Source of the DNA: an uncultured Halomicronema sp.
Lineage (GTDB): Bacteria; Cyanobacteriota; Cyanobacteriia; Phormidesmidales; Phormidesmidaceae
Assembly (NCBI GenBank): GCA_937899725.1
Contig: CALCCA010000087.1
Span: forward strand, 85,979 to 149,978
Length of the DNA: 64,000 nucleotides
Direction: 5' to 3'
Positions within the stretch are counted from its first letter, which is position 1, and the number at the start of each line of letters is the position of its first letter. A model generated the notes under the pieces. That model had not been told where the DNA came from. It made no database searches and saw nothing but the letters and a program-made list of their open reading frames with translations. The translations under genes were made by a program, and so were the position numbers. This document shows, one piece after another, positions 1 through 64,000 of this stretch.

Positions 1-444
1 TGGATCAATGTTGTGCCTCCAGCCGCTGCCGCCTCAGATACTCATTTAGTCCCTTGCCAGGAGTCAGCCGCCTTTCAACAGCGCCTGCAGAATGCCCCGC
101 AAAACTACTATTTTGATGAGCCTTATCAAGCCTATGCCTCGAACCTGCTCTGTGGCGATGATGGACTGCCGCACTTGCAGCTCCGTTTCGATCGCGCCCT
201 TGACGTCGCGATTCCCTTTGCCATCTTCTTCTATTTTGCTGGCTTTGTGGGTTGGTCAGGGCGCGCCTATTTGATTGGCAGCAAACAAGCCTCGAAACCG
301 GAAGAGCTAGAGATTTTCATTGATCTCTCCTTAGCAATCCGCTCGTTTGTTCAAGGATTATTGTGGCCCTTACTCGCGGTCAAGGAATTTACTTCTGGAG
401 AACTCACGACGCTTAAGAATGAGCTTTCGGTATCGCCTCGGTAG
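1..444 (+). CDS. psaF: Photosystem I subunit III PsaF (5' end cut by the window), probable far-red paralogue PsaF2
   Basis: PsaF is a one-helix transmembrane subunit at the edge of photosystem I, with a lumenal N-terminal domain. The frame is open to the first base, so the start and signal peptide lie outside. The visible 147 residues carry family landmarks: LVPC near the mature N-terminus, LCGDDGLPHL with the second conserved Cys, the segment IPFAIFFYFAGFVGWSGRAYLI, and the C-terminus ELSVSPR. Compared with the usual PsaF as I recall it, the lumenal part is shortened and the sequence is divergent (RFDRALDVAIPF in place of a GRLSRAGDF-like stretch). PsaJ follows 35 bases later, as in normal psaFJ operons, and Rfp-type regulators come next, which is why I infer the far-red PsaF2. 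Family assignment is firm; the PsaF2 label rests on context. Confidence 0.92.
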   Translation, partial: WINVVPPAAAASDTHLVPCQESAAFQQRLQNAPQNYYFDEPYQAYASNLLCGDDGLPHLQLRFDRALDVAIPFAIFFYFAGFVGWSGRAYLIGSKQASKPEELEIFIDLSLAIRSFVQGLLWPLLAVKEFTSGELTTLKNELSVSPR

Positions 445-479
445 CGCTTTCAGTGGCTATTCAATTACGGGAGAATCCC

Positions 480-611
480 ATGCAATACTTTTCAAAATAT
501 CTAACGAGTGCACCCATCATGGCGACGATCGCCCTCATTGTGCTCTCAGTATTCATGATTGAGCTCAATCATTTGTTTCCGGGCCTCCAGTATGGCACCT
601 ACTTTCACTAA
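480..611 (+). CDS. psaJ: Photosystem I subunit IX PsaJ, probable far-red paralogue PsaJ2
   Basis: This 43-residue protein begins MQYFSKYLTSAPIMATIAL and has a single membrane helix followed by IELNHLFPGL, the PsaJ layout (usual length about 40-44). PsaJ sits beside PsaF at the periphery of the PSI core. The start is the ATG directly after GGGAGAATCCC, with GGGAG as ribosome site. It lies 35 bases behind psaF on the same strand, so the two are almost certainly co-transcribed. The sequence differs a lot from the common PsaJ pattern, consistent with a far-red paralogue. It is too short for most ORF filters. Confidence 0.88.
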   Translation: MQYFSKYLTSAPIMATIALIVLSVFMIELNHLFPGLQYGTYFH

Positions 612-648
612 CCCTCAAAGCCCAAGCTTGAGTCAAGAGTAGGAATGT

Positions 649-684
649 CTTGCCAGGGGCTTTGATATCAAAGCCCCTGGCAAG
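649..684. terminator. Perfect 36-bp palindrome downstream of psaJ
   Basis: Positions 649-666 and 667-684 are exact reverse complements (18 bp each side, centre GAT|ATC, no loop base required). As RNA this would form a very stable hairpin 37 bases past the psaJ stop, so it probably terminates or protects the 3' end of the psa transcript. No T-tract follows on either strand, so it is not a textbook intrinsic terminator. A dyad binding site is an alternative. Confidence 0.5.
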
Positions 685-842
685 AGGAATCAATCAATGA
701 GCATAAAGCCTAGTAGCTTTATGTTGAAAATTACAACATAAGAAGCTGAATTTCTTGGGAAGATGCTTTGAAAATCTGAGCCCAAAAAAGTAAAAACGCC
801 AGCACGCGACTTTTTCCTGACAGGGATTTTTAGATCGCTCGA

Positions 843-866
843 CGGCCTGAGGCCGATCTTTTCTTT
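843..866 (+). terminator. Probable intrinsic terminator between psaJ and the regulator gene
   Basis: CGGCC, loop TGA, GGCCG (843-855) is followed by ATCTTTTCTTTT, a short GC stem with a T-rich tail in + orientation. Outer AGAT/ATCT can extend it with a bulge. Together with the palindrome at 649-684 it separates psaFJ from the regulators. The rest of 612-1009 is AT-rich and probably holds the regulator's promoter; I see no open reading frame in it. Confidence 0.5.
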
Positions 867-1009
867 TCTCTAGAAATAAACTTTAATTAATTTCGGTAAA
901 ATATTAAATAAAATCATAAATAATATTGTCTGAAAGGTGGCGTTGCCATCGCTTTTTTAAATTAAAAACAGCTTTTTATCAATGTTTGTCTCGGGCAGGC
1001 TAAAGACCC

Positions 1010-2944
1010 ATGAGGATACTACTCGTTGAGGATGATGACTCGGTCACAGCCGTGCTTGAGAAGAGTTTAGCGAGCGAGCATTATGCCGTTGATGTGGCGG
1101 GGGATGGTCATGCGGGCTGGCAAATGGTCAATTCTTTTGACTATGACCTGATCATGCTGGATGTGATGCTGCCGAAGCTCGATGGCCTGCAGTTTTGTCA
1201 GAAATTGCGCGATCACGCCTATCACATGCCGGTGCTGCTGCTGACCGCACTGGATTCGAGTACGCAAAAGATTGCGGGTCTGGATGCGGGAGCCGATGAC
1301 TACATCACGAAACCCTTTGAGCTGGCAGAGCTATTGGCGCGGGTGCGCGTGCTGCTGCGCCGGGGGCAGACGTCGCAGCTATCGGTTTTAGAGTGGGAAG
1401 ATTTGCGGCTCGACCCCAATAGTCAAGAAGTCACCTATGGCGATCGCCCGGTGAAGCTAACCCCGAAAGAATTTCGCCTGCTGGAGTTGTTTCTGCGCAA
1501 ACAGGCTCAGGTGTTTACGCGCGGCGGCATTTTAGATCGGCTCTGGAGCTGTAGCGAAGCGCCGGGTGAAGACACCGTCACGGCTCACATTCGCGGGCTG
1601 CGCCGTAAGCTCGTCGATGTGGGGGCGCCCAGTGACCTGATTAAAACGGTCTATGGCATTGGCTATCGTCTCAAGCCCGCGCGTTCAGACGCGCCGTCAA
1701 CTCCAGCGGCCCCCGCCCGCCCGGCAGCCCGGCAGCCGCCTGCGCCCACCTGCCAACAGCAGACCCAAGCGGCCCTGGCGACCCTGTGGCAATCGGTCAA
1801 GTCTCAGCATTTCGACCGGCTGGCCCTGCTCAAGCAAATGCTGCAGGCGCTACAAACTCAGCAGGTGACCGACGATTTGCGGCACCGGGCGACCCGAGCG
1901 GCCCATAGCCTGGCGGGAGCACTCGGCATCTTTGGCCTGCGGTCAGGATCAGAATTGGCGCGCTCCATCGAGCTGATGCTGCGGGGGGAGGCCCCGATTC
2001 TGCCGAATGAGCAACAGCAGTTGGCGCAGCTGATCAAGACGCTAGACCAAGAACTCAATCAGGCCTTGAGTTCGATGCAGCCGGTGCAATCGGGCCTGGC
2101 CGCGCCGCTGCTGGTCATTGTGGATGATGATTTACCGCTGATCGCGCGGGTGTCTGAGGCCATCAGCCAGCACTTACAGGTGCAAACGGCCTTAGATGAA
2201 GCAGCCCTTCAAGATTTGTGGCCGGCACTGATGGGGGCGCACCCGGCGGGAAAGCCGGGCGATCGCCCGCCCGCTGCTACCTCTAAGACAGCCCTCCCCG
2301 ACGTTGTGTTGTTAAATATTGCCCTCGCCGACAGCGATCGCGGTGACTTGCGACGGCTGTCACGGCTGATTAATCAGGTGCCGTCGCTCTTGGTGCTGGT
2401 GTGCAGCCGCGATGACCGCCTAGCCAATCGGGTCAAAGCCGCTCAGTTGGGCAGTCAGGCATTCTTGCCCAATCCCGATGTTGCTGCCGTGCTCAAGAGT
2501 GTGCTCAGTGTGCGATCGCGCTTTCCCGCCTCGGCCCATAAAGTCATGATCGTCGATGATGACCCCCAGATTTTGCAGGCGCTGCAGACCTTTCTCGAAC
2601 CGCAGGGGTTTCAGCTCATTACCCTTAATCAGCCCCTCGATTTTTGGGCCACCCTGCAGGCCGCCGCCCCCGATCTGCTGCTGCTGGATATCGAGATGCC
2701 CAAATTTAACGGCCTCGAACTTTGCCGCACCGTTCGTCAGGCCCCGATTTGGAATCAGTTGCCGATTATCTTCTTTACGGCCCACGGTGATGCCAATACT
2801 AAAGCCGCTGCCCTGAGAGCCGGAGCCAATGACCTGGTCGAAAAATCGCTGACGAAATCCACCCTGCTCGATCGCCTGTTTGAACAACTCAAGCAATCGC
2901 AGCTGCAGCAGGCTATGACCGCGATCGCCGAAATCCCGATCTGA
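1010..2944 (+). CDS. rfpB: Multidomain response regulator (REC-wHTH-HPt-REC-REC), RfpB-type
   Basis: DNA-binding phosphorelay protein of 644 residues. Receiver 1 (about 1-120) has acidic EDDD at 7-10, phospho-acceptor D51 in LDVMLPK, and TKPFELAELLARV. An OmpR-type winged helix (about 125-222) ends with TVYGIGYRLKP. A helical HPt-like domain (about 250-340) has H299 in AAHSLAGALGIFG. A second receiver-like domain (about 360-490) has N in place of the phospho-Asp (VVLLNIAL), so it is probably inactive. A complete third receiver (about 505-630) has LLLLDIEMPKFNG. FaRLiP RfpB is described as receiver-DNA-binding-receiver, so the HPt and degenerate receiver are extra. It is followed by the kinase (193-base gap) and the lone receiver. 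The gene assignment is inferred from this trio beside psaFJ. Confidence 0.75.
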   Translation: MRILLVEDDDSVTAVLEKSLASEHYAVDVAGDGHAGWQMVNSFDYDLIMLDVMLPKLDGLQFCQKLRDHAYHMPVLLLTALDSSTQKIAGLDAGADDYITKPFELAELLARVRVLLRRGQTSQLSVLEWEDLRLDPNSQEVTYGDRPVKLTPKEFRLLELFLRKQAQVFTRGGILDRLWSCSEAPGEDTVTAHIRGLRRKLVDVGAPSDLIKTVYGIGYRLKPARSDAPSTPAAPARPAARQPPAPTCQQQTQAALATLWQSVKSQHFDRLALLKQMLQALQTQQVTDDLRHRATRAAHSLAGALGIFGLRSGSELARSIELMLRGEAPILPNEQQQLAQLIKTLDQELNQALSSMQPVQSGLAAPLLVIVDDDLPLIARVSEAISQHLQVQTALDEAALQDLWPALMGAHPAGKPGDRPPAATSKTALPDVVLLNIALADSDRGDLRRLSRLINQVPSLLVLVCSRDDRLANRVKAAQLGSQAFLPNPDVAAVLKSVLSVRSRFPASAHKVMIVDDDPQILQALQTFLEPQGFQLITLNQPLDFWATLQAAAPDLLLLDIEMPKFNGLELCRTVRQAPIWNQLPIIFFTAHGDANTKAAALRAGANDLVEKSLTKSTLLDRLFEQLKQSQLQQAMTAIAEIPI

Positions 2945-2983
2945 CCCGCACGAGGCTATTTGGCCTACCCCCAAACCCCGTAC

Positions 2984-3050
2984 GGGCGAGGCATTCTCGA
3001 AATAACTAATTCAGTTTTGACCGATATCTTTGAACGAGAATGCCTCGCCC
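2984..3050. repeat. Inverted repeat with GGGCGAGGCATTCTCG arms
   Basis: The arm at 2984-2999 (GGGCGAGGCATTCTCG) is repeated as its exact reverse complement at 3035-3050, with a 35-base spacer. It lies between the regulator and kinase genes. A related arm pair (GAGGCATCG / CGATGCCTC) occurs at 60646-60685, so this is probably a dispersed family. After it, 3051-3137 is pyrimidine-rich. Confidence 0.6.
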
Positions 3051-3137
3051 CTCCCGCCATTTTTGACCCCAATATTTAATCGAGCCGGCCTCGCCCCTGC
3101 ACCCTCCCCCCTTGCCCCCTGAATCCTCCCCTCCCGC

Positions 3138-5699
3138 ATGTCTCCCTCCTCTTCCATCCCGACCCTCGAAGGACTCCTCCATCGCATTACCGATCGCATT
3201 CGCCGCTCGATTGAGCTGCCCGATATTCTGACCTCAACCGCGACGGAAACCCAGCGATTTTTGGCCACCGATCGCGTCAAGGTCTATCGCTTTCATGACG
3301 ATGACAGCGGTGAAGTGGTGGCGGAGGCGATGAGTGCCCGCAAATTACCGTCCCTACTCGGGCATCGCTTTCCGGCGGAGGATATTCCCGATCGCTCCCG
3401 CGAAATGTTTTTGGCAGCCCGGCAGCGCACGATTGTCAATGTCGCCAAACAAGAAATTGGCATTAGTCATCTGGTGGACTACCGCACCCAGAGAGCGCTC
3501 GATCATAATCTCTGGTTTCGCTCGGTTGATCCTTGCCATGTGGAATATCTCACCGCCATGGGGGTGCAGGCGTCGTTGGTGGTGCCCCTGCTGCATCACC
3601 ATCGCCTCTGGGGGTTACTCGTCGCTCATCACAGCACGCCGCGCTGGTTTAGCCCCCAAGAATTAGAGATGATGCAGCTGATTGCCGATCAAGTCACCGG
3701 GGCGATCGCCCACGCCACCCTGTTGACCCAAAGCCGCCTCAAGACTGACCGCGAAGCTACCCTCAACCGCGTGGCCTCGCAGCTGCAAGACTTTAGCAAA
3801 AGCTCTCTGCAAACGGCCCTGCACCGAACTGTCACGGCCCTTAACAGTACGGGTGGCCGCCTCTATCTCGCGCCTCTATCGGCGCAAGCGGCACCGCAAA
3901 TCCTCCTCAGTGGGGCGCAGCCGAGTCTCAATACCGAGGATGGTCGCGCCCAGCGGCGCACGCAGCCACCCGTGTTAGAAGAGTTGCCGGACTGGCAGAC
4001 CTGGCTAACTCACGAGATGCCGACGCAGCCCGGCTCCCAAATCTGGGCTATCACCGATACGCATCAGGCGCATTTGCCCTCAACCCTCGACTCGGCCTTG
4101 CGCCGCCGCGATATGCGGGGTCTCTTGGTGATGCAGCTCTGTCACCAAAACCGCCAGCTAGGCTATCTCAGCCTGTTTCGCCAGGCGATCGCGATCGAAA
4201 ATATTTGGGCCGGGCGGCTGAATACGGCTGACCCCCGACAAAACCGCCCCCGGCAGTCGTTTGAGACCTGGCGCGAACTTAAGCGCGGTCAGGTGCATCC
4301 GTGGACGGCCCAAGACCTAGAGTTAGCGCAAGCCTTGGCCGATCAGTTCGCTTCAGTGATTTATCAGACGCAACTCTACCAAGAAGTGCAAAGGCTGAAT
4401 GCGGATCTGGAAAAGCGCGTCTTCCAGCGGACTGCCGAGCTAGAGTGCGTCAATACTGACTTAAGGCTAGAGATTCTCGAACGAGAACGCACGCTGGCCG
4501 AGCTGCAGCAGGCGAAGGACTCGCTCAAACAGTTAAGTCATCAAAATGACCTGATTTTGCGATCTGCGGGCGACGGCATTTATGGCCTGGATGCTCAGGG
4601 CCAGGTCGTTTTTGTGAATCCGGCGGCCGCCAAAATGCTGGAGCAGCCGACCCAGCAGCTGATTGGTCAATTTATCCATCCCCTGATCGCCCAGGCGCGG
4701 CCCGATGGTACCCCCTATGAGTGGCCCGACAGCCCCATTTACGACACGCTGCACTCGGGGCAGACCCACTACGTCTCGGGCGATTTGTTTCATCGGCAAG
4801 ATGGGGCGAGCTTTGCCACCGAATACGTCAGCACCCCGCTGCGAGAGGCCGACCGGATTTTAGGCGGGGTGGTGACCTTTAGAGACATTACTGAGCGGCA
4901 AATGATCGAACGGATGAAAGATGAATTCATCTCTGTCGTCAGTCATGAATTGCGCACCCCCCTGACCTCGATTCGCGCGGCTCTGGGGCTGCTGGCGGCC
5001 ACCAACCTCGACATCCACTCGCAAAAACGCCAGCGGATGGTGGAAATTGCGTTTTCGAATACGAATCGCTTAGTGCGTTTGGTCAATGACATCCTAGATG
5101 TGGAACGGATCAAGTTGGGGAAGGTCACCCTCAGCAAGCAAATGTGTGACCTGGCGGATATTCTGGCTCAGGCCGCGGATGAGATGCGTGCGATCGCCGA
5201 AAAAAACCGCATTCACCTGGCGGTCAACCCCCTCTCCGTTAAGCTTTGGGCCGACCCCGATCGCCTCATTCAAACCTTCACCAATCTGCTGAGCAACGCC
5301 ATCAAGTTTTCTCCGGCGGGGTCAACGGTCACGGTCATTGCCGAAACGATTCACCCCGGACAACTGCTGTTAGATCCCACCCATTCTCTCTCGCAACGGC
5401 TAGAGGCCCTGATGGAAAAGCGAGAAACGGCTGTCCCTGCGGTGCTGTTAGTGCAGGTCAAAGATCAGGGGCAGGGCATTCCTGAGAACAAGTTGGAGGT
5501 GATTTTTCAACAATTTGAGCAGCTCAACGTTTCCAATACCGGTCACCAGGGTGGCACGGGGCTGGGCTTGGCCATTTGTCGCAGTATTGTGCAGCAGCAT
5601 GACGGACAAATTTGGGCGGAGAACAATGCCGACGGGGGCAGTACTTTCTTTGTGGTGCTGCCGCTATCGGCTGAGCCCGACCGGCAGGCCCAGCCTTAA
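3138..5699 (+). CDS. rfpA: Knotless phytochrome histidine kinase (GAF-PHY-PAS-HisKA-HATPase), RfpA-type
   Basis: Red/far-red photoreceptor kinase of 853 residues. The GAF domain (about 10-195) has the DIP motif at 82-84 and DPCHVEYL, whose C133 sits where cyanobacterial phytochromes attach bilin. The PHY domain (about 200-420) has the tongue signature: WAGR, then PRQSFETW, then PWT. A coiled stretch leads to a PAS domain (about 470-590), then HisKA with H603 in SHELRTPL, then an ATPase with NLLSNAIKFS, DQGQGIP and GTGLGLAI. No N-terminal PAS domain precedes GAF, so it is knotless, as reported for RfpA of FaRLiP cyanobacteria. In that pathway RfpA signals through RfpC to RfpB; both candidates flank this gene on the same strand. 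Phytochrome kinase is near certain; the RfpA label rests on architecture and context. Confidence 0.8.
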   Translation: MSPSSSIPTLEGLLHRITDRIRRSIELPDILTSTATETQRFLATDRVKVYRFHDDDSGEVVAEAMSARKLPSLLGHRFPAEDIPDRSREMFLAARQRTIVNVAKQEIGISHLVDYRTQRALDHNLWFRSVDPCHVEYLTAMGVQASLVVPLLHHHRLWGLLVAHHSTPRWFSPQELEMMQLIADQVTGAIAHATLLTQSRLKTDREATLNRVASQLQDFSKSSLQTALHRTVTALNSTGGRLYLAPLSAQAAPQILLSGAQPSLNTEDGRAQRRTQPPVLEELPDWQTWLTHEMPTQPGSQIWAITDTHQAHLPSTLDSALRRRDMRGLLVMQLCHQNRQLGYLSLFRQAIAIENIWAGRLNTADPRQNRPRQSFETWRELKRGQVHPWTAQDLELAQALADQFASVIYQTQLYQEVQRLNADLEKRVFQRTAELECVNTDLRLEILERERTLAELQQAKDSLKQLSHQNDLILRSAGDGIYGLDAQGQVVFVNPAAAKMLEQPTQQLIGQFIHPLIAQARPDGTPYEWPDSPIYDTLHSGQTHYVSGDLFHRQDGASFATEYVSTPLREADRILGGVVTFRDITERQMIERMKDEFISVVSHELRTPLTSIRAALGLLAATNLDIHSQKRQRMVEIAFSNTNRLVRLVNDILDVERIKLGKVTLSKQMCDLADILAQAADEMRAIAEKNRIHLAVNPLSVKLWADPDRLIQTFTNLLSNAIKFSPAGSTVTVIAETIHPGQLLLDPTHSLSQRLEALMEKRETAVPAVLLVQVKDQGQGIPENKLEVIFQQFEQLNVSNTGHQGGTGLGLAICRSIVQQHDGQIWAENNADGGSTFFVVLPLSAEPDRQAQP

Positions 5700-5804
5700 A
5701 GCGACTGGTGCCCGACTGATCGGGCCGGGCGATATCGATGTTTCAGCACTGCAAACGTCACCGCTTACGACTCTTGCCCACCGTTTATCTCAAGAGAGTT
5801 TCCC

Positions 5805-6188
5805 ATGGCCTCCAAACAGATTCTCATTATTGATGATGAAGCCGATATTCGCGAAGCGACTCAGATTTGCCTGGAAATTACGGGACAGTGGGAGGTGCTC
5901 AAGGCCAGTAATGGGCCAGAGGGCATTGCGATCGCGAAAACGGCCACCCCTGATGCCATTCTGTTAGACATCATGATGCCAGAAATGGACGGACTCGCGA
6001 TTTTGCAAAAGCTCCAGGAAAATTCGGAAACGCGGAAAATTCCGGTGATTATCTTGACCGCGAAGGCCCAATCGAGTGAGCAGCGGCAGTTTAGCCAGCT
6101 CAATGTTTCTTCTGTGATTGCGAAGCCCTATGACCCCATGACGCTCTCTGATCAGATATCAACGGCCCTAGCCAATCAACGACCCTAA
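5805..6188 (+). CDS. rfpC: Single-domain receiver (CheY-like), RfpC-type
   Basis: A stand-alone receiver of 127 residues: IDDEAD at the N-terminus, phospho-acceptor Asp in ILLDIMMPEMDG, T in VIILTAKA and the conserved Lys in AKPYDP. There is no output domain. In FaRLiP, RfpC is proposed to shuttle phosphate between RfpA and RfpB, and this gene follows the phytochrome kinase by 105 bases. The start is the ATG after AAGAGAGTTTCCC. It could be a generic CheY, but the neighbours argue for RfpC. Confidence 0.75.
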   Translation: MASKQILIIDDEADIREATQICLEITGQWEVLKASNGPEGIAIAKTATPDAILLDIMMPEMDGLAILQKLQENSETRKIPVIILTAKAQSSEQRQFSQLNVSSVIAKPYDPMTLSDQISTALANQRP

Positions 6189-6398
6189 CTGGGGTGGTTG
6201 AGTTGAATAAAATCTGAAGGGGGCGATCGCGCCAGCCGTGGCAGGCCATCATTCCAGTCGTCGCCTTCCCAGAAAGTTGGCATGATATTCGCCGAGCGAT
6301 CGTCGTTCTAGACTTTTGATTTTGGGGTCATGGCCGAAATCTGGCCGAATAAAGCTAACTGATATGAGTTGGAGGAACTACATTTGTCTGAAACTGCA

Positions 6399-6629
6399 TT
6401 AGGCTCTTGAGGCTTCTGGCAGCGATTGTTTTTCTTGAGAACGATGGGAATTGAGCCCTGTAGCCACCACTGTTCGGACCATGTTCGGTAAGGTGAGGGG
6501 CCAGATTAAGGCAGCAAATGTGATGAAAAACCATGCCCCCAGATCATCTTTGCGGGCATCTTTATCCTTAATAAAGTCATGAGAGACAAAGCTAAACACC
6601 AGAGCTGCGATCGTGAAGTAACCAATCAT
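6399..6629 (-). CDS. Small two-helix membrane protein of unknown function
   Basis: The predicted 76-residue protein begins MIGYFTIAALVFSFVSHDFI, has a second hydrophobic stretch AWFFITFAALIWPLTL, and ends with a polar tail. The charged KDKDARKDD lies between the helices, giving a hairpin topology. It is convergent to the lone receiver gene (210-base gap) and I cannot name a family. The amino-acid make-up looks like a real membrane protein, but a chance reading frame cannot be excluded. Confidence 0.5.
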   Translation of the reverse strand: MIGYFTIAALVFSFVSHDFIKDKDARKDDLGAWFFITFAALIWPLTLPNMVRTVVATGLNSHRSQEKQSLPEASRA

Positions 6630-6802
6630 ATTTTTCCAAAGAGATGAGGTTTACAGACGTCAGTTGACTGGCAGCTACACCTGAAAACAGCCTGAAAGTG
6701 ATGTAAGGAGGCCATTCACTTACAGTTTGCATGTCTCTCTCTCTAAAACCCCAAAAAATCAGCACGGTTCATGGAATGCTTGATGACCGCGACGAAATAT
6801 GA

Positions 6803-7033
6803 ATGGCCGACAAAGAGAAGTTGGTTTCCAGACAAATACCCCCCCCTCACCTCAAGCGCCAGGGGCCGTTATTGAAGAGATTGCGTGAATACCGGCCTCG
6901 GCTCAACTTTGATGAGATATTCGCACTCGCTGAGGCCGATGGTTGCACCGACGACCCCATTGATGAATTTATTCGTTTCTTTGAGCCTCGGATTCCGTTC
7001 TTGAGAGTCGTCATCACATGGCCTCTTTTGTGA
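6803..7033 (+). CDS. Small hypothetical protein, unknown
   Basis: A 76-residue reading frame with a basic N-terminal half (PHLKRQGPLLKRLREYRPRL) and an acidic middle (FDEIFALAEADGCTDDPIDEF). No recognised domain and no clear ribosome site. The composition is coding-like, but support is weak. Confidence 0.3.
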   Translation: MADKEKLVSRQIPPPHLKRQGPLLKRLREYRPRLNFDEIFALAEADGCTDDPIDEFIRFFEPRIPFLRVVITWPLL

Positions 7034-7244
7034 CGTGGCCTAAATTTGGCCGAATTTGGCCAATTGGCACACACCTAAACCCCGCATTCTCTCGTTACAG
7101 CAACCACCCAAAACCACCCGCTGCCGTTGAGTGGTTGCGGGTCCTGCAAATATTCTGATTAGGTAACATCTCCAATCACTGGGCCGGGACGAGTGATTGT
7201 CAATTTGAAAACGCCTGGAATCGCGGCTCCGGTGCATTGCATTG

Positions 7245-7721
7245 TTATCTGCCGTCTATTGTAGGTATTTTTGAGTAGACGACTTTGTCAAATCCATCAG
7301 CGTAGTAATCACGGATTTGTGCCTCACGGGTGAATCCAAGGCGTTCATATAGTTGACGAACGTGAGCAAAGTCCCTGATTGCCATCGTCTCAACCAAGAG
7401 CAAACGACCGTTTGCCTGCGAAACTGTATATTCAATTTGCGTCACGAGCTTGGTGCCAATTCCTTGCCTCTGTTTGTCAGGATGTACGGCGACCAGCAGC
7501 AAATTGTGAACCCTGTCGGCCATTCGTTCGGGTTCAGTGTAGGCGACACCGTGAACACCGGAATCGTCGTCCACAATCCAGATGGGTATTGAAGACGCGG
7601 GCTCACTAAAAGCTTGGTCGAATGAAGCGAGAACAGTCTCAGTTTCGGATGGCTCAAAGCCTATGGCCTGAATAATCGCACTGATTGCGGAGCGGTCATG
7701 AACAGTCGCGTTGCGTATCAT
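7245..7721 (-). CDS. GNAT family N-acetyltransferase
   Basis: This 158-residue protein has the GNAT fold order: N-terminal MIRNATVHDRSAISAII, the core strand NLLLVAVHPDKQRQGIGTKL (motif A, with the R/Q-x-x-G-x-G/A acetyl-CoA loop as RQGIGT), and motif B-like FAHVRQLYERLGFTRE. It should transfer an acetyl group from acetyl-CoA to an amine; the substrate cannot be read. It is at the left edge of the accessory region with no partner gene. Confidence 0.88.
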   Translation of the reverse strand: MIRNATVHDRSAISAIIQAIGFEPSETETVLASFDQAFSEPASSIPIWIVDDDSGVHGVAYTEPERMADRVHNLLLVAVHPDKQRQGIGTKLVTQIEYTVSQANGRLLLVETMAIRDFAHVRQLYERLGFTREAQIRDYYADGFDKVVYSKIPTIDGR

Positions 7722-7983
7722 TGTGTTAGTTAGAATCGTGGAGTGATGGATTTCAATCGGATAACTACTTATTAGAGAGAATCATTCCACCTAACATGAT
7801 GGAGTATCAAAGTCATCGAAACACATTCATTACAAGGTTTTCGATGGCTTTTAACCACATCTTGCGACGGGTGTTTAGGTGGAATAGTTTACTCGCTTCA
7901 TTGAGACCTCATGCCCTAGGGCAGCCGTCCAATATGCCAATCAAATCCATAGTAGAACATTTCTACTATGGATACCTGAAACG

Positions 7984-8031
7984 TATGCCAGGAGGCGGGC
8001 TTGAACCGCCGACACGAGGATTTTCAGTCCT
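7984..8031 (-). repeat. 3' fragment of tRNA-Phe(GAA), copy 1 (att-like scar)
   Basis: Read on the - strand this is the anticodon arm with loop CTGAAAA (anticodon GAA), a GTGTC variable region, a complete T-arm (GGCGG, loop TTCAAGC, CCGCC) and the acceptor 3' strand TCCTGGCA. The 5' acceptor strand and D-arm are missing, since no TCCTGGC follows on the + strand, so it is not a functional tRNA. The 48 bases are identical to 10880-10927. Integrative elements commonly use tRNA 3' ends as attachment sites, which would leave such fragments. Confidence 0.8.
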
Positions 8032-8082
8032 GCTTATTCGACTCGATTTCGAATGCCAAATTGGTCTGCCCGCCGCCATGTG

Positions 8083-9604
8083 CTACGCCGCCACACGCCC
8101 CTCAGCTCGCCCAAACAGGAGGTAGTGCTCAAAACCACTGGCAAAGGCTCCACTCGCTACCGCTGCGGCGATATCGCCATAGCGCTCTAGATAGGCACTC
8201 TGATCAAAAGATGCCGATGGGTCGCGCCTCTCTGACTGACCGAACGAGAGGAAATGGGAGAGTCCCGAGGCGACGGCTCCCGACCGTACTGCAGCTGCGA
8301 CATCGGGGTGCTGTTGTAGGTAGAACGATTCCTCAAACAGTAATCCAGATAAGCGGCCTTCTTCAGCGCCAAATTCGATGTAGTGCTCAAAAGCACTATC
8401 GAAGGCTCCCGTGTCAACAGCGGCTTTGACATCAGGATTTTGGAGCAGATAGTCGCTGGTATCAAAGAAGGCGCTAGGGTCGCGGTTTTCGCGATGGCCA
8501 AATTGCAAGAAGTGCTCAATCGCGGTGGTTTCGCCGCGACTGACCGCCGCCGCCACGTCCACATTTTGCGCGAGGTAATCGTCAGCATCAAACCAATCAG
8601 AGGGGGCGCACCCTTCATTCATGCCAAACAGCACAAAATGCTCAAAGCCATAGTTGTAGGCACCCTGCTGCACGGCGGCGGCGACATCGGGGTTATCGCT
8701 CAGGTAGTCGGTTTCATCAAACAGGGAGGCGAGGCGCAGGCCACCGACTTCAACATTTAAGTCAACCAGGGCGCTTTGATAAACCTGACCCGAGCGAATG
8801 GTGGTGTACGACACCCATTGTTCAAAGTTGAACACTCGGTGGGAGGCGTTGGCGAGAGTATAAGCCTGGTCAATGGTGGGTTCCCCGCCGGTAAGGCATT
8901 GCCGGCCAGATCAGTAATGTTTTGCCCCGCCGCGAGGTCGAGGCCGACCGTGCCGTTGAGGTTGGCTAAATCCCCCCCGAGAGGGTGATGTCATAGGTGA
9001 AGGCAGTGACCGGCGTGATGCTGATGGTAGCAGTGGTGCCCGTTGCCACAAAGTCAGCGGCATCAACATTTTGGACTACTTCGTCAAAGGTCGCGAGGAA
9101 GGTGAGGGTGTCGGCGTTGGTGGTGCCGGTACCAGGCGTCTTGCGGGTAAGGCTGGTGAGGGCGGGGGGCGATGCATCTTGACCAAAAACCACATAGCTT
9201 TCCCCGGAACTATTGCCATTGGGGTCGGCTAAGTTGGCGCCAATAATCAGGTCATCGACGCCATCGCCATCGCCATGCTCCGCGCTGCTCACCGAGCGAC
9301 CAGATTGGTCATCAGCATCAATGCCGTTAATGACAAAGCCATTGCTGCCATCGAGGGTGCTCAGCTCGAGGCTGCTGCTAAAGCCCCCCCGTTGACCAAA
9401 GACCACATAGCTTTCTCCGGCACTATCATTGCCATTGGGGTCGGCAGCGACGGCGCCAATAATCAGGTCATCGACGCCATCGCCATTGACATCCCCCGCG
9501 CTGCTCACCGAGTAACCCGATTGGTCATCGGCATCAATGCCGTTGATGACAAAGCCATTGCTGCCATCGAGGTCAGCCAAATTCACAGTGGGTCCAAAAG
9601 GCAT
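8083..9604 (-). pseudogene. Broken FG-GAP / Ig-like / YL-NPDVAAAV repeat surface protein (two frameshifts)
   Basis: Three reading-frame pieces make one protein order. 9604-8966 holds two FG-GAP (integrin alpha-like) repeats with Ca-binding DVNGDGVDD and the start of an Ig-like domain ending TYDITLSGG. The domain continues in another frame as DLANLNGTVGLDLAAGQNI to about 8885. The last frame runs from about 8885 to 8083 and has five repeats of YL..NPDVAAAV..G....FEHYLLFG..EGR. The shifts fall in G-runs of the coding strand, at 8972-8978 (seven, where eight would restore the frame) and near 8884-8887 (four, where five would). The 5' end begins inside an FG-GAP repeat, so the N-terminus is lost. 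It lies between two tRNA-Phe fragments. Sequencing error in homopolymers is the alternative. Confidence 0.7.
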
Positions 9605-10213
9605 GGGTTTAAGTCCGATAATGTGGGTAGATACGGTTTTGCAATCGACCCGCAGTGATATGCCCTGCCATCCTCAGGCGAGGGCAATCAAACAGAGGCT
9701 TGGCAAAGGGGGGGAAGGATTCAACGTCACGACAGTGGGACGCGGGGCATGTCCGACGCGGCTGTGACTCAGGGGAGCTAGGGCCCGCTAAGGCTGTCGC
9801 GGGGGCGGCGACTCAACGGCAGCTTGATGCCATGGGTGGAGGGCTGTACCCGAACGGCACGGTCAGGGGGCGCTATCCGTGAGATTACAGAGGTCAGAAA
9901 GGCTGTATGCCAAAGACTTTAGCGATTTTGAGTATTCCCAGCTCATCAAGAAAGATCACTTGATTGCGGGTTTACGGAAGCCGAGGCTGGGAGGCGGACT
10001 TGAACGCCGATACGAGAATTTTCAGTCCCCACTATGGGAGTCTGCGTGTCCATAGCGGAGGCGCTTCTAAAGTCCCCTCGTAATACTTAGCATCAGAGGA
10101 AACCAGTGTCTGTTACTCAATTCCCCATCTATCAAATGGATACTGGGCGACTGCTCGCATTTGAGCATGGTGGACACCAACTAAAATAGAGACACTCTAG
10201 GAAAGGCCAGCCG
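9605..10213. other. Gene-free stretch with degenerate tRNA-Phe fragment
   Basis: No convincing coding region; the short frames here are interrupted and lack motifs. It contains the degenerate tRNA-Phe fragment at 9987-10029 and the upstream region of the Uma2 gene. It is probably debris at a recombination junction. Confidence 0.5.
9987..10029 (-). repeat. Degenerate 3' fragment of tRNA-Phe, copy 2
   Basis: On the - strand this reads GGACTGAAAATTC, then CGTATCGGCG, then TTCAAGTCCGCCTCC. It matches copies 1 and 3 through the anticodon loop and T-arm, but has substitutions and a one-base loss in the T-stem. It is an older scar of the same type. Confidence 0.6.
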
Positions 10214-10828
10214 ATGGTTCAACTCCAATCCCAACGCCTCAAGCCCCCCTCCCCAGACCAGCGGATTGTCCATTCCGGCATTACCTGGCAGCAGTTTAAG
10301 CTGATTCAGTCCGGCTTTGGCGACACCCGCAACGTGCGCCTGTTTTACTACAACAACACTGTCGAAATCATCATGCCGGGGCGCGATCACGAATTTTTCA
10401 AATCCATCATCGGCTTTTTACTAGAGCTGTTTTGCCTAGAAACAGGCACCGAGTTTGAACCCCTTGGTTCCATGACTCAAGAGCGCGAAGATGAAGCCTC
10501 TGCCGAACCAGATGAGTCCTACTGTTTTGGTTCATCTAAGCCCATCCCCGACTTAGTGATCGAAGTCATTTTCAGCAGCGGCAGCCTCAAAAAGTTGCAT
10601 CTCTACCGCGCGTTGAATATTCCCGAAGTCTGGTTTTGGGAAGACGGTGTATTTAGCCTTTATCATCTACGTGATGTCGACTATGAACCCATCACCCAAA
10701 GCGAAGTTTCTGAATTGGGCACCCTGGATATAGAGGTGTTGACCCGCTGTGTATTAATTGCCCAAACCTCACGACTCGATGCTGCCAACACGCTCCGCAA
10801 GGCACTTAAGTCTGAGCAATCCAATTAG
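10214..10828 (+). CDS. Uma2 family PD-(D/E)XK endonuclease-like protein
   Basis: The 204-residue protein matches the Uma2 (DUF820) family, which is greatly expanded in cyanobacteria. It has an N-terminal helical part, FGSSKPIPDLVIEVIFSSGSLKKLHLYRALNIPEVWFWEDGVFSLYHL with the catalytic-like D...E-V core, and a C-terminal helix. Members have a restriction-endonuclease fold, but their biological role is unsettled. Many members carry ExK in the core; here the residues after the Asp read LVIEVIF, so activity is uncertain. The gene lies between the second and third tRNA-Phe fragments, consistent with mobile cargo. Confidence 0.85.
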   Translation: MVQLQSQRLKPPSPDQRIVHSGITWQQFKLIQSGFGDTRNVRLFYYNNTVEIIMPGRDHEFFKSIIGFLLELFCLETGTEFEPLGSMTQEREDEASAEPDESYCFGSSKPIPDLVIEVIFSSGSLKKLHLYRALNIPEVWFWEDGVFSLYHLRDVDYEPITQSEVSELGTLDIEVLTRCVLIAQTSRLDAANTLRKALKSEQSN

Positions 10829-10879
10829 CTCTAGTGAGAAGACTAGAGCACTTTACATACGATAGAAATCGCTAAATCC

Positions 10880-10927
10880 TATGCCAGGAGGCGGGCTTGA
10901 ACCGCCGACACGAGGATTTTCAGTCCT
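10880..10927 (-). repeat. 3' fragment of tRNA-Phe(GAA), copy 3 (att-like scar)
   Basis: Identical over 48 bases to 7984-8031: the anticodon-to-3'-end part of tRNA-Phe on the - strand, again without the 5' half. It forms a direct repeat pair around 2.85 kb holding the broken FG-GAP gene and the Uma2 gene. Confidence 0.8.
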
Positions 10928-11213
10928 AAATTTCTGGCTTCTCAATGGCCGCTCGCAGCAAGATGAGTTCGCGCATAATTTCATCTTTCGCTTCATCAGA
11001 GAACCGATAGAGGTTGTTCATGCTCTCAGCCAGTTGCCTGTAGTTGTTCTTCAGGTGATTGAAGTCACGTTCTGCTGCATAGGCTTTGCGAACATTGACG
11101 CGATACCTACACTCTCTCCAATCTTGCTTTAGCTGAGCATCTCTGGCTGTAACCATATTCAGCGCGATCGCAAAGACTAGATCATTGAGATCGCCTCGCA
11201 TCATCTTAGGCAT
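10926..11213 (-). CDS. Helical protein of unknown function, ending at the tRNA fragment
   Basis: From the likely start MPKMMRGDLNDLVFAIALN the protein has about 95 residues (a longer frame to 11306 exists but begins with poor sequence). It is all-helical and charged, with RVNVRKAYAAERDFNHLKNNY and DEIMRELILLRAAIEKPEI. I do not recognise a family. Its TAG stop straddles the junction with the tRNA-Phe fragment (10926-10928), so the present C-terminus was created by the recombination and the original protein may have been longer. Confidence 0.45.
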   Translation of the reverse strand: MPKMMRGDLNDLVFAIALNMVTARDAQLKQDWRECRYRVNVRKAYAAERDFNHLKNNYRQLAESMNNLYRFSDEAKDEIMRELILLRAAIEKPEI

Positions 11214-11356
11214 GCGATCGCAACTACATCCGTCCCGCTTGGTCCTGATTTCATACTGGCTAGAGCTGTTCTTAGGCAGAAATGCCGTAGCGGTATTGCG
11301 TGCCACTCTGGATCAGGTAAACGAGTTTTTCGAGTTGAGTGATGACAGACAGAGGC

Positions 11357-11456
11357 TGTTGAACGCCTACAGAATTGGGGATGATCCGTCACAGCTGCAA
11401 TATAACCGCAGACACCTGGGGCGTTATTCTTCAAATCTGGCGTTGAATAGGCAGTC
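11357..11456 (+). repeat. attC-like imperfect palindrome / 100-base repeat, copy A
   Basis: The ends GTTGAACGCC (11358-11367) and GGCGTTGAAT (11439-11448) pair at 9 of 10 positions, and inner AGAATT/AAATCT pair at 5 of 6. The right end GTTGAAT fits the integron core GTTRRRY. The diguanylate cyclase ATG is at 11457. The block resembles 13892-13991 (shared GCCTACA, GGGGAT.ATC.GTCACA, TGCAA.ATA, ATCTG.CGTTGAATA). Function inferred only. Confidence 0.45.
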
Positions 11457-12536
11457 ATGTTATACACCGATGAAACCTTTATTCGCAGGACTGCGCTAAC
11501 GACCCTAGCGATCGCAGCGTTATTGGCGGGGTTTACAACGCTTATCCATTATTTGGAACCTGACCCGTATCCCATGAATCTGGTCATTCCTCCTCTGATG
11601 TTGCTAATTTCCTCGTTTTTGTGGGGGTGGCTTTACCGCCGCCCTGAAAGCCTGCAAACAGTGATGAGGCTTGGCTTAGCCACCATTTTTTTGGGAGGAA
11701 GTGCTTTGCCAGCCTGGATTTCTCTGGGGCTAGCCATTTACCGACCCGACGTCACGCTGGTCGATCGGTTGCCGCCCATGAGCAGTTTTCCGATGGCCAT
11801 CATCGTCGTGATGTTTATCTTTGCCACGCCGCAGACCATTATCACCACTGCTGTCGTGGTTTGGATTGTCATTTCCTTACCGATATTGATCTATCTGATC
11901 GCTCACCCGACCGAACTCTGGAGTCCTCGCGGCCTGGAAATGGCTGTCACACTCGGCCCGATCACCGCGATCGTGTCAACCCTGGTCCCCTTTCAGCGGG
12001 TATTGCAACAGCGACTCACATCCTTACAAGATGAACGAGCCCTCATGCAGGTGCTCTCCGAACGGGACTCGCTCACTCACCTTTATAACCGCCGGGCGGC
12101 CGAAGAGTTGCTCTCGATCTGTGTAGCGGATGCTGATTCCAGTGACGGGGTGATTCTATTTGACATCGATCATTTCAAACGCATCAACGATACTTACGGG
12201 CACCAGGCAGGCGATGTGGTCTTGGTAGCAGTCGCAATGCGCTGTAGCCAGGTTTTGCGCCAGCATGATTGCCTTGCTCGTTGGGGAGGAGAAGAGTTTT
12301 TGGTCGTATTGCGGCATGTTGGGGCTGAAGTGATCGAACGGATCGCTGAGGAGTTGCGGTTTGCCATTGCCTCAGAAGAGATTGAGCCCGCAGGCAGTGT
12401 TACAGCATCGTTCGGAGTGAGTTTGGTGAAGCCTACCGACACGATTGAAACCTTATTACAGCGGGTCGATCAGGCGATGTACGCCGCTAAAACCAGCGGG
12501 CGTAATCGCGTAATGACTGACCAGTCCTTGAGTTAA
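11457..12536 (+). CDS. Membrane diguanylate cyclase (GGDEF)
   Basis: Makes cyclic di-GMP from two GTP. The 359-residue protein has about six N-terminal membrane helices (residues 10-190), then a coiled linker and a GGDEF domain (about 190-355). The active-site loop is RWGGEEF. RQHD lies five residues before it and fits the RxxD product-inhibition site. FDIDHFKRINDTYGH carries the metal-binding Asp and substrate residues. All catalytic residues are present, so it should be active. No EAL domain. It follows the attC-like repeat directly and is first of a + strand run of unrelated genes. Confidence 0.93.
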   Translation: MLYTDETFIRRTALTTLAIAALLAGFTTLIHYLEPDPYPMNLVIPPLMLLISSFLWGWLYRRPESLQTVMRLGLATIFLGGSALPAWISLGLAIYRPDVTLVDRLPPMSSFPMAIIVVMFIFATPQTIITTAVVVWIVISLPILIYLIAHPTELWSPRGLEMAVTLGPITAIVSTLVPFQRVLQQRLTSLQDERALMQVLSERDSLTHLYNRRAAEELLSICVADADSSDGVILFDIDHFKRINDTYGHQAGDVVLVAVAMRCSQVLRQHDCLARWGGEEFLVVLRHVGAEVIERIAEELRFAIASEEIEPAGSVTASFGVSLVKPTDTIETLLQRVDQAMYAAKTSGRNRVMTDQSLS

Positions 12537-12613
12537 CGGCAGCCTCCGAAGCATCGTGAAATTGTGATTAAGACAATATTTTAGAGTGGTCGTTAAGGCA
12601 GCTAAAACTTGAA

Positions 12614-13063
12614 ATGTCTACTCTGATTCATCGTCGAGTTGAAGCAGCCCAGAAAGGAATGAATCCGACGGTCATTTGTCGGGTGTCATCAGGTTGGGTC
12701 GTGCTCGGTGATGTTCAGTTCTTGCGGGGGTATTCACTGTTGTTGCCCGATCCAGTTGTGCCGGATTTGAACGCTTTGACGATGGCGGACCGGATCACCT
12801 TCTTGCAGGACATGGCAATTTTGGGGGATGCGTTGCTTGAAGTCACTGGCGCTGCTCGGATCAATTACGAAATCTTGGGCAACCGTGAAGCCGCACTACA
12901 TGCCCATGTGTTTCCCCGGTTTGCCACTGAGCCAGAAGGGCAGCGGCAGAAGCCGGTATGGTTTTATGACTGGAAAAGTGCGCCGCCATTCGACGCCAAG
13001 CAACATCAACCACTAATGCATCAAATTGCCGCGGCGATTAAGCGGTATCAGAAAACTATGTAG
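12614..13063 (+). CDS. HIT-domain nucleotide hydrolase
   Basis: The 149-residue protein shows the HIT triad region ALHAHVFPRF (H-x-H-x-x), preceded by INYEILGN, with the N-terminal strands CRVSSGWVVLGDVQFLRGYSLLLPD. HIT proteins hydrolyse or transfer nucleotidyl groups (Ap4A, adenylyl conjugates). The usual HxHxHxx is reduced to LHAHVF, so the exact activity is unclear. It lies 77 bases after the cyclase; that gap has an imperfect palindrome with GTTAAC at 12532-12537 and GTTAAGG at 12592-12598. Confidence 0.8.
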   Translation: MSTLIHRRVEAAQKGMNPTVICRVSSGWVVLGDVQFLRGYSLLLPDPVVPDLNALTMADRITFLQDMAILGDALLEVTGAARINYEILGNREAALHAHVFPRFATEPEGQRQKPVWFYDWKSAPPFDAKQHQPLMHQIAAAIKRYQKTM

Positions 13064-13194
13064 TGGTAATCGTCTCTGCAGGCGATCGCGACGGCATCAC
13101 AACCCGGTCGGAGCAGACTGGTGAAAGCTTCCGGCAGGGATGCAAAGGTTGCTTGTGCAGCCGCTCAACCTGAACGTTAGACGTGGTGAAAAAT

Positions 13195-13620
13195 ATGAAC
13201 TTTGAAATCAGAAAATACCACGACTCGGATCTAAGAGATCTGGTAGATCTCATGGCTCAACTGGGATATCAGCATACGGAACAGAGTCTCAGCGAGAATA
13301 TTGGTGCTGTCCGAGAGCGCGGTGGAGAGATCTTCGTCGCGGATTCCAGGGGTAAGGTCTATGGATGCATTTGCGCGATTTTGGATATTCGCTTGGCAGC
13401 CGGAATCAACGGCGAAATCGTGAGTTTGGTGGTCGATCGCTCAGCGCGGGGGATGGGAGTTGGGAAGGGTTTAGTGGCGAAAGCGGAGAGTTGGCTCAGG
13501 CAAAGGACGAATCGTTTACGGGTTCGCGCTAATTCAGTCCGAACAGAAGCGCATGATTTCTACAAAGGCCTCGGGTATTCCTTCTCAAAAACACAGTCGG
13601 TATTTACGAAAAATGTATGA
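13195..13620 (+). CDS. GNAT family N-acetyltransferase
   Basis: The start chosen is ATG at 13195 (MNFEIRKYHDSDLRDLVDLMAQLG); a GTG at 13183 is less likely. The 141-residue protein has the acetyl-CoA motif VVDRSARGMGVGKGLVAKAE and the C-terminal AHDFYKGLGYSFSKTQSVF, typical of small-molecule or protein N-acetyltransferases. The substrate is unknown. GTTAGAC at 13176-13182, preceded by CTCAACCTGAAC, again looks like the right end of an attC-type site. Confidence 0.88.
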   Translation: MNFEIRKYHDSDLRDLVDLMAQLGYQHTEQSLSENIGAVRERGGEIFVADSRGKVYGCICAILDIRLAAGINGEIVSLVVDRSARGMGVGKGLVAKAESWLRQRTNRLRVRANSVRTEAHDFYKGLGYSFSKTQSVFTKNV

Positions 13621-13767
13621 CAGAGCGTTGAAGGAGATCGCCCTACATCACCTCAGAAAGGCGATCGCAACTATATCCGTCTCGCTCGATCCTGACCTTA
13701 TACTAGCTAGAGCTTTTCTCAGGCTGAAATGCTGAGGCCGCATTGAGTAAGTTATGGCAGGCAGAAG

Positions 13768-13801
13768 ACAGATAACATCCCTTGTCAGGGATGTTATCTG
13801 T
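13768..13801. repeat. Perfect 15-bp hairpin
   Basis: 13768-13782 (ACAGATAACATCCCT) and 13787-13801 (AGGGATGTTATCTGT) are exact reverse complements around the loop TGTC. No T-tract follows. It is part of the hairpin cluster between the acetyltransferase and the nuclease gene. Confidence 0.65.
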
Positions 13802-13891
13802 CAAAAGTGCTGGATAACACTGTCTATCCTCACGGTTAACTATCAGATCTGCTGTCTAATACCTCGAAGTCATGGTGTTAGATAGTGAAGA

Positions 13892-13991
13892 TGCTGAAGA
13901 GCCTACAAAGCTGGGGATTATCTGTCACATTTGCAAGATAGCTGCAGGCAGTTTGGGGATTATCCGGCAGATCTGACGTTGAATACATAGT
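13892..13991 (+). repeat. 100-base repeat, copy B
   Basis: Imperfect direct copy of 11357-11456, by eye about three quarters identical, ending ATCTGACGTTGAATA; GTTAGGT follows at 13990-13996. Copies A and B bracket the cyclase, HIT and acetyltransferase genes. Its left arm pairs less well with the right arm than in copy A. Confidence 0.5.
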
Positions 13992-14110
13992 TAGGTCGAT
14001 TAAACCGTGTCATTTATGCAATTTGAAAGTTTCATAAGTGGCAGCTGCGAACTTAACGTGCTAGAACTTGATGATGAGTATCCTAATTAAATATATTCTC
14101 CTTGTTTCGA

Positions 14111-15085
14111 ATGGATCTCCTCAGAATATTGCGCTCCAAAATTGATGTGCTTGAAGAAGGGGACTATATTCCTGGTTTGCGAGCCGTGCTTTTACATATC
14201 GAAACGGCTTCCCGTCATCTTTTACGTGGACAAGAACAAGAAGATGAAACTGCTTTTACAGATGCAATTTATCGAACCAATCAGGCATTTGAAGGTAGCA
14301 TAAAGGAAGCTTATCGAGTTCTCGCAGAGCGAGACCCTGAAAGGAAGAGACCTTTCGATATTGAAAACTTTTTTGAGAAAAATAGTATTTTTCGTCAGCG
14401 TGTTTTAGCTCAATTTACTAATTACCGAACTGGTTGGAGAAACCCTTCTGTTCATGACTACAAGCTAGACTTTGATGAGAGCGAAGCTTTTTTGGCCATT
14501 GCTTCTGTAACTGCTTTTGCCTGCCTTGTACTTGATCAAATCACTGAGAAAACTTCTTATCTCCAAGCCAAATCTGAAGCTGATACGAAGCAAGTAGAAA
14601 TCCAAGAGCGTCTTGCAAGCGTAGAAAATAGTGATCTCTTAAGTCGAACTGTTCAGATTTTGCGAGAGTTCTCACATCAGCAGTCGAGTTTCAATATAAA
14701 TGGATCTAAACAGACTGAAGTACAAGTTATTGGGCAACTGGCAGGTTTCTTTGCTTCAGCAGCGCCAGATCTTGAGGTTCTCAGCGAATATAAAATTTCT
14801 TCTGAAGCTCCTGCAAGAGCTGATTTTATTATTTCTGATAACAGTAGTCGTGTTGTGATTGAGCTAAAAAGAGCTAGGTCTGGGCGGCAGTTAATTGATA
14901 CAGGTGTAGCACAAGTGGAAAGATATATGCTTTTAAGCAATATAAATGCTGCTATCCTTTTTCTATTCTCTGAACTTGGAGATGAATTAGATATTCAGGA
15001 ACGTAATGTTTCAAATATTGACGGCAAGATGTTGATCTTACAGCCCGAAAAGCTACGACCTAACGGCTCAGGTGAAGTGGATTGA
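14111..15085 (+). CDS. HEPN-like RNase domain fused to PD-(D/E)XK-like nuclease domain
   Basis: A 324-residue protein from ATG 14111 (a TTG three codons earlier is possible). The N-terminal half is helical and carries RNPSVH (codons at 14438-14455), fitting the HEPN RNase signature R-x4-6-H, followed by the typical FDESEAFLAIASVTAFACLVLDQI helix. After a coiled linker (about 145-190) the C-terminal domain has ADFIISDNSSRVVIELKRARSG: Asp, then ELK, the core of a PD-(D/E)XK nuclease, preceded by EVQVIGQLAGFF. HEPN/nuclease proteins are common effectors in phage defence and toxin systems. It is visibly AT-rich against its flanks. The RelA/SpoT gene follows in the same direction, so the two probably work together. 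Domain calls are by motif only. Confidence 0.7.
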   Translation: MDLLRILRSKIDVLEEGDYIPGLRAVLLHIETASRHLLRGQEQEDETAFTDAIYRTNQAFEGSIKEAYRVLAERDPERKRPFDIENFFEKNSIFRQRVLAQFTNYRTGWRNPSVHDYKLDFDESEAFLAIASVTAFACLVLDQITEKTSYLQAKSEADTKQVEIQERLASVENSDLLSRTVQILREFSHQQSSFNINGSKQTEVQVIGQLAGFFASAAPDLEVLSEYKISSEAPARADFIISDNSSRVVIELKRARSGRQLIDTGVAQVERYMLLSNINAAILFLFSELGDELDIQERNVSNIDGKMLILQPEKLRPNGSGEVD

Positions 15086-15160
15086 CCGAAGCCGCTTGTG
15101 TAGGATGCAAACGTATTGTCAACCACTGCCCCGAACAGTTATCCCATTGAAGGAAAACAT

Positions 15161-16231
15161 ATGCCATCTTTAGATTTCGAGACTGAAAGACAAGAGTTCC
15201 GTGAGTACTACAACGAAAACCTTAGTTTGCTGGAGGGCGCCAAGAATTCCTTTATAACTTTGGTTGGCTCGTTAATTAGAAGTTCAAGCGAAGTAGCTTT
15301 ATCTAAAATTGAAGGGCGAGTAAAAGATAGGGATGAATGCGTAAAAAAATTTAGCCGGAAATATAGAACAACGCTTGAAACTGAAAGAAAGGAATATCAA
15401 ATCATTGATCACATAACCGATTTGATTGGCCTGCGTGTTGTCTGTTTGTATGAGGATGATATTGAAAAGATCAAAGAACTCCTTTGCGAGCATTTCGAAG
15501 TGATTGATATTACAGATAAAATAGCATTAATAGAAAATACGGAGAACTCGTTCGGCTATAAAGGTTTGCACTTAGATTTAAAGCTAAACGAGCAGCGCAG
15601 ATCACTTCCTGAATATTCTCAATTTGTTGATCTTGGTTGTGAAGTTCAAATCAGAACTATAATACAAGACTCCTGGAGCGTTTTGGATCATAAAATAAAA
15701 TACAAGAAATCTATACCAAACAATCTAAAAAGAAGAATTAATTCGCTTGCAGCTTTGTTTGAGGTGGCAGACCGTGAATTCAGGGAAATCCGGATTGCCA
15801 CGGAAGAAAGCATCAAGGCTGAAGATATTACTCAAGAACAAATCAGCCAAGAATCAGATCAGGGAGAAGCAGAAGGAGACGTACCAAAATTTACAGTATC
15901 TCCACTGAACGCATTTAGCTTTCTGAAGATAGCCAATCACTTCTTTAACGATTTTGAATTTGAGCCCCGCAAAGTTGATGGCTTCACAGAGGAAATAGTT
16001 TCGCTAAAGCCAGATATAACACGTGGCAAATTCAATTTCTACATGCGAGAAAATATATCTAAAGTTAAGCGTTATAAGGATTATTTTGAAAAAGAATTTC
16101 CGGGCAATGTCTTAAACCCATATACTGTGATTAGACACTGCCTATATTTGGGCGAAAAAGATATATTCTCAACAATGCTAACCAATCAGGCCACCGAAAC
16201 GTTTGAAGCATGGTTGCTAGAAAATGGCTGA
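15161..16231 (+). CDS. RelA/SpoT-type nucleotide pyrophosphokinase (synthetase only)
   Basis: The start chosen is ATG 15161 because GAAGGA lies seven bases upstream; an in-frame TTG at 15116 also exists. Of 356 residues, about 15-190 form a RelA/SpoT synthetase: RVKDRDECVKKFSRK, then TDLIGLRVVCLYEDD with the catalytic Asp (D87), FGYKGLHLDL (132-), and CEVQIRTIIQDSWSVLDHKIKYK with the catalytic Glu (E161). There is no HD hydrolase, TGS or ACT domain, so it should make (p)ppGpp-like alarmones or pyrophosphorylate another target without degrading it. Toxic small synthetases of this kind occur in antiphage toxin-antitoxin systems. An acidic linker (about 215-245) leads to a C-terminal domain of about 110 residues that I do not recognise. 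AT-rich, 75 bases behind the nuclease gene. Confidence 0.82.
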   Translation: MPSLDFETERQEFREYYNENLSLLEGAKNSFITLVGSLIRSSSEVALSKIEGRVKDRDECVKKFSRKYRTTLETERKEYQIIDHITDLIGLRVVCLYEDDIEKIKELLCEHFEVIDITDKIALIENTENSFGYKGLHLDLKLNEQRRSLPEYSQFVDLGCEVQIRTIIQDSWSVLDHKIKYKKSIPNNLKRRINSLAALFEVADREFREIRIATEESIKAEDITQEQISQESDQGEAEGDVPKFTVSPLNAFSFLKIANHFFNDFEFEPRKVDGFTEEIVSLKPDITRGKFNFYMRENISKVKRYKDYFEKEFPGNVLNPYTVIRHCLYLGEKDIFSTMLTNQATETFEAWLLENG

Positions 16232-16286
16232 CAAGGCTAAGCAGTCAAGAGGCTAGAGATGCATGATTCGGGTGACTATTTATGCT

Positions 16287-16320
16287 GACGCCGCCAGATT
16301 CATTAGAATCTGGCGGCGTC
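16287..16320. terminator. Perfect 15-bp hairpin, probable bidirectional terminator
   Basis: 16287-16301 and 16306-16320 are exact reverse complements (GACGCCGCCAGATTC) with loop ATTA. It lies between the converging RelA/SpoT gene and the LamG-protein fragment. A related hairpin is at 16749-16778. Confidence 0.65.
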
Positions 16321-16428
16321 ATTGGGTTATTCGCTGTGCGGTTGCGTGATACTCAGTGGCCTAACCGAAGGTGCAGACCCGATTTGCAGGCTGGCCTTGA
16401 CTGGCTTTCCGGCGACTGACATAGCTTT

Positions 16429-16800
16429 TTACAACTCTGCCAAATCGTCGGTGAGCAGTTTGTGGTCCATGGTGTAGTTGGCAAACGCGGCCACGACATC
16501 CACCACACTGAGGGCAGCGGCTCCTTTAGGACCTGAAAGTCTCATCGGAGACAACAGGCTCGGCAGCCAGGAAACCACCTCATTGGCGATCTCTAAGCCG
16601 GGTCTCTCTGCCTTCGGCATCGTGAACAGATACCGGGTCGCTAGCTCCGCCTCCACCATTGAGAACGCAAAGGCGATTCCGATCGTGAGTTCGTCGGCTC
16701 GCTTCAAGCGCTGGCGGGTGACATTGTTTCCTTCGGTGGCAAAGAAATCGCCGCCAAGTCCGTTAGAACCTGGCGGCGTTGCCATTGGAGTATGCGCCAT
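16429..16800 (-). pseudogene. Duplicated 3' end of the 1415-residue LamG protein gene
   Basis: The 123-codon frame aligns over its last 100 or so residues with the C-terminus of the protein encoded at 16871-21118: IANEVVSWLPSLLSPMRLSGPKG against IANEIVALLPDLLSPLRLSGPKG, and LLTDDLAEL against LLANDLDEL. Its first residues translate the hairpin at 16749-16778, so they are not real coding sequence. The bases after each stop are also similar (CAGTGGCNTAACC... GCAGACCC), so the whole 3' unit with its terminator was duplicated in tandem. It is therefore a relic, although a separate short protein from an internal start is possible. Confidence 0.7.
16749..16778. terminator. Imperfect hairpin downstream of the 1415-residue gene
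   Basis: CGCCGCCA...TGGCGGCG with inner AAGTCCGTTAGAACC resembles the perfect hairpin at 16287-16320. It lies 93 bases beyond the stop of the giant gene, the same relative place as the other hairpin behind the duplicated fragment. Confidence 0.5.
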
Positions 16801-16870
16801 GAGAGGACATCAGGCCCAGTGGCTTAACCCCAATGGCGCAGACCCAATTTTTGAGCTTTCGTTGACGGTC

Positions 16871-19800
16871 TTAGGCTCCTTGAATCGCTTCCTGCAACTC
16901 ATCCAAATCGTTAGCTAGCAATTTGCTACCCATCCCCAGGGTGACAGCAGTGGCAGTGCCAGTGACGACGACGAGTGCCAATTGGCCTTTAGGCCCCGAT
17001 AGCCTCAAGGGAGACAACAGGTCTGGCAGTAGTGCCACGATTTCATTCGCGATCGCCAGGCCGCGGCCATCTTCTCTCGGCAGGGCCCCTAGATAAACCG
17101 ACGTGATGATGAGATCAAGCACTGAAAGCAACGCGAAAATCACGGTAACGTTCTGGTCGTGACGTTTCATGCGCCGTTTGCTGCCCTGAGATGATGGCCC
17201 CAAAGTAACTATCGTATCTGCAAATAAAACGATCAACCGGTAGATTTGCATCCCCCGCTCTCGGCGCTCCACCTTCTTGGCGGCGGCGCTGTTGTCATTT
17301 GCGTCGGCTAGAAGCGTGAACGTGACAAAGGAGCACTGCCAGCTGAGGTGATCAACCAAAACGCTCACTATCTCAAAGAAAGAGATGAACTTGTTGCCCT
17401 CACCTGACGAACTCCCCTGGCTCGACTGACTATCCCGATCTGACCCACCCTTCTTACCAGAAATGGCAGTGGCATCCAATATGGTGGTGAGAATTCCACT
17501 AAACGCGTCTAGGGTGAGTTGAGCGATCCCAAAGCTCCGAACGCTATCTTTGATGGATTGCAGATCAGGCCCCGATGTCTCTTCGGCATCCTCAGCAGCT
17601 TCAGGGTTTTCAGACGCCTCAGCTTGGCTTTGGGATACGCTCAGCGATCGCGCTGAGAGCGCGGTTGGCCCCGGTTGTGACAGCGCTACAAAATCGGGCG
17701 TTGCCGTCCCTTGAAAGGGCTTTTTGCCGAAAGCCAGCTTTGAGATGACCGTGATGGGAATGGCGAGTAGCAGAGTCGTCACATTGATGATTGAAAGATC
17801 GCCCGCACCGAGCAGCTTGAACAAGGCGCTGATAAAGGGAATATTAATCGGCGCGTTGATCAGATCCTTCAGCTGTTGGACGGCTGCTCCCACAATGTCG
17901 AGAAAACCATGCGCTAGGGTCTCGATCAGGTCTAAAAACTGAATGACGACATCCCGCAAGGCTTCGATAATCGCGATGAGTGCGAGCTGCGGTTTGAGCG
18001 GATTGGTAACCAGTGCGGTAATGGCTTCAGTCAAACCTTCAAAGGCGCGCAGGGCCATCCCAATCACGTCTTCACCCGCTTCCAACAGGGTCGACATGAA
18101 GATGCCGATCGCCGAATCGTCATTTTGATTCGTCGCGGCATTCGGGATGGGGTTGGCATCTTCTTGTTGCGCTCCTCCAAAGAGTTTGGAGAGAAACCAC
18201 TCCGCTGCTTCTGGCAGTTTGAACTCAAACGTCTCAGCTTCAGAAGGGGTGCCGCCCAATAATTTCACCAGGTTGTTCATCCCGTCTTCGACGGTGTCTT
18301 GCAGGTCACCGATAAAATCAGAGACCGGTTGCTTGGCCGATGCTGCTAGTTGCGTTGCCGCATCAAATCCAGCATTGATGGTTTTTTTCAGATAGCGCTG
18401 AGTATCGAGGATGTCGCCCCAGTTGAACAGAAACTGCAGGAACTCGATGAACTTTTTGATGCCGTTCACCACTTTTTCGACCACGGCTTCAATGAACTCA
18501 CCCACCTTTTCGACCGTATCCACCACAAAGTCAATGACTTCTGTCGCGGTTTTGATCACAAAGTGGACGACGCCTTTGACTGCACCTACAACGACCGATT
18601 TGGCTTTTTTGATCGCATTGCGAATGCGTCTACCGATTCTGAGCCGTTTGATTCCCCCAAACCGTCGAGCCCCGCCAAAGCCGATCGCCCCTGGCAGTTG
18701 AGTCTCTTTACCGGCAGGTTCCGAAATGGGCGCGCTTTCGCTGCTGGTGGCTTGGTTGAGCAGCCGCGTAAAGTCATCCTCACTGACTGACTCTTCCAGG
18801 ATGACGCCATCCTCCGGGCTGTTCGCGGCTACGGCAGCTGAGACCAGCCCCCGGCTTTTTAAAACGGCGGTTTGTGCTTTGACCTGCCGAAGTTCGCCTT
18901 CTTCGGGCGCCGGCTTAAACTTCAGTTCCCAAGGCTGGGCGATCGCCGCGCCCGACACCACTCGCTCAGAGGACAGCACTCGGTTGCCGCCGCCGGGGTT
19001 AGCTGCTGGCAACTGGTCGGTGTAGGTCACCGTCGCGGTCACCCGCTTGATCGTGTTTTGCACACTGGCGACTTCGGCTTGGCTGTGGGCCGTGCGATCG
19101 ACAATCAAGTTACCCTGAGCGTCCTTGGCATTCCATAGAGCGCCGTCTTCTAGCTCCGCAATGTGCTGATGGGCTTCCTGGTTGGGAAAAATCACCACCT
19201 GTTCATTTGCCGCCATTTCGCTGGTGCGAATCTTGAGGCCCGGCGTGTTCAGGCCATCGGCCTCAGACGTAATCATGATGAAGTTGAGATCATTAGGCGT
19301 GAGGGTCGCCGATCGCGTCTCGTCGATCTCATAGGTGATGCCGTCCACTTCAATCGTGGTCAGGTCGGTGGCGGCAACTTCCACTGCGCCTGCCCCCGCT
19401 TCAAACCGCAGGGTGGTGCGATAGGCCGAAAACTCTTCCAGCTCATTGCCCACCAGGCGATAGTCTTGGCTCAGCTTCGTGGTGTAAGACGTAAAGACAT
19501 CTGCCGGGGCAATCACCTTAAAGATTTTGATTGAAGAAAGGGCATCGTCGCCGATCTGACTCTCCTTCAGGTCTGGTAAGTTTTTGACGATATCCTCAAT
19601 CTCTTCTTCGCGTTTATCTTCTGCCACCCGGTAGTCGACATGCTTGAACAAAGTCACCCCGGTATCGGGACCTAAGCGAATGGATGAAGTGCGATCGTTG
19701 AGACCGCCAAAGTCCCCAAAGCTTTTATGTTCCCCCAAAGCAACCTTCGCACTATCGGACAAAATCCAGGTTTTACCGTGATAGGCGCGGTGCTCGTACA

Positions 19801-21118
19801 GGGCCACTTCCCCTTGTGCCAGTTCACCCACTTGACCTTCATTGTCGGCAAATTTAACCGCACGCACAAAAACGGCACGCTGATCTTTTTGTCGAGTCCA
19901 GCGAAAGGTGTTGCCTGCAACAAGTTCTAACCATTCGTCCGCGCCCTGGTTGATCAGCGAAAACTCACCGGGGAGACTCTCTGAATCATCCACAAATAGG
20001 CTAGCTGGGGCCTCCACTGCCGATAGGGTAAAAAGGGCATTGTCTTTGTCGGCCCCCGGAAGTAGCTGCAGCCGAGCCTGCTGTAGATTGTAGTGAAATT
20101 TGAACAGCCCGTTTGACCACTGCTGGGGCGCGGTTTGGAGATGAGTCTTACCCCGGTGTAAGAAGCGGCCATTCGGCGCTTTAATAATCCACTTGCCGAT
20201 AAAGGGCTCCCCGACTGTTGACCAAATCCGCACTGAGCGGGGAAAGTCGCCGAGCTTGGTGAACCGAATGTCTGGAATATCGGCGTAGAGCTTTTGCGCC
20301 ACATCCTTGAAATCGGTGTCTTGATAGAGCGTTGCGCCCGTGTCTGGCCCGAGCCGCAGTTCTTTAAAGTGTCCAGAAAAGGGAGCCAGATCGGCCACAT
20401 CTTGCTTCAGCACAATAGCAGCCTCATCCGTCGCGACCAGCTCAATCTCACCCGCGCTCAAGGATCGATTGATAGGCGGTATCAGGGTTTGGATCTGGGC
20501 AGTGCTGAGGGCAGTGTGATAGATCCGCAGGTCTTCGTAATGGGCGATCGGCGTGTGCCGGGTGTAATGCCCGAGCTTCACATCGACAGCTCGCTTAATG
20601 TTGGCGACCCCGGTTTTGGCGGCCCCTTCTGCCACTAGGACACCATCTAGATACACCTCAATGGTACGTCCCTCTCTTACCAGGGTGATGTGGTGCCATT
20701 TTTTATCGGACAAGTTGGGCAAGCGAGGCGTTTTGGCGAAGGCGTAGTTCTTACCTTTGCTGTTTTCATCGACTTCAAAGGTCAATCTTCTGCCTTTGTC
20801 TTCAAGTCGCAACGAAAACCAATTGCCATGCCCGCTCATCGAGCGAGTCCCGATAATATCCAGATCGTTCTGGCCATCGGTGTCCATGATCTTGAGGCCA
20901 AACGCCACGGTGAAATCACTGGTGCCGAACTGACCCACCTCGGGGCCAAAAACCAGCCGCGACTCCTTAGAAGGCAATCTCACGGCATTGCCAATCCGAC
21001 CGTGCCGATGCCACACGATACTGCGATGCAAGCGACCTTCGACGCCGCCGATCGCATCGCGGGCGACAGTTCCTTTTCTTTCGTTGAATTGCCAGTGATA
21101 AGTAGGCTGAATAGTCAT
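16871..21118 (-). CDS. Giant LamG / beta-gamma-crystallin-like protein with hydrophobic C-terminal half
   Basis: A 1415-residue protein. Residues 1-212 form a LamG (concanavalin-like) domain: SDFTVAFGLKIM, KKWHHITLVREGRTIEVYLDGVLV and YEDLRIYHTALS. Residues about 230-510 contain beta/gamma-crystallin-like units: VALYEHRAYHGKTWILSD and GGLNDRTSSIRLG, the latter fitting the Ca-binding D/N-D/N-x-x-S/T-S pattern, each near a repeated LRLGPDTG. The middle has a basic GFGGARRFGGIKRLRIGRRI stretch, then long amphipathic helices (about 820-920), hydrophobic segments (about 1010-1130) and a C-terminal region duplicated downstream. No N-terminal signal peptide is seen. It starts like the genes at 24368 and 25922, with GGAGAAA as ribosome site. 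Function unknown; a membrane-active or cell-surface protein is possible. Confidence 0.8.
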   Translation of the reverse strand: MTIQPTYHWQFNERKGTVARDAIGGVEGRLHRSIVWHRHGRIGNAVRLPSKESRLVFGPEVGQFGTSDFTVAFGLKIMDTDGQNDLDIIGTRSMSGHGNWFSLRLEDKGRRLTFEVDENSKGKNYAFAKTPRLPNLSDKKWHHITLVREGRTIEVYLDGVLVAEGAAKTGVANIKRAVDVKLGHYTRHTPIAHYEDLRIYHTALSTAQIQTLIPPINRSLSAGEIELVATDEAAIVLKQDVADLAPFSGHFKELRLGPDTGATLYQDTDFKDVAQKLYADIPDIRFTKLGDFPRSVRIWSTVGEPFIGKWIIKAPNGRFLHRGKTHLQTAPQQWSNGLFKFHYNLQQARLQLLPGADKDNALFTLSAVEAPASLFVDDSESLPGEFSLINQGADEWLELVAGNTFRWTRQKDQRAVFVRAVKFADNEGQVGELAQGEVALYEHRAYHGKTWILSDSAKVALGEHKSFGDFGGLNDRTSSIRLGPDTGVTLFKHVDYRVAEDKREEEIEDIVKNLPDLKESQIGDDALSSIKIFKVIAPADVFTSYTTKLSQDYRLVGNELEEFSAYRTTLRFEAGAGAVEVAATDLTTIEVDGITYEIDETRSATLTPNDLNFIMITSEADGLNTPGLKIRTSEMAANEQVVIFPNQEAHQHIAELEDGALWNAKDAQGNLIVDRTAHSQAEVASVQNTIKRVTATVTYTDQLPAANPGGGNRVLSSERVVSGAAIAQPWELKFKPAPEEGELRQVKAQTAVLKSRGLVSAAVAANSPEDGVILEESVSEDDFTRLLNQATSSESAPISEPAGKETQLPGAIGFGGARRFGGIKRLRIGRRIRNAIKKAKSVVVGAVKGVVHFVIKTATEVIDFVVDTVEKVGEFIEAVVEKVVNGIKKFIEFLQFLFNWGDILDTQRYLKKTINAGFDAATQLAASAKQPVSDFIGDLQDTVEDGMNNLVKLLGGTPSEAETFEFKLPEAAEWFLSKLFGGAQQEDANPIPNAATNQNDDSAIGIFMSTLLEAGEDVIGMALRAFEGLTEAITALVTNPLKPQLALIAIIEALRDVVIQFLDLIETLAHGFLDIVGAAVQQLKDLINAPINIPFISALFKLLGAGDLSIINVTTLLLAIPITVISKLAFGKKPFQGTATPDFVALSQPGPTALSARSLSVSQSQAEASENPEAAEDAEETSGPDLQSIKDSVRSFGIAQLTLDAFSGILTTILDATAISGKKGGSDRDSQSSQGSSSGEGNKFISFFEIVSVLVDHLSWQCSFVTFTLLADANDNSAAAKKVERRERGMQIYRLIVLFADTIVTLGPSSQGSKRRMKRHDQNVTVIFALLSVLDLIITSVYLGALPREDGRGLAIANEIVALLPDLLSPLRLSGPKGQLALVVVTGTATAVTLGMGSKLLANDLDELQEAIQGA

Positions 21119-21368
21119 GGAATTTCTCCGATTGAGGATTGTGGTGAATTGATACTGACGTTGTCTGTTGCTACCGTTGGAATTTCAGAAATGCAGGTCT
21201 CGACTAACTCTATTCAGTAGAGAAAAGCCAGCATTTAGAAATATGAAAAACTGAGTTTTAGCTAAACCGCGTCCGATTTAAAGACTGGAGTTTTAATTTG
21301 AAGAAAAACTGTCGATCGGGAGGCGATCGCGATTTAGCTGGTGTGATTAGGCCGGACGAACGCAGTCA

Positions 21369-24368
21369 TTAAGGGCAAGGAGGTACACCCGCCGTACCCT
21401 CTACAAAGTCCGCATTGGTCTCAATATCAGCGGGGTTAAAGGTGCCCACATTCCTGGCGGTCACATTGGCCTGGTCAATCACTTGAAACTGACCGGCCCC
21501 ATTGCTCACGAGTTCAAAGCCATCGTCGCCAGGAGTGGTCACACTGTTGTTATCGAGTGCCAGGCAGAAGTCTGTATCAGCCGTGTGCTCAATTCGCACG
21601 CCATCAGCGCCAGGATTGGTAATCGTATTGTCGGTCACCGTCGCAGTGACGTTGGCATTGTCTTCAATTAAGGTGAGTTCAATCCCGTCATCACCGGCAT
21701 TGGTGATGCTATTACCCGTCACGGTAATAGCCGCCGTGGCATTTTCTTGAATGTCATTAAAGAAAACGCCCTCTTCCCCGACATTCGAGATTTGATTGAT
21801 GGTGACGGTAATAGTGGCATTGGCATTGTCTTCAATAACGTCAAATTCGATGCCTTCTGTTCCCGCGCTGAGGATGTTGTTCTCGGCGATGGTGATATTG
21901 GACACGGTATCGTTTTCAATGTCATCAAAAAGAATGCCTTCTTCATTAGCAACCGTAATCGTATTGCCGGTCACAGCAATGGTCGCGTTAGCCCGGTTTT
22001 CAATATTGTCAAACTCAATCCCGGTCTCACCACTGTTAATTTGGTTGTTGTCAACGGTAATCGTGGCGATCGCATCATTTTCAATGTCACCAAACTCAAT
22101 ACCTTCAAAAGGTATATTGCTAATTTGATTGTTGGCGACGGCAATGGTGACATTGGCATTTTCTTCAATATTGTCAAACTCGATGCCATCCCCCCCTGCG
22201 ACCAGCGGATCTACATTTACGGCATCAATCACATTGTCTGAGACCGTAATCGTCGCAACCGCATTACCTTCGATGTCATCAAAGAAAATACTGTCGAATT
22301 GAGCATCCGTAATTTGATTGTTTGCCACCGTGATATTGGCGGTGGCGTCTCCCAAAATTAAGTCAAATTCAATACCCTCTGTACCAATTGTGTTCAAGGT
22401 ATTATTGGCGACGGTAACGGTGGCATTATCGGTTCCGTTAATGTCATCAAAGAAGATGCCTTCGCCAGTTGTATTCGAGATTTGATTGCGAACAATCGCC
22501 ACCGTGCCATCAATATCGGGCAGGTTAATACCGACATTGGCATTGGTAATGGTATTGTCTTCAATCGCGATCCCCTCTCCATTCGCCACAATGCCATCGG
22601 CCCCCGCCGGATTGATCGCTAGGCCCGAGACCAATGTGTTGTTGCCGATGGTTACCGTGCCGCTAACGGTCGGTAAGTTGCCGCTGCCAGATCCTGGCAA
22701 GGTCACTTCCCCAAACTGAGTATTTAACAGTTGGGTCGGCCCCACTGAGCGCACGTCTACCCCATCTGGCAGGGTAAAGGCACCGCCCGCATTACCCGCC
22801 TGCACATAAATAATGTTGTCGGCGTTGGCGGTGGCAATATTCGTGGCATTGGCAATGGTATCGAGCGGCGCTTCAAAGGTACCTACCCCTGTGGCTGCTC
22901 CTGTCGTCGGGTCGACATGTTGGAAAACAAAAGCCTGGTTTGTCTCTGGGTTGATAGCAATAATGCTGGCTTCGCGAATCGAAACATCCGTTTGGTTCTC
23001 GACCAAAACAGTGTTGGTACGCGCAATGGGTTCTCCGGCTCTGGCCCACAGCCGCGCTGGTGAATTCTCTTCCGTATTGGCTGGACGTTGCGCTGGGGCG
23101 CCTAACAACGCACTCACTGAAAAGATCGCGTTCGTGCCAAATACACCGTCATTCTGAACGCCTAGACCAACCCGCAAGTTGTTTTGAATACGGTAGTCTA
23201 GCGAGGCCCGAACACCTAAACTATCTTGTGAGGCTTCTCCACCCAAGTAATACACACCGCCTCGCCCCCACAAGCTGCTCCCTTCACCAAAGTCAAACAG
23301 CTCCAGGCCACCATCGAGTGACACGGTGGTCAGGGCAGCTTGTATCTGGTCAATTTGCTGCTCATCAAACGCCAATTGATTACCGACAAACTGAGGGTTG
23401 ATGACCTGGGTCTCGGTGTCAATGACCTGACGGGCATTGCTCAAAGGCAGGTTGGCATTGAAGGTTAAGTCCCAGTTCTCTCCGAGTAGCTCAGTGCCAA
23501 CGCCCACCTGGGTAACGGTGAGATCGTCCGTACTGCGAGCATCTAGCCCCGCATAAGCGCCCCATAGGGTGCTGTCGTTGAGCAGGGCGCGGTAGCCAGC
23601 TTGCAAGCCACCGCCAAAGTCGCCGCTGTTATCTACGCTCACACGACCATCAATAAAGGTGACATTTTGCCCCGGTGTTTGAAACAGCGGGAGAAAACCA
23701 CCCACGCTACTAAAGCCTGTAAAGCCCGCACCTTCGTTGTAATTGAGATTGAAGAAGGGTTGCAGACGAAGCGCTTCAGCTTCTGTCGCTATTGGAGTTG
23801 TTTCTGGGGTCGGGGACTGGGCGGTCTGGGCTTGATCAGTCTGAGTTTGAGCGTTGGCAAGGCCACTCGGAAGGAGTATCTCATCGGCGGCAACCGGGCT
23901 GGCGATGCTCTCAGGGAGAGGCTGCGCTACCGCTTCAGCTGAAATGGCCAATATGCTCGCTAAAGATAAGCAATAACTCAGACATCGCTTAATGCCTGTA
24001 TTGCCAGTAGTCCGTAGCTTTTGAAAACGTTTTGAGAGACGCGATCGATCTCTAACATCCGGTGTGGGGATAATGGCGGCACCATTGGTAGCCACCCGCT
24101 CAATTTCATCTTCACGCCAGCGTCGATTCACAGGTGCAATCAGCGCCCTGACTTCTGATGCGCTGAGGGCCGTGTGGGAAAACTGACCGACCCGATTACC
24201 AAGCTTAATCGTCGACTCTCTAGAAAATGACTTAACAGCATTGCCATTCCGACCATCGCCATTCCACAAAATGCGATGAAATTGGCCTTTGACACCACTT
24301 ACGGCATCTCGGGCGGCAGTCTTTTTTCTTTCGTTGAATTGCCAGTAATAGGTAGGCTGAATAGTCAT
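21369..24368 (-). CDS. LamG relic fused to signal peptide, outer-membrane barrel and beta-helix domain
   Basis: A 999-residue frame with an unusual build. Residues 1-119 copy the start of the 1415-residue LamG protein but lack its residues 65-200 (VGQF joins directly to HTALS), so the LamG fold is destroyed. At 127-149 comes a signal-peptide-like KRCLSYCLSLASILAISA followed by AVAQ. From about 205 to 430 it reads as an inverse-autotransporter-like barrel (PFFNLNYNEGAGFTGFSSVGG, GLQAGYRALL, LWGAYAGLDARS). From about 440 to the end is a right-handed beta-helix with roughly ten 27-28-residue repeats of ITVANNQI...GIEFDDIE.NA. No in-frame ATG exists near the signal peptide, so either the fusion is translated as it is or the native start was lost. 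Likely surface or outer-membrane protein. Confidence 0.75.
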   Translation of the reverse strand: MTIQPTYYWQFNERKKTAARDAVSGVKGQFHRILWNGDGRNGNAVKSFSRESTIKLGNRVGQFSHTALSASEVRALIAPVNRRWREDEIERVATNGAAIIPTPDVRDRSRLSKRFQKLRTTGNTGIKRCLSYCLSLASILAISAEAVAQPLPESIASPVAADEILLPSGLANAQTQTDQAQTAQSPTPETTPIATEAEALRLQPFFNLNYNEGAGFTGFSSVGGFLPLFQTPGQNVTFIDGRVSVDNSGDFGGGLQAGYRALLNDSTLWGAYAGLDARSTDDLTVTQVGVGTELLGENWDLTFNANLPLSNARQVIDTETQVINPQFVGNQLAFDEQQIDQIQAALTTVSLDGGLELFDFGEGSSLWGRGGVYYLGGEASQDSLGVRASLDYRIQNNLRVGLGVQNDGVFGTNAIFSVSALLGAPAQRPANTEENSPARLWARAGEPIARTNTVLVENQTDVSIREASIIAINPETNQAFVFQHVDPTTGAATGVGTFEAPLDTIANATNIATANADNIIYVQAGNAGGAFTLPDGVDVRSVGPTQLLNTQFGEVTLPGSGSGNLPTVSGTVTIGNNTLVSGLAINPAGADGIVANGEGIAIEDNTITNANVGINLPDIDGTVAIVRNQISNTTGEGIFFDDINGTDNATVTVANNTLNTIGTEGIEFDLILGDATANITVANNQITDAQFDSIFFDDIEGNAVATITVSDNVIDAVNVDPLVAGGDGIEFDNIEENANVTIAVANNQISNIPFEGIEFGDIENDAIATITVDNNQINSGETGIEFDNIENRANATIAVTGNTITVANEEGILFDDIENDTVSNITIAENNILSAGTEGIEFDVIEDNANATITVTINQISNVGEEGVFFNDIQENATAAITVTGNSITNAGDDGIELTLIEDNANVTATVTDNTITNPGADGVRIEHTADTDFCLALDNNSVTTPGDDGFELVSNGAGQFQVIDQANVTARNVGTFNPADIETNADFVEGTAGVPPCP

Positions 24369-24882
24369 GGGCTTTTTCCTAATGTGAGTGGTTTATGTTT
24401 AAGCCTAATTACGCCTAAATTCAGTTTTCACAAGAATTGAAATTGCAAATTAGACGTAACTGGAACTTATTAGCGTTCTCTTAGGTGGTTTTCAGTCAAT
24501 TCAAGAGCCGCGTATAGAGTTGCTTCCATCATTAATTTGAAAATTCCGGAGAAAATTTTAGAATTTTATGAGCATTTTTTGGATTTTGATGAATTGAATA
24601 AATCCGAAAAAATTGCACGGCAATAAGCATCCCGATAAAATTTCAGGATGTTTTCAAAGAGCACTTTAGGCAAGAAAAAGCACTCAAAAATAGATGAGTA
24701 ATAGTCGTTTTATGAGCAGCGAATCAATGGCATAAAATCGCTCAAATTGAACTTGCAAATGACTTTGTTAATTGCAAGAGATCGATGAAATGGCGTTTAA
24801 CTTCGGGTGAGTTTTTTTGGCGCCTGACAGATAGTCTTGGCCTGTTGTGATTACTCGGCATTCCATCACAGAGCCAGCATCT
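24369..24882. other. AT-rich upstream region of the beta-helix gene
   Basis: No coding region seen. AT-rich with A-tracts. It should contain the promoter of the - strand LamG/beta-helix gene and the 3' end of the sigma-factor transcript. I cannot pick a promoter with confidence. Confidence 0.4.
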
Positions 24883-25092
24883 CTAACCACAACCTGGGCA
24901 ATGCCTAACCTGAACCTCCTTGAAGCAATCAGTATTTATCTGTTTGATATCAGTACAAGTGAGATACCGGTTTGGATTTAAAAAAAGCAAATTCCCTTTA
25001 AAGCCTTGGCCTGTGCAGATTTGGGCGATGGCGGGGCCAGTGGGCTGCGGGGGGTGATCGACTGGTTCAACTGTGCCGATCGCCTCGGTCAT
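24883..25092 (-). CDS. Possible small protein downstream of the sigma gene
   Basis: A 69-residue frame beginning MTEAIGTVEPVDHPP and ending in CPGCG, 75 bases behind the sigma factor on the same strand. Position would suit an anti-sigma factor, but it has no HxxxCxxC zinc motif and no membrane helix, so I see no support for that. It may be a chance frame. Confidence 0.2.
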   Translation of the reverse strand: MTEAIGTVEPVDHPPQPTGPAIAQICTGQGFKGNLLFLNPNRYLTCTDIKQINTDCFKEVQVRHCPGCG

Positions 25093-25167
25093 CCAGGGGC
25101 GAGATTGATCTGGAGGTTTTTGGCTAGAAAAAATCAGCGTTGCGAGCAGTCGCCGCTCTGGAGAGGG

Positions 25168-25767
25168 TTAATTCAGCTCATGAGCCAAATCTTGGAGTTC
25201 TACTTTGAGGTTGATCAAGCCCTGACGCATCCGCGACTTGACCGTCCCCAATGGAATATTCGTATGACTGGCAATGTCGGATTGACTCAGCCCGTGATAA
25301 AAAGCCAGCCACAATACGTCCCGCTGCTTTTCGGGCAGGGTTTGCAGGGCAGTGCAGACGCGGTGCGATCGCTCCCCTTGAAATGCCTGCTCCTCTGGTA
25401 GTGACAGGGCTGCCACGGCGGAGCCTTGATGAGTCAGCCCCTTGAGAATGCGACTTTGGTTACTACCACTCCGCACGCGGTCAATCGCTCGATTGCGGGT
25501 GACGGTACTCAAGAAACGACTGAGGGGGCCACGGTTAGGGTTATAAGCTGACTTTTGCCAGAGATGCAGAAAAATCTCTTGGGTCAAGTCTTCCGCTTCT
25601 GGCCCGCTGTTTAAGATCCGCCAGGCGATCGTGTAAACCAAGCGCGAGTAGCGATCGTACAAAGCCACTAACGCCGACTTATTGCCCTGCTGAAGGGATA
25701 AAAACAAGGCGGCATCGGTCTCGTTTTCCCCAGGTGGAGATTGACTTGCGGTAAGTGAAAACGACAT
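25168..25767 (-). CDS. ECF-type RNA polymerase sigma factor
   Basis: This 199-residue protein has sigma region 2 (about 40-110: ALYDRYSRLVYTIAWRIL, EAEDLTQEIFLHLWQ, FLSTVTRNRAIDRVRS) and sigma region 4 (about 140-195: ALQTLPEKQRDVLWLAFYHGLSQSDIA with the helix-turn-helix IPLGTVKSRMRQGLINLK). It directs RNA polymerase to alternative promoters. No anti-sigma gene is obvious next to it. It starts 26 bases after the stop of the LamG 5' relic on the same strand, so it may be expressed from that relic's promoter and could control the LamG-type genes that share those 5' ends; this is inference. Confidence 0.93.
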   Translation of the reverse strand: MSFSLTASQSPPGENETDAALFLSLQQGNKSALVALYDRYSRLVYTIAWRILNSGPEAEDLTQEIFLHLWQKSAYNPNRGPLSRFLSTVTRNRAIDRVRSGSNQSRILKGLTHQGSAVAALSLPEEQAFQGERSHRVCTALQTLPEKQRDVLWLAFYHGLSQSDIASHTNIPLGTVKSRMRQGLINLKVELQDLAHELN

Positions 25768-25793
25768 AGGCTAACCACCCATCAAACGTAAAA

Positions 25794-25922
25794 TTATCTG
25801 AAATCAGGCGATTCTTTAGCGGCGATCGCCCTACCGTAGGCCACGACAGGCGATGGCATGTCTTGTGCGACACTCCCTTGCCTGTCGTGGAACTGCCAGT
25901 AATATGTGGGGTGAATAGTCAT
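25794..25922 (-). pseudogene. 42-codon relic of the LamG-type 5' end (third copy)
   Basis: Begins MTIHPTYYWQFHDRQGSVAQD, matching MTIQPTYYWQFNERK at 24368 and MTIQPTYHWQFNERK at 21118, then runs to TAA at 25794-25796 without a LamG domain. The ribosome site (AGGGAAAA) resembles those of the other two. It is the remains of a third paralogue, or a leader kept for expression of the sigma factor just downstream. Confidence 0.65.
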
Positions 25923-26056
25923 GATATTTTCCCTGCCGTGAAGTGCTGATACTAAAAAAGAACAGCGTGCTTCAGAGCCATTTAGACCACTCAGATCGCG
26001 ACGCTCATGCCATCGTTATTAGCTTGGCTCAGCTCACTAGAGGGCACCAGTCAAGT

Positions 26057-26192
26057 TCACAACTTAGGCAGTCACAACTTAAATTAGCTTCGGAGTTGTG
26101 CTCTAGAAAGTCGGCCAGATGAGACTTACAGGCATTTCCCATGACTCCGGGCTATGGTCACCAATTAAGACTTGAATCTTCATCACAACTTA
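26057..26192 (+). promoter_or_regulatory. Three TCACAACTTA direct repeats upstream of the NB-ARC/WD40 gene
   Basis: TCACAACTTA occurs at 26057-26066, 26072-26081 and 26183-26192. The first two are 15 bases apart start to start; all are in the same direction, 90-225 bases before the ATG at 26283. They could be operator sites for the gene's own HTH-bearing product or another regulator. The surrounding 25923-26282 has no gene. Confidence 0.35.
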
Positions 26193-26282
26193 AGCGCCTT
26201 ACCATAAGGCAAGTAAGACGGGTTGCGGAAAGTTGACAGTCAACCCTGAAGTCTTCAGCTGATTGCATCTTTTTGAATCTCG

Positions 26283-29200
26283 ATGGTGGAAAGGTTGAGA
26301 AGAGGGAAACGTAGACGTGGCGTAAAACTCTCCTCCCAAGGGTGGGAACGACTGCAAACGGCAGAAACCCAGCAAGCCGCTAAAGACAACGATCGCCAAC
26401 CCTACACCTTAGAAGTTCTCGCTCAAATTACGGGGCTAAGCATCAACACCCTGACGAAGGTGCGGTCTGGCAAGGCACCGGTCGATCGCCAGACGATCAC
26501 CGACTATTTTGAGGCATTTGGCCTGACGCTGACGCCAGCAGACTATGTTCACCCAGAGGCCGTCGCCGACGATGGTCCCCCTTCAGTCCCAACGGTGGCG
26601 ATCGCCAATGGGCAAATCGCCACTGGACAAGTTGATTGGGGCGAGGCTCCCGATGTCTCGATCTTTCATGGTCGGACGGAGGAGTTAGCCACCCTGGAAA
26701 CCTGGCTGCAGGGCGATCGCTGTCGGCTGGTGGGGATCTTGGGCATGGGGGGCATTGGCAAGAGTGCCCTGTCGGTGAAGCTGGCCCAGCAGCTACAGGG
26801 TGAGTTTGACGCTGTGATCTGGCGATCGCTGCGGAACGCTCCTCCGTTAGACAGCTTGCTACAGGATCTGGTGCTATTTCTATCGGATCAAAAAGACTCA
26901 GAGGCGACACCCAATCGTCTCCGGCACTGGCTGCAAGCCTCCCGCTGCCTGGTGATTTTAGATAATGTCGAGACCATTCTTCAAGCCAGCAATCGGGCCG
27001 GGCAATATCGCGTTGGCTATGAGCGCTATGGCGACCTGTTTCGCATGTTGGGGGAAGCGCCGCACCAAAGCTGTGTCCTCATCACCAGTCGTGAGAAACC
27101 GGCGGAAATTGCCATCTTTGAAGGGATGGAGCTGGCGGTGCGATCGCTCCAACTGCGTGGCTCCCTCAAAACGGCCTTGGGCGTCATTGAGACCAAAGAT
27201 CTGGTGGGCAGCCCTCAGCAAAAACAAGACCTTTGCGAACGCTATGGCTGTAGCCCCTTGGCGTTAAAAATTGCGGCGGGGTCGATTCAGGCCTTATTTG
27301 ACGGGGAAATTGGCCCCTTTTTAGACGAGGGCGTTTTTCTCTTCAACGGCACCCAGCGCCTCCTGGATCAACAGTTTGAGCGGCTTTCGGCACTGGAAAA
27401 AACCATCATGTACTGGTTGGCCATCAACCGTGAGTGGACGGCCATTCCAGCGCTGGCCAGCGCTCTGGTGCCCGCGGTCACCCGCTCAAAACTCCTCGAA
27501 TCCCTGGAATCCTTGGGCTGGCGATCGCTGATTGAGCAACAATCCCGGCACTATACCCAGCAGCCGGTCGTGATGGAATACGTCACGGAACGGTTAATTG
27601 AGCAGATGGTCACTGAAATCACCGAGCAAAAACCGGCCCGGCTGATCAGCCATGCGTTATTCAAAACGACCGCGAATGATATTGTTCAAGCCACGCAATT
27701 CAACCTCATTCTTGAACCCATTGCGCAACAGCTTTTAGCCCATCTGGGCAGCGCCGCAGCCATTGCGACGACCCTCACTCAGAGCTTAGACGCTTTACGC
27801 GGAAAACCGCCAGCACAATCCGGTTATGCAGGCGGTAATGCCCTCAACCTCATGCGTCAGCTCCAGGTTGAAGTCACCCACTGTGACTTTTCCCATCTCA
27901 CCATTTGGCAAGCCTATTTGCAGGGCCTCAACCTCCATCAAGCCAACTTTTCCCAGGCCCACTTTTCACAAACGACTTTTTATGATGCCTTTGGGGGCAT
28001 TCATGCCGTCGCCGTCAGTCCCGATGGCAGTCTGTTTGCCGCCGCCGGTACGAGCGGTGTGATTCAACTTTGGCAGATGGAGAACGGCGAAGAATATGGT
28101 CGCTGTCGCGGCCACGATGGCTGGATCTGGTCGATCGCCTTTAGTCCCGATGGTCAGTGGCTGGTGAGCGGCAGCGCCGACCAAACGGTGAAAATTTGGG
28201 ATGTCCAAACGGGCTGCTGTCTGCACACCTTGCACGGGCACACGAATTGGGTGCGATCGGTGGTGTTTAGCCCCGATGGCCAGCTCGTGGCGAGCGGCAG
28301 TTCCGATCAGACGATCAAACTCTGGGATGTCGAGGGCCGCTGTCGGCAAACCCTGAAGGGCCATACAAATTACGTGCAAGGGGTCGCCTTTAGCCCCTGT
28401 GGTTCCTTAATCGCGTCCGCCGGTTGGGACCAACGGCTTAACATTTGGTCACTGGCGAGCGGTGAATGCTTACACACCGTGGAGGATACGAACAGTTTTT
28501 GGTCGCTGGCGTTTAGTCCCGATGGGGGGGCGATCGCCACGGGCAGCACGGATGAAACCGTCAAGATTTGGGATGTGCAGACGGGGCAGCACCTTAAAAC
28601 CTTCACCGGCCACACCCAAGCGATTCGCTCCGTGGCCTTTAGTCCTGACGGTCAGGAACTCGTGAGTGGCGGGGGTGACCAAACCATCAAAATTTGGCAC
28701 GTGCCGGAGGGTCGCTGCTTAAAGACCCTGTCTGGCCACAACAATTGGATTTGGTCGATTGCCTTTAGTCCCGATGGCCGCACCCTGGTCAGCGGTGGTG
28801 AAGACCAAACGGTGAGAATCTGGCAGACCCAAACGGGACACTGTTTGAAATCATTAACCGGCTACGCCAACGCCGTGCGCGCGATCGCCTTCAGCCCCGA
28901 TGGGCAAACCCTGGTCAGTGGCAGCGATGACTATGCCGTTAAGATCTGGGATATCGAGCGAGAACGGTGTCTCAAAACCTTCATCGGCCACCAGAACTGG
29001 ATTTTGTCGGTGGCCGTTCATCCAGATAACCGCTTGATTGCGAGTAGCAGTGCGGATCAAACTGTGAAAATTTGGGATATCCAGCGCCAGCGCTGTGTGC
29101 GAACCCTACCGGGGCACACCAATACGGTTTGGTCGGTGGCGTTTAGCCCCAATCGTCAGCTCCTCGCGAGTGGCGGGCACGACCGCACCATTCATCTCTG

Positions 29201-29852
29201 GGATATTCAAGACGGTCACCGTTTAGCCGTGCTAGCGCATCCCAGTCAGGTGCGATCGGTGGCCTTTAGCCCCGATGGACAAACGTTGGTCAGTGGGTCT
29301 TCTGACAAACAAGTCCGGCTCTGGGATGTCGATAGCGGTGAGTGTCGGAGGGCGATGTCAGGACATACCGGCATGGTTTGGACCGTTGCCTGTAGTTCCG
29401 AGGCGGGTAATGCTAATGGGCTGATGATCGCGAGTGGCAGTTCGGATAAGACCCTGCGGCTTTGGGATGCCCAGACTGGCGACTGTCTGAGAACCTTGAA
29501 AGGACACACAAATTGGATTTGGTCGGTGGCATTTAGCCCGCAAGGCCATCTCCTCGCGAGTGGTAGCGCCGACAAAACTGTGAAGCTCTGGGATATTCAC
29601 GATGGCCGGTGTCTGCAGACGTTGGTGGGCCATGCCAATGTGGTGCGATCGCTAGCCTTCCACCCGCAAGGCAACACGCTGGCCAGTGTCAGTGAAGATG
29701 AAACGATCAAACTTTGGGACGTTAAAACCGGTGACTGTTTAAAGTCGCTGAGGGGCGATCGGCCCTACGAAGGCATGGACATCACCGGAGCCACGGGACT
29801 CACCGATGCTCAGAAAGCGACACTAGAAGTCTTAGGCGCGATCGGGGTATAG
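26283..29852 (+). CDS. STAND protein: HTH-like N-terminus, NB-ARC ATPase, pentapeptide stretch, 14 WD40 repeats
   Basis: A 1189-residue signal-transduction ATPase. A basic N-terminus ([13 protein letters not shown]) precedes a helix-turn-helix-like region (about 35-95: [23 protein letters not shown]). The NB-ARC domain (about 125-440) has Walker [11 protein letters not shown], the strand CLVILDNVE and [10 protein letters not shown] short pentapeptide-like stretch ([23 protein letters not shown]) leads to 14 WD40 repeats of the form [22 protein letters not shown], a full set of about two propellers. Such proteins resemble NLR/Apaf-1-type sensors, in which repeats detect a ligand and NTP binding drives oligomerisation. 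No effector domain (TIR, caspase, nuclease) is visible, so output may pass through the N-terminal region. Confidence 0.92.
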
Positions 29853-29899
29853 GGTTATCGGCGATCGCAACTTAAACGTTTTTATGTTGACCTCTCAAA

Positions 29900-30181
29900 T
29901 CATGTGTCGTAAATGTTGCCTCGATAGTTGATGTCGTAGATAAAGATCTCGCCTGTTTCTTTGCGAATTTGGAAAATGGCGCGAATCTTGCCTGCCCGAA
30001 TTCGAGAGAAGCCAGCGAGTGTGCCTTTCAGCTTTTTGATATCGAGTTCATCGGGTGGATAAACTTATTGTGTTTCTAAACAGGTTTTGAGGATACCGAT
30101 TTTAGCAATGATGGCTTTGCAGCTATTACCATCAACCTTTTTGAGAAACTTATCGGCTGCCTTACTGAGCTTGATCTGCAT
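29900..30181 (-). pseudogene. RelE-like toxin gene interrupted by an in-frame stop
   Basis: The 94-codon frame reads as a RelE/ParE-superfamily toxin: MQIKLSKAADKFLKKVDGNS at the start, then LKGTLAGFSRIRAGKIRAIF and IYDINYRGNIYDT. Codon 39 is TAA (30065-30067), just before VYPPDELDIKKLKG, and the frame continues perfectly beyond it. An active toxin would be a ribosome-dependent mRNase. It overlaps the upstream antitoxin gene by 20 bases, as in normal operons. The stop should inactivate it unless read through or a sequencing error. Confidence 0.75.
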
Positions 30182-30389
30182 CGTCAAACCAGGCTGTAAT
30201 GTCAACGAAGTCTGAATCTGGATGGGCCTCTGGCGAGAAGGAGGCTTCGATTTCCGCTTGCTCTTCGTCGTCTACGTAAGGAACAAGCAGGTCAAAAAAA
30301 TTGAACCATTCTTCGCGCATCACCTCACGAACGCTCTCTTTGATTAAGGATTTCAAAGCGTTAGCGTCTAGCGAGACAGTGGGTTCCAT
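30162..30389 (-). CDS. Probable antitoxin partner of the broken RelE-like toxin
   Basis: From ATG 30389 (AGGGA upstream; a longer start at 30416 is possible) this encodes 75 residues: MEPTVSLDANALKSLIKESVREVMREEW, an acidic middle and DSDFVDITAWFDDADQAQ. Small size, acidity and position directly before and overlapping the toxin frame fit an antitoxin that binds the toxin and possibly its own promoter. I do not recognise a specific antitoxin family. It appears intact although the toxin does not. Confidence 0.6.
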   Translation of the reverse strand: MEPTVSLDANALKSLIKESVREVMREEWFNFFDLLVPYVDDEEQAEIEASFSPEAHPDSDFVDITAWFDDADQAQ

Positions 30390-30726
30390 AATCAATCCCT
30401 GCTTTTGCATAGCCAATACAGTGCGTTCCCTCAGTATATGAGACTAAAGCTGGCACACTGGCATGATGAATGTGTAAACTTCGCTGGTCATGGCTAAGAT
30501 GAAGTTTCTCCACTGTTATTTCCATAATGGCTGCTCCTCAACCCGCTAATCAAAGCGTACTGTTTTAGCCTGACTGTAGGTAAGCTTTGGCGTAGCTGTT
30601 CCCGTGAGGCGATCGCTCCTCGAATAAAACGCTGCGGTTACCTGGCTGGTAATTGGAGAAGGAGGTCGACTGCACATCAGGCACTATTTCACTTCTTCAA
30701 ATCTCTAAATTTCCAGAAACAAATTC
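30390..30726. other. Gene-free stretch
   Basis: Contains the promoter side of the - strand antitoxin gene and the 3' side of the beta-solenoid gene. It includes GGCGTAGCTGTTCCCGTGAGG followed by GCGATCGC, similar to the GGCGTAGCCTTCCCGTAGGG sequence near 60530, a short dispersed repeat. No gene seen. Confidence 0.4.
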
Positions 30727-32496
30727 TCAAGAACGACGAATCCACAAGGTAAAACCAGATACCCCAATCGAAGTCAGTATCCAACCTACTAAAATCTGCA
30801 ACCAGAATAGATACCTTAACAGGCATCCAGAGCGAGGAATACAAATATTCTCGCCATCAATACAGATGAATTCACTGCCTCGATTTGCGTTGGGAAGCCA
30901 GTAACGCTGCTGGTGCAAATCAATAACTGGGATTATGACATCTAAGGAGTAAAAATAAGGGTTGAATTTGGGATATTTTTCAGAGATCTCTATTCCTATC
31001 GTAGGTGGAGCTAGATCAAATGGGCGCACTAAAGAAGGGCTCATTAGAGCTTTAGAATATCCATAACTATAAAAAATAGTCCATATTATAGATAAAACAA
31101 ATGCATACCTAAAAATTTTCAGAGGGCGATAACCATAGGAGATAGTGTGATAAGAAATGCAGTTCAATAACTTTTCAAGCCAGCCTAATTGCTTGCGAAA
31201 TTGTAAATCTTGGTGCTTTGCTATTGATATTTCCTCGGATTCCTTTTCTAGGCCGCTGTTCTTGAAGGCTCGGGCAAGCTGTTCATAAGGTTGAGGAGAG
31301 AATCTATCTTTGGATTGAAGTCTCAGCCAAGTCAATCTTTCTTGCAGATCTACTGTTGAGTGAGGGCTAATTCTTTCATAAGTAAAGCCATCAATCTCTA
31401 GTTTTCCACTATCAGGCCAACTAGCCTTTTCATCGCCTAATACATTGATTTTCGCAGCACGTAGGTCGAGCTTCATAAACGGTGAATTCCTTACGCCTCT
31501 CATCCAAAAAGTCCCACCAACCTTAGCATCGACTAATCCAACTCTGCCCTCAGCATAAAACCCGTCGCGAAATAAAACATTGTTTTTGATGTCAGCCCCT
31601 TGAAGTATTAAGGCATTGCCTCCCTGATTAATAAATTTGCCATTATCGCAGTTAAGCTCGGATCTAATAGCCGCGTTCAAGAAATCTACTTCGCCGCTAG
31701 ACTGAAACCCAGAACATAGCAAAACTGCTTGATTTATTTTCACTCCCTGAGCTTTAAGAGTAGCACCTTGAGGATTATGAAATCTTCCACCCTGACAATC
31801 TAGTAATCCACCAATACTTGTCCCAGATAAGTCCACCGTCCCTGTCGCCTCAAAGGCCGAATCAAGGAATACTGATCCTTCAATACGTGCATTTTGAACG
31901 GTTAAAGTTTTAGTCTTCTTGATGCAATATTCTCTGTCGATTCGAAAAAGAATCGGTGGTATTTCCTCCGCCACCTGAAATTTGCCACCAAAGCAATTCA
32001 GGTTTCCGCCAATATTAGCCCCTGAGAAGTTTACTTTTCCACTAGCCTGAAAATTGCCAGTCAAAAAAACATGTCCTTTAACACTGACCCTTTCGGCTCT
32101 GATTTCAGGAACACAACTCTTGGAAAGGTCTAGGGATCTGATGCTTGCATTCTCTAGGATAATGGGTTTATCAAAAAAGCAGCCTTTAAGAGATAGAGGA
32201 AAATCAAGCGTGTCATATTGCAGATCCAGGCTTTTCTCAATCTTAGCTCCAATAATTCTTATTCCAAAACTCCCGACAAACTCTCTGGCTGAAGCATCTG
32301 TGCAAAGCCAACGTATCCTATCGGCTTGCAAGGTAGCTTCCTGTTGATGTGAGGGCGTATTTCGCTCGCCTTGGTTGGTATCATACTTAGCTATTTCCTC
32401 TGTGACAGCAGCTTCAAATAATTTCTTTTCAGCATCTGTTATTTGACCAAACGCCCTCTCTGCTAAATTGATTAACTGCTGGACTTTCTCGAACAT
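30727..32496 (-). CDS. Beta-solenoid repeat protein with two C-terminal membrane helices
   Basis: A 589-residue protein: a helical N-terminus, then a long run of irregular pentapeptide-like strands (residues about 65-360: LSLKGCFFDKPIILENASIRSLDLS, VNFSGANIGGNLNCFGGKF, VDLSGTSIGGLLDCQGGRF) forming a right-handed solenoid. Then come a helical stretch and two hydrophobic helices (about 460-485 IFRYAFVLSIIWTIFYSYGY and about 565-585 FWLQILVGWILTSIGVSGF). Such proteins are often automatically labelled membrane-associated oxidoreductase, but I see no cofactor motif. It is notably AT-rich beside its neighbours, suggesting acquisition. Function unknown. Confidence 0.8.
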   Translation of the reverse strand: MFEKVQQLINLAERAFGQITDAEKKLFEAAVTEEIAKYDTNQGERNTPSHQQEATLQADRIRWLCTDASAREFVGSFGIRIIGAKIEKSLDLQYDTLDFPLSLKGCFFDKPIILENASIRSLDLSKSCVPEIRAERVSVKGHVFLTGNFQASGKVNFSGANIGGNLNCFGGKFQVAEEIPPILFRIDREYCIKKTKTLTVQNARIEGSVFLDSAFEATGTVDLSGTSIGGLLDCQGGRFHNPQGATLKAQGVKINQAVLLCSGFQSSGEVDFLNAAIRSELNCDNGKFINQGGNALILQGADIKNNVLFRDGFYAEGRVGLVDAKVGGTFWMRGVRNSPFMKLDLRAAKINVLGDEKASWPDSGKLEIDGFTYERISPHSTVDLQERLTWLRLQSKDRFSPQPYEQLARAFKNSGLEKESEEISIAKHQDLQFRKQLGWLEKLLNCISYHTISYGYRPLKIFRYAFVLSIIWTIFYSYGYSKALMSPSLVRPFDLAPPTIGIEISEKYPKFNPYFYSLDVIIPVIDLHQQRYWLPNANRGSEFICIDGENICIPRSGCLLRYLFWLQILVGWILTSIGVSGFTLWIRRS

Positions 32497-33111
32497 ATTG
32501 CAGAGTTTCTGAAATGGTTTATCCCATTTAAGCTCAAAGTTCCAATAAGGTCGCCCCCTGACCTCAACTGAACTAGTAATAAAACTTTAGGCTGAACACA
32601 CAGCTAGTTGATGAGCGCCGAAATGACTACTACGGGAGATCACTTACAGCCCTATTTTTATGTCGGAATTCGGTAGAGAGATCGCCCTTCGTTTAGTATG
32701 ATTTCTCTTACCTCGATACGATCGCCCCTCCCCCCAACTGAATCAACACCAGGGAACCCAGCCGCCCTATTGACCCGATTCATATTTCCGCGATCGCTTG
32801 CAGCGCTTCTTTGTGCAGGGATTGGGTAGCGCGATCGCCTGAGCGAAATGCGATCGCCGCCTCACTGTCCGGCTGCACTCGATAGATACATTTGATCGTA
32901 GCGACCTCAATCTTTTGCTACGAGAACCGAGTTCTCGGTAGGTCAGAGGCACTAAATGGGTTCAAATCGTAGCGGCAAAACTTGGCCGTCAGCGAGTTAA
33001 AGCCATCACAATGCTATTAAGGCGCGTAACAAGAGGATGGTTTGGGTGAGTTCGTCGAGCGGCAACAGGTTTTAATAGAAAGCTTATGCACCTGCTGGAG
33101 TCAACTATTCA
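32497..33111. other. Gene-free stretch with a possible C-terminal gene remnant
   Basis: The - strand between about 32775 and 32920 reads KIEVATIKCIYRVQPDSEA, then ATQSLHKEALQAIAEI before a stop, which looks like the tail of a lost gene. Nothing upstream supports a start. The rest is promoter space for the CDF gene, with several GCGATCGC sites. Confidence 0.35.
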
Positions 33112-34086
33112 GTGATTGCTGCTGCCGACCGTCAACGCCGTCATTGCTATCGTCTATTACTTACTTGGCTGTGGCTCACCTTGCTGGTGTTGGGCATTGA
33201 GGTGATCGCGGGCTGGGCGACGCGCTCATTGCTGCTATTTGCCGAAGCTTTGCACACCTTTATCGATGCCTTCAGCACCGTGCTGAGTTTGGTCGCGGTG
33301 GCCTCAGCCCAGCGCCCCTTGGGGCGCGAAGTGTGGGGGCATGGTCGCGCCGAGGTGGCGGGCACCTTGGCCGTCGTGTCGCTGTTGGGGTTTACGGGCC
33401 TCAATCTCATTTTTGCGGCGGTGCAGCAGGCGGTGAATGCCGTCTCGGGTCAGCCGAATGCGCTGCAGGTAGTAATCGAGCGGCCCGTCGTTTATTTAAT
33501 GGTGGGGGCGATCGCTCTGACACTGGCGATCGCGGTCTACGCCTATTACCGCAGTCCTGAGTGGGGCAGTCTGGCGCTGATGCTGCACACCCAGCATGTA
33601 TTAGGCGATGCCTGGCTGTCGGGGGTGGCGATCGCCGGGCTCATTGCCATTTGGCAGCAGCAAACCTGGATTGATCCCGTTCTGGCCTTTGCCCTCACGC
33701 TGTTGGCCATGCGAAGCCTGTGGCAAGTGCTGCATGATCAGTTGCCGACGCTATTGCGGCCGATGGCGATCGCGCCAGAAGCCGTGGCTCATATTGTCAC
33801 TCAGGCCGAGGGGGTGACGCGGTGTGTCCGCATTCGCTCACGCGGGTTGGTGGGCCGTCAGGTGTGGATTGACCTGCACATCGCTATTCATCCAGAATTT
33901 TTGGGCGTCGCCCACATTGTGGGTGAGCGCGTCGAAGCGCTGTTGCGTCAGCAGTATGGCCCATTGCGCACGCAGATCTGGGTAGAAGAAGCGCAGCCCA
34001 ACACAGCAGCTTACCTCAACTACCCTGACGAAACTTGGTCAGCTCCCGAGAATGCTCCTGAGGGCTGGGTCGATGGCGAATCATAG
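33112..34086 (+). CDS. Cation diffusion facilitator (CDF) metal efflux transporter
   Basis: A 324-residue inner-membrane antiporter exporting divalent metal (commonly Zn, Co, Fe or Mn) in exchange for protons. About six membrane helices and a cytoplasmic C-terminal domain (about 215-300). The metal site fits the family: H48-x3-D52 in EALHTFIDAF and H162-x3-D166 in QHVLGDAWLS. HxxxD in both helices is more typical of Zn/Cd-type members than the DxxxD of Mn types, so Zn-like specificity is a reasonable guess. GTG start with GGAG upstream. No neighbouring metal regulator. Confidence 0.92.
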   Translation: MIAAADRQRRHCYRLLLTWLWLTLLVLGIEVIAGWATRSLLLFAEALHTFIDAFSTVLSLVAVASAQRPLGREVWGHGRAEVAGTLAVVSLLGFTGLNLIFAAVQQAVNAVSGQPNALQVVIERPVVYLMVGAIALTLAIAVYAYYRSPEWGSLALMLHTQHVLGDAWLSGVAIAGLIAIWQQQTWIDPVLAFALTLLAMRSLWQVLHDQLPTLLRPMAIAPEAVAHIVTQAEGVTRCVRIRSRGLVGRQVWIDLHIAIHPEFLGVAHIVGERVEALLRQQYGPLRTQIWVEEAQPNTAAYLNYPDETWSAPENAPEGWVDGES

Positions 34087-34452
34087 ACCATTGCGGGTGA
34101 TTTGCCATCAACCCCTGCGCTGCGAATGGGCGGCGTAATTTGTAGCTGAAGCAGAGCGATTTCGACTCTCCAGTCGTGATTACGGCAGCATCCTTGAATT
34201 TAAGGCCTGGCGGTCATGATTTTGACTGAATAGCGGAAGATCGTCGTAGTTTTCGGAAGAATTTACCAGCCTTTTGATTTTGCGCTGGTCTAAATTGAAA
34301 TCACGAAATCACAGTCTTTAATTGATTGCCTTGGCCACATCGTTAAAGCAGTGTTCTGGGCTTAGAGCATGACTCGCGTCAGTGCTGAGGCGCGCGGCTG
34401 TCCTAATGCTGAGGGCATGCACGACACGGTGCGATCGCCGAAAACTTTTTTT
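34087..34452. other. Intergenic region upstream of the MATE gene
   Basis: No gene or recognised RNA. The in-frame extension of the MATE gene back to 34369 lacks coding character, so the region is probably promoter and leader. Confidence 0.4.
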
Positions 34453-35820
34453 ATGAAAACACTCTCCGCTGCTTCAACTCAAGCTGAAATCAAGTCGCTT
34501 TTAACGCTCGCTATTCCTCTGGTGAGCGCTCAAATTTCTCAGGCCGCCACTGGTTTTGTAGATACCGTCATGATGGGTCACCTCGGGCGAGAAGCCCTAG
34601 GGGCCGGTGGGCTGGCATCCTTTACCTTTCAGGTGTTTTTGAATGTCCTAGCGGGCGTGGTCATGGGGGTCAGTCCCCTCGTTGCGGCGGGCTTCGGGGC
34701 CGGGCAAAGAACGCGCATTGAGCAGGTGACGCAGCAAGGATTGCTGCTGACGCTGGGGCTCGCGGCTTGCACCATGGTGGGCATGAGCCACCTGGACGTC
34801 GTGATGCTGGGGTTGGGGCAAGCCCCCCATACGGTTGCCCTCGCCACAAGCTATCTCAACGTGGTGCTTTGGGGCCTGTTCCCCGCTGTGGGCTTTGCGC
34901 TGCTGCGGGGGGTCGTCTCGGGGCTATCGCAGGCCCGCCCCATCATGACCATTGTGGCGGGGGGGACGTTGTTCAACATTGCGGGTAACTACATCTTGGG
35001 GTTTGGTAAGTTAGGTGCGCCTCGTCTCGAGTTGGCGGGGCTGGCGCTCGCCAGTGCACTGGCCTGGTGGGGCATGTTTTTGGCGCTGGTGATCTACTTG
35101 CTCAGACACCCGCAGCTCAAAGTTTATCGCCTGTTTCAAAAGTGGTATCGGCTACGCCTGCCGCTGCTGCGAGAGCTCATTGTGATTGGCACGCCCATCG
35201 GGGTTTCCATTCTGCTGGAATATGGTCTGGTGCTAGTGATGGGCTACCTCATCGGCCTGCTGGGCACCGACGCGCTGGCAGCTCACCAAATTGCCCTGCA
35301 GACCGGGCTGATGGTGTTCATGATTCCGCTGGGGATGTCGTTTGCCACCACCGCCCTAGTGGGGCAGTGGTTTGGCCGGCAAGACCGGCAGGGTCTGAGA
35401 CGGGCGGGGCTGATCAGCATCGTCACCACCATCGGCGTAACCGCCGTGGTGGCGATCGCTCTACTGCTGTTTCGCCAGCCAATTATTGGGCTTTACATCG
35501 ACATCAGCGACCCCGAGAATGCCGCCCTGGTCGAGCTAGTGAGTCCGCTGATTGTCGTGGTTGCGGTGGGTTATATCTTTGACGGCGTACAGAAGACGAC
35601 CCTCGGCGCCCTGTACGGCATTCAAGATACGCGCGTCCCGGTGCTGTTGAACCTCTTGTCTTATCTGGGGGTGGGGCTCATCAGTGGCTATGCCCTCGGC
35701 TTTGGCGCCGGGCTCGGGGCTCAAGGACTGTGGATCGGCTACTACCTGGGGGCGACGATGGCAGCGATCGCCTACAGCTGGCGCTTTGTCACCAAGCTGA
35801 GGCAATTTGATTCATGCTAG
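34453..35820 (+). CDS. MATE family multidrug/organic-cation exporter
   Basis: From ATG 34453 (MKTLSAASTQAEIKSLLTLAIPLVSAQISQAATGFVDTVMMGHLG) the protein has about 455 residues and 12 predicted helices in two halves. QISQAATGFVDTVMMGHLGREALGAGGLA and the second-half LGTDALAAHQIALQTGLMVFMIPLGMSFATTALVGQ are classic NorM-type MATE signatures. MATE proteins export cationic drugs or metabolites using Na+ or H+. An in-frame ATG at 34369 gives an unlikely hydrophilic extension. The AraC regulator 55 bases downstream on the same strand may control it. Confidence 0.93.
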   Translation: MKTLSAASTQAEIKSLLTLAIPLVSAQISQAATGFVDTVMMGHLGREALGAGGLASFTFQVFLNVLAGVVMGVSPLVAAGFGAGQRTRIEQVTQQGLLLTLGLAACTMVGMSHLDVVMLGLGQAPHTVALATSYLNVVLWGLFPAVGFALLRGVVSGLSQARPIMTIVAGGTLFNIAGNYILGFGKLGAPRLELAGLALASALAWWGMFLALVIYLLRHPQLKVYRLFQKWYRLRLPLLRELIVIGTPIGVSILLEYGLVLVMGYLIGLLGTDALAAHQIALQTGLMVFMIPLGMSFATTALVGQWFGRQDRQGLRRAGLISIVTTIGVTAVVAIALLLFRQPIIGLYIDISDPENAALVELVSPLIVVVAVGYIFDGVQKTTLGALYGIQDTRVPVLLNLLSYLGVGLISGYALGFGAGLGAQGLWIGYYLGATMAAIAYSWRFVTKLRQFDSC

Positions 35821-35875
35821 TCTGAGCGCAAGCCTAACCCCGGCGATATAGAGTTTCTCCCCGTGGAGCTCGCAG

Positions 35876-36775
35876 GTGGCATTAGAAATCGACTACACGA
35901 AAGACGACCAAATTCTGCAGGTGTACCCTCAGTTGCCCCTGCTATCGAGTCGGGATGAGCCCTGGCCAGGGCTGCACCTGGGGTACTATCGGCAACCCGC
36001 CCATGAGACGCCAGAGCACTTTGCCAAACAGTACATTATCGGCATCGACTTAGAGCAGCCGGTGCAACCGAGCAATGAGCCTCATCACCAGCGGGTCAAC
36101 TGCGGCGGCACGAGCTGCATTTACCCCGCAAACTACACCTTCCAAGAGCGGTGGGCGAAGGATACTGAGTTTATTGATCTTTACTTAGAACCGGCGTTTC
36201 TCACCTGCGTCGCCTCTGAAGTGATTGATCTCGATCGCGTTGAAATTCTTTATCACCGCACGGTTTATGATCCGTTTTTGCGGCAGGTGGGGCTGCTGCT
36301 GAAGTCAGAGCTAGAGCTGGCGCTAAACAGAGGTGTCGCGTCATCACCACTCAACAGTCAGCTCTATGCAGAATCGATGGCAACGACACTGGTGATGCAC
36401 CTGCTGAAGCACTATGCCACCGCCAAGCCACCTGTTCAAAATTTCCCAGAGGGGCTGTCGCCCGCTAGCCTCAGACGGGTAATGTCCTACATCCATGAGC
36501 ATTTGGCACTCGATTTGAGCCTGACAGAAGTGGCGGGTGTGGTGCCGCTAAGCCCGCACTACTTTGCCACCCTGTTTAAGCAAAGCACTGGGGAAACGCT
36601 GCTGCAATACATCACCCGCTGCCGCATCGAGCGGGCCAAGGAACTCTTAGCTCGAAGATCGCTGGCGATCGCCGATATCTGCCAGCAGGTGGGCTTTAGC
36701 GATCAGAGCTATTTCACCAGAGTCTTTCGCCGGTACAGCCACATGACCCCAAAAGCCTACCGCAGTCGGCTGTGA
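35876..36775 (+). CDS. AraC family transcriptional regulator
   Basis: A 299-residue protein with a GTG start. The N-terminal part (about 1-190) is probably the ligand or dimerisation domain; it has no obvious cupin motif. The C-terminal 100 residues hold both helix-turn-helix motifs: LDLSLTEVAGVVPLSPHYFATLFKQSTGETLLQYI, and LAIADICQQVGFSDQSYFTRVFRRYSHMTPKAYR. Placed directly behind the MATE exporter in the same direction, it may regulate that exporter in response to its substrate (inference). Confidence 0.92.
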   Translation: MALEIDYTKDDQILQVYPQLPLLSSRDEPWPGLHLGYYRQPAHETPEHFAKQYIIGIDLEQPVQPSNEPHHQRVNCGGTSCIYPANYTFQERWAKDTEFIDLYLEPAFLTCVASEVIDLDRVEILYHRTVYDPFLRQVGLLLKSELELALNRGVASSPLNSQLYAESMATTLVMHLLKHYATAKPPVQNFPEGLSPASLRRVMSYIHEHLALDLSLTEVAGVVPLSPHYFATLFKQSTGETLLQYITRCRIERAKELLARRSLAIADICQQVGFSDQSYFTRVFRRYSHMTPKAYRSRL

Positions 36776-36843
36776 GGCGTTGATGTCATGAGCACGGCCA
36801 GGATGCAGCGGAGCATCAGCTCTCTGAGTAGGGTGCTGTAGGA

Positions 36844-37305
36844 CTACAGCTTTTGGTGGGTGTACTTGTGCTGCCGTACGTTGTCCTCAGCCTTAACCAC
36901 ATTCTTAAAGTTCAGCACGCGCTTCTTTTCGGTGGAGTAGTTGAAGTCGGTGCGAGTGGTACCCACGGGCAGATGCGCTTGAGAGTCGGGACGAGCGTGG
37001 TAGGTGCGAGCGGCGGCAATGACGCGATCGCCAAAATTTTCGCAGAAGTGAACGGCTTCGCCATTGGGCAGCGTGGGAATGCCCACATTATTTAAGACAT
37101 CGCCTACCGTTGTGGCGGCCACCAGCTCATAGGAGGTGGGAATATTTTGGAGCAGTGATTCCAGATAGGCCGACGGAATCGGCTCTAAAACTTTGACAGT
37201 TTCTAGCTCACCTTCTTCGCGGCGGAAACAGGTCGCGACGCCAATCACTAAATAGTCTTGGGCAGTCAACTCGGGAGCTTGAGTGAGCAAAGCGTCTAAG
37301 GTCAT
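36844..37305 (-). CDS. Conserved-looking protein of unknown function
   Basis: From ATG 37305 (MTLDALLTQAPELTAQDYLVIGVATCFRREEGEL) 153 residues. A longer in-frame start at 37401 adds 32 residues of poor coding character. The sequence is a mixed alpha/beta domain with VKVLEPIPSAYLESLLQNIPTSYELVAATTVGDVL and ends basic (KKRVLNFKNVVKAEDNVRQHKYTHQKL). No signal peptide or membrane segment. It resembles a soluble cyanobacterial family I cannot name. Convergent with the AraC gene. Confidence 0.7.
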   Translation of the reverse strand: MTLDALLTQAPELTAQDYLVIGVATCFRREEGELETVKVLEPIPSAYLESLLQNIPTSYELVAATTVGDVLNNVGIPTLPNGEAVHFCENFGDRVIAAARTYHARPDSQAHLPVGTTRTDFNYSTEKKRVLNFKNVVKAEDNVRQHKYTHQKL

Positions 37306-38033
37306 AACTTCTGTACGAGGTTTACGGGCTGAAAAAATTCGGTGAATTATGCCAACGCTACCGAGTTTTGGGAGCCAAAAGCCATCAGGTTTGCAAAACA
37401 AAAAAATAGCTTTGTAACACGCCCGGCATCCATCCCCATCAGATTTGCCCCAGAGACGCCGGCTGAATGATCACTCTCGATACCATCTGCGCCATACCGG
37501 AGAGTCCAGGCGCAAGATTGGTCGCCTGGTTTCAGCGTCTCGATAGATTCTGGGCGATCGCGGGGGCAACCACAATTTCTACCCGAATCCGTCGTTGCCC
37601 GCGCTCCCTGGGCCGAATCAGACAATTCACATTGGAGTCGCTTGGCTGGCCGTCTCAACCTGTTTGGGGGCTAATCCCCGATGAAAACAACCGCGCTGAT
37701 TGGCTCGGGCAACGCCGTGATCGGGCCTGAATGCTCGTCAGTAAGCGATGACATTTTGTTTCAATCCTGTAACGAGCTTGAGATATTACCGAGATTTTAC
37801 GGAAAAACGAGGATGAAATTTGTGTAAAGACATGGGAGCAGTCAAGTCTCTCCGAGATTACTCGGTTGGTTTCCCTGAAGTCGGGTGCAAATATGCCAAC
37901 AGAACGAGACATCGGACTCAGTATGTTGGCTCCCTAGGAGCTGGGATCAAGTCCAGAACAAAACTCCAGTCTCATCGTCTAGTTTCTCAGATGTGCATCG
38001 TACATCTCCCCTCAGCCCTCGGAGGAAGTGGCT
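37306..38033. other. Long intergenic region
   Basis: Several frames of 60-90 codons exist on both strands, but none has domain motifs or a good ribosome site, and they overlap each other. Probably the divergent promoters of the genes at 37305 (-) and 38034 (+). No gene supported. Confidence 0.45.
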
Positions 38034-38729
38034 ATGCCTCGTCGTATCTACCCCCATCGCCATAAAAGCAATCTGTCTGTCATCAAGGCACCGAGGCCCT
38101 TAAAGCGTCGTGGCTCTGCGGAGCAGTCGAGAGAGGCCGCTCAGCAGATGCGGCAGCACGTCCGTCACGCTGTTGGACAAGGTGATTTGGCCCAAGCGAT
38201 CGCCCTCTCCAGCCGTCTCATTCGCCACCATGCCGTCACGGCTGAAGATTTCAACAACCGGGGGCTCATCTACTTTTGGCATGGGCAGGCCCAGCGCGCG
38301 ATTGCAGATTTTGATCGGGCGATCACGCTCAATCCTGAGCTGCCAGCAGCTTACAACAATCGCGCTAACTACTATGCAGCGCAGGGCGATGCCATTCACG
38401 CCCTACAAGATTACGAGCGCACCATTGACCTCGATCCCTTTCATATCAAAGCGCGGATCAATCGAGCCATCACCCTACGCGGGTTGGGCTGCTACGACGT
38501 GGCCTTAGCAGAGCTGGATGAAGCTCTGTTATTCCACAAAATGCCAGGCGAAATCTACGCCGAACGAGGCCGCACTTATCATCTGTGTGGTGATTGGAAC
38601 GGCGCGATCGCGGATTATCAACGAGCGCTGCAGGCTTTCTCGTTACCCACTAGTGCCACCTACCGTGCCCAAAACTCGTACCGCTGTGACGTCCTGATCT
38701 GGTTAGACGAGCTAGTGCCGGCGGCTTAA
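38034..38729 (+). CDS. TPR repeat protein
   Basis: The start chosen is ATG 38034 because GGAGGAAG lies seven bases upstream. The 231-residue protein has a basic N-terminus (MPRRIYPHRHKSNLSVIK) and at least four tetratricopeptide repeats: AEDFNNRGLIYFWHGQAQRAIADFDRAITLNPELPAAYNNRANYYAAQGDAIHALQDYERTIDLDP and so on. TPRs form a protein-binding superhelix. No other domain, so it is probably an adaptor. Partner unknown. Confidence 0.85.
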   Translation: MPRRIYPHRHKSNLSVIKAPRPLKRRGSAEQSREAAQQMRQHVRHAVGQGDLAQAIALSSRLIRHHAVTAEDFNNRGLIYFWHGQAQRAIADFDRAITLNPELPAAYNNRANYYAAQGDAIHALQDYERTIDLDPFHIKARINRAITLRGLGCYDVALAELDEALLFHKMPGEIYAERGRTYHLCGDWNGAIADYQRALQAFSLPTSATYRAQNSYRCDVLIWLDELVPAA

Positions 38730-38955
38730 AAGCATGCCATCTTCCAGCTCGTCCGAGCGCTGCTGGCACTGACTCAGCTAGAGACCTCAGAGGAGTATCA
38801 CCCCCCCAACTTTTGAAAGGGGAATTAACAGGAACGCTTTCATCCCCAATCGCGCTGACCAACCTGCCAAGGCCACCCTGGCCGCACCGAGACAACTAGG
38901 GGACAAGGCTTATCGTCTGGTTTTAGAAAATCGGAGCTGAAGCAGTCACAGCCGA

Positions 38956-39162
38956 TTAATCGATCGAAATTTGCTGGGGACTGTTGCCCCCATCGCCGAA
39001 GTCATCATCGTTAGAGACTTCGACGTTTTGCTTGCCCAGCCAGGATTTTACTGGGTCATCGTCGAGGTTGAGGCGTAAAGCGCCAGAGACAAACCCACCC
39101 AAAAAAGCCACTGGCTGCCGGGCTAATTCTTGCAAAAATGGCGTTAGTTCGTCCAAAAACAT
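38956..39162 (-). CDS. Small conserved-looking protein, unknown
   Basis: A 68-residue protein: an N-terminal helical half LTPFLQELARQPVAFLGGFVSGALRL, a Gly-containing amphipathic or membrane-associated helix, then LDDDPVKSWLGKQ and an acidic disordered tail (NDDDFGDGGNSPQ). The pattern looks like a genuine small cyanobacterial protein, but no function is known to me. Confidence 0.6.
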   Translation of the reverse strand: MFLDELTPFLQELARQPVAFLGGFVSGALRLNLDDDPVKSWLGKQNVEVSNDDDFGDGGNSPQQISID

Positions 39163-39294
39163 CCCTTAAACCTCTTAACTGCTCCTACACGGTTCTATCC
39201 TACATCGCTTCACTGGGGAGCGTGATCGCCACCGCTGCCAAGTCAGGAGTTGCCGTATTATGAGTAGCCACAGGACTGATTTAGGAGAAACCGC

Positions 39295-40758
39295 TCAGGC
39301 GTGCCGCGATCGCGCCGCGTTGTAGATCTGTTCGTTCGCTGCGACCGACTTTGGCAAATCAACAACGGGACGGGGATAGTCAACCCCGAGTTGCACGCCG
39401 AAGCGCTTTTGCTCGACGGGCTGCAACAGCCAAGGGGCGTGAACTTTTTTCGGGGGGAGGGCCTGCAGCTCGGGTAGCCAATGCTTGGCGTAGGCGCCCT
39501 CAGGGTCATAATCCTTAGACTGCTTCGGAATGTTGAAGTAGCGAAAGCCCCGCGCATCGTTGCCGACGCCAGCGGTGTAGTTCCAGTTGCCCCAGTTGCT
39601 GCACACGTCATAGTCAATCAGCAGCGATTCAAACCACTCGGCCCCCATCCGCCAATCAATGCCCAAATTTTTGGTCAAAAAGCTGGCCACGTTTTGCCGC
39701 CCCCGATTCGACATAAAGCCCGTGGCGGCTAATTCGCGCATGTTGGCATCCACCAGCGGATAGCCCGTTTGGCCCTGACACCAAGCGTCAAATCGGGGCC
39801 AGTCTTGCTTCCAGGCAATATCTAAGCCTCTGAGCCCAGAGGGATAGAAGACGCGATCGCCGTGCTTTTGGCAGACCCAGCGAAAATAATCGCGCCACAG
39901 CAGTTCAAAAATGAGCCAGTAGGTCGAATCGTTGCGCACGCGCGCCGTTTCATACTGCTGCACCGACTGGTAGATTTGGCGGGGTGAGAGGCATCCCAAG
40001 GCCAGCCAGGGCGAAAATTTGGATGAATAGTTGGCTCCCAACAGGCCGTTGCGCGTCTGTTTATACCCCTTGAGGCAGTCAGCCTCCCAGACATAGTCTT
40101 GCAAGCGAGCCAGCCCCGCCGTTTCACCGCCGACAAAAGCCAAGACGGCACGCTGATCAGGCGCTGCCGCCGCTAGCCCCAGGCTTGCTAATGTCGGGAT
40201 GGCACCGGGGTCAAGGCTGGTGGGCACGGGCGGCAGTTGAGGCGGGGTCGGCAGCGCCGCACGCACGGTGCTGTCATGCTCTACCTGTTTGCGAAACTGG
40301 GTAAACACCTTCGGCAGCTGCGCCACCGCAAAGGGCAAGTCGTCCGGGTGATAGAGGGTAGCGCCCCAGTCGGTTTGCACCCGCTGACCCGTCGCTTTAA
40401 TCTGAGTGGCGATCGCGGCCTCGACGGCAGTTTCTTCGGTAGTAACTTCGGCGTGCCAGGCGATCGCGTCAGCCTGCACCTCAGCGGCTAGCGCGGGCAA
40501 GACCGCTTCCGGTAGTCCCGTGCGGATAATCAGATTGCTGCCGCGCTGCTGCAGCGATCGCCGCAGGTCGGCCACGCTTTCGATCAAAAATTGCGCCCGA
40601 AATGAGCCGGTTTTGGGAAAGCCAAAGGCGGTTTGCCCAAACTGGCGGGGGTCAAAACAATAGACCGGAATGACCTCAGCGCCCCCTTTGAGGGCTTTGT
40701 GCAAGGGGACATGATCATGCAGGCGCAGATCGTTACGAAACCAAATCAAAACTTTCAT
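39295..40758 (-). CDS. CRY-DASH family cryptochrome / single-strand DNA photolyase
   Basis: A 487-residue flavoprotein. The N-terminal alpha/beta antenna domain starts MKVLIWFRNDLRLHDH. The C-terminal FAD domain has TGYPLVDANMRELAATGFMSNRGRQNVASFL, GIDWRMGAEWFESLLIDYDVCSNWGNWNYTAGVGNDAR and FNIPKQSKDYDPEG, all DASH-type signatures. DASH proteins bind FAD plus a folate antenna and repair cyclobutane dimers in single-stranded DNA under blue light, and may have signalling roles. Full length with no missing motif. It stands alone, with the gene-free region 40759-41256 upstream. Confidence 0.95.
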   Translation of the reverse strand: MKVLIWFRNDLRLHDHVPLHKALKGGAEVIPVYCFDPRQFGQTAFGFPKTGSFRAQFLIESVADLRRSLQQRGSNLIIRTGLPEAVLPALAAEVQADAIAWHAEVTTEETAVEAAIATQIKATGQRVQTDWGATLYHPDDLPFAVAQLPKVFTQFRKQVEHDSTVRAALPTPPQLPPVPTSLDPGAIPTLASLGLAAAAPDQRAVLAFVGGETAGLARLQDYVWEADCLKGYKQTRNGLLGANYSSKFSPWLALGCLSPRQIYQSVQQYETARVRNDSTYWLIFELLWRDYFRWVCQKHGDRVFYPSGLRGLDIAWKQDWPRFDAWCQGQTGYPLVDANMRELAATGFMSNRGRQNVASFLTKNLGIDWRMGAEWFESLLIDYDVCSNWGNWNYTAGVGNDARGFRYFNIPKQSKDYDPEGAYAKHWLPELQALPPKKVHAPWLLQPVEQKRFGVQLGVDYPRPVVDLPKSVAANEQIYNAARSRHA

Positions 40759-41256
40759 TTAGACGCTGACAATGACTCGGGCAAATGTGTGTTCATCCAC
40801 CGTTTGACCTTAACGACTCTGGTAAATGGCTGCCAAGGCACGAGGACTCCACGGCAGCAGTAAGACGACTATTCCAGTTCTCTGGCCCCCTTGCCCCCAA
40901 GGCTCCCTAACCATCGGCAATGGTTGGTGAAATCACACCGCAGTCTACTAGCGATGGTTCTACAGTGAGCCCAGTGAGCGCAGTGGGATGCCGGGCGATC
41001 GCCGGTTGACCAGATGACCTAGTTCAGCCCCCCGCGATCGCGCCCCCCAAACTTGCCGCATGGCGACGGGAAAATGACCAGAATCTTCTTCGTCAAACCC
41101 GGGCCGGAGCGATGCTGAGCCCCGCCCGCATTGAAATCCTGGTTTTAGGGAAATGCCGTCACCAGATGCCGGTAGAGTGATGATTGCGTCGAAAAAATCT
41201 GCTGACAAATTACCACCGCTGCCGGTGGCAATCCCCCACGTTTAGGCCAATCTGGA
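40759..41256. other. Intergenic region between divergent cryptochrome and hydrolase genes
   Basis: No gene. Holds the promoters of both divergent genes, a GTGAGCCCAGTGAGCGCAGTG short tandem motif near 40964, and HIP1-type sites. Nothing else recognised. Confidence 0.4.
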
Positions 41257-43764
41257 ATGAAAAGACTCCGCCGATTTTTGCAAACTGGTTTCTCAACTGC
41301 GGCCCTAGTCGCGATCGGCCTGGCGACTGAGGTCGTCTTACCGCGACCGGTGCAAAGTGCCGAGACGATCAGGCTGTTGGTAGGCGGCCCGTTGTTGTTT
41401 GACTTATCGGTTGACTCGCTGGAGACGTTTGCCCAAACCGGGGAAATCACAGACGATTTTGCGATATACGCGCGGTTTATGAATGAGGAGACGCTGGCGG
41501 CGTTACGGCAGGGGTTAAACCGCCGACTACCGTTGGATGTGGTCACAGTCGATAGTCTGGCCTATTCGCCTTTGGGTCGAGATGCTCTATTTAACCTCGG
41601 CAAAGTCTTTCAGGTATATCGCGGCGTGAATGGCCAAAAAGCCCTACGAGCGGCAGTGATCGGCGCAGCGGCCAAAGCGGACCGCTCGGGGTGGACGATC
41701 ATCGATGTCTTGCGTGAGTTTCCGACCCCGGCCTTAGAGATTGAACTGGGTGATTTGCTCGCGTTGCGCCGGGAGCTGGCAATTTACTTTAGCTATAACA
41801 ATGCCGTGGTGGCTGCCGTGCAGGCACAGGCAGCGGCAGAAGCAGCGACAGCCAATGGTCTCAGCACTACGGGGCTAGCCGATTTGCGGCCACCCGGCTC
41901 CTGGCAATTTACGCGGCAAACGATCACGGTCACCAATCCGGCCCTGCGGCAGACCCAAGCGGGGTTATCGGTCAACTACGACTTTGACTCAGACGTTTAC
42001 CTGCCCAGCGGCCTGACTGGGCCCACCCCGATTGTGATTATTTCCCACGGGTTTGGCGACGTCAAAGAGAGCTTCACCTTTCTGGCTGAGCACCTGGCAT
42101 CCTACGGTTTTATCGTGGTGGTGCCCGACCATGTCGGCAGTGACCTGGCCTATCGCGAGGTCTATCTGCAGGGGCGGCTCAACACCCTGCTCAGCCCGAT
42201 GGAGTTTATTAACCGCCCTCAAGAGATCTCGTTCTTGATCGACAAGTTAGAGTCGCTGGCGGCAGAATCGCCGGAATGGGCGGCGGTGCTTGATTTGAAC
42301 AATATTGGCGTGGCTGGTGACTCGCTCGGCAGCTCGACCACCCTGGCACTCGCCGGGGCGGAGATCAACTACGCCCGCTTGGTAGAAGCCTGCGATCGCG
42401 AGAATGTCTTGCTCAACGTGGCCCTCTATTTAGAATGTCGGGCGCAGTATCTGCCGCCCCAAAACTATGACCTGAAAGATTCTCGGGTGACGGCGGTGGT
42501 GGCAGGGCATCCCCTCGGGGCGGCGCTGTATGGCCCCGAAGGGATGGGTCAAATCGATGTGCCGCTGCTCATGGTGTCGGGCTCTAAGGATATTGTTTCG
42601 CCCGTAGTGACCGAGCAGTTTCATCCGTTTATCTGGCTGCAGACGGAGGCCAAGTATCTGGCCATGCTCGATGTGGGCACCCATTTTTCGTCGAAACCGG
42701 GGCGCGATGCCACGGGGTTTTTCAAGCTGATCGCGGGCGCACATCGAGAGGTCGGGGCTGCGTACTATCAGGCTCTCAGTGTGGCCTTTTGGAACGTGTA
42801 TCTGCGGGGTGATGACGCCTATTTGCCCTATCTCACGGCCCAATATGGCAAGCAGATCAGTGCCGAGCAGCCGATGACGGTAGATATTATTACGTCACTG
42901 ACGCCGGAGCAAATTGAAACGGCCTATGGTCAGTCGGCCCCGGTGCCGATCATTCCACCGGCGATCGCCGCGACGGTGCCGCCGCGACCAGAGAGTGTCT
43001 TAGCCGAAATTGAGGAAACCGGCGTGCTACGCATCGCGCTTCGCAAAGATGCACCGCCGTTTGGTTTTATCAATGGCCGCAAGGCGTGGGATGGCTACTG
43101 CGGCGATTTGGCGATCGGCCTGAGCCGCCATCTGACCCAAACCCTCAAGCGACCGGTTGACGTGGAAATCGCTGAACTCACGTCAACGTTAGACAATCGC
43201 TTTGAACTGGTGCGCAACAACGACGTGCATCTTGAATGTGGCCCCAACACCATTCGCACTGATGTAGAAGGGGTCATCTTCTCTAGTCCTTTCTTTGTGG
43301 CGAGTACGCAGTTTTTGGTGCCGGTGGACAACGCAGCCAGCGTCAATCCCAACACGCCGCTGACGGATGTGCGGTTGGGCGTCTTGAGCAATTCCACCAC
43401 GCAGACGTTTGTCGAAGAGACGTATCCGGATGCTGACATCGTGCTGTTTTCGGGGGTGGCCGGTCGCCAAGAGGGGATTGCCGCTGCCACCACGGGCGAA
43501 ATCGACGCGTTCGTCGGGGATGGCATTTTATCCTATGCCCAAGTGCGGCTCGATCAGGGGTCGGTACAGGACTTTGCACTGATTCCTGAGCTGCCGCTAA
43601 CGTGCGACTTTTACGGTCTCATTTTGCCGAACGATGATGCGGCATGGCGCACCACCGTCAACCAGTTTCTCGTTAGCGATGCGGAGAACGCGATCGCCAC
43701 CGACTGGTTTGAGGAGGCCTATCCGGTCACGCTCAATAAAACCGAGTTTTGCCTGAATCAGTAA
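41257..43764 (+). CDS. DUF1400 alpha/beta hydrolase fused to periplasmic solute-binding domain
   Basis: An 835-residue exported protein. A signal peptide (about 1-34, ending PRPVQSAE) is followed by a DUF1400 helical domain (about 35-170) and an alpha/beta hydrolase (about 240-530) with PIVIISHGFGD, nucleophile motif GDSLGSS and LDVGTHFSS. From about 585 to the end is a class II periplasmic binding fold like amino-acid ABC-binding proteins (SBP_bac_3): GVLRIALRKDAPPFGFING, WDGYCGDLAIGLSRHL, GVIFSSPFFVASTQFLVP, AATTGEIDAFVGDG. DUF1400 hydrolases are typical of cyanobacteria and usually stand alone. The fusion suggests an enzyme that also binds a small ligand, perhaps its substrate or product. 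No ABC permease is nearby. Confidence 0.88.
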   Translation: MKRLRRFLQTGFSTAALVAIGLATEVVLPRPVQSAETIRLLVGGPLLFDLSVDSLETFAQTGEITDDFAIYARFMNEETLAALRQGLNRRLPLDVVTVDSLAYSPLGRDALFNLGKVFQVYRGVNGQKALRAAVIGAAAKADRSGWTIIDVLREFPTPALEIELGDLLALRRELAIYFSYNNAVVAAVQAQAAAEAATANGLSTTGLADLRPPGSWQFTRQTITVTNPALRQTQAGLSVNYDFDSDVYLPSGLTGPTPIVIISHGFGDVKESFTFLAEHLASYGFIVVVPDHVGSDLAYREVYLQGRLNTLLSPMEFINRPQEISFLIDKLESLAAESPEWAAVLDLNNIGVAGDSLGSSTTLALAGAEINYARLVEACDRENVLLNVALYLECRAQYLPPQNYDLKDSRVTAVVAGHPLGAALYGPEGMGQIDVPLLMVSGSKDIVSPVVTEQFHPFIWLQTEAKYLAMLDVGTHFSSKPGRDATGFFKLIAGAHREVGAAYYQALSVAFWNVYLRGDDAYLPYLTAQYGKQISAEQPMTVDIITSLTPEQIETAYGQSAPVPIIPPAIAATVPPRPESVLAEIEETGVLRIALRKDAPPFGFINGRKAWDGYCGDLAIGLSRHLTQTLKRPVDVEIAELTSTLDNRFELVRNNDVHLECGPNTIRTDVEGVIFSSPFFVASTQFLVPVDNAASVNPNTPLTDVRLGVLSNSTTQTFVEETYPDADIVLFSGVAGRQEGIAAATTGEIDAFVGDGILSYAQVRLDQGSVQDFALIPELPLTCDFYGLILPNDDAAWRTTVNQFLVSDAENAIATDWFEEAYPVTLNKTEFCLNQ

Positions 43765-43893
43765 AGGAAAAATCTTCAACCAGCCACTCAACGCCACTCT
43801 AACGTCTCAATTCTGCAGGGCAAATTCCCATACCCGATCACCTAGCCTTTTAGAATAGAAACAGATTGATATTGAAAGGATCAGCGGACGACT

Positions 43894-45237
43894 ATGCCAA
43901 CGCTTCAAGAAATTGCTGCCTACGCCGAAGAAAGTGCCCAAAAGCAAGGCATCCATAAATACGACGTGTATGGGTCTTCCGTAGACGAAACCAGTGTACA
44001 AGTCGATCAGGGAGAACCCAAGCAAGTCAAGGCATCGCAGCGATCGAGCGTGATTGTGCGCGTGTGGAATGAGCAGGGCTTAGTCGGGGTGACCACCACG
44101 ACCGATGTCGACCCCAGCGGCATTGAGCTAGCGCTGCAAACCGCTGCCGATGCCAGTGCCTTTGGCGCCAAGGACAATTTGCCTGACTTCAGCCCCGAAG
44201 CAACCGCGCCGATGACCCCGGTCGATTACGACAAGGTGCCCGCCGCCGATATTCAAGATTTGATTCAGGCGCTGGTCGGGGCCGAAAAAGCCCTGCTCGA
44301 CGCTCACCCCGCGATCGCCTCGGTGCCCTACAACGGCATTGCCCAGCGCGAGGTCGATCGCTTTTATCTCAACAGTGAGGGGGCGCTGCGGCAAGAGGGG
44401 CGCAGCTATGCCTCGGTGTACCTCTACAGCAAGACCGAGCAGGAAAACCGCAAGCCGCGATCGGCGGGTGCCGTACGGATTCAGCGAGGGTTGCCGAAGC
44501 TGGATGTTGACGCCTGCATTCACGAAGCGGCGGAAAAAACCATCAGCCATTTGGACTACCAGAAAATTGAATCAGGCAAGTATCCCGTCGTCTTTTCGGC
44601 CGAAGCCTTTTTGAGTCTGCTAGATGCGTTTTCGAACCTGTACAACGCCCAGAGCATTTTGGATAATCGCAGTCTTTCCACCGCTGAGTCGCTGGGCAGT
44701 CAAGTGGCGGTACCGCTGTTGACCGTATACGACGACGCGCTCCATGCGGAAAATGTCAGCCCCGAAGCCTTTGACGGCGAAGGTACACCCACCCGCCGCC
44801 TGCCGATCATCAGTGAGGGGGTGCTGAGCAATTTTATGCACAGCGCGGGAACGGCCAAACGGATGGGGGCTCAACCCACCGGCCATGCCAGTATTGGGGC
44901 CAAGGTCAGCGTGGGAGCCAACTTTTATCACGTGATGGCAGCGCAGCCGTCGGGCCAATCTTTAAGCCTAGACACAGCAGAAAATGTCGTGTTTATCGAC
45001 GATGTGCAGGCGCTGCATGCCGGGGTTAACGCGCTGCAGGGCTCTTTTTCACTACCGTTTGATGGCTGGCTAGTCAACAAAGGCGAAAAAGTCAGCATTG
45101 AATCGGCAACGGTGGCCGGAGATTTTCGGGAGCTGCTGCAGTCGATTGTTCATGTCGAAGCTGAACCCGAGATTACGCCAGGGGGGGTCTGCCCGCGCAT
45201 TTGGGTAGAGTCACTTTCGATCACGGGTGAAGCCTAG
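43894..45237 (+). CDS. pmbA: TldE/PmbA subunit of the TldD/TldE protease
   Basis: A 447-residue protein of the PmbA/TldD family: N-terminal DVYGSSVDETSVQVDQGEPKQVKASQ, then RSSVIVRVWNEQGLVGVTTTTD, and a C-terminal half with YPVVFSAEAFLSLLDAFS, EGTPTRRLPIISEGVLSNFMHSAGTAKRMG and SIESATVAGDF. It lacks the HExxxH zinc motif that marks TldD, so it is the TldE/PmbA type, which partners TldD to degrade unfolded peptides and, in enterobacteria, matures microcin and helps remove CcdA. TldD is not in this window. Confidence 0.92.
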   Translation: MPTLQEIAAYAEESAQKQGIHKYDVYGSSVDETSVQVDQGEPKQVKASQRSSVIVRVWNEQGLVGVTTTTDVDPSGIELALQTAADASAFGAKDNLPDFSPEATAPMTPVDYDKVPAADIQDLIQALVGAEKALLDAHPAIASVPYNGIAQREVDRFYLNSEGALRQEGRSYASVYLYSKTEQENRKPRSAGAVRIQRGLPKLDVDACIHEAAEKTISHLDYQKIESGKYPVVFSAEAFLSLLDAFSNLYNAQSILDNRSLSTAESLGSQVAVPLLTVYDDALHAENVSPEAFDGEGTPTRRLPIISEGVLSNFMHSAGTAKRMGAQPTGHASIGAKVSVGANFYHVMAAQPSGQSLSLDTAENVVFIDDVQALHAGVNALQGSFSLPFDGWLVNKGEKVSIESATVAGDFRELLQSIVHVEAEPEITPGGVCPRIWVESLSITGEA

Positions 45238-45332
45238 GGTTCTACGCTGGAATCATATCCTGGGGAGACAACGCTGGCTGGCAGAGTTGGACAGGCGTAT
45301 GGCTTTGCGCCCAGCGCCCTCAAGCCATACGC

Positions 45333-46001
45333 CTAGGCACTCAGCCCCGCCAGCACCTGCGCCGTCGTGGCCGTCCAGCCGAAGATGCCGCCCTGGGCGC
45401 GCATCATGGCCAAAGTTGCCTGCTTAAACTCCGGAAAATAGCTGGCAGTGCCGTCTTCGACGAGCAAACATTCGTAGCCGCGATCGTTGGCTTCGCGCAT
45501 CGTGCTCTGCACGCACACTTCAGTCGTGACGCCGGTAAACAGCAGGTGGGTGATGCTGCGGTGCTGCAAGATCGCCTGCAGCGGAGTGGCATAAAAAGCC
45601 CCTTTACCGGGCTTCTCGATCACGATTTCATCGGCCTTGAGAGCCAGTTCGGGAATGATCGCGTTGCCTGGCTCACCCAGCACCAAAATGCGCCCCATCG
45701 GCCCCGGATCACCAATTTTTAGCGCCGCCTGACCCCGATCGCGCTTAGCGGGCGGACAGTCAGACAGGTCGGCCTGATGCCCCTCAACCGTTTGAATAAT
45801 CAGCCAGCCCCGATCACGAAAAGTCTGCTGCAGCGTTTGAATATTGGGCGTGATCGCCCGCAGTTGCGAGACATCATTGCCCAACGCTTCCCCAAAGCCG
45901 CCGGGCTCTAGAAAATCTCGCTGCATATCAATAATCACCAGCGCCAGTTTGCCCGCCGCCGGCAGCGCATAAGGATAGGGCTGGGCCGTAATCGCAGGCA
46001 T
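45333..46001 (-). CDS. Isochorismatase-family cysteine hydrolase
   Basis: From ATG 46001 ([14 protein letters not shown]; a GTG four codons earlier is possible) 222 residues. The family's catalytic triad is visible: Asp in [10 protein letters not shown], Lys in [13 protein letters not shown], Cys in [21 protein letters not shown]. The fold is that of isochorismatases, nicotinamidases and biuret or ureidoacrylate amidohydrolases. The extended N-terminus is reminiscent of the biuret/ureidoacrylate branch, so an amidohydrolase of small carbamates is likely, but the substrate is not proven. Convergent with pmbA. Confidence 0.9.
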
Positions 46002-46167
46002 GAAAATCACCAAACGCAGTAGAACGGTTATACCGAAAGTCGTCTCTGGAGGAGATCGCCGATGTCACAAAACCTCGCTTTCTCACATCAGAGTTTGTCT
46101 CAAAACCATGAGTTCGACAACCTTCGTCCTACTTACTGACCTGCTCACATCGAGAAGGAAAGGTAAT

Positions 46168-46341
46168 AGACCTCTTGCACGAATAAAATAAAGCCCCCTT
46201 CCGTCCCCCCAAATTGGGGGAAACTGTTCCTACCGATGCTGCCTTGCTCTAGATAGAGGCTCGAAAGGCCCCCAGAATTGGGGGCTTCAAGCCCTCCGGG
46301 CAGACAAGAAAAGGGGGCATCAGAATTGATGCAAGAGGTCT
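46168..46341. mobile_element. MITE-like element with 12-bp terminal inverted repeats
   Basis: Ends AGACCTCTTGCA (46168-46179) and TGCAAGAGGTCT (46330-46341) are exact inverted repeats enclosing 150 bases with no gene and with internal C/G-run hairpins (CCCCCCAAATTGGGGG and CCCCCAGAATTGGGGG). Size and structure fit a non-autonomous transposable element. A clear target-site duplication was not seen beyond about AT. The element occupies most of the 46014-46375 gap. Confidence 0.6.
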
Positions 46342-46375
46342 CATCATCATCTAACCGTCAAGGGAATCAATCGCC

Positions 46376-46666
46376 ATGCAAGACGACTGGCCGTTCAATA
46401 CCCCGGAAGACTGCGCCGTCATTACGCTTGTCCACATTTTGGATGGTTCCATGCCAATTCTGTACGTCACCCACGATGAAGATGACGGTGGTTGGCAATT
46501 CTTGGATGGTGGCAACGTCACGGCAGCGAACGCCATGGTCGTTTCGCGGCGGCGGATGGCTGACCATGACCCGACCATCAAACAACTGGCCAACCTCCCG
46601 GTTGGTTGGTATGCCGTGCGTCGTGCCGTCGGCCAACCGTGGGAACGCCACCCGAGTACGCCATGA
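46376..46666 (+). CDS. Small conserved-looking protein, unknown (immunity-protein-like)
   Basis: A 96-residue soluble protein: CAVITLVHILDGSMPILYVTHDEDDGGWQFLDGGNV, then MVVSRRRMADHDPTIKQLANLPVGWYAVRRAVGQPWERH. The HDEDDGGWQFL stretch recurs in widespread short hypothetical proteins, some annotated as immunity- or DUF2185-like; I am not sure of the family. It follows the MITE-like element immediately. A TCAAGGGAATC sequence upstream could serve as ribosome site. Confidence 0.6.
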   Translation: MQDDWPFNTPEDCAVITLVHILDGSMPILYVTHDEDDGGWQFLDGGNVTAANAMVVSRRRMADHDPTIKQLANLPVGWYAVRRAVGQPWERHPSTP

Positions 46667-46935
46667 AATGGAGACAACAGACAGGATCAGCGATCGCCCA
46701 GTCGGAGTCAGCATCAGGCTACCGGGAGGCGACGCGCTCCGAGAGGGCACAGGATTTTTGCGCGGCAGATAGCGGGTCGCGGCCTCAGGGCAAATTAACT
46801 GTCGGTACTGGCATCTTTTTTCGTTAGAGCCAGTGGCTGTTTTATGCACAAAACGGTAGTAGGGTAAGAAATTAGTCTGGCTAAATCCCCAGCCCATCCG
46901 TTGTCGATCGCTGTTCGTTCTCTACGCTGAAATTT

Positions 46936-47295
46936 ATGGGTAAGCAGAAATCATCGCGCGCCAATCAGTCTTCGGGCGATCGCCTCGCCTATTCCGAATT
47001 TGCGACTGAACGGACTGCGGCGACGGCGAGGGGGGTGGCCGATCTACCGCCTCAGAAACAATCGGTAAAAGTGATGGTAAGTCGCAAAGGGCGCGGTGGC
47101 AAAACGGTCACCCTGATCAGCGGCTTTCAACATAAGCCGGAGACGTTAAAAGCATTGGCGAAAAAGCTAAAAGCCCAATGCGGTACTGGCGGCACGGCCA
47201 AAGACGACACCATCGAAATTCAGGGCGATCACGCAGCGACCCTGCTGGAATCTTTGCAAAAAGCGGGATACACCGCAAAAAGGAGTGGCGGTTAA
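46936..47295 (+). CDS. SUI1/YciH family translation initiation factor
   Basis: A 119-residue protein. A variable N-terminus (about 1-45) precedes the SUI1 domain: VKVMVSRKGRGGKTVTLISGF, LKALAKKLKAQCGTGGTAKDDTIEIQGDHAATLLESLQKAGYTAKRSGG. These features are strongly conserved from eIF1 to bacterial YciH, which influences start-codon fidelity. Its stop overlaps the next ATG (TAATG), so the downstream glycoside hydrolase is translationally coupled to it. Confidence 0.95.
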   Translation: MGKQKSSRANQSSGDRLAYSEFATERTAATARGVADLPPQKQSVKVMVSRKGRGGKTVTLISGFQHKPETLKALAKKLKAQCGTGGTAKDDTIEIQGDHAATLLESLQKAGYTAKRSGG

Positions 47296-49271
47296 TGGGC
47301 TCATCGGGACATTCTTCGACGGGACGACAGCAGCGATCGCGATCGCACCCCACCCCGCAACGGTTTATGACAGGTCTGGCGCTGGGGTTGATTTTGGCGC
47401 TAGTGATGGGCGCGTTTACGCCGCTGCTGGCCCAATCCCCATCAGCGGGCACCACCCCCAAATTGACAGCGCAAGGATTGCTGGACGATCTCCTCAACGA
47501 TGAAGATGGCTCCGTGGTGCCTGCCGCGCCGATTCCCCAAGATATCAGCGACCACTGGGCGGCTGACTGCATCGACGCATTGGCCCGTCGCCGCGCCCTG
47601 CCCCTAAACGATGTGCCCGACCTGTATCCCGAGGGCATTGATATCCTCGATGAAGCGCGATTTTTGCCCGAGGCCGGCACTACCTGGGCAGCGGCCATCA
47701 CCATGCTCAACCAGAGCTTTCCGGCCACCACGATCTACGGCGTGGCCACCCCCTTAGAAACAGCGCTGCAGCTGCCCTCTCCGGTGAACGTGCTCTACAC
47801 CTATCCGGAGCAATATTACGAGCCCGATCGAGTGATTACTCGCGCGGAGGCGATTACTGCCCTTGCCGCCAAAGCCGGACTGCCCTACACGGCCCGCGCC
47901 AACGAACTGCTCGCCGCGAGTCTACCAGATGGCGATCGCGTGCCGGACTATGGCCGCGAAGGGGTGGCGGCGGCCTTGGCCGCTGAAGTGCTGGTCAACT
48001 ATCCCGACGCGCAGCAGGTCGAGAGTACGCGCCCGATCAGCCGGGGCGAAATGGCGGCCCTCATCTGTCAGGCTCACCCCGATCGCGCTCTGCAGGCCAC
48101 CATTGACCCGACCTGGGTGGCTCGCCCGCAGTCATTGCTCGATCAAGCGCAGCCCGACCCCGAAGTGCGCGGCGTCTGGTTGACCAACATTGACAGCGAA
48201 GTGCTCTTTTCTCAAGACAACTTGGCTGAGGGAGTGCAGCGGCTCAAGGCACTCAACATCAACACCCTCTACCCCGTTGTGTGGAACATGGGGTACACGC
48301 AGTATCCCAGTGCGATCGCGGAGCGCTGGCTGGGTCAAAAGCAGCGGCTCTGGCCCGGCGAAAACCCCCAATTTGAGCGCGAACAGGGCGATCGCGACAT
48401 GCTGCAAGAGCTAATCGAGCTGGCCCACGCGGAAGGCATGGCGGTGATTCCCTGGTTTGAGTTTGGCTTTATGGCGCCGGGCGAGTATGCCCTGCACGAT
48501 GAGCATCCCGACTGGTTTACCCAGCGACAAGACGGCACCGCCGAGATTCCCATGGGGGCAGAAACCTTCACCTGGATGAATCCTTTCCATCCGCAAACCC
48601 GACGGCTGCTGCTATTTCTCATGGCGGAAGTGCTCGACAACTACGAGGTTGAGGGTATTCAGGTCGATGACCACCTGGGCCTGCCGGTCGATATGGGCTA
48701 CGACCCCTACACCACGGCGCTCTACCAGCAATCCCATGGGGGCGACTCCCCGCCGACTGACATCAACGACCCCGAGTGGATGCGCTGGCGCGGGGATAAA
48801 GTCAGCGAATTTATGGGCGACGTGCGTCGGGTGATCGATCAGCGCCGCCCCGGAGCGCTGCTGTCGGTCTCACCGAACCCTTACCCGTTTTCCTACGCGA
48901 AGTATTTGCAAGACTGGCCCAGTTGGGAAGCCGCTGGCTGGCTGGATGAAGTCATCGTCCAGATCTACCGCGATGATCTTGATCGCTTTGTCTGGGAACT
49001 CAATAAACCCGCCACGCTCGCGTCGCGCCGCCGCACGGTCACGAGCATTGGCCTGCTCAGCGGCTTACGCGGTCGCCCTACTGATGTAGATCTGCTAACC
49101 TCACAGCTCGCCGCCCTGCGCGATCGCGGCTATGCCGGAGTGTCTTACTTTTTCTATCAAAGCCTGTGGCCACCGGGACGCGAAACGTTTGAGGAGCGCG
49201 ATCGACAGTTCAAAGCCTCGTTCACCAATACCGTCACGCGACCTGAGGCAGTCATTAGTGACGGTCTGTAA
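47295..49271 (+). CDS. GHL10 (DUF187) glycoside-hydrolase-like surface protein with SLH-like N-terminus
   Basis: The start is set at ATG 47295, which overlaps the SUI1 stop; the frame is open further upstream but inside that gene. The 658-residue protein has a basic leader and membrane-anchor or signal helix (FMTGLALGLILALVMGAFTPLLAQS). SLH-like segments follow (about 70-275: DISDHWAADCIDALARRRALP, RVITRAEAITALAAKAGLP, RPISRGEMAALICQA). The GHL10 barrel (about 300-640) has VRGVWLTNIDSEVLF, NTLYPVVWNMGYTQYPS, MAVIPWFEFGFM, VEGIQVDDHLGLP and VIVQIYRDD. GHL10 proteins probably cleave cell-wall or surface glycans. The SLH parts should anchor it to peptidoglycan or secondary polymers. Confidence 0.92.
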   Translation: MGSSGHSSTGRQQRSRSHPTPQRFMTGLALGLILALVMGAFTPLLAQSPSAGTTPKLTAQGLLDDLLNDEDGSVVPAAPIPQDISDHWAADCIDALARRRALPLNDVPDLYPEGIDILDEARFLPEAGTTWAAAITMLNQSFPATTIYGVATPLETALQLPSPVNVLYTYPEQYYEPDRVITRAEAITALAAKAGLPYTARANELLAASLPDGDRVPDYGREGVAAALAAEVLVNYPDAQQVESTRPISRGEMAALICQAHPDRALQATIDPTWVARPQSLLDQAQPDPEVRGVWLTNIDSEVLFSQDNLAEGVQRLKALNINTLYPVVWNMGYTQYPSAIAERWLGQKQRLWPGENPQFEREQGDRDMLQELIELAHAEGMAVIPWFEFGFMAPGEYALHDEHPDWFTQRQDGTAEIPMGAETFTWMNPFHPQTRRLLLFLMAEVLDNYEVEGIQVDDHLGLPVDMGYDPYTTALYQQSHGGDSPPTDINDPEWMRWRGDKVSEFMGDVRRVIDQRRPGALLSVSPNPYPFSYAKYLQDWPSWEAAGWLDEVIVQIYRDDLDRFVWELNKPATLASRRRTVTSIGLLSGLRGRPTDVDLLTSQLAALRDRGYAGVSYFFYQSLWPPGRETFEERDRQFKASFTNTVTRPEAVISDGL

Positions 49272-49347
49272 ATCTCACTCAAGCAACCTTTTCAACAAAC
49301 ATACGTTACGAGATTGCTAATGCAACCGGCTAAATTACGGAAGGCGT

Positions 49348-49842
49348 TCAAGACTTGTCTTGCTTTCTATAGTTGATCCAGGACTGGCTCAAATCGTCCC
49401 ATATACTTTGAAATTCAGCATGAAATTTATTGATTTCGTTCATGTCAATCTTTTCAGGTCTATTGCCAGCCAGAAAAAAATCAAGCTTATCTCTCAATCG
49501 ATAGAACTTCCATAGAGCTATTTCGTGTTCTACCCATAAAGCTCTAAAGTTAAAGAATGGCTCTAACGCACTTAGCAGAGTAATTGACGCAGTCAATACA
49601 AACGCAATGTCCTTAAATTGCGATTCCAAGTTGGGTACCTGAAGGCCAAGCAAAACCGTTGCTGTGGCTGAAAAGAAAGTAGCAGTCAGCTTGATTAGAG
49701 AAGCTTTCTTTCGGTTATCTCGTCTGCCACCTCGAACTTTTTTGATTGCATCATTAACTTTTGCTTGAAGTAGTTCAACTTTAGCTTTGACTTCGAAACT
49801 ACTATTCTCATTTTCAGAGTCGCCTATGACATCAGTCTTCAT
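49348..49842 (-). CDS. SLATT-domain (DUF4231-like) two-helix membrane protein
   Basis: A 164-residue protein: N-terminal helix EVKAKVELLQAKVNDAIKKVRGGRRDNRKKASLIKLTATFFSATATVLLGLQVP, second membrane helix FVLTASITLLSALEPFFNF, then a C-terminal helix ALWVEHEIALWKFYRLRDKLDFFL. This two-helix plus flanking-helix layout matches SLATT domains, predicted membrane-perturbing effectors of nucleotide-signalling defence systems such as SMODS- and SLOG-associated loci. No nucleotidyltransferase is visible next to it. AT-rich, on the same strand and 213 bases after the 2TM/PLD-like gene. GGAG at 12 bases before ATG. Confidence 0.72.
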   Translation of the reverse strand: MKTDVIGDSENENSSFEVKAKVELLQAKVNDAIKKVRGGRRDNRKKASLIKLTATFFSATATVLLGLQVPNLESQFKDIAFVLTASITLLSALEPFFNFRALWVEHEIALWKFYRLRDKLDFFLAGNRPEKIDMNEINKFHAEFQSIWDDLSQSWINYRKQDKS

Positions 49843-50055
49843 GGCAATTGATTTCTCCTAAAGCGCCGCTCCCAAAAGATATTAAGCTGACAAAGCTCTG
49901 AAGATGGATCAACAATTTCTTGTATCTCCAGCTTTGGAAAGCAATGATCTGGCCACCGTATGCAGATGGTTTTTGTCGCTCAACCAGACAAGTAAATTGT
50001 TCTAGTACAGCACGATTTTTAGGCATATTTTCGACTTGAGCCGCAACCAATTATC

Positions 50056-50817
50056 TTATTTTCCTTTTGTTTGACAGTCCCATTCCATTGCGCTATCCCA
50101 TAAGTTGTAAAGCTCCTCTTTGAAGAAGTCGTACCAAGAACCATCTCTTGCACCCATTACAAATTTTGGACGTGAGCCACCTTCAGTCTTAAAAGGATAG
50201 TTTTCAATGTAGATTGTCCCCGACGCAGTTTCAGGGTCTTTGGCGATAACACCATGTCCGATTAGATGATGGATTGTGCGAATTTCTAATCTTCCGGGCA
50301 CGGTCTGGCTAAGGTCACATAAATCCTGCAGGGTATTTCTAATGTCATTACTTGCCCTTTCTGTATTTGGTCTTCCATAGGCGCGGTCTTCCGACATTTC
50401 AACTGCGGGACTATCAGGATGTACAAGCAGAGCTTTTATCTGATGGCCAGCACGAAGTTTTTTCTCAATGAGTGAGTAACGAGTCCTGACAGTTGTGGTT
50501 AGTGATACACCTACTAGCCACAGTTCGCTAGCCTCTTCAAAGTCTCTTTCAAGGTTGCTCTCAGAAAAATCTGTAAGGAATACAGTATTTGATGTTTGCG
50601 TTAGCTTTTGCGAAAGCTCCTTTACCGCATGTCGATTCGTGAGAAGAGAGGTTGCAAGCAATCCAAGAATCACAAGCGTCATCGAAGCAATCAACTGCGG
50701 GGAAGTTATGCCAAAAATTCCAAGGATGGCAATCAGGATAGCGAGTGGAACAGCAACATATAGATCAATATTTTCGCCGTGCCGAATGTTATCCCAGACT
50801 CGTCGGAGTTTTTTCAT
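50056..50817 (-). CDS. Two-TM protein with PLD-like C-terminal domain
   Basis: From ATG 50817 (MKKLRRVWDNIRHGENIDLYVA) 253 residues. Two adjacent membrane helices (VAVPLAILIAILGIFGI, LIASMTLVILGLLATSLL) are followed by a soluble domain with EASELWLVGVSLTTTVRTRYSLIEKKLRAGHQIKALLVHPDS and LIGHGVIAKDPE...IYIENYPFKTEGG...WYDFFKEELYNLWDSA. The strand order and late Tyr/Trp-rich end resemble PLD-like domains of predicted effector proteins; a canonical HxKxxxxD pair is not complete. Next to the SLATT protein it forms a membrane-associated, AT-rich pair, so a conflict function is possible. Confidence 0.65.
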   Translation of the reverse strand: MKKLRRVWDNIRHGENIDLYVAVPLAILIAILGIFGITSPQLIASMTLVILGLLATSLLTNRHAVKELSQKLTQTSNTVFLTDFSESNLERDFEEASELWLVGVSLTTTVRTRYSLIEKKLRAGHQIKALLVHPDSPAVEMSEDRAYGRPNTERASNDIRNTLQDLCDLSQTVPGRLEIRTIHHLIGHGVIAKDPETASGTIYIENYPFKTEGGSRPKFVMGARDGSWYDFFKEELYNLWDSAMEWDCQTKGK

Positions 50818-50933
50818 ACGTGCTCTCAATCTGCTAGTTCTGACTTCTACAGCTACTCATATCCGCCTCAAATAAAAAGACTGATAATCTCATTCCCAAA
50901 CGATTCTCAAGCACTCTATTTCACGGTTTCTCC

Positions 50934-52736
50934 TTAAAGCGGACGATCGCCAACTTCCCCCACCCAATCAGCCACACAGTCCGCCGCCAACACAATCAGC
51001 GTCTCCGTTTCAAACGTCGTGCAGACAGCGGTGGCTTGCTGCAGAATCGGTACTGTGCCCTGCCGCAAAGGTTGAACAGCAGTGCTAGTGAGCGGTTCAT
51101 ACTGCCGCAGCCAAGAACTATTCGCCACAGTGTCTGGCTGAAAAGCAGTGCGATCAAGCAGCCAAAAATCGATGTCGTAGGCCGCGATCGCCGCCAACAA
51201 AATATCTGGATCAGTCGTATATTGCGCCCCGATCAAATCCTCGACGCGCTGCCGAAACTCGCCGTAATAGCCCTGGTGATAGGCGATCGCATGTTCGGGA
51301 GAAATCAGCACCGTCCGCGCTGCCAGCATCGGCAAGTTGCTCGCCTCTGTCGAGAGCGACGCGATAACGCTATCGACAGGCTGGGCGGCAAAGTACTCAT
51401 AGACCGGGCGACTGGGCGAAAAGTCGTAGTATCCCACCTTGGGAAAGCGCGGGAAAAAGAACAGCGGATATCCCAGAAGCAGCACGAATAGCAGGCCGAT
51501 CAGAATGGTAAAGAGCGATCTCTGACGACTGCGGGGTAAGACGCCCCAACCGGGCGGCGAGCGCAGTTTAGCCCACAGTGCTGCCAGCACCCTGGCCACA
51601 TCATCCAAGATGATGACCCAGCTGATGCCCATGGTGAGGGCCGCGATCGCGCGGATGGTGTGACTGCTATAGCGGCTCGGCAGATGCAGTTGGAACAGCA
51701 GCAGATGCGACAGCGCAAACAAGCCCAGCGACGCGGTCAGTAACTGCAGCAACACGCCAGTTTTGTGAGTCACCAGAGAGCGCCAGCGACTCTTGATCGG
51801 CAGCGCTAGCAGCAGCGGCAGGGTGAATCCAGCAATGATAGTGGCGGGGGTAAAGCCCCGCTCGTGAAACAGGCCGCTGCGTCCCTGCAGCCAATAGTCA
51901 ATCCCCGATCGAAAAAAGGCATTGCGCCCCCCCGGCTGAAATTCCGCCATCGCGATCGCCTCGGCCCGACTAATCACCGCGCCAAAGTCCGCCTGTCCCC
52001 GCGTCCACAACAGCAGGCCCGCCACGCTAGCGAAGCCCACGGCAAACACCACATAGGGTGGCCAGCGCTGCGCCAGGGAGAGCTGGCCTTTCTGCCACTG
52101 CAGCAGTCGCAACGCCAGCACCCCGAGGGAAATCAAGGCAATTTGCGGATAAAACAGGGCCTGCAGTCCCAGACACAGTAAATAGAGCAGCGGCTTTTCG
52201 CGAATGAGATAGTAGAGAAAAGCGAACAGCAGCGGATATAAAAATGCCCTCGGCGTGGCTGAGGCATGCTCGCTGGAATACCACAGGCTTTGGCTCAGAC
52301 TGACGGATGAGATGAAGCCCGCTAAGGGTAGCGAAAACAGTTCAATCACGATCCAGTAGGCATAGCTGACGGTGATCAGACTGAGCCAAAAGGGCAGGAC
52401 TTTGCCTAGGGTGAAGGGATGGACGCCCAGCCCAGCGCCGAGCTGGTACAGCCACCGATAGCCTAAAGGTGCCACGCCTTCAAAATAATCGGCAATCAGA
52501 TCTTGGGGAAACAGGGTGGGATCGACAAATCGCTGCATCCAAAAAATGTGCTGCCGCGCATCATCTTGCACCACATATTCGCTGGCAAAGGCTTGCTGTA
52601 GCGCCAGCACGCCATACAGCGCCGCGATCGTCAAACTCACCCCAAACCAAATCCATTGGCTGCGGCGAGCAGTTCCCGTCAGATATTCAAATAGATGGGC
52701 TGGCGGCGGGGCTGGGGCCTGAGACATAAACCTCAT
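50934..52736 (-). CDS. Polytopic membrane protein, GT-C-like, last gene of envelope-glycan operon
   Basis: A 600-residue protein with about ten membrane helices. After the first helix (IWFGVSLTIAALYGVLALQQ) comes SEYVVQDDARQHIFWMQRFVDPTLFPQDLIADYFEG, an acidic loop in the place where GT-C glycosyltransferases have their catalytic Asp. The C-terminal 150 residues are soluble (periplasmic). The family is common in cyanobacteria but poorly characterised; a polyprenyl-phosphate-sugar glycosyltransferase is a reasonable guess. ATG at 52727 is an alternative start. Upstream on the same strand are the UPF0104, barrel and GT2 genes. Confidence 0.72.
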   Translation of the reverse strand: MRFMSQAPAPPPAHLFEYLTGTARRSQWIWFGVSLTIAALYGVLALQQAFASEYVVQDDARQHIFWMQRFVDPTLFPQDLIADYFEGVAPLGYRWLYQLGAGLGVHPFTLGKVLPFWLSLITVSYAYWIVIELFSLPLAGFISSVSLSQSLWYSSEHASATPRAFLYPLLFAFLYYLIREKPLLYLLCLGLQALFYPQIALISLGVLALRLLQWQKGQLSLAQRWPPYVVFAVGFASVAGLLLWTRGQADFGAVISRAEAIAMAEFQPGGRNAFFRSGIDYWLQGRSGLFHERGFTPATIIAGFTLPLLLALPIKSRWRSLVTHKTGVLLQLLTASLGLFALSHLLLFQLHLPSRYSSHTIRAIAALTMGISWVIILDDVARVLAALWAKLRSPPGWGVLPRSRQRSLFTILIGLLFVLLLGYPLFFFPRFPKVGYYDFSPSRPVYEYFAAQPVDSVIASLSTEASNLPMLAARTVLISPEHAIAYHQGYYGEFRQRVEDLIGAQYTTDPDILLAAIAAYDIDFWLLDRTAFQPDTVANSSWLRQYEPLTSTAVQPLRQGTVPILQQATAVCTTFETETLIVLAADCVADWVGEVGDRPL

Positions 52737-52770
52737 CCAGATTTGGGGCTGGAGTTTTCACTGCTGCTTG

Positions 52771-52812
52771 AACCTCACCGCCTGCGGCACCTCTCCTTAG
52801 CAAGGAGAGGTT
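52771..52812. repeat. 42-base dispersed repeat with hairpin, copy 1
   Basis: AACCTCACCGCCTGCGGC followed by ACCTCTCC-TTAGCA-AGGAGAGGT-T. Nearly the same sequence occurs inverted at 58858-58898. The end is a hairpin (ACCTCTCCTT/AAGGAGAGGT) that may act as terminator or stabiliser between operon genes. Confidence 0.65.
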
Positions 52813-52959
52813 GAAAACATTCCGGTTCCTCTCATGACTTTTCGCAAAACCTGCCCGAAGGGCTGAGGAGAAGCTAGGTGAGGTGCTAAAACGATTGTTT
52901 TCATTATGGTCTTGGTTTCAAAACCGATTGTCAGCGGACTGAGCTTTCCAGAATAGCCG

Positions 52960-53916
52960 CTACAGGTCGCCTTTTTTAGGGTTCCAGCTGGCCGATCGCA
53001 TATAGCCTTCCAGAAAGGGCAGGCCACCGATCGCGGGCAAAAAGTACCGCGAGGTGCATAACAGGCCCAGCGCCGCCCCCGTCGCCGCATCAAAATAGGG
53101 GGCATAGAAAAAGACTAGCGCCGCATCGCGCGTGCCAACCCCGGCAAAGGTGAGGGGCAGCAGTCCCGCGAGAATGGCCAGGGGCGACAGGGCCAAGTTA
53201 GTCAAAAACGGCACCCAGGCATTCAACGCCAGAATAAAGAACCAGATTTGCAGCAGGTGCAGCAGCCAAATGAAGACGGAGCTGCCGGTAACTTTCAACA
53301 GCTGGACGCGATCGCGCCAAAAATAATCGTGCATTTCGGCCCAGGCCACCTGCAGCTGTTTGAAGCGCAGCTTGAGCTTTTTCGGCGCAATAATCTGACC
53401 GAGCTTAAAGAACAGGTCAGCAAATCGAGTCGAACTCAAGAGCGCAATGCCGATCGCCAGGCCGCTAAAAATCCCCAATCCCATCAGCCAAAAGAAGGCA
53501 TCTTTTTGCGGATACAGCCCCAGACCCAGCAAACACCAGAGCAACAGGGACAGCATGTCACAGGCTTTTTCAAACACGACGAGCGACAGCGCCAAGGAGC
53601 CGCTGAGATGACCGCGATCGCGCATGAAATAGGCCTTGGCAATGTCACCGGCCTTAGACGGCAGCACCATGTTGAGGGAACTCGCCGCCAAGATAAGTTT
53701 GTTCGCCTCCCAGCGGGTCAGCGTGCTTTGAGGCGGCATCAAAAACTGTAGGCGCTGGGAGGTCAGCAGCGTAATCGGCACCACCATGCCCAAGCTGACC
53801 ACCATCCAAAAGCCGTTGGCGGTTCTGAACACCGCGATCAAACTCTCGAACTCAATTTTCCAATAGAGAATGACCAGAATGATGAGGCTGACGGCGATGG
53901 AGATCAGGCGTTTCAT
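52960..53916 (-). CDS. UPF0104 / LPG-synthase-TM-like membrane protein
   Basis: From ATG 53916 (MKRLISIAVSLIILVILYWKIEFESL) 318 residues and about eight helices. NKLILAASSLNMVLPSKAGDIAKAYFMRD is the hallmark of the lysylphosphatidylglycerol-synthase TM (UPF0104) family, followed by EKACDMLSLLLWCLLGLGL and GLLPLTFAGVGTRDAALVFF. Members act as lipid flippases or accessory proteins in glycan and polyprenol-linked pathways. It lies between the (alpha/alpha)6-barrel gene and the GT-C-like gene in one - strand operon. An upstream in-frame GTG/ATG at 53952 is in the purine-rich spacer and unlikely. Confidence 0.88.
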   Translation of the reverse strand: MKRLISIAVSLIILVILYWKIEFESLIAVFRTANGFWMVVSLGMVVPITLLTSQRLQFLMPPQSTLTRWEANKLILAASSLNMVLPSKAGDIAKAYFMRDRGHLSGSLALSLVVFEKACDMLSLLLWCLLGLGLYPQKDAFFWLMGLGIFSGLAIGIALLSSTRFADLFFKLGQIIAPKKLKLRFKQLQVAWAEMHDYFWRDRVQLLKVTGSSVFIWLLHLLQIWFFILALNAWVPFLTNLALSPLAILAGLLPLTFAGVGTRDAALVFFYAPYFDAATGAALGLLCTSRYFLPAIGGLPFLEGYMRSASWNPKKGDL

Positions 53917-53997
53917 GGGGGAGGGAGTGGAGGATAGAGGGAGTGGAGGCAAGGGAGCGAGAGAGCAGGGGGGCGAGGGAAGGGGGAGGGTGGAGGG
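53917..53997. other. Purine-rich spacer (G/A tract on + strand)
   Basis: About 80 bases almost entirely G and A on the + strand, with GGGAGTGGAGG repeated at about 53923 and 53939. It separates two genes of the same operon. Such low-complexity tracts recur in this window at 3085-3137 and 57625-57675, on the opposite strand. Confidence 0.55.
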
Positions 53998-55590
53998 CTA
54001 GAGGGTACGGTGAATGGTTAGGGGTTGACCGGGGGCGAGGGTGGGGAGGCGATCGCTAACATCGAGCCAGGGCTGCAGTTGACCAGCTTGAAAGACCCGG
54101 CTTACCACCACGTAGATCGAGGTTTGGTGACCGCTGATGCCGACTGATTCTACCGCTGGCCAGCTCTCGGCTCGCAGCTCATCGGTGACGTGCCACTGGC
54201 CCTCTTGCCAGGTGAGCTGCCGTAAAAACTGTAGGGGCGCTTGCTGCTTGCCGGTGATCAGCACCTTTTGTAAGAGACTGCGCACCAGATTGGGCGAAAA
54301 GCGACCCAGCGTCAGGTTAACGAATCGCAGCACCAGCAGCTTTAGCGGCGTCATTTGCGTTTGCTTGGCCCAGCCCATCTGGCCCCGAATCATGATCTGG
54401 GTTTCATTCACCTCAAACTCATAGTCGGCCAGCAGATGACCGACCGCATTTTTGACCTTATCGCCCTGGCGCATCTGCACCGACAGCTGCGTATCAGACA
54501 GTACCAGTTCACCCTGGTGAAACAGCTTGAATACGCCGCCCTTGTTGAGGGCAATGTACAGTTCGGTGTCGGCGCGGCGATCGATCAAAATGCCCGCCTG
54601 CTGCAGCCAGAATTGGCCTGTCGGGCGCGGTGGCGGTAAGGGGCGATCACGGACGAAATCCTGCCAGGCCAGCAAATAATTCCACACGTGATGCCCGACG
54701 ATATGGTCGTCGGCATAGCAGGGCTGTTTACCCTGGGCCAAGCCGGTGAGAAAGGCGTCATTCACGCTGAGAGCCGGGGGATACCATTGCCCCACCAGCT
54801 CAAATCCGTGGGGAAAGAAGTTGTAGGTGTTGCGGCTGCCATATTCGCCCCCAAAGGAGCCGTCGGGATGCACGAACTGCGCTGCCAAATCCACCGCCTG
54901 AATCAGGATTTTGCGCACATCATCGCGGGGCTGCAGCGACTGCAGTCGAGCCAGACAAGAAATCGTCAGGGTGTGATAGCCCGGATCAAACCCGCCGTAT
55001 TCTTGAAACCAGCCTTCGCTGCTTTGCCAGCTCAACAGACGCTCTAGCCGCTGAGACTGCTGCGGCTGCCAGCGGGTTGTTTGCTGCAGGTCACCCAACA
55101 GCTGCAGACAGAGCACAATCAGCGCTTCGTGATTGGCGAGCTGACCGCTTTCGCGATGCTCGGCCAGCCAGGTGGCCCGCTGGTCAAAAAAGCGCAGCAG
55201 TCCCTCATCCTGCAGTTCGAGTAGCCGATAGCTTTCTAAAAACGCATAGAGCGAAAACGCCGCTGCGCCGCTGGCCCGCTCAAAAGGGAAGTAGTCGTCA
55301 CAAGCGCCGTCGCTGTGGGCACTGGTCGCCGCGTAGTGCATCGCTGCGATCGCCCAGTCGCGCAGGGCGGGCTGCTGATAAAAGGGATTGTCGGGCAGGT
55401 CGAGGTGATAGGCCAGGGCCAGCGGCAAGGCAAATTCCTGCGACATGCCGCTAGGAAAATCGATGATTTTGTATTGCCAGAAGTTGCGATCGCCGCAGCC
55501 ATAGGTGGGGCTGTGGGGATTGCGATCCATCAGGGTCAGAATCTTGGGAATTTCGGCCAGGGCCGATTGGGCAAACAGATTACGGCTCAT
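53998..55590 (-). CDS. (alpha/alpha)6-barrel heparinase-like protein in glycan operon
   Basis: A 530-residue soluble protein. The first 330 residues are helical repeats (DWAIAAMHYAATSAHSDGACDDYFPFERASGAAAFSLYAFLESYRLL, FQEYGGFDPGYHTLTISCLARLQ, FVHPDGSFGGEYGSRNTYNFFPHGFELVGQWYP), suggesting an alpha/alpha toroid like heparinases. The C-terminal 190 residues are beta-rich (DTELYIALNKGGVFKLFHQGELVLSDTQ). Its product would be a polysaccharide lyase or hydrolase, or an enzyme acting on a lipid-linked glycan; the exact substrate is unknown. It overlaps the GT2 gene by 11 bases, so they are translationally coupled. Confidence 0.75.
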   Translation of the reverse strand: MSRNLFAQSALAEIPKILTLMDRNPHSPTYGCGDRNFWQYKIIDFPSGMSQEFALPLALAYHLDLPDNPFYQQPALRDWAIAAMHYAATSAHSDGACDDYFPFERASGAAAFSLYAFLESYRLLELQDEGLLRFFDQRATWLAEHRESGQLANHEALIVLCLQLLGDLQQTTRWQPQQSQRLERLLSWQSSEGWFQEYGGFDPGYHTLTISCLARLQSLQPRDDVRKILIQAVDLAAQFVHPDGSFGGEYGSRNTYNFFPHGFELVGQWYPPALSVNDAFLTGLAQGKQPCYADDHIVGHHVWNYLLAWQDFVRDRPLPPPRPTGQFWLQQAGILIDRRADTELYIALNKGGVFKLFHQGELVLSDTQLSVQMRQGDKVKNAVGHLLADYEFEVNETQIMIRGQMGWAKQTQMTPLKLLVLRFVNLTLGRFSPNLVRSLLQKVLITGKQQAPLQFLRQLTWQEGQWHVTDELRAESWPAVESVGISGHQTSIYVVVSRVFQAGQLQPWLDVSDRLPTLAPGQPLTIHRTL

Positions 55591-56548
55591 GGGAAGGGCG
55601 CTGGGGCTGAGTCCAGTTCAGACGACGAAAGTGCAGCTGGTTGTCTTCAAGAATTTTGCGGTTCACCGCCAGTAGGTCGGCCACTAACCCCAAAATCCAC
55701 AGTTGAAAGCCAATCAGCATCAAGATGGCGGCCAAAATCAGGCTCGGCACGTGCGATCGCGGCGTGCCACCAAAATACAAAATGAGCCAGCGCACGCCGA
55801 GCAAAAACCCCAAACTAAAGGGCACCGAGCCCGCAAAGAGGAAAAACCGCAGCGGGCGGTAGGTCATAAAAATGCGCAGGATGGTAAACAGCGATCGCTG
55901 CACATAGGACGGAATGCTTTTGACCAATCGCGAGGGGCGCAGATAGCCGTTGGTGCGAATCGGCACTGACTCGATTTTCATACCGCGCTGGCCGGCCTGA
56001 ATGATCGTTTCGAGGGTGTAGGTGTATTCGTTAAACACGTTGAATTTGAGCGCGGCCTCGCGACTAAAGGCGCGAAAGCCGCTGGGCGCATCGGGGATTT
56101 GGGTGTTGCTAGCCAGCCGCACGACCCAGCTACCAAAGCCCTGCAGCCGCTTTTTGACGGGCGAAAAGTGGGGAATGTCGTTAATCGGGCGGGCACCCAA
56201 CACCATGTCAGCCTCCCCCTGCAAAATGGGGGCAATCAGCTGGGGAATATCCGCTGCGCAATACTGATTGTCGGCATCGGTATTGACGATGATATCGGCC
56301 CCCGCTCTGACCGAAGCTTCGACCCCGGCCATAAATGCTTTCGCCAACCCCTGATTGTAGGGAAACTGCACCACATGCTTGACGCCACAGGCCCGCGCCA
56401 CTTCGACCGTGCGATCGAGACTGCCATCATCGATGATCAGCCATTCCACACAATCCACGCCGGGCAGGGTTTGGGGCAGTTCGGCCAGGGTCACTCCCAG
56501 GGTGGCTTCTTCGTTGTAGCAGGGGATCTGAATGATGAGCTTAACCAT
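55580..56548 (-). CDS. Family 2 glycosyltransferase (polyprenol-phosphate sugar transferase type)
   Basis: A 322-residue enzyme. The GT-A domain (1-230) has IQIPCYNEEATLGVTLAELPQ, DDGSLDRTVEVAR, GADIIVNTDADNQYCAADIPQLI (the DxD metal and sugar-nucleotide site) and GFRAFSREAALKFNVF. Two C-terminal membrane helices (about 240-300: LRFFLFAGSVPFSLGFLLGVR, SLILAAILMLIGFQLWILGLVADLLAVNR) match dolichol-phosphate-mannose-synthase-like enzymes. It should put a sugar from a nucleotide donor on undecaprenyl phosphate for the downstream GT-C-like protein. It is the first gene of the - strand operon. Confidence 0.92.
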   Translation of the reverse strand: MVKLIIQIPCYNEEATLGVTLAELPQTLPGVDCVEWLIIDDGSLDRTVEVARACGVKHVVQFPYNQGLAKAFMAGVEASVRAGADIIVNTDADNQYCAADIPQLIAPILQGEADMVLGARPINDIPHFSPVKKRLQGFGSWVVRLASNTQIPDAPSGFRAFSREAALKFNVFNEYTYTLETIIQAGQRGMKIESVPIRTNGYLRPSRLVKSIPSYVQRSLFTILRIFMTYRPLRFFLFAGSVPFSLGFLLGVRWLILYFGGTPRSHVPSLILAAILMLIGFQLWILGLVADLLAVNRKILEDNQLHFRRLNWTQPQRPSHEP

Positions 56549-56866
56549 GCCGGGTACATCGGGCGGATAAAGAGAACACCGTTAGCGACTGTAATTCGTC
56601 AGCATCCATCATCGCCTACGGGGGCACATTCAGCCGGGGCGATCGCAGAAAAGTTGCCACCTTGTTATGCCTGGACGGCTCCAGCGCTGATTGATTCACA
56701 AAATTCTTAAACCCCTCGTGCTACCGGAAGCTGGGTACTGAACAGTCTCTCCGGAAAGCGGGCGATCGCACTTAGCAGATGGCATGCTCCTGTCTCAGCT
56801 TTTTCTTGCCTTTTCCTGTGCGCCGAACTCAAGTCAAAAAGACGACGATACTGCCCATCCTGCCGG
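56549..56866. other. Intergenic region upstream of the glycan operon
   Basis: Presumed promoter region of the GT2 operon (- strand) and the tail of the small membrane-protein gene. No gene or recognised RNA seen. Confidence 0.4.
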
Positions 56867-57322
56867 CTAGATAAAGCCATAAGGGTATCTAATTGATAGA
56901 AGAATCATAAACGAGAAAGGAGGTAAAAGTACCGACAACCATGTTGCAATAAAGAATTGAAATTTAATAGGGAATCCAATTCTTCTCATCAGGAAGACGA
57001 GCATAGAAATACATAAAAAGAGGATGCTTTCTAGAACTATAACTTGCCTGAAATCTGCGCTGTCAGAATAGAATAGGCTTCGCTCAATCGCCATAGCAAC
57101 AACAAATGAAAATGCGATAAATATCATATAAGTTGCTTTTCTTCTGTCGGCAATAAGAATAACGATTGTCGCCAGAAGTAAAAGAATAATGTGGAATAGA
57201 CGCATAGATAGTAGAAGAAGAAAGCTAAAAAAGTCTGGCAATAGATGACCGTAAAAAACCAGAACAGAAAAATATATTGCAACAGTTAAGGCAGTCATGA
57301 AAAAACTTTTATTCTCATGCAT
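56867..57322 (-). CDS. Small polytopic membrane protein, unknown
   Basis: From ATG 57322 (MHENKSFFMTALTVAIYFSVLVFYGHLLPDFFSF) 151 residues with four or five membrane helices and no recognised motif; an in-frame extension to 57385 exists. Strongly AT-rich compared with both neighbours, suggesting recent acquisition. It could be a small transporter or a stress protein, but nothing more can be said. Confidence 0.6.
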   Translation of the reverse strand: MHENKSFFMTALTVAIYFSVLVFYGHLLPDFFSFLLLLSMRLFHIILLLLATIVILIADRRKATYMIFIAFSFVVAMAIERSLFYSDSADFRQVIVLESILFLCISMLVFLMRRIGFPIKFQFFIATWLSVLLPPFSFMILLSIRYPYGFI

Positions 57323-57634
57323 TTTGATTGAACTTTGTTTTGTCTTGATTAAACGATAGACTCTCCTTGACTTGGTATGGAACAAGGCTCAATGGAAGCT
57401 TAAGGTTCTTGATCTTCCGTTCTAGTGCGGCACAATCTCACACAAACCCAGGGAGAGCCAAACGATAGTTGCCTACGCTGTAGAAATGAAGTGAAGCCCA
57501 ACACCAGCAAGGATCTCGTTAGTTTACGCTAGCTCTCACCCAATCTACAAAATCCCAGCCCTTCTATTCGTCACTTGCTCGACACAGGCAAGTACCCACG
57601 TCCAAGAGCACTAACTTTGTGCCCTTCTTGCTCC

Positions 57635-57675
57635 CTCTACCCTCTATCCTCTACCTTCTACCCTCCGCCTCTACC
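57635..57675. repeat. Heptamer tandem repeats (STRR-like)
   Basis: CTCTACC, CTCTATC, CTCTACC, TTCTACC, CTCCGCC (57635-57669), then TCTACC: five and a partial copy of a degenerate 7-base unit. Short tandem heptamer repeats of this type are a known feature of cyanobacterial intergenic DNA. The rest of 57323-57677 holds no gene. Confidence 0.65.
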
Positions 57676-57677
57676 GC

Positions 57678-58610
57678 TCACTTAAACCGACTCAACGCCG
57701 ACACGCTGACCGTCGTGATGCCCACGCCGATGAGCTGCACCGCGTTCAGCATTTCTTGAATCGTGACCCAAGCTAACACCACCGTTAAAGCCGGATTGGC
57801 TGATCCCACCATGGCGGCGGTAGTAGCACCGACATATTTAATACCCAAGTTGTAGAGCATATGCCCCGCAAACGTGACCACCCCAGAAATCAAGCTGGCA
57901 ATCCAAATGGGCTGCCAGGCCAGGTCTTGGGTATTGGCAAGGGGCCAAACAACTAAACAAAGGGCCGACAGCAGCAGCGTGATCGCAAAGCTCACCCAGG
58001 TATAGGTGAGCGGATGCAGATAGTCGAAGCTCTTTTGGGCGTTGACGGTATACAGGGCGTAGGCTATGCCGCTAGTGATGCCGAGGACGACGCCCCAAGT
58101 GCTGCCGCCGCCGCTCCACTGCTCGCTGGGAATGGTCAATAAACTGCCCAGCAACACGCCACCAATGATGGCCCACCGCATCGCGCTCGGCTTTTGGCCG
58201 AAAAAGCGCCAGGACAGCAGCGCGGTAAAAATCGGAAAGGTAAAAAAGAGGGTGAGGGCGATCGCGGTGGCAATCAGACCGATCGAAACGTACAGCAACG
58301 CCAGGTAGGCAAACATCAGCGTGCCCCCTGCTAGGGCGTGCCACAGGGCGCGGCGCTGAGTGGGGTTCGCCAACTGCCGCACGTCTCGCCAAATGGGTGG
58401 ATGCAGCCGCGTGGTCAACAGCCCCATGAGCGGCACCGCTAGCACCATGCGCAGCAGCAGCAGAAAGAACGAGTTGTGCAAGGTCGGCGCTAAAAAGCCC
58501 CCGGTGACGCCGACGCCCACGAGGGTTTGCTCCGCAAACAAAATCCGCACGACGACATTTTGAACGCAGAAAAATATCGAAGACAGCAATACTAAAACGA
58601 AGCCCAGCAA
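57678..58610 (-). CDS. EamA/DMT family transporter
   Basis: A 310-residue protein with about ten membrane helices in two EamA repeats: LVLLSSIFFCVQNVVVRILF ... AYLALLYVSIGLIATAIALTLFFTFPIFTALLSWRFFGQKPSAMRWAIIGGVLLG for the first, GITSGIAYALYTVNAQKSF ... TFAGHMLYNLGIKYVGATTAAMVGSANPALTVVLAWVTIQEMLNAVQLIGVGITTVSV for the second. DMT transporters export or take up metabolites such as amino acids or nucleotides. The substrate is unknown. Confidence 0.92.
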   Translation of the reverse strand: MLGFVLVLLSSIFFCVQNVVVRILFAEQTLVGVGVTGGFLAPTLHNSFFLLLLRMVLAVPLMGLLTTRLHPPIWRDVRQLANPTQRRALWHALAGGTLMFAYLALLYVSIGLIATAIALTLFFTFPIFTALLSWRFFGQKPSAMRWAIIGGVLLGSLLTIPSEQWSGGGSTWGVVLGITSGIAYALYTVNAQKSFDYLHPLTYTWVSFAITLLLSALCLVVWPLANTQDLAWQPIWIASLISGVVTFAGHMLYNLGIKYVGATTAAMVGSANPALTVVLAWVTIQEMLNAVQLIGVGITTVSVSALSRFK

Positions 58611-59013
58611 TGAATGTCTTCCCCTTTAGGCCAGATGAAGCTGTGGCATGGTTGGCAGCGACATCAGGTGCAGTGCGATTGCCCGAATCAAACCGCCGCT
58701 GGTCAAACTGCTGCTGACCATGAAGTGCTTGCAACCTCAAGCGGCACAGCGATCTTATGTGGAGTCTAAGCGATCGCCACCAAAAACGGCGCATTCCTGG
58801 TGGATGGAAGGCGGCGGGCGATCGCCGCGCAAATGAGATAAACCAGCCCCCTAGATAAACCTCTCCTGATGCAGGAGAGGTGCCGCAGGCGGTGAGGTAC
58901 ACCCACGCAAACATAGTCTAGAAGCTTTTGCTTGCCGATTTTTGCCTAACAGGTCGCAGCATGAAGGGCTGACAAGCAATGGGTGTGTATGAGGTTCAAG
59001 CGAATAAGCCGGG
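58611..59013. other. Gene-free region with a dispersed repeat
   Basis: Short frames only. It contains the inverted copy of the 42-base repeat and HIP1-type sites. It may hold the promoter of the EamA gene. Confidence 0.4.
58858..58898. repeat. 42-base dispersed repeat with hairpin, copy 2 (inverted)
   Basis: Reads AACCTCTCC-TGATGCA-GGAGAGGTGCCGC, then AGGCGGTGAGGT: the reverse complement of 52771-52812 apart from the hairpin loop. Confidence 0.65.
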
Positions 59014-59442
59014 CTAGATCTGCTCCCACATCACCCGTAGGCCACCGGGCAAGGTCTTGGCGATTTCCTTCGCTTTTTCGGTAGAAATTGATTCTCTTGC
59101 GGCAGAAAATACGGCGACGACAACTGCCTCAGCTGTGACGTTTTTCGGCACGCCGCCTTCTTGCTTAATGCGGCGCAAAAACAGCTCATCATCAATTTCA
59201 AGCGGAGGGCGAAAGCGACTTAAAAAAGACACGATGGGATTGTCATCGCGCCAGAGATCGGCAATGTCAGCATCCTTAAAAGCGGCTTCGGTGCTTTCAT
59301 CAGTCTCGGTCGTCATGAGGTCTCGCATGGTGCGAAACACAATGGTGGTTAAATCGCGGGCATCGTAAATGTCAGGCAGGCTGGCTCGCTGCATCACTTT
59401 TTCGAGAAAGGCTCTTTCCTGTGGGCTGAAACTCTCTGCCAT
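59014..59442 (-). CDS. DUF2267 family protein
   Basis: A 142-residue soluble protein: ERAFLEKVMQRASLPDIYDARDLTTIVFRTMRDLMTTE, PIVSFLSRFRPPLEIDDELFLRRIKQEGGVPKNVTAEAVVVAVFSAARESISTEKAKEIAKTLPGGLRVMWEQI. The two helical halves and the late LPxxLRxMW motif match DUF2267, widespread in cyanobacteria and often stress-linked; the function is not established. Confidence 0.82.
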   Translation of the reverse strand: MAESFSPQERAFLEKVMQRASLPDIYDARDLTTIVFRTMRDLMTTETDESTEAAFKDADIADLWRDDNPIVSFLSRFRPPLEIDDELFLRRIKQEGGVPKNVTAEAVVVAVFSAARESISTEKAKEIAKTLPGGLRVMWEQI

Positions 59443-59646
59443 GATGCTTTTCTGCTCCCGTTTACGGTGTTTAACTCAGGCCCAACCGGCGCTCAGTCTT
59501 TGGAGTGATGCTATCACGCACCCTCGACGCCAGTGCCTAAATTTTGTTACGCCTAATACCAGATCAGCGGTGGCTGAGGGGGCTGACAGGCAGCCAAGGT
59601 CAGGCCGGTAAGGCACTTCACCAAGTCCTTATGTAGAGGGACGGCC

Positions 59647-60258
59647 TTACTCCGGGGCAGCGTCGGCTTGCCGCCACATGTAGAGCGCCAGGTAAGACCG
59701 GTAGGGCGCAAAGCGAGCCGCAGTGCGCGTTGTTTTGCGGCGGGCACTGGTGAGTTTTTCCAAGGTTTTGCGGGCAGTGGTATCCCCGTCAGGCCAGATG
59801 TCGGGATCACCAAAATAGAAGAGATTGATCATATCGGCCGTCCATTGACCCACCCCCCAAATCTGTATCAGTCGCTGGGTGCGATCGCCGCTGGCCATGC
59901 CCCCCAGTACCTCGGCATCCAGCTCTCCCGCCAGGGCGGCTGCCGCGATCGCCCCCAACGCTTGCGCCTTGGCTCGCGACAAGCCACAGTCGCGCAAGGT
60001 TTGGGGGTCAGTGGTGGCGAAATGCGCGATCAGAGATTTGCCGTCAGCCCGTTCGACCACGCGTCCCCAAATACTGCCCGCCGCCTTGATCGACAGCTGT
60101 TGCCCCGCTACCGCCCGGCACAAGCGTTCGGCTAAGGGCGCATCCTGATGTGGCGGCAGGGCAATCGGGTCAGTGCGCGCGATCGCCTCAGCCAAGACCG
60201 GACTCAGATCATGGGCGATGGTGATAAAGCGATCGTGGATCTCGGACGCAGCGTTCAT
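59647..60258 (-). CDS. AlkA-type 3-methyladenine DNA glycosylase (HhH-GPD)
   Basis: From ATG 60258 (MNAASEIHDRFITIAHDL) 203 residues. The HhH-GPD fold is seen in FCRAVAGQQLSIKAAGSIWGRV-like LCRAVAGQQLS, LSRAKAQALGAIAAAAL, the hairpin RLIQIWGVGQWTADMINLFYFGDPDIWPDGD, where the last Asp is catalytic, and the C-terminal YRSYLALYMWR. It excises alkylated bases such as 3-methyladenine in base-excision repair. No iron-sulphur cluster. Confidence 0.92.
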   Translation of the reverse strand: MNAASEIHDRFITIAHDLSPVLAEAIARTDPIALPPHQDAPLAERLCRAVAGQQLSIKAAGSIWGRVVERADGKSLIAHFATTDPQTLRDCGLSRAKAQALGAIAAAALAGELDAEVLGGMASGDRTQRLIQIWGVGQWTADMINLFYFGDPDIWPDGDTTARKTLEKLTSARRKTTRTAARFAPYRSYLALYMWRQADAAPE

Positions 60259-60833
60259 AGGCACCGAAGGCCGACTTAAGTTTTCTCAGAATAGACCGGC
60301 TTGAGTCTGGATGAACCGCGAGGTGATCATCCATCGCTGGCGTTCGCTGGCATTTCTAACAATTCAAAGAAGGGGCAAAATCAACCCGATACGGGGTGAT
60401 ACCAGGCCTACAAATTACAGCTACACAGACAAGTCGGCTTTCTCCCAGTAGAAGACCCTGCGTGTTGATCTGGCCGGCCCGTCGGGCTGATAACTCCGCT
60501 CAGCCGACGTTCCTTGAGCGGCGTCGTTGGCGTAGCCTTCCCGTAGGGAATAAGGAAGAGCTGTAGTCCAGTTTTAGAGAATTGGTATGAGCTGTCTTCA
60601 GAAACCCCAGATTATAGAGACGATACCGGCGTTGCGGGCTCCGGCGAGGCATCGGCCAGGGACCCTAGCCGAGTCGCGATGCCTCCCTTTCTATGCGCTC
60701 AATCGGCAACACGCTTTCGAGGATCTGCACTGAGCTTTCAGCGGTACACTAGAAAGCCAAGTCACTGTGCAACCTGGGCTAAATCAGGAAGCGCCAATGA
60801 CGATCATGATAATGCTGCGAGTCTAGGAACGGT
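60259..60833. other. Intergenic region upstream of secD
   Basis: No gene. It carries the inverted repeat GAGGCATCG (60646-60654) / CGATGCCTC (60677-60685) and GGCGTAGCCTTCCCGTAGGG near 60530, both resembling elements elsewhere in the window. Promoter space for secD and the AlkA-type gene. Confidence 0.45.
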
Positions 60834-62303
60834 ATGGGCAAACAACGGCTGCTGCTGGCGATGATTTTTGGCCTCGCGATCGCCGCGATCGTCCTCATTT
60901 CCGCGACCCCAACGCGGCTGGGGCTGGATCTGCGCGGCGGCACTCAGCTGACCCTGCAGGTCGAGACCACCGAGAAAATTCCCACCCTCACCGAGACGGA
61001 CTTAGAAGCCGTGCAGCGAGTGATTTCTGACCGCGTCAATGAGTTGGGCGTGTCGGAAACATCGGTGCAAATCTTGGGGCAAAATCAGCTGCTGGTGCAG
61101 CTGCCGGGGGTGAGCGATCCTGAACAGGCCCAGCGCGTGCTGGGCGAAACGGCACAGCTCGAGTTTCGGTCACAGAGACCCGAAACCAACCAGCAATTTC
61201 AAATCGAAAATCAGATTTTGCAGCAGCATCAGCTCGAACTGCTAACGCTCCAGCAAGCCGCCGAAACCGGCAATCAAAGCCTGTTGAACGCCACGACGGC
61301 TGACCCTGACAACACGCCGGTACCAGCCGAGTTAGAACAGCAGATTCAGTCGGTGCAAACCGCGATTCGCGAGAGCAATCGGGCCATTCGCGAACTGTTT
61401 GCGCCAGCCGCCTTGACCGGCGAGCGACTCACCGATGCCTATGCCCAGCCACGCCAGGGCGGCAACCAGTGGGAGGTCGTTTTAGACTTTGATGCGGCGG
61501 GCGGCAATCAGTTTGCCGAGCTCAGTCGCAACGTGGCCGGTACGGGCCGCAGTCTGGGCATCTTTTTAGACAATCGCCTGATCAGTGCCCCAACGGTAGA
61601 CGTGCGATATGCCGAAACGGGCATTACCGGAGGGGCCGTCATCTCGGGCAACTTTGATGCAGAAGGGGCCAGTGACTTAGCCATTCAGCTCCGAGGGGGG
61701 GCTTTGCCCTTGCCCGTTGCCGTCGTTGAGACGCGCACCGTCGGGCCGACTCTGGGCCAAGACAGTATTCGCCGCAGCCTCTATGCCGCGATCGTCGGCT
61801 TAGTGTTGGTGCTGATTTTCATGGCGGTTTACTACCGGCTACCGGGCGTGCTCGCTGATATTGCCCTGGTGGTGTATGCCCTGCTGACCTTTGCCGCGTT
61901 CAATGCCTTTGGCGTGACCCTGACGCTGCCCGGCATCGCGGGCTTTATTTTAAGTATTGGCATGGCCGTCGATGCCAACGTGCTGATTTTTGAACGCACC
62001 CGCGAAGAGCTGAGAAGCGGTAAAACCCTGTATCGATCCGTAGAATCGGGCTTTTACCGAGCCTTTTCGAGCATTCTTGACAGCAATGTCACGACCCTGA
62101 TTGCCTGCGCGGCCCTCTTTTGGTTTGGCGCCGGTTTGGTGAAAGGGTTTGCGCTCACGCTCGCCATTGGCGTGGTCATTAGCTTGTTCACCGCCGTCAC
62201 CTGCAGTCGCACGCTGCTGTTCGTTTCTTTGGGGTTACCCCAATTTCGCAAGCCGGAACTCTTTTGCCCCGGTCTGTCCACCACCGCTCCTTCGAACTCA
62301 TGA
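60834..62303 (+). CDS. secD: Protein translocase subunit SecD
   Basis: A 489-residue subunit of the Sec accessory complex that uses the proton gradient to pull proteins across the membrane. TM1 (residues about 5-22) is followed by [15 protein letters not shown] and the periplasmic P1 domain with [29 protein letters not shown] Gln-rich insert (about 110-185) follows, then [33 protein letters not shown]. The C-terminal helices include [37 protein letters not shown] and [20 protein letters not shown]. Its stop overlaps the secF start (ATGA), giving coupled translation. Confidence 0.96.
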
Positions 62304-63265
62304 AGCTAGATATTATTCGACAGCGACCGTTCTGGTGGTTGATTTCCAGTCTATTCATTGTGGCCAGCCTGATTGGCATGGTGATTAGCTGGCAGCAATT
62401 GGGGGCACCGCTGCGCCCCGGTCTCGACTTTGCGGGCGGCACTCGCATCCAGATCGTGCGCGATTGTGCCCAGGCTGACTGCACCGCGCCGATTGACTCG
62501 GCTGATGTGCGAGCCTTGCTGGCGCAACAGGGCTTAGAAACCGGGGTGATTCAGGTCGCAGGAGACGACGGTCAAAGCGTCTCTATCCGCACCCGCAACC
62601 TCGACGTTGACGAAGAATCGACCCTGCGTTCGGCCCTGGCGAGCACCTTCGGGCCGCTGGATAATCAATCGACGCAAATTGATTCGGTGGGGCCGGTGAT
62701 TGGCCAACAGCTCTTTGCCTCGGGGCTGATTGCGCTGATTGTGGCCTTTGCTGGGATTGTCATTTATCTCAGCGTGCGGTTTCAGCTCGACTATGCCCTG
62801 CTGGCGATCGTGGCCCTGCTGCATGATGTGGTGATTACCATGGGCCTGTTTGCTTGGCTGGGGCTCTTGCTGCAGGTCGAAGTCAACAGCCTGTTCATTG
62901 TGGCGCTGCTGACCATTGTGGGCTTCTCGGTGAATGACACCGTCGTCATTTACGATCGCATTCGCGAAAATATCAAACTGCATCCCGAGCGTCACATTAA
63001 CGACCTGGTGGATGATGGCGTCAATCAGACCCTGACCCGCTCCATCAACACCAGTCTGACAACCGTTTTGCCCCTTATAGCGATCGTCCTGTTTGGGGGC
63101 GAAACCCTGAAATTCTTTGCCTTGGCGTTAATTACGGGCTTCTTGGCGGGGGCCTATTCCAGCATTTTTGTCGCGAGTACGCTGCTCGCCTGGTGGCGCG
63201 TCCAGTCTGGTCAGGCCATTGCCGGTCTGCCTGAGGCGGGGCAACCCGTCGAAGAAACGCCTTGA
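62300..63265 (+). CDS. secF: Protein translocase subunit SecF
   Basis: The start is ATG 62300, overlapping the secD stop in ATGA; the longer frame from 62264 lies inside secD. The 321-residue protein has [38 protein letters not shown], the [28 protein letters not shown] segment and [24 protein letters not shown] with [12 protein letters not shown], all SecF signatures. Works as a SecDF complex with its neighbour; the other usual partner, YajC, is not in the window. Confidence 0.96.
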
Positions 63266-63335
63266 TTCGGTCAGAGCCGTCTGTTGGTTGAAGATCCCTG
63301 TGCAGCCTGAAGCTTCCCCCCCCCATACGGCACAG

Positions 63336-63635
63336 ATGCTGGCCCTGAGGCGCGTTTGGATACGGCGTTGGTGGCTAGTGACGCTGGGGCTGTGGGCCAC
63401 CGCTGGGGTGGTTAGCATTTGGAGCCTCAGACGCACCTGGCAGCAGGCAGCAGAACATTTTACCTGGGCCGCCATTCGCTATGGGCTGGCGTTTAATCGG
63501 CTCGCGGCCGCCGGTCTGGGCTTGTGCGTCGGGCTAACCGTCGCCCTGCTGGTGAAAGAAGCACGCTTCCTCCTGTTTGGTCTGACGCCTCAAGAACGTC
63601 GCGATCTGCTCAAAGCCCTGCAGAAGCGACCTTGA
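63336..63635 (+). CDS. Small membrane protein downstream of secF, unknown
   Basis: From ATG 63336 (MLALRRVWIRRWWLVTLGLWATAGVVSIWSL) 99 residues with two predicted helices (VTLGLWATAGVVSIW and LAAAGLGLCVGLTVALLV) and a basic C-terminus ending LKALQKRP. Follows secF by 70 bases on the same strand, so it may be the third gene of that operon. No family recognised. Confidence 0.65.
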   Translation: MLALRRVWIRRWWLVTLGLWATAGVVSIWSLRRTWQQAAEHFTWAAIRYGLAFNRLAAAGLGLCVGLTVALLVKEARFLLFGLTPQERRDLLKALQKRP

Positions 63636-63730
63636 GGGTGGCAGGCGGAGCCGTAGCGGTGCGGCAGAATTTGGAATTCGGAAGTTGGAAGGCAGAATTG
63701 AGCGGCTGGTCAATGCGTAGTTTTAGTCAT

Positions 63731-64000
63731 TCAAGCTGTCTTGACCAAACTGGGGTTCGCGGTGAAAAACTGCCGAAAGTCTTCATCGCGATCGCTCAGC
63801 CGAGCCGTTGCCGCCCCCAGGCTCATCAGCTTAGCCACCAATCGCTCACAGGCCGGTCGCTCCGTGGCATAATGCCCCGCATCCACCAGGATTAAGCCGC
63901 GATCGCGCGCTTCTTGAAATTGATGAAACTTGCAGTCGGAGGTCAGATAGACCTGCGCCCCCGTCTTGACGACATCACCAATGAAGCTCGCCCCCGAACC
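63731..64000 (-). CDS. NIF3-family (Nif3-like dinuclear metal) protein, C-terminal part only
   Basis: The frame enters from the right edge and ends at TGA 63731-63733. The 89 residues seen read GSGASFIGDVVKTGAQVYLTSDCKFHQFQEARDRGLILVDAGHYATERPACERL, which matches the NIF3 family (GSGxSFI, Asp/His metal ligands in YLTSDCKFHQ and DAGHYATE). Members bind two metals; some were annotated as GTP cyclohydrolase type 2, but roles vary. The N-terminal metal half is outside the window. Confidence 0.85.
   Translation of the reverse strand, partial: GSGASFIGDVVKTGAQVYLTSDCKFHQFQEARDRGLILVDAGHYATERPACERLVAKLMSLGAATARLSDRDEDFRQFFTANPSLVKTA

Follow-up and report, generated by a model that had tools for sequence, protein, structure and literature searches.

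The window analysed here, a stretch of 64,000 nucleotides whose first base maps to position 85979 of contig C87, opens with five genes on the forward strand, and our analysis confirms this observation of the first-pass annotation. The first, psaF2, encodes the far-red photosystem I (PSI) subunit III (C87:85940-86422, +); its 5' end lies 39 bases before base 1 of the window and its 3' part occupies positions 1 to 444, ending in the stop codon. It is followed by psaJ2 for the far-red PSI subunit IX (480 to 611, +; PF01701, 8.6e-13). The pair had been called divergent, which holds with respect to sequence: PsaF is 47% identical to the other PsaF of this genome, located on contig C75, and in the tree it groups with the far-red sequences of Synechococcus sp. 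PCC 7335, 6PNJ and 9EYS (support 100/100) and not with white-light paralogues. For both proteins the far-red PSI chains in the PDB match far better than any visible-light chain, the best for PsaJ2 being 7S3D_J, 6PNJ_J and 9EYS_J. PsaJ2 also has the far-red insertion QYGTY, which includes the Tyr40 equivalent, together with the Leu31 equivalent, and PsaF2 has the Tyr49 equivalent (compare PMC10694217).

The remaining three genes form an rfpB-rfpA-rfpC operon (window 1010 to 6188) which encodes a knotless phytochrome and a winged-helix regulator with two receivers (compare PMC4658448). rfpB (1010 to 2944, +) had been described as a REC-wHTH regulator; both of these domains were recovered by Pfam (REC 3-113, winged helix 146-221), and the description was incomplete in that an Hpt domain (273-347) and a second, C-terminal REC are also present, the latter being found again as an rfpC-like match. 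The product of rfpA (3138 to 5699, +) is a histidine kinase composed of GAF (27-190), PHY, PAS (471-584), HisKA and HATPase domains which lacks an N-terminal PAS, and its bilin-binding residue Cys133 is the cysteine of DPCHVEYL, all as first annotated. The lone receiver rfpC lies at 5805 to 6188 (+; PF00072, 2.5e-26). Identity to the rfp genes of other far-red light photoacclimation (FaRLiP) clusters of the order, where rfpB occupies the same position, is 55-69% for RfpA, 49-70% for RfpB and 65-81% for RfpC, in agreement with the names that had been given to them. RfpB is presumed to be a transcription activator.

The rest of the cluster had been expected upstream of base 1, and it was found there on C87. 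The photosystem II (PSII) genes are psbA3 (60756-61856, +) and, beyond a DUF1257 ORF (63006-63389, -) and a small one-helix ORF (63438-63590, -), psbH2 (63637-63858, -), psbB2 (64164-65705, -), psbC2 (65877-67325, -) and psbD3 (67416-68474, -); the same genes are present in relatives. The apc genes span 68554-73944 and comprise three apcD-like genes (68554-69087, 71913-72392 and 73468-73944, all -), apcE2 (69428-71800, -) and apcB2 (72776-73264, -). ApcE2 (GLRGVIPEDVTLAT) contains VIPEDV, which we take to be a marker of apcE2. Next come psbO2 (75163-76035, +), psbF2 (76387-76521, +) and psbV2 (76685-77197, -), then chlF (78187-79440, +), psaA2 (79546-81903, +), psaB2 (82034-84265, +), psaL2 (84460-85029, +) and psaI2 (85302-85535, +); with psaF2 and psaJ2 the far-red PSI genes thus lie together at 79546-86589. 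The genome (7.0 Mb, 216 contigs) has three psaA/psaB pairs, of which the FaRLiP pair is 2 kb upstream of the window. ChlF is recognised by the QD motif, reading YQDREW in place of the YMGREW of D1 (compare PMC10535343), and the positions D170, H332 and D342, ligands of the Mn cluster, are altered in ChlF and retained in PsbA3.

These data support the FaRLiP interpretation of window positions 1 to 6188 as the 3' end of a complete cluster at about 60.8-92.2 kb of C87. Reduced FaRLiP clusters are known (PMC11424453, PMC13396731), and the locus could in principle be decayed or partial, or consist of ordinary visible-light paralogues, with no working FaRLiP. This is very improbable: every core FaRLiP gene is present as an intact open frame, the cluster proteins retain their far-red residues, and a second assembly carries ChlF and PsbV 98% identical to those described here. 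It is therefore with considerable confidence that we place the start of the window in a complete FaRLiP cluster of the Halomicronema type, at its PSI and regulator end; this cluster would be switched through RfpB and a conserved repeat and would provide PSII with its own PsbO and PsbV. The organism is predicted, from its gene content, to produce chlorophyll f/d.

The psbO-psbF-psbV module lies between the apc genes and chlF. A far-red-type PsbO was found in 13 of the 65 genomes of the order (Phormidesmidales), and chlF was present in all 13; one apparent case of a module without chlF (G058) was rejected, as its chlF is broken over two pieces at a contig end. In two of the module clusters (G059 and G064) psbF was not found. 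Trees were used to judge the clades of PsbO and PsbV, PsbF being too short for one, and in both trees the in-cluster proteins form a clade apart from the housekeeping copies (100/100). The class of PsbV is taken from the tree because ranking against PDB chains fails to separate far-red from housekeeping PsbV, as it also does for PsbF. The far-red module evidence from genomes of the order includes dN/dS values of 0.04-0.10. From these data we infer that psbO-psbF-psbV is a far-red PSII module giving PSII its own PsbO and PsbV.

The three genes might instead have entered the cluster by chance linkage and encode accessory copies which serve PSII in all light and have no link to far-red conditions. 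Published work on PCC 7335 speaks for this, since psbO1, psbF2 and psbV1 are stated to lie outside any FaRLiP cluster (PMC9843442) and the psbF genes not to be modulated by FaRLiP (PMC8689208). On the other hand, far-red PsbO and chlF co-occur completely in the order, a separate housekeeping PsbO is kept in 12 of the 13 genomes with the far-red form (in the remaining one, G006, the assembly is fragmented), boxes are found upstream of psbO in several genomes, the in-cluster PsbO and PsbV of Halomicronema hongdechloris increase in far-red light (PMC6416890), and the FRL-PSII of PCC 7335 contains mainly PsbO1, PsbV1 and PsbF2 (PMC9843442). Chance linkage is thus improbable, and the latter three proteins are products of the psbO-psbF-psbV module.

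A direct repeat, TCTTCAT-N4-TCTTCAT, is found upstream of the apc, chlF, psbA3 and often the psbO operons. In the genome under study boxes lie at C87:74415-74433 (-) and C87:77804-77822 (+); the copy closest to psbO2 has a weak score of 10.9, and psbV2 lacks a box of its own. Inside the window none reaches a score of 12, and rfpBAC itself is therefore not predicted to be driven by one. Exact matches to the repeat number 20 across 12 FaRLiP genomes from the order, each of them inside a cluster, and none occurs in 15 genomes lacking FaRLiP; upstream of FaRLiP operons the repeat was present in 12 of 12 distant loci tested. Among k-mers of the upstream regions 8-mers were not enriched above shuffles, 10-mers hardly so, and 12-mers were. 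The context of six one-mismatch matches outside clusters was examined; those in G000 (C93), G005 (C18), G072 (C1) and G065 (C99) fall in unrelated open frames and that in G073 (C10) falls between two unrelated genes, and these were taken as chance. The sixth lies upstream of psbE in PCC 7335.

On the basis of its conservation, position and genome-wide specificity we regard the repeat as a candidate RfpB operator. A spacing of 7 bp plus 4 bp is typical of PhoB-type sites, and this geometry is the one feature that connects the repeat with factors of the OmpR family, to which RfpB belongs; the repeat is moreover AT-rich, and it could serve a different regulator or belong to the core promoters of FaRLiP operons. 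We hold that to be unlikely, if still a serious contender, as the repeat follows FaRLiP operons across distant lineages and to unlinked FaRLiP loci, has no exact match in the non-FaRLiP genomes, and RfpB is the sole DNA-binding regulator common to FaRLiP clusters. No description of an RfpB binding motif was found in the literature searched, which was covered in part. The chlF promoter of JSC-1 was reportedly characterised by Liu et al. in 2023 (ACS Synth Biol), perhaps with its cis-elements; if these include TTCATNRGTTYTTCAT, the box would already have been described in that promoter, and the new part would be its general occurrence.

In the literature far-red light acts through RfpA and RfpC on the activator RfpB. 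RfpB would then bind paired TCTTCAT repeats, spaced at 11 bp, in front of the apc-psb, chlF-psa, psbA3 and psbO operons, turning these on together, upon which the cell would synthesise Chl f and assemble far-red PSI and PSII. The Halomicronema-type PSII would have a PsbO and a PsbV of its own as its cap in place of the housekeeping copies, and in most members would receive its own PsbF. Our tentative proposal, to which we give somewhat less than even weight, is that the repeat is a so far undescribed RfpB operator common to FaRLiP clusters, through which Halomicronema-type cyanobacteria, PCC 7335 included, may build a far-red PSII in which PsbO and PsbV form a dedicated lumenal cap for water oxidation, often with a dedicated PsbF as well. 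With a candidate operator defined, RfpB control of FaRLiP would become open to direct test and the regulon readable from any genome, and transfer of far-red photosynthesis to other hosts would be aided. The identity of the PsbO, PsbV and PsbF copies used by far-red PSII matters for how water is oxidised with less energetic photons and for the interpretation of the PCC 7335 structures. The cluster as such is of lesser importance, extending by one the strains predicted to live on far-red light.

The clusters of Chlorogloeopsis, Fischerella, Calothrix and the Pleurocapsales share the core far-red paralogues and rfp genes, and the repeat precedes their chlF/psbA3 and, in several of them, psaA2 too, but they have no psbO-psbF-psbV module in the stretches examined, and the PsbO copies of these lineages (nine whole genomes) fall outside the far-red clade. 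H. hongdechloris C2206 agrees with the genome under study in its core FaRLiP genes, rfpB-rfpA-rfpC among them, in having three psaA/psaB pairs and two copies each of psaF and psaJ, and in carrying an extra psbO and psbV within the cluster, as already reported (PMC6416890); that paper mentions neither a module psbF nor a common promoter element. PCC 7335 (our genome G056, whose PsbO1 and PsaF2 are 100% identical to PDB 8EQM_O and 7S3D_F) differs in that its cluster is split, with about 1.1 Mb between the two halves, and in the opposite orientation of psbV. It nevertheless has the same genes in nearly the same order in each half, with psbO1-psbF2-(NblA-like ORF)-psbV1 directly after the apc genes; psbO1 and psbV1 thus adjoin the psb/apc half of the split cluster, and their products fall in the far-red PsbO and PsbV clades.

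The first-pass annotation read the start of the window (G000:C87:85979-149978) as part of a far-red light photoacclimation (FaRLiP) cluster, and this reading is confirmed, the cluster type itself being already known. The five genes it named (psaF, psaJ and the two-component regulators) are all at their positions, with psaF interrupted by the window start, and reading contig C87 of the window genome (G000) further upstream, as had been proposed, recovered the remaining cluster. This comprises psbA3, a DUF1257 ORF, a small one-helix ORF, psbH2, psbB2, psbC2 and psbD3, followed by the apc genes including apcE2, then psbO, psbF, psbV, chlF, psaA2, psaB2, psaL2 and psaI2, and ends in psaF2-psaJ2-rfpB-rfpA-rfpC. 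The DUF1257 ORF (G000:C87:63006-63389) and the one-helix ORF accompany psbH2 in several clusters of this family. ChlF carries QD in place of the MG of D1 and is altered at positions D170, H332 and D342, whereas PsbA3 retains these three, a pattern expected from PMC10535343; ApcE2 contains VIPEDV. Against PDB chains PsaF scored 253 bits with 7S3D, 187 with 9EYS and 163 with 6PNJ, and at most 135 bits with visible-light photosystem I. We take 7S3D and 6PNJ to be the far-red photosystem I of PCC 7335 and Fischerella, respectively, while 9EYS was counted as far-red on the basis of its own sequence. PsaJ, which ends in GLQYGTYF, showed the same far-red over visible-light preference. Across the 65 genomes of the order PsaF identity was bimodal, at 69-100% in 11 genomes carrying a FaRLiP cluster and at most 51% elsewhere, and the PsaF tree that had been suggested as a check placed the far-red group on one side of a 100/100 branch.

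The description of the first regulator as REC-wHTH held for both domains but was incomplete, as Pfam also identifies an Hpt domain and a second receiver. In this RfpB (window 1010-2944) the Hpt domain lies between the winged helix and the C-terminal receiver; the published account of the operon gives RfpB just two receivers on either side of the helix, Hpt being absent from the description (PMC4658448). The Hpt domain would fit a phosphorelay from RfpA through RfpC to RfpB. RfpA is knotless and has Cys133, as annotated; its assignment rests on gene position and on 55-69% identity to the rfpA genes of the order's other clusters.

When upstream regions were searched, a common block emerged; written in the orientation of the apc or chlF operon it is YTTCATNRGTTYTTCATTTTT, with TCTTCAT occurring twice, 4 bp apart. 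A first matrix, built from 11 apc|psbO regions only and scanned over 442 kb with shuffles as control, gave 25 sites scoring at least 17 and none in the shuffles; 24 of the 25 lay in apc|psbO regions or ahead of chlF, the remaining one being located behind rfpC in G036. A second matrix, from 24 such sites, gave strong psbO-side copies in G012, G060, G064 and G058, weak ones (10-12) in PCC 7335 (G056), G059, G005 and the window genome, and psbA3 copies in the window genome, G036, PCC 7335, G059 and G064. All 12 FaRLiP loci of other groups, on which there was no training, had a site of at least 17 upstream of chlF/psbA3, psaA2 or rfpC, although several are close relatives and the independent cases are fewer. 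Non-FaRLiP loci yielded 2 such sites in 314 kb.

Genome-wide, the exact pattern TYCAYNRGTTYTYCAYTTT matched 20 times in 12 genomes of the order that have FaRLiP, always within the clusters, and had no match in 15 relatives that lack it. Matches within the clusters are expected because the pattern was derived from them; its information is the absence outside clusters. Nine distant FaRLiP genomes held 8 exact matches in total, 4 of them in known clusters. Calothrix NIES-3974 has one, previously unused, ahead of a psaA2-psaB2-psaL2-psaI2 operon that lies about 259 kb away from the chlF cluster; G069 has one beside rfp-like genes, and G065 has two elsewhere. In G069 a near-perfect box (C356, L261:4694) lies on the 3' side of an rfpC-like gene and precedes an ORF by about 50 bp. 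PCC 7335 has a one-mismatch box about 140 bp ahead of psbE, on the opposite strand (G056:C1:2490233-2490251), and in G059 the same 19-mer precedes psbF by about 440 bp (C46:39501-39519). An 11-bp period suits a PhoB/OmpR-type regulator, and RfpB has a domain of this kind according to Pfam. Judged from sequence, the repeat is a candidate operator whose period fits the domain of RfpB, the presumed regulator; it is the part of this work most likely to be new, literature coverage being incomplete.

The cluster also carries a psbO-psbF-psbV module between apc and chlF, the proteins of which belong to the Pfam families MSP, Cytochrom_B559 and Cytochrom_C550. Second copies elsewhere in the window genome are 54% (psbO), 84% (psbF, on C29) and 50% (psbV) identical. 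The module is similarly located in Oscillatoria CS-180, Nodosilinea strains, Leptolyngbya cf. ectocarpi, DLM2.Bin27 and G060, and in Vasconcelosia without psbF. In G064 (C150) and G059 (C230) psbO and psbV are kept and the module psbF is absent. Module-type PsbO occurs in 13 genomes of the order (57-100% identity to PsbO1 of PCC 7335), all 13 of which have chlF; the remaining genomes reach at most 51%, apart from one 37-residue fragment. A further chlF genome, G029, has the module psbV adjoining chlF at a contig end. Fisher's test for this co-occurrence gave p = 4e-11, a value which is descriptive because related genomes are not independent, and which comes from a count that did not yet include the broken chlF of G058. 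The latter gene is in two pieces (C146, L253:3305-4450) and may be either truly disrupted or missequenced. In the PsbO and PsbV trees in-cluster and housekeeping copies split at 100/100 each, dN/dS in the far-red clade is 0.04-0.10, and every PsbO copy of nine FaRLiP genomes of other groups falls outside the far-red PsbO clade.

G056 was identified as PCC 7335 by 100% identity of its PsbO1 to 8EQM_O and of its PsaF2 to 7S3D_F. Its FaRLiP cluster is in two halves, one (C1:2.756-2.770 Mb) with psbA3, psbH2, psbB2, psbC2, psbD3, the apc genes, psbO1, psbF2, an NblA-like ORF and psbV1, and the other (1.64-1.656 Mb) running from chlF to rfpC; psbO1 starts about 0.4 kb beyond the apc gene. An apcD-apcB-isiX-like (LoLiP-type) trio is found about 20 kb behind psbV1 (L155, C1 at about 2.790 Mb), and another directly behind rfpC in G036 (C33, L258:11372-13560). 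The far-red photosystem II of PCC 7335 is dominated by PsbO1, PsbV1 and PsbF2, which were said not to be FaRLiP-encoded (PMC9843442), and its psbF genes were reported to show no modulation by FaRLiP (PMC8689208). Neighborhood and trees argue that these three proteins are members of the far-red module, and we propose this as a correction for PCC 7335. In H. hongdechloris an extra psbO and psbV lie in the cluster and are elevated in far-red light (PMC6416890), and the module described here is a lineage-wide extension of that observation. The window genome also has two extra psaA/psaB pairs, at C65:93507-97929 (L019), where an own psaL follows, and at C88:121280-125669 (L018); H. hongdechloris likewise has three psaA/psaB pairs (PMC6416890).
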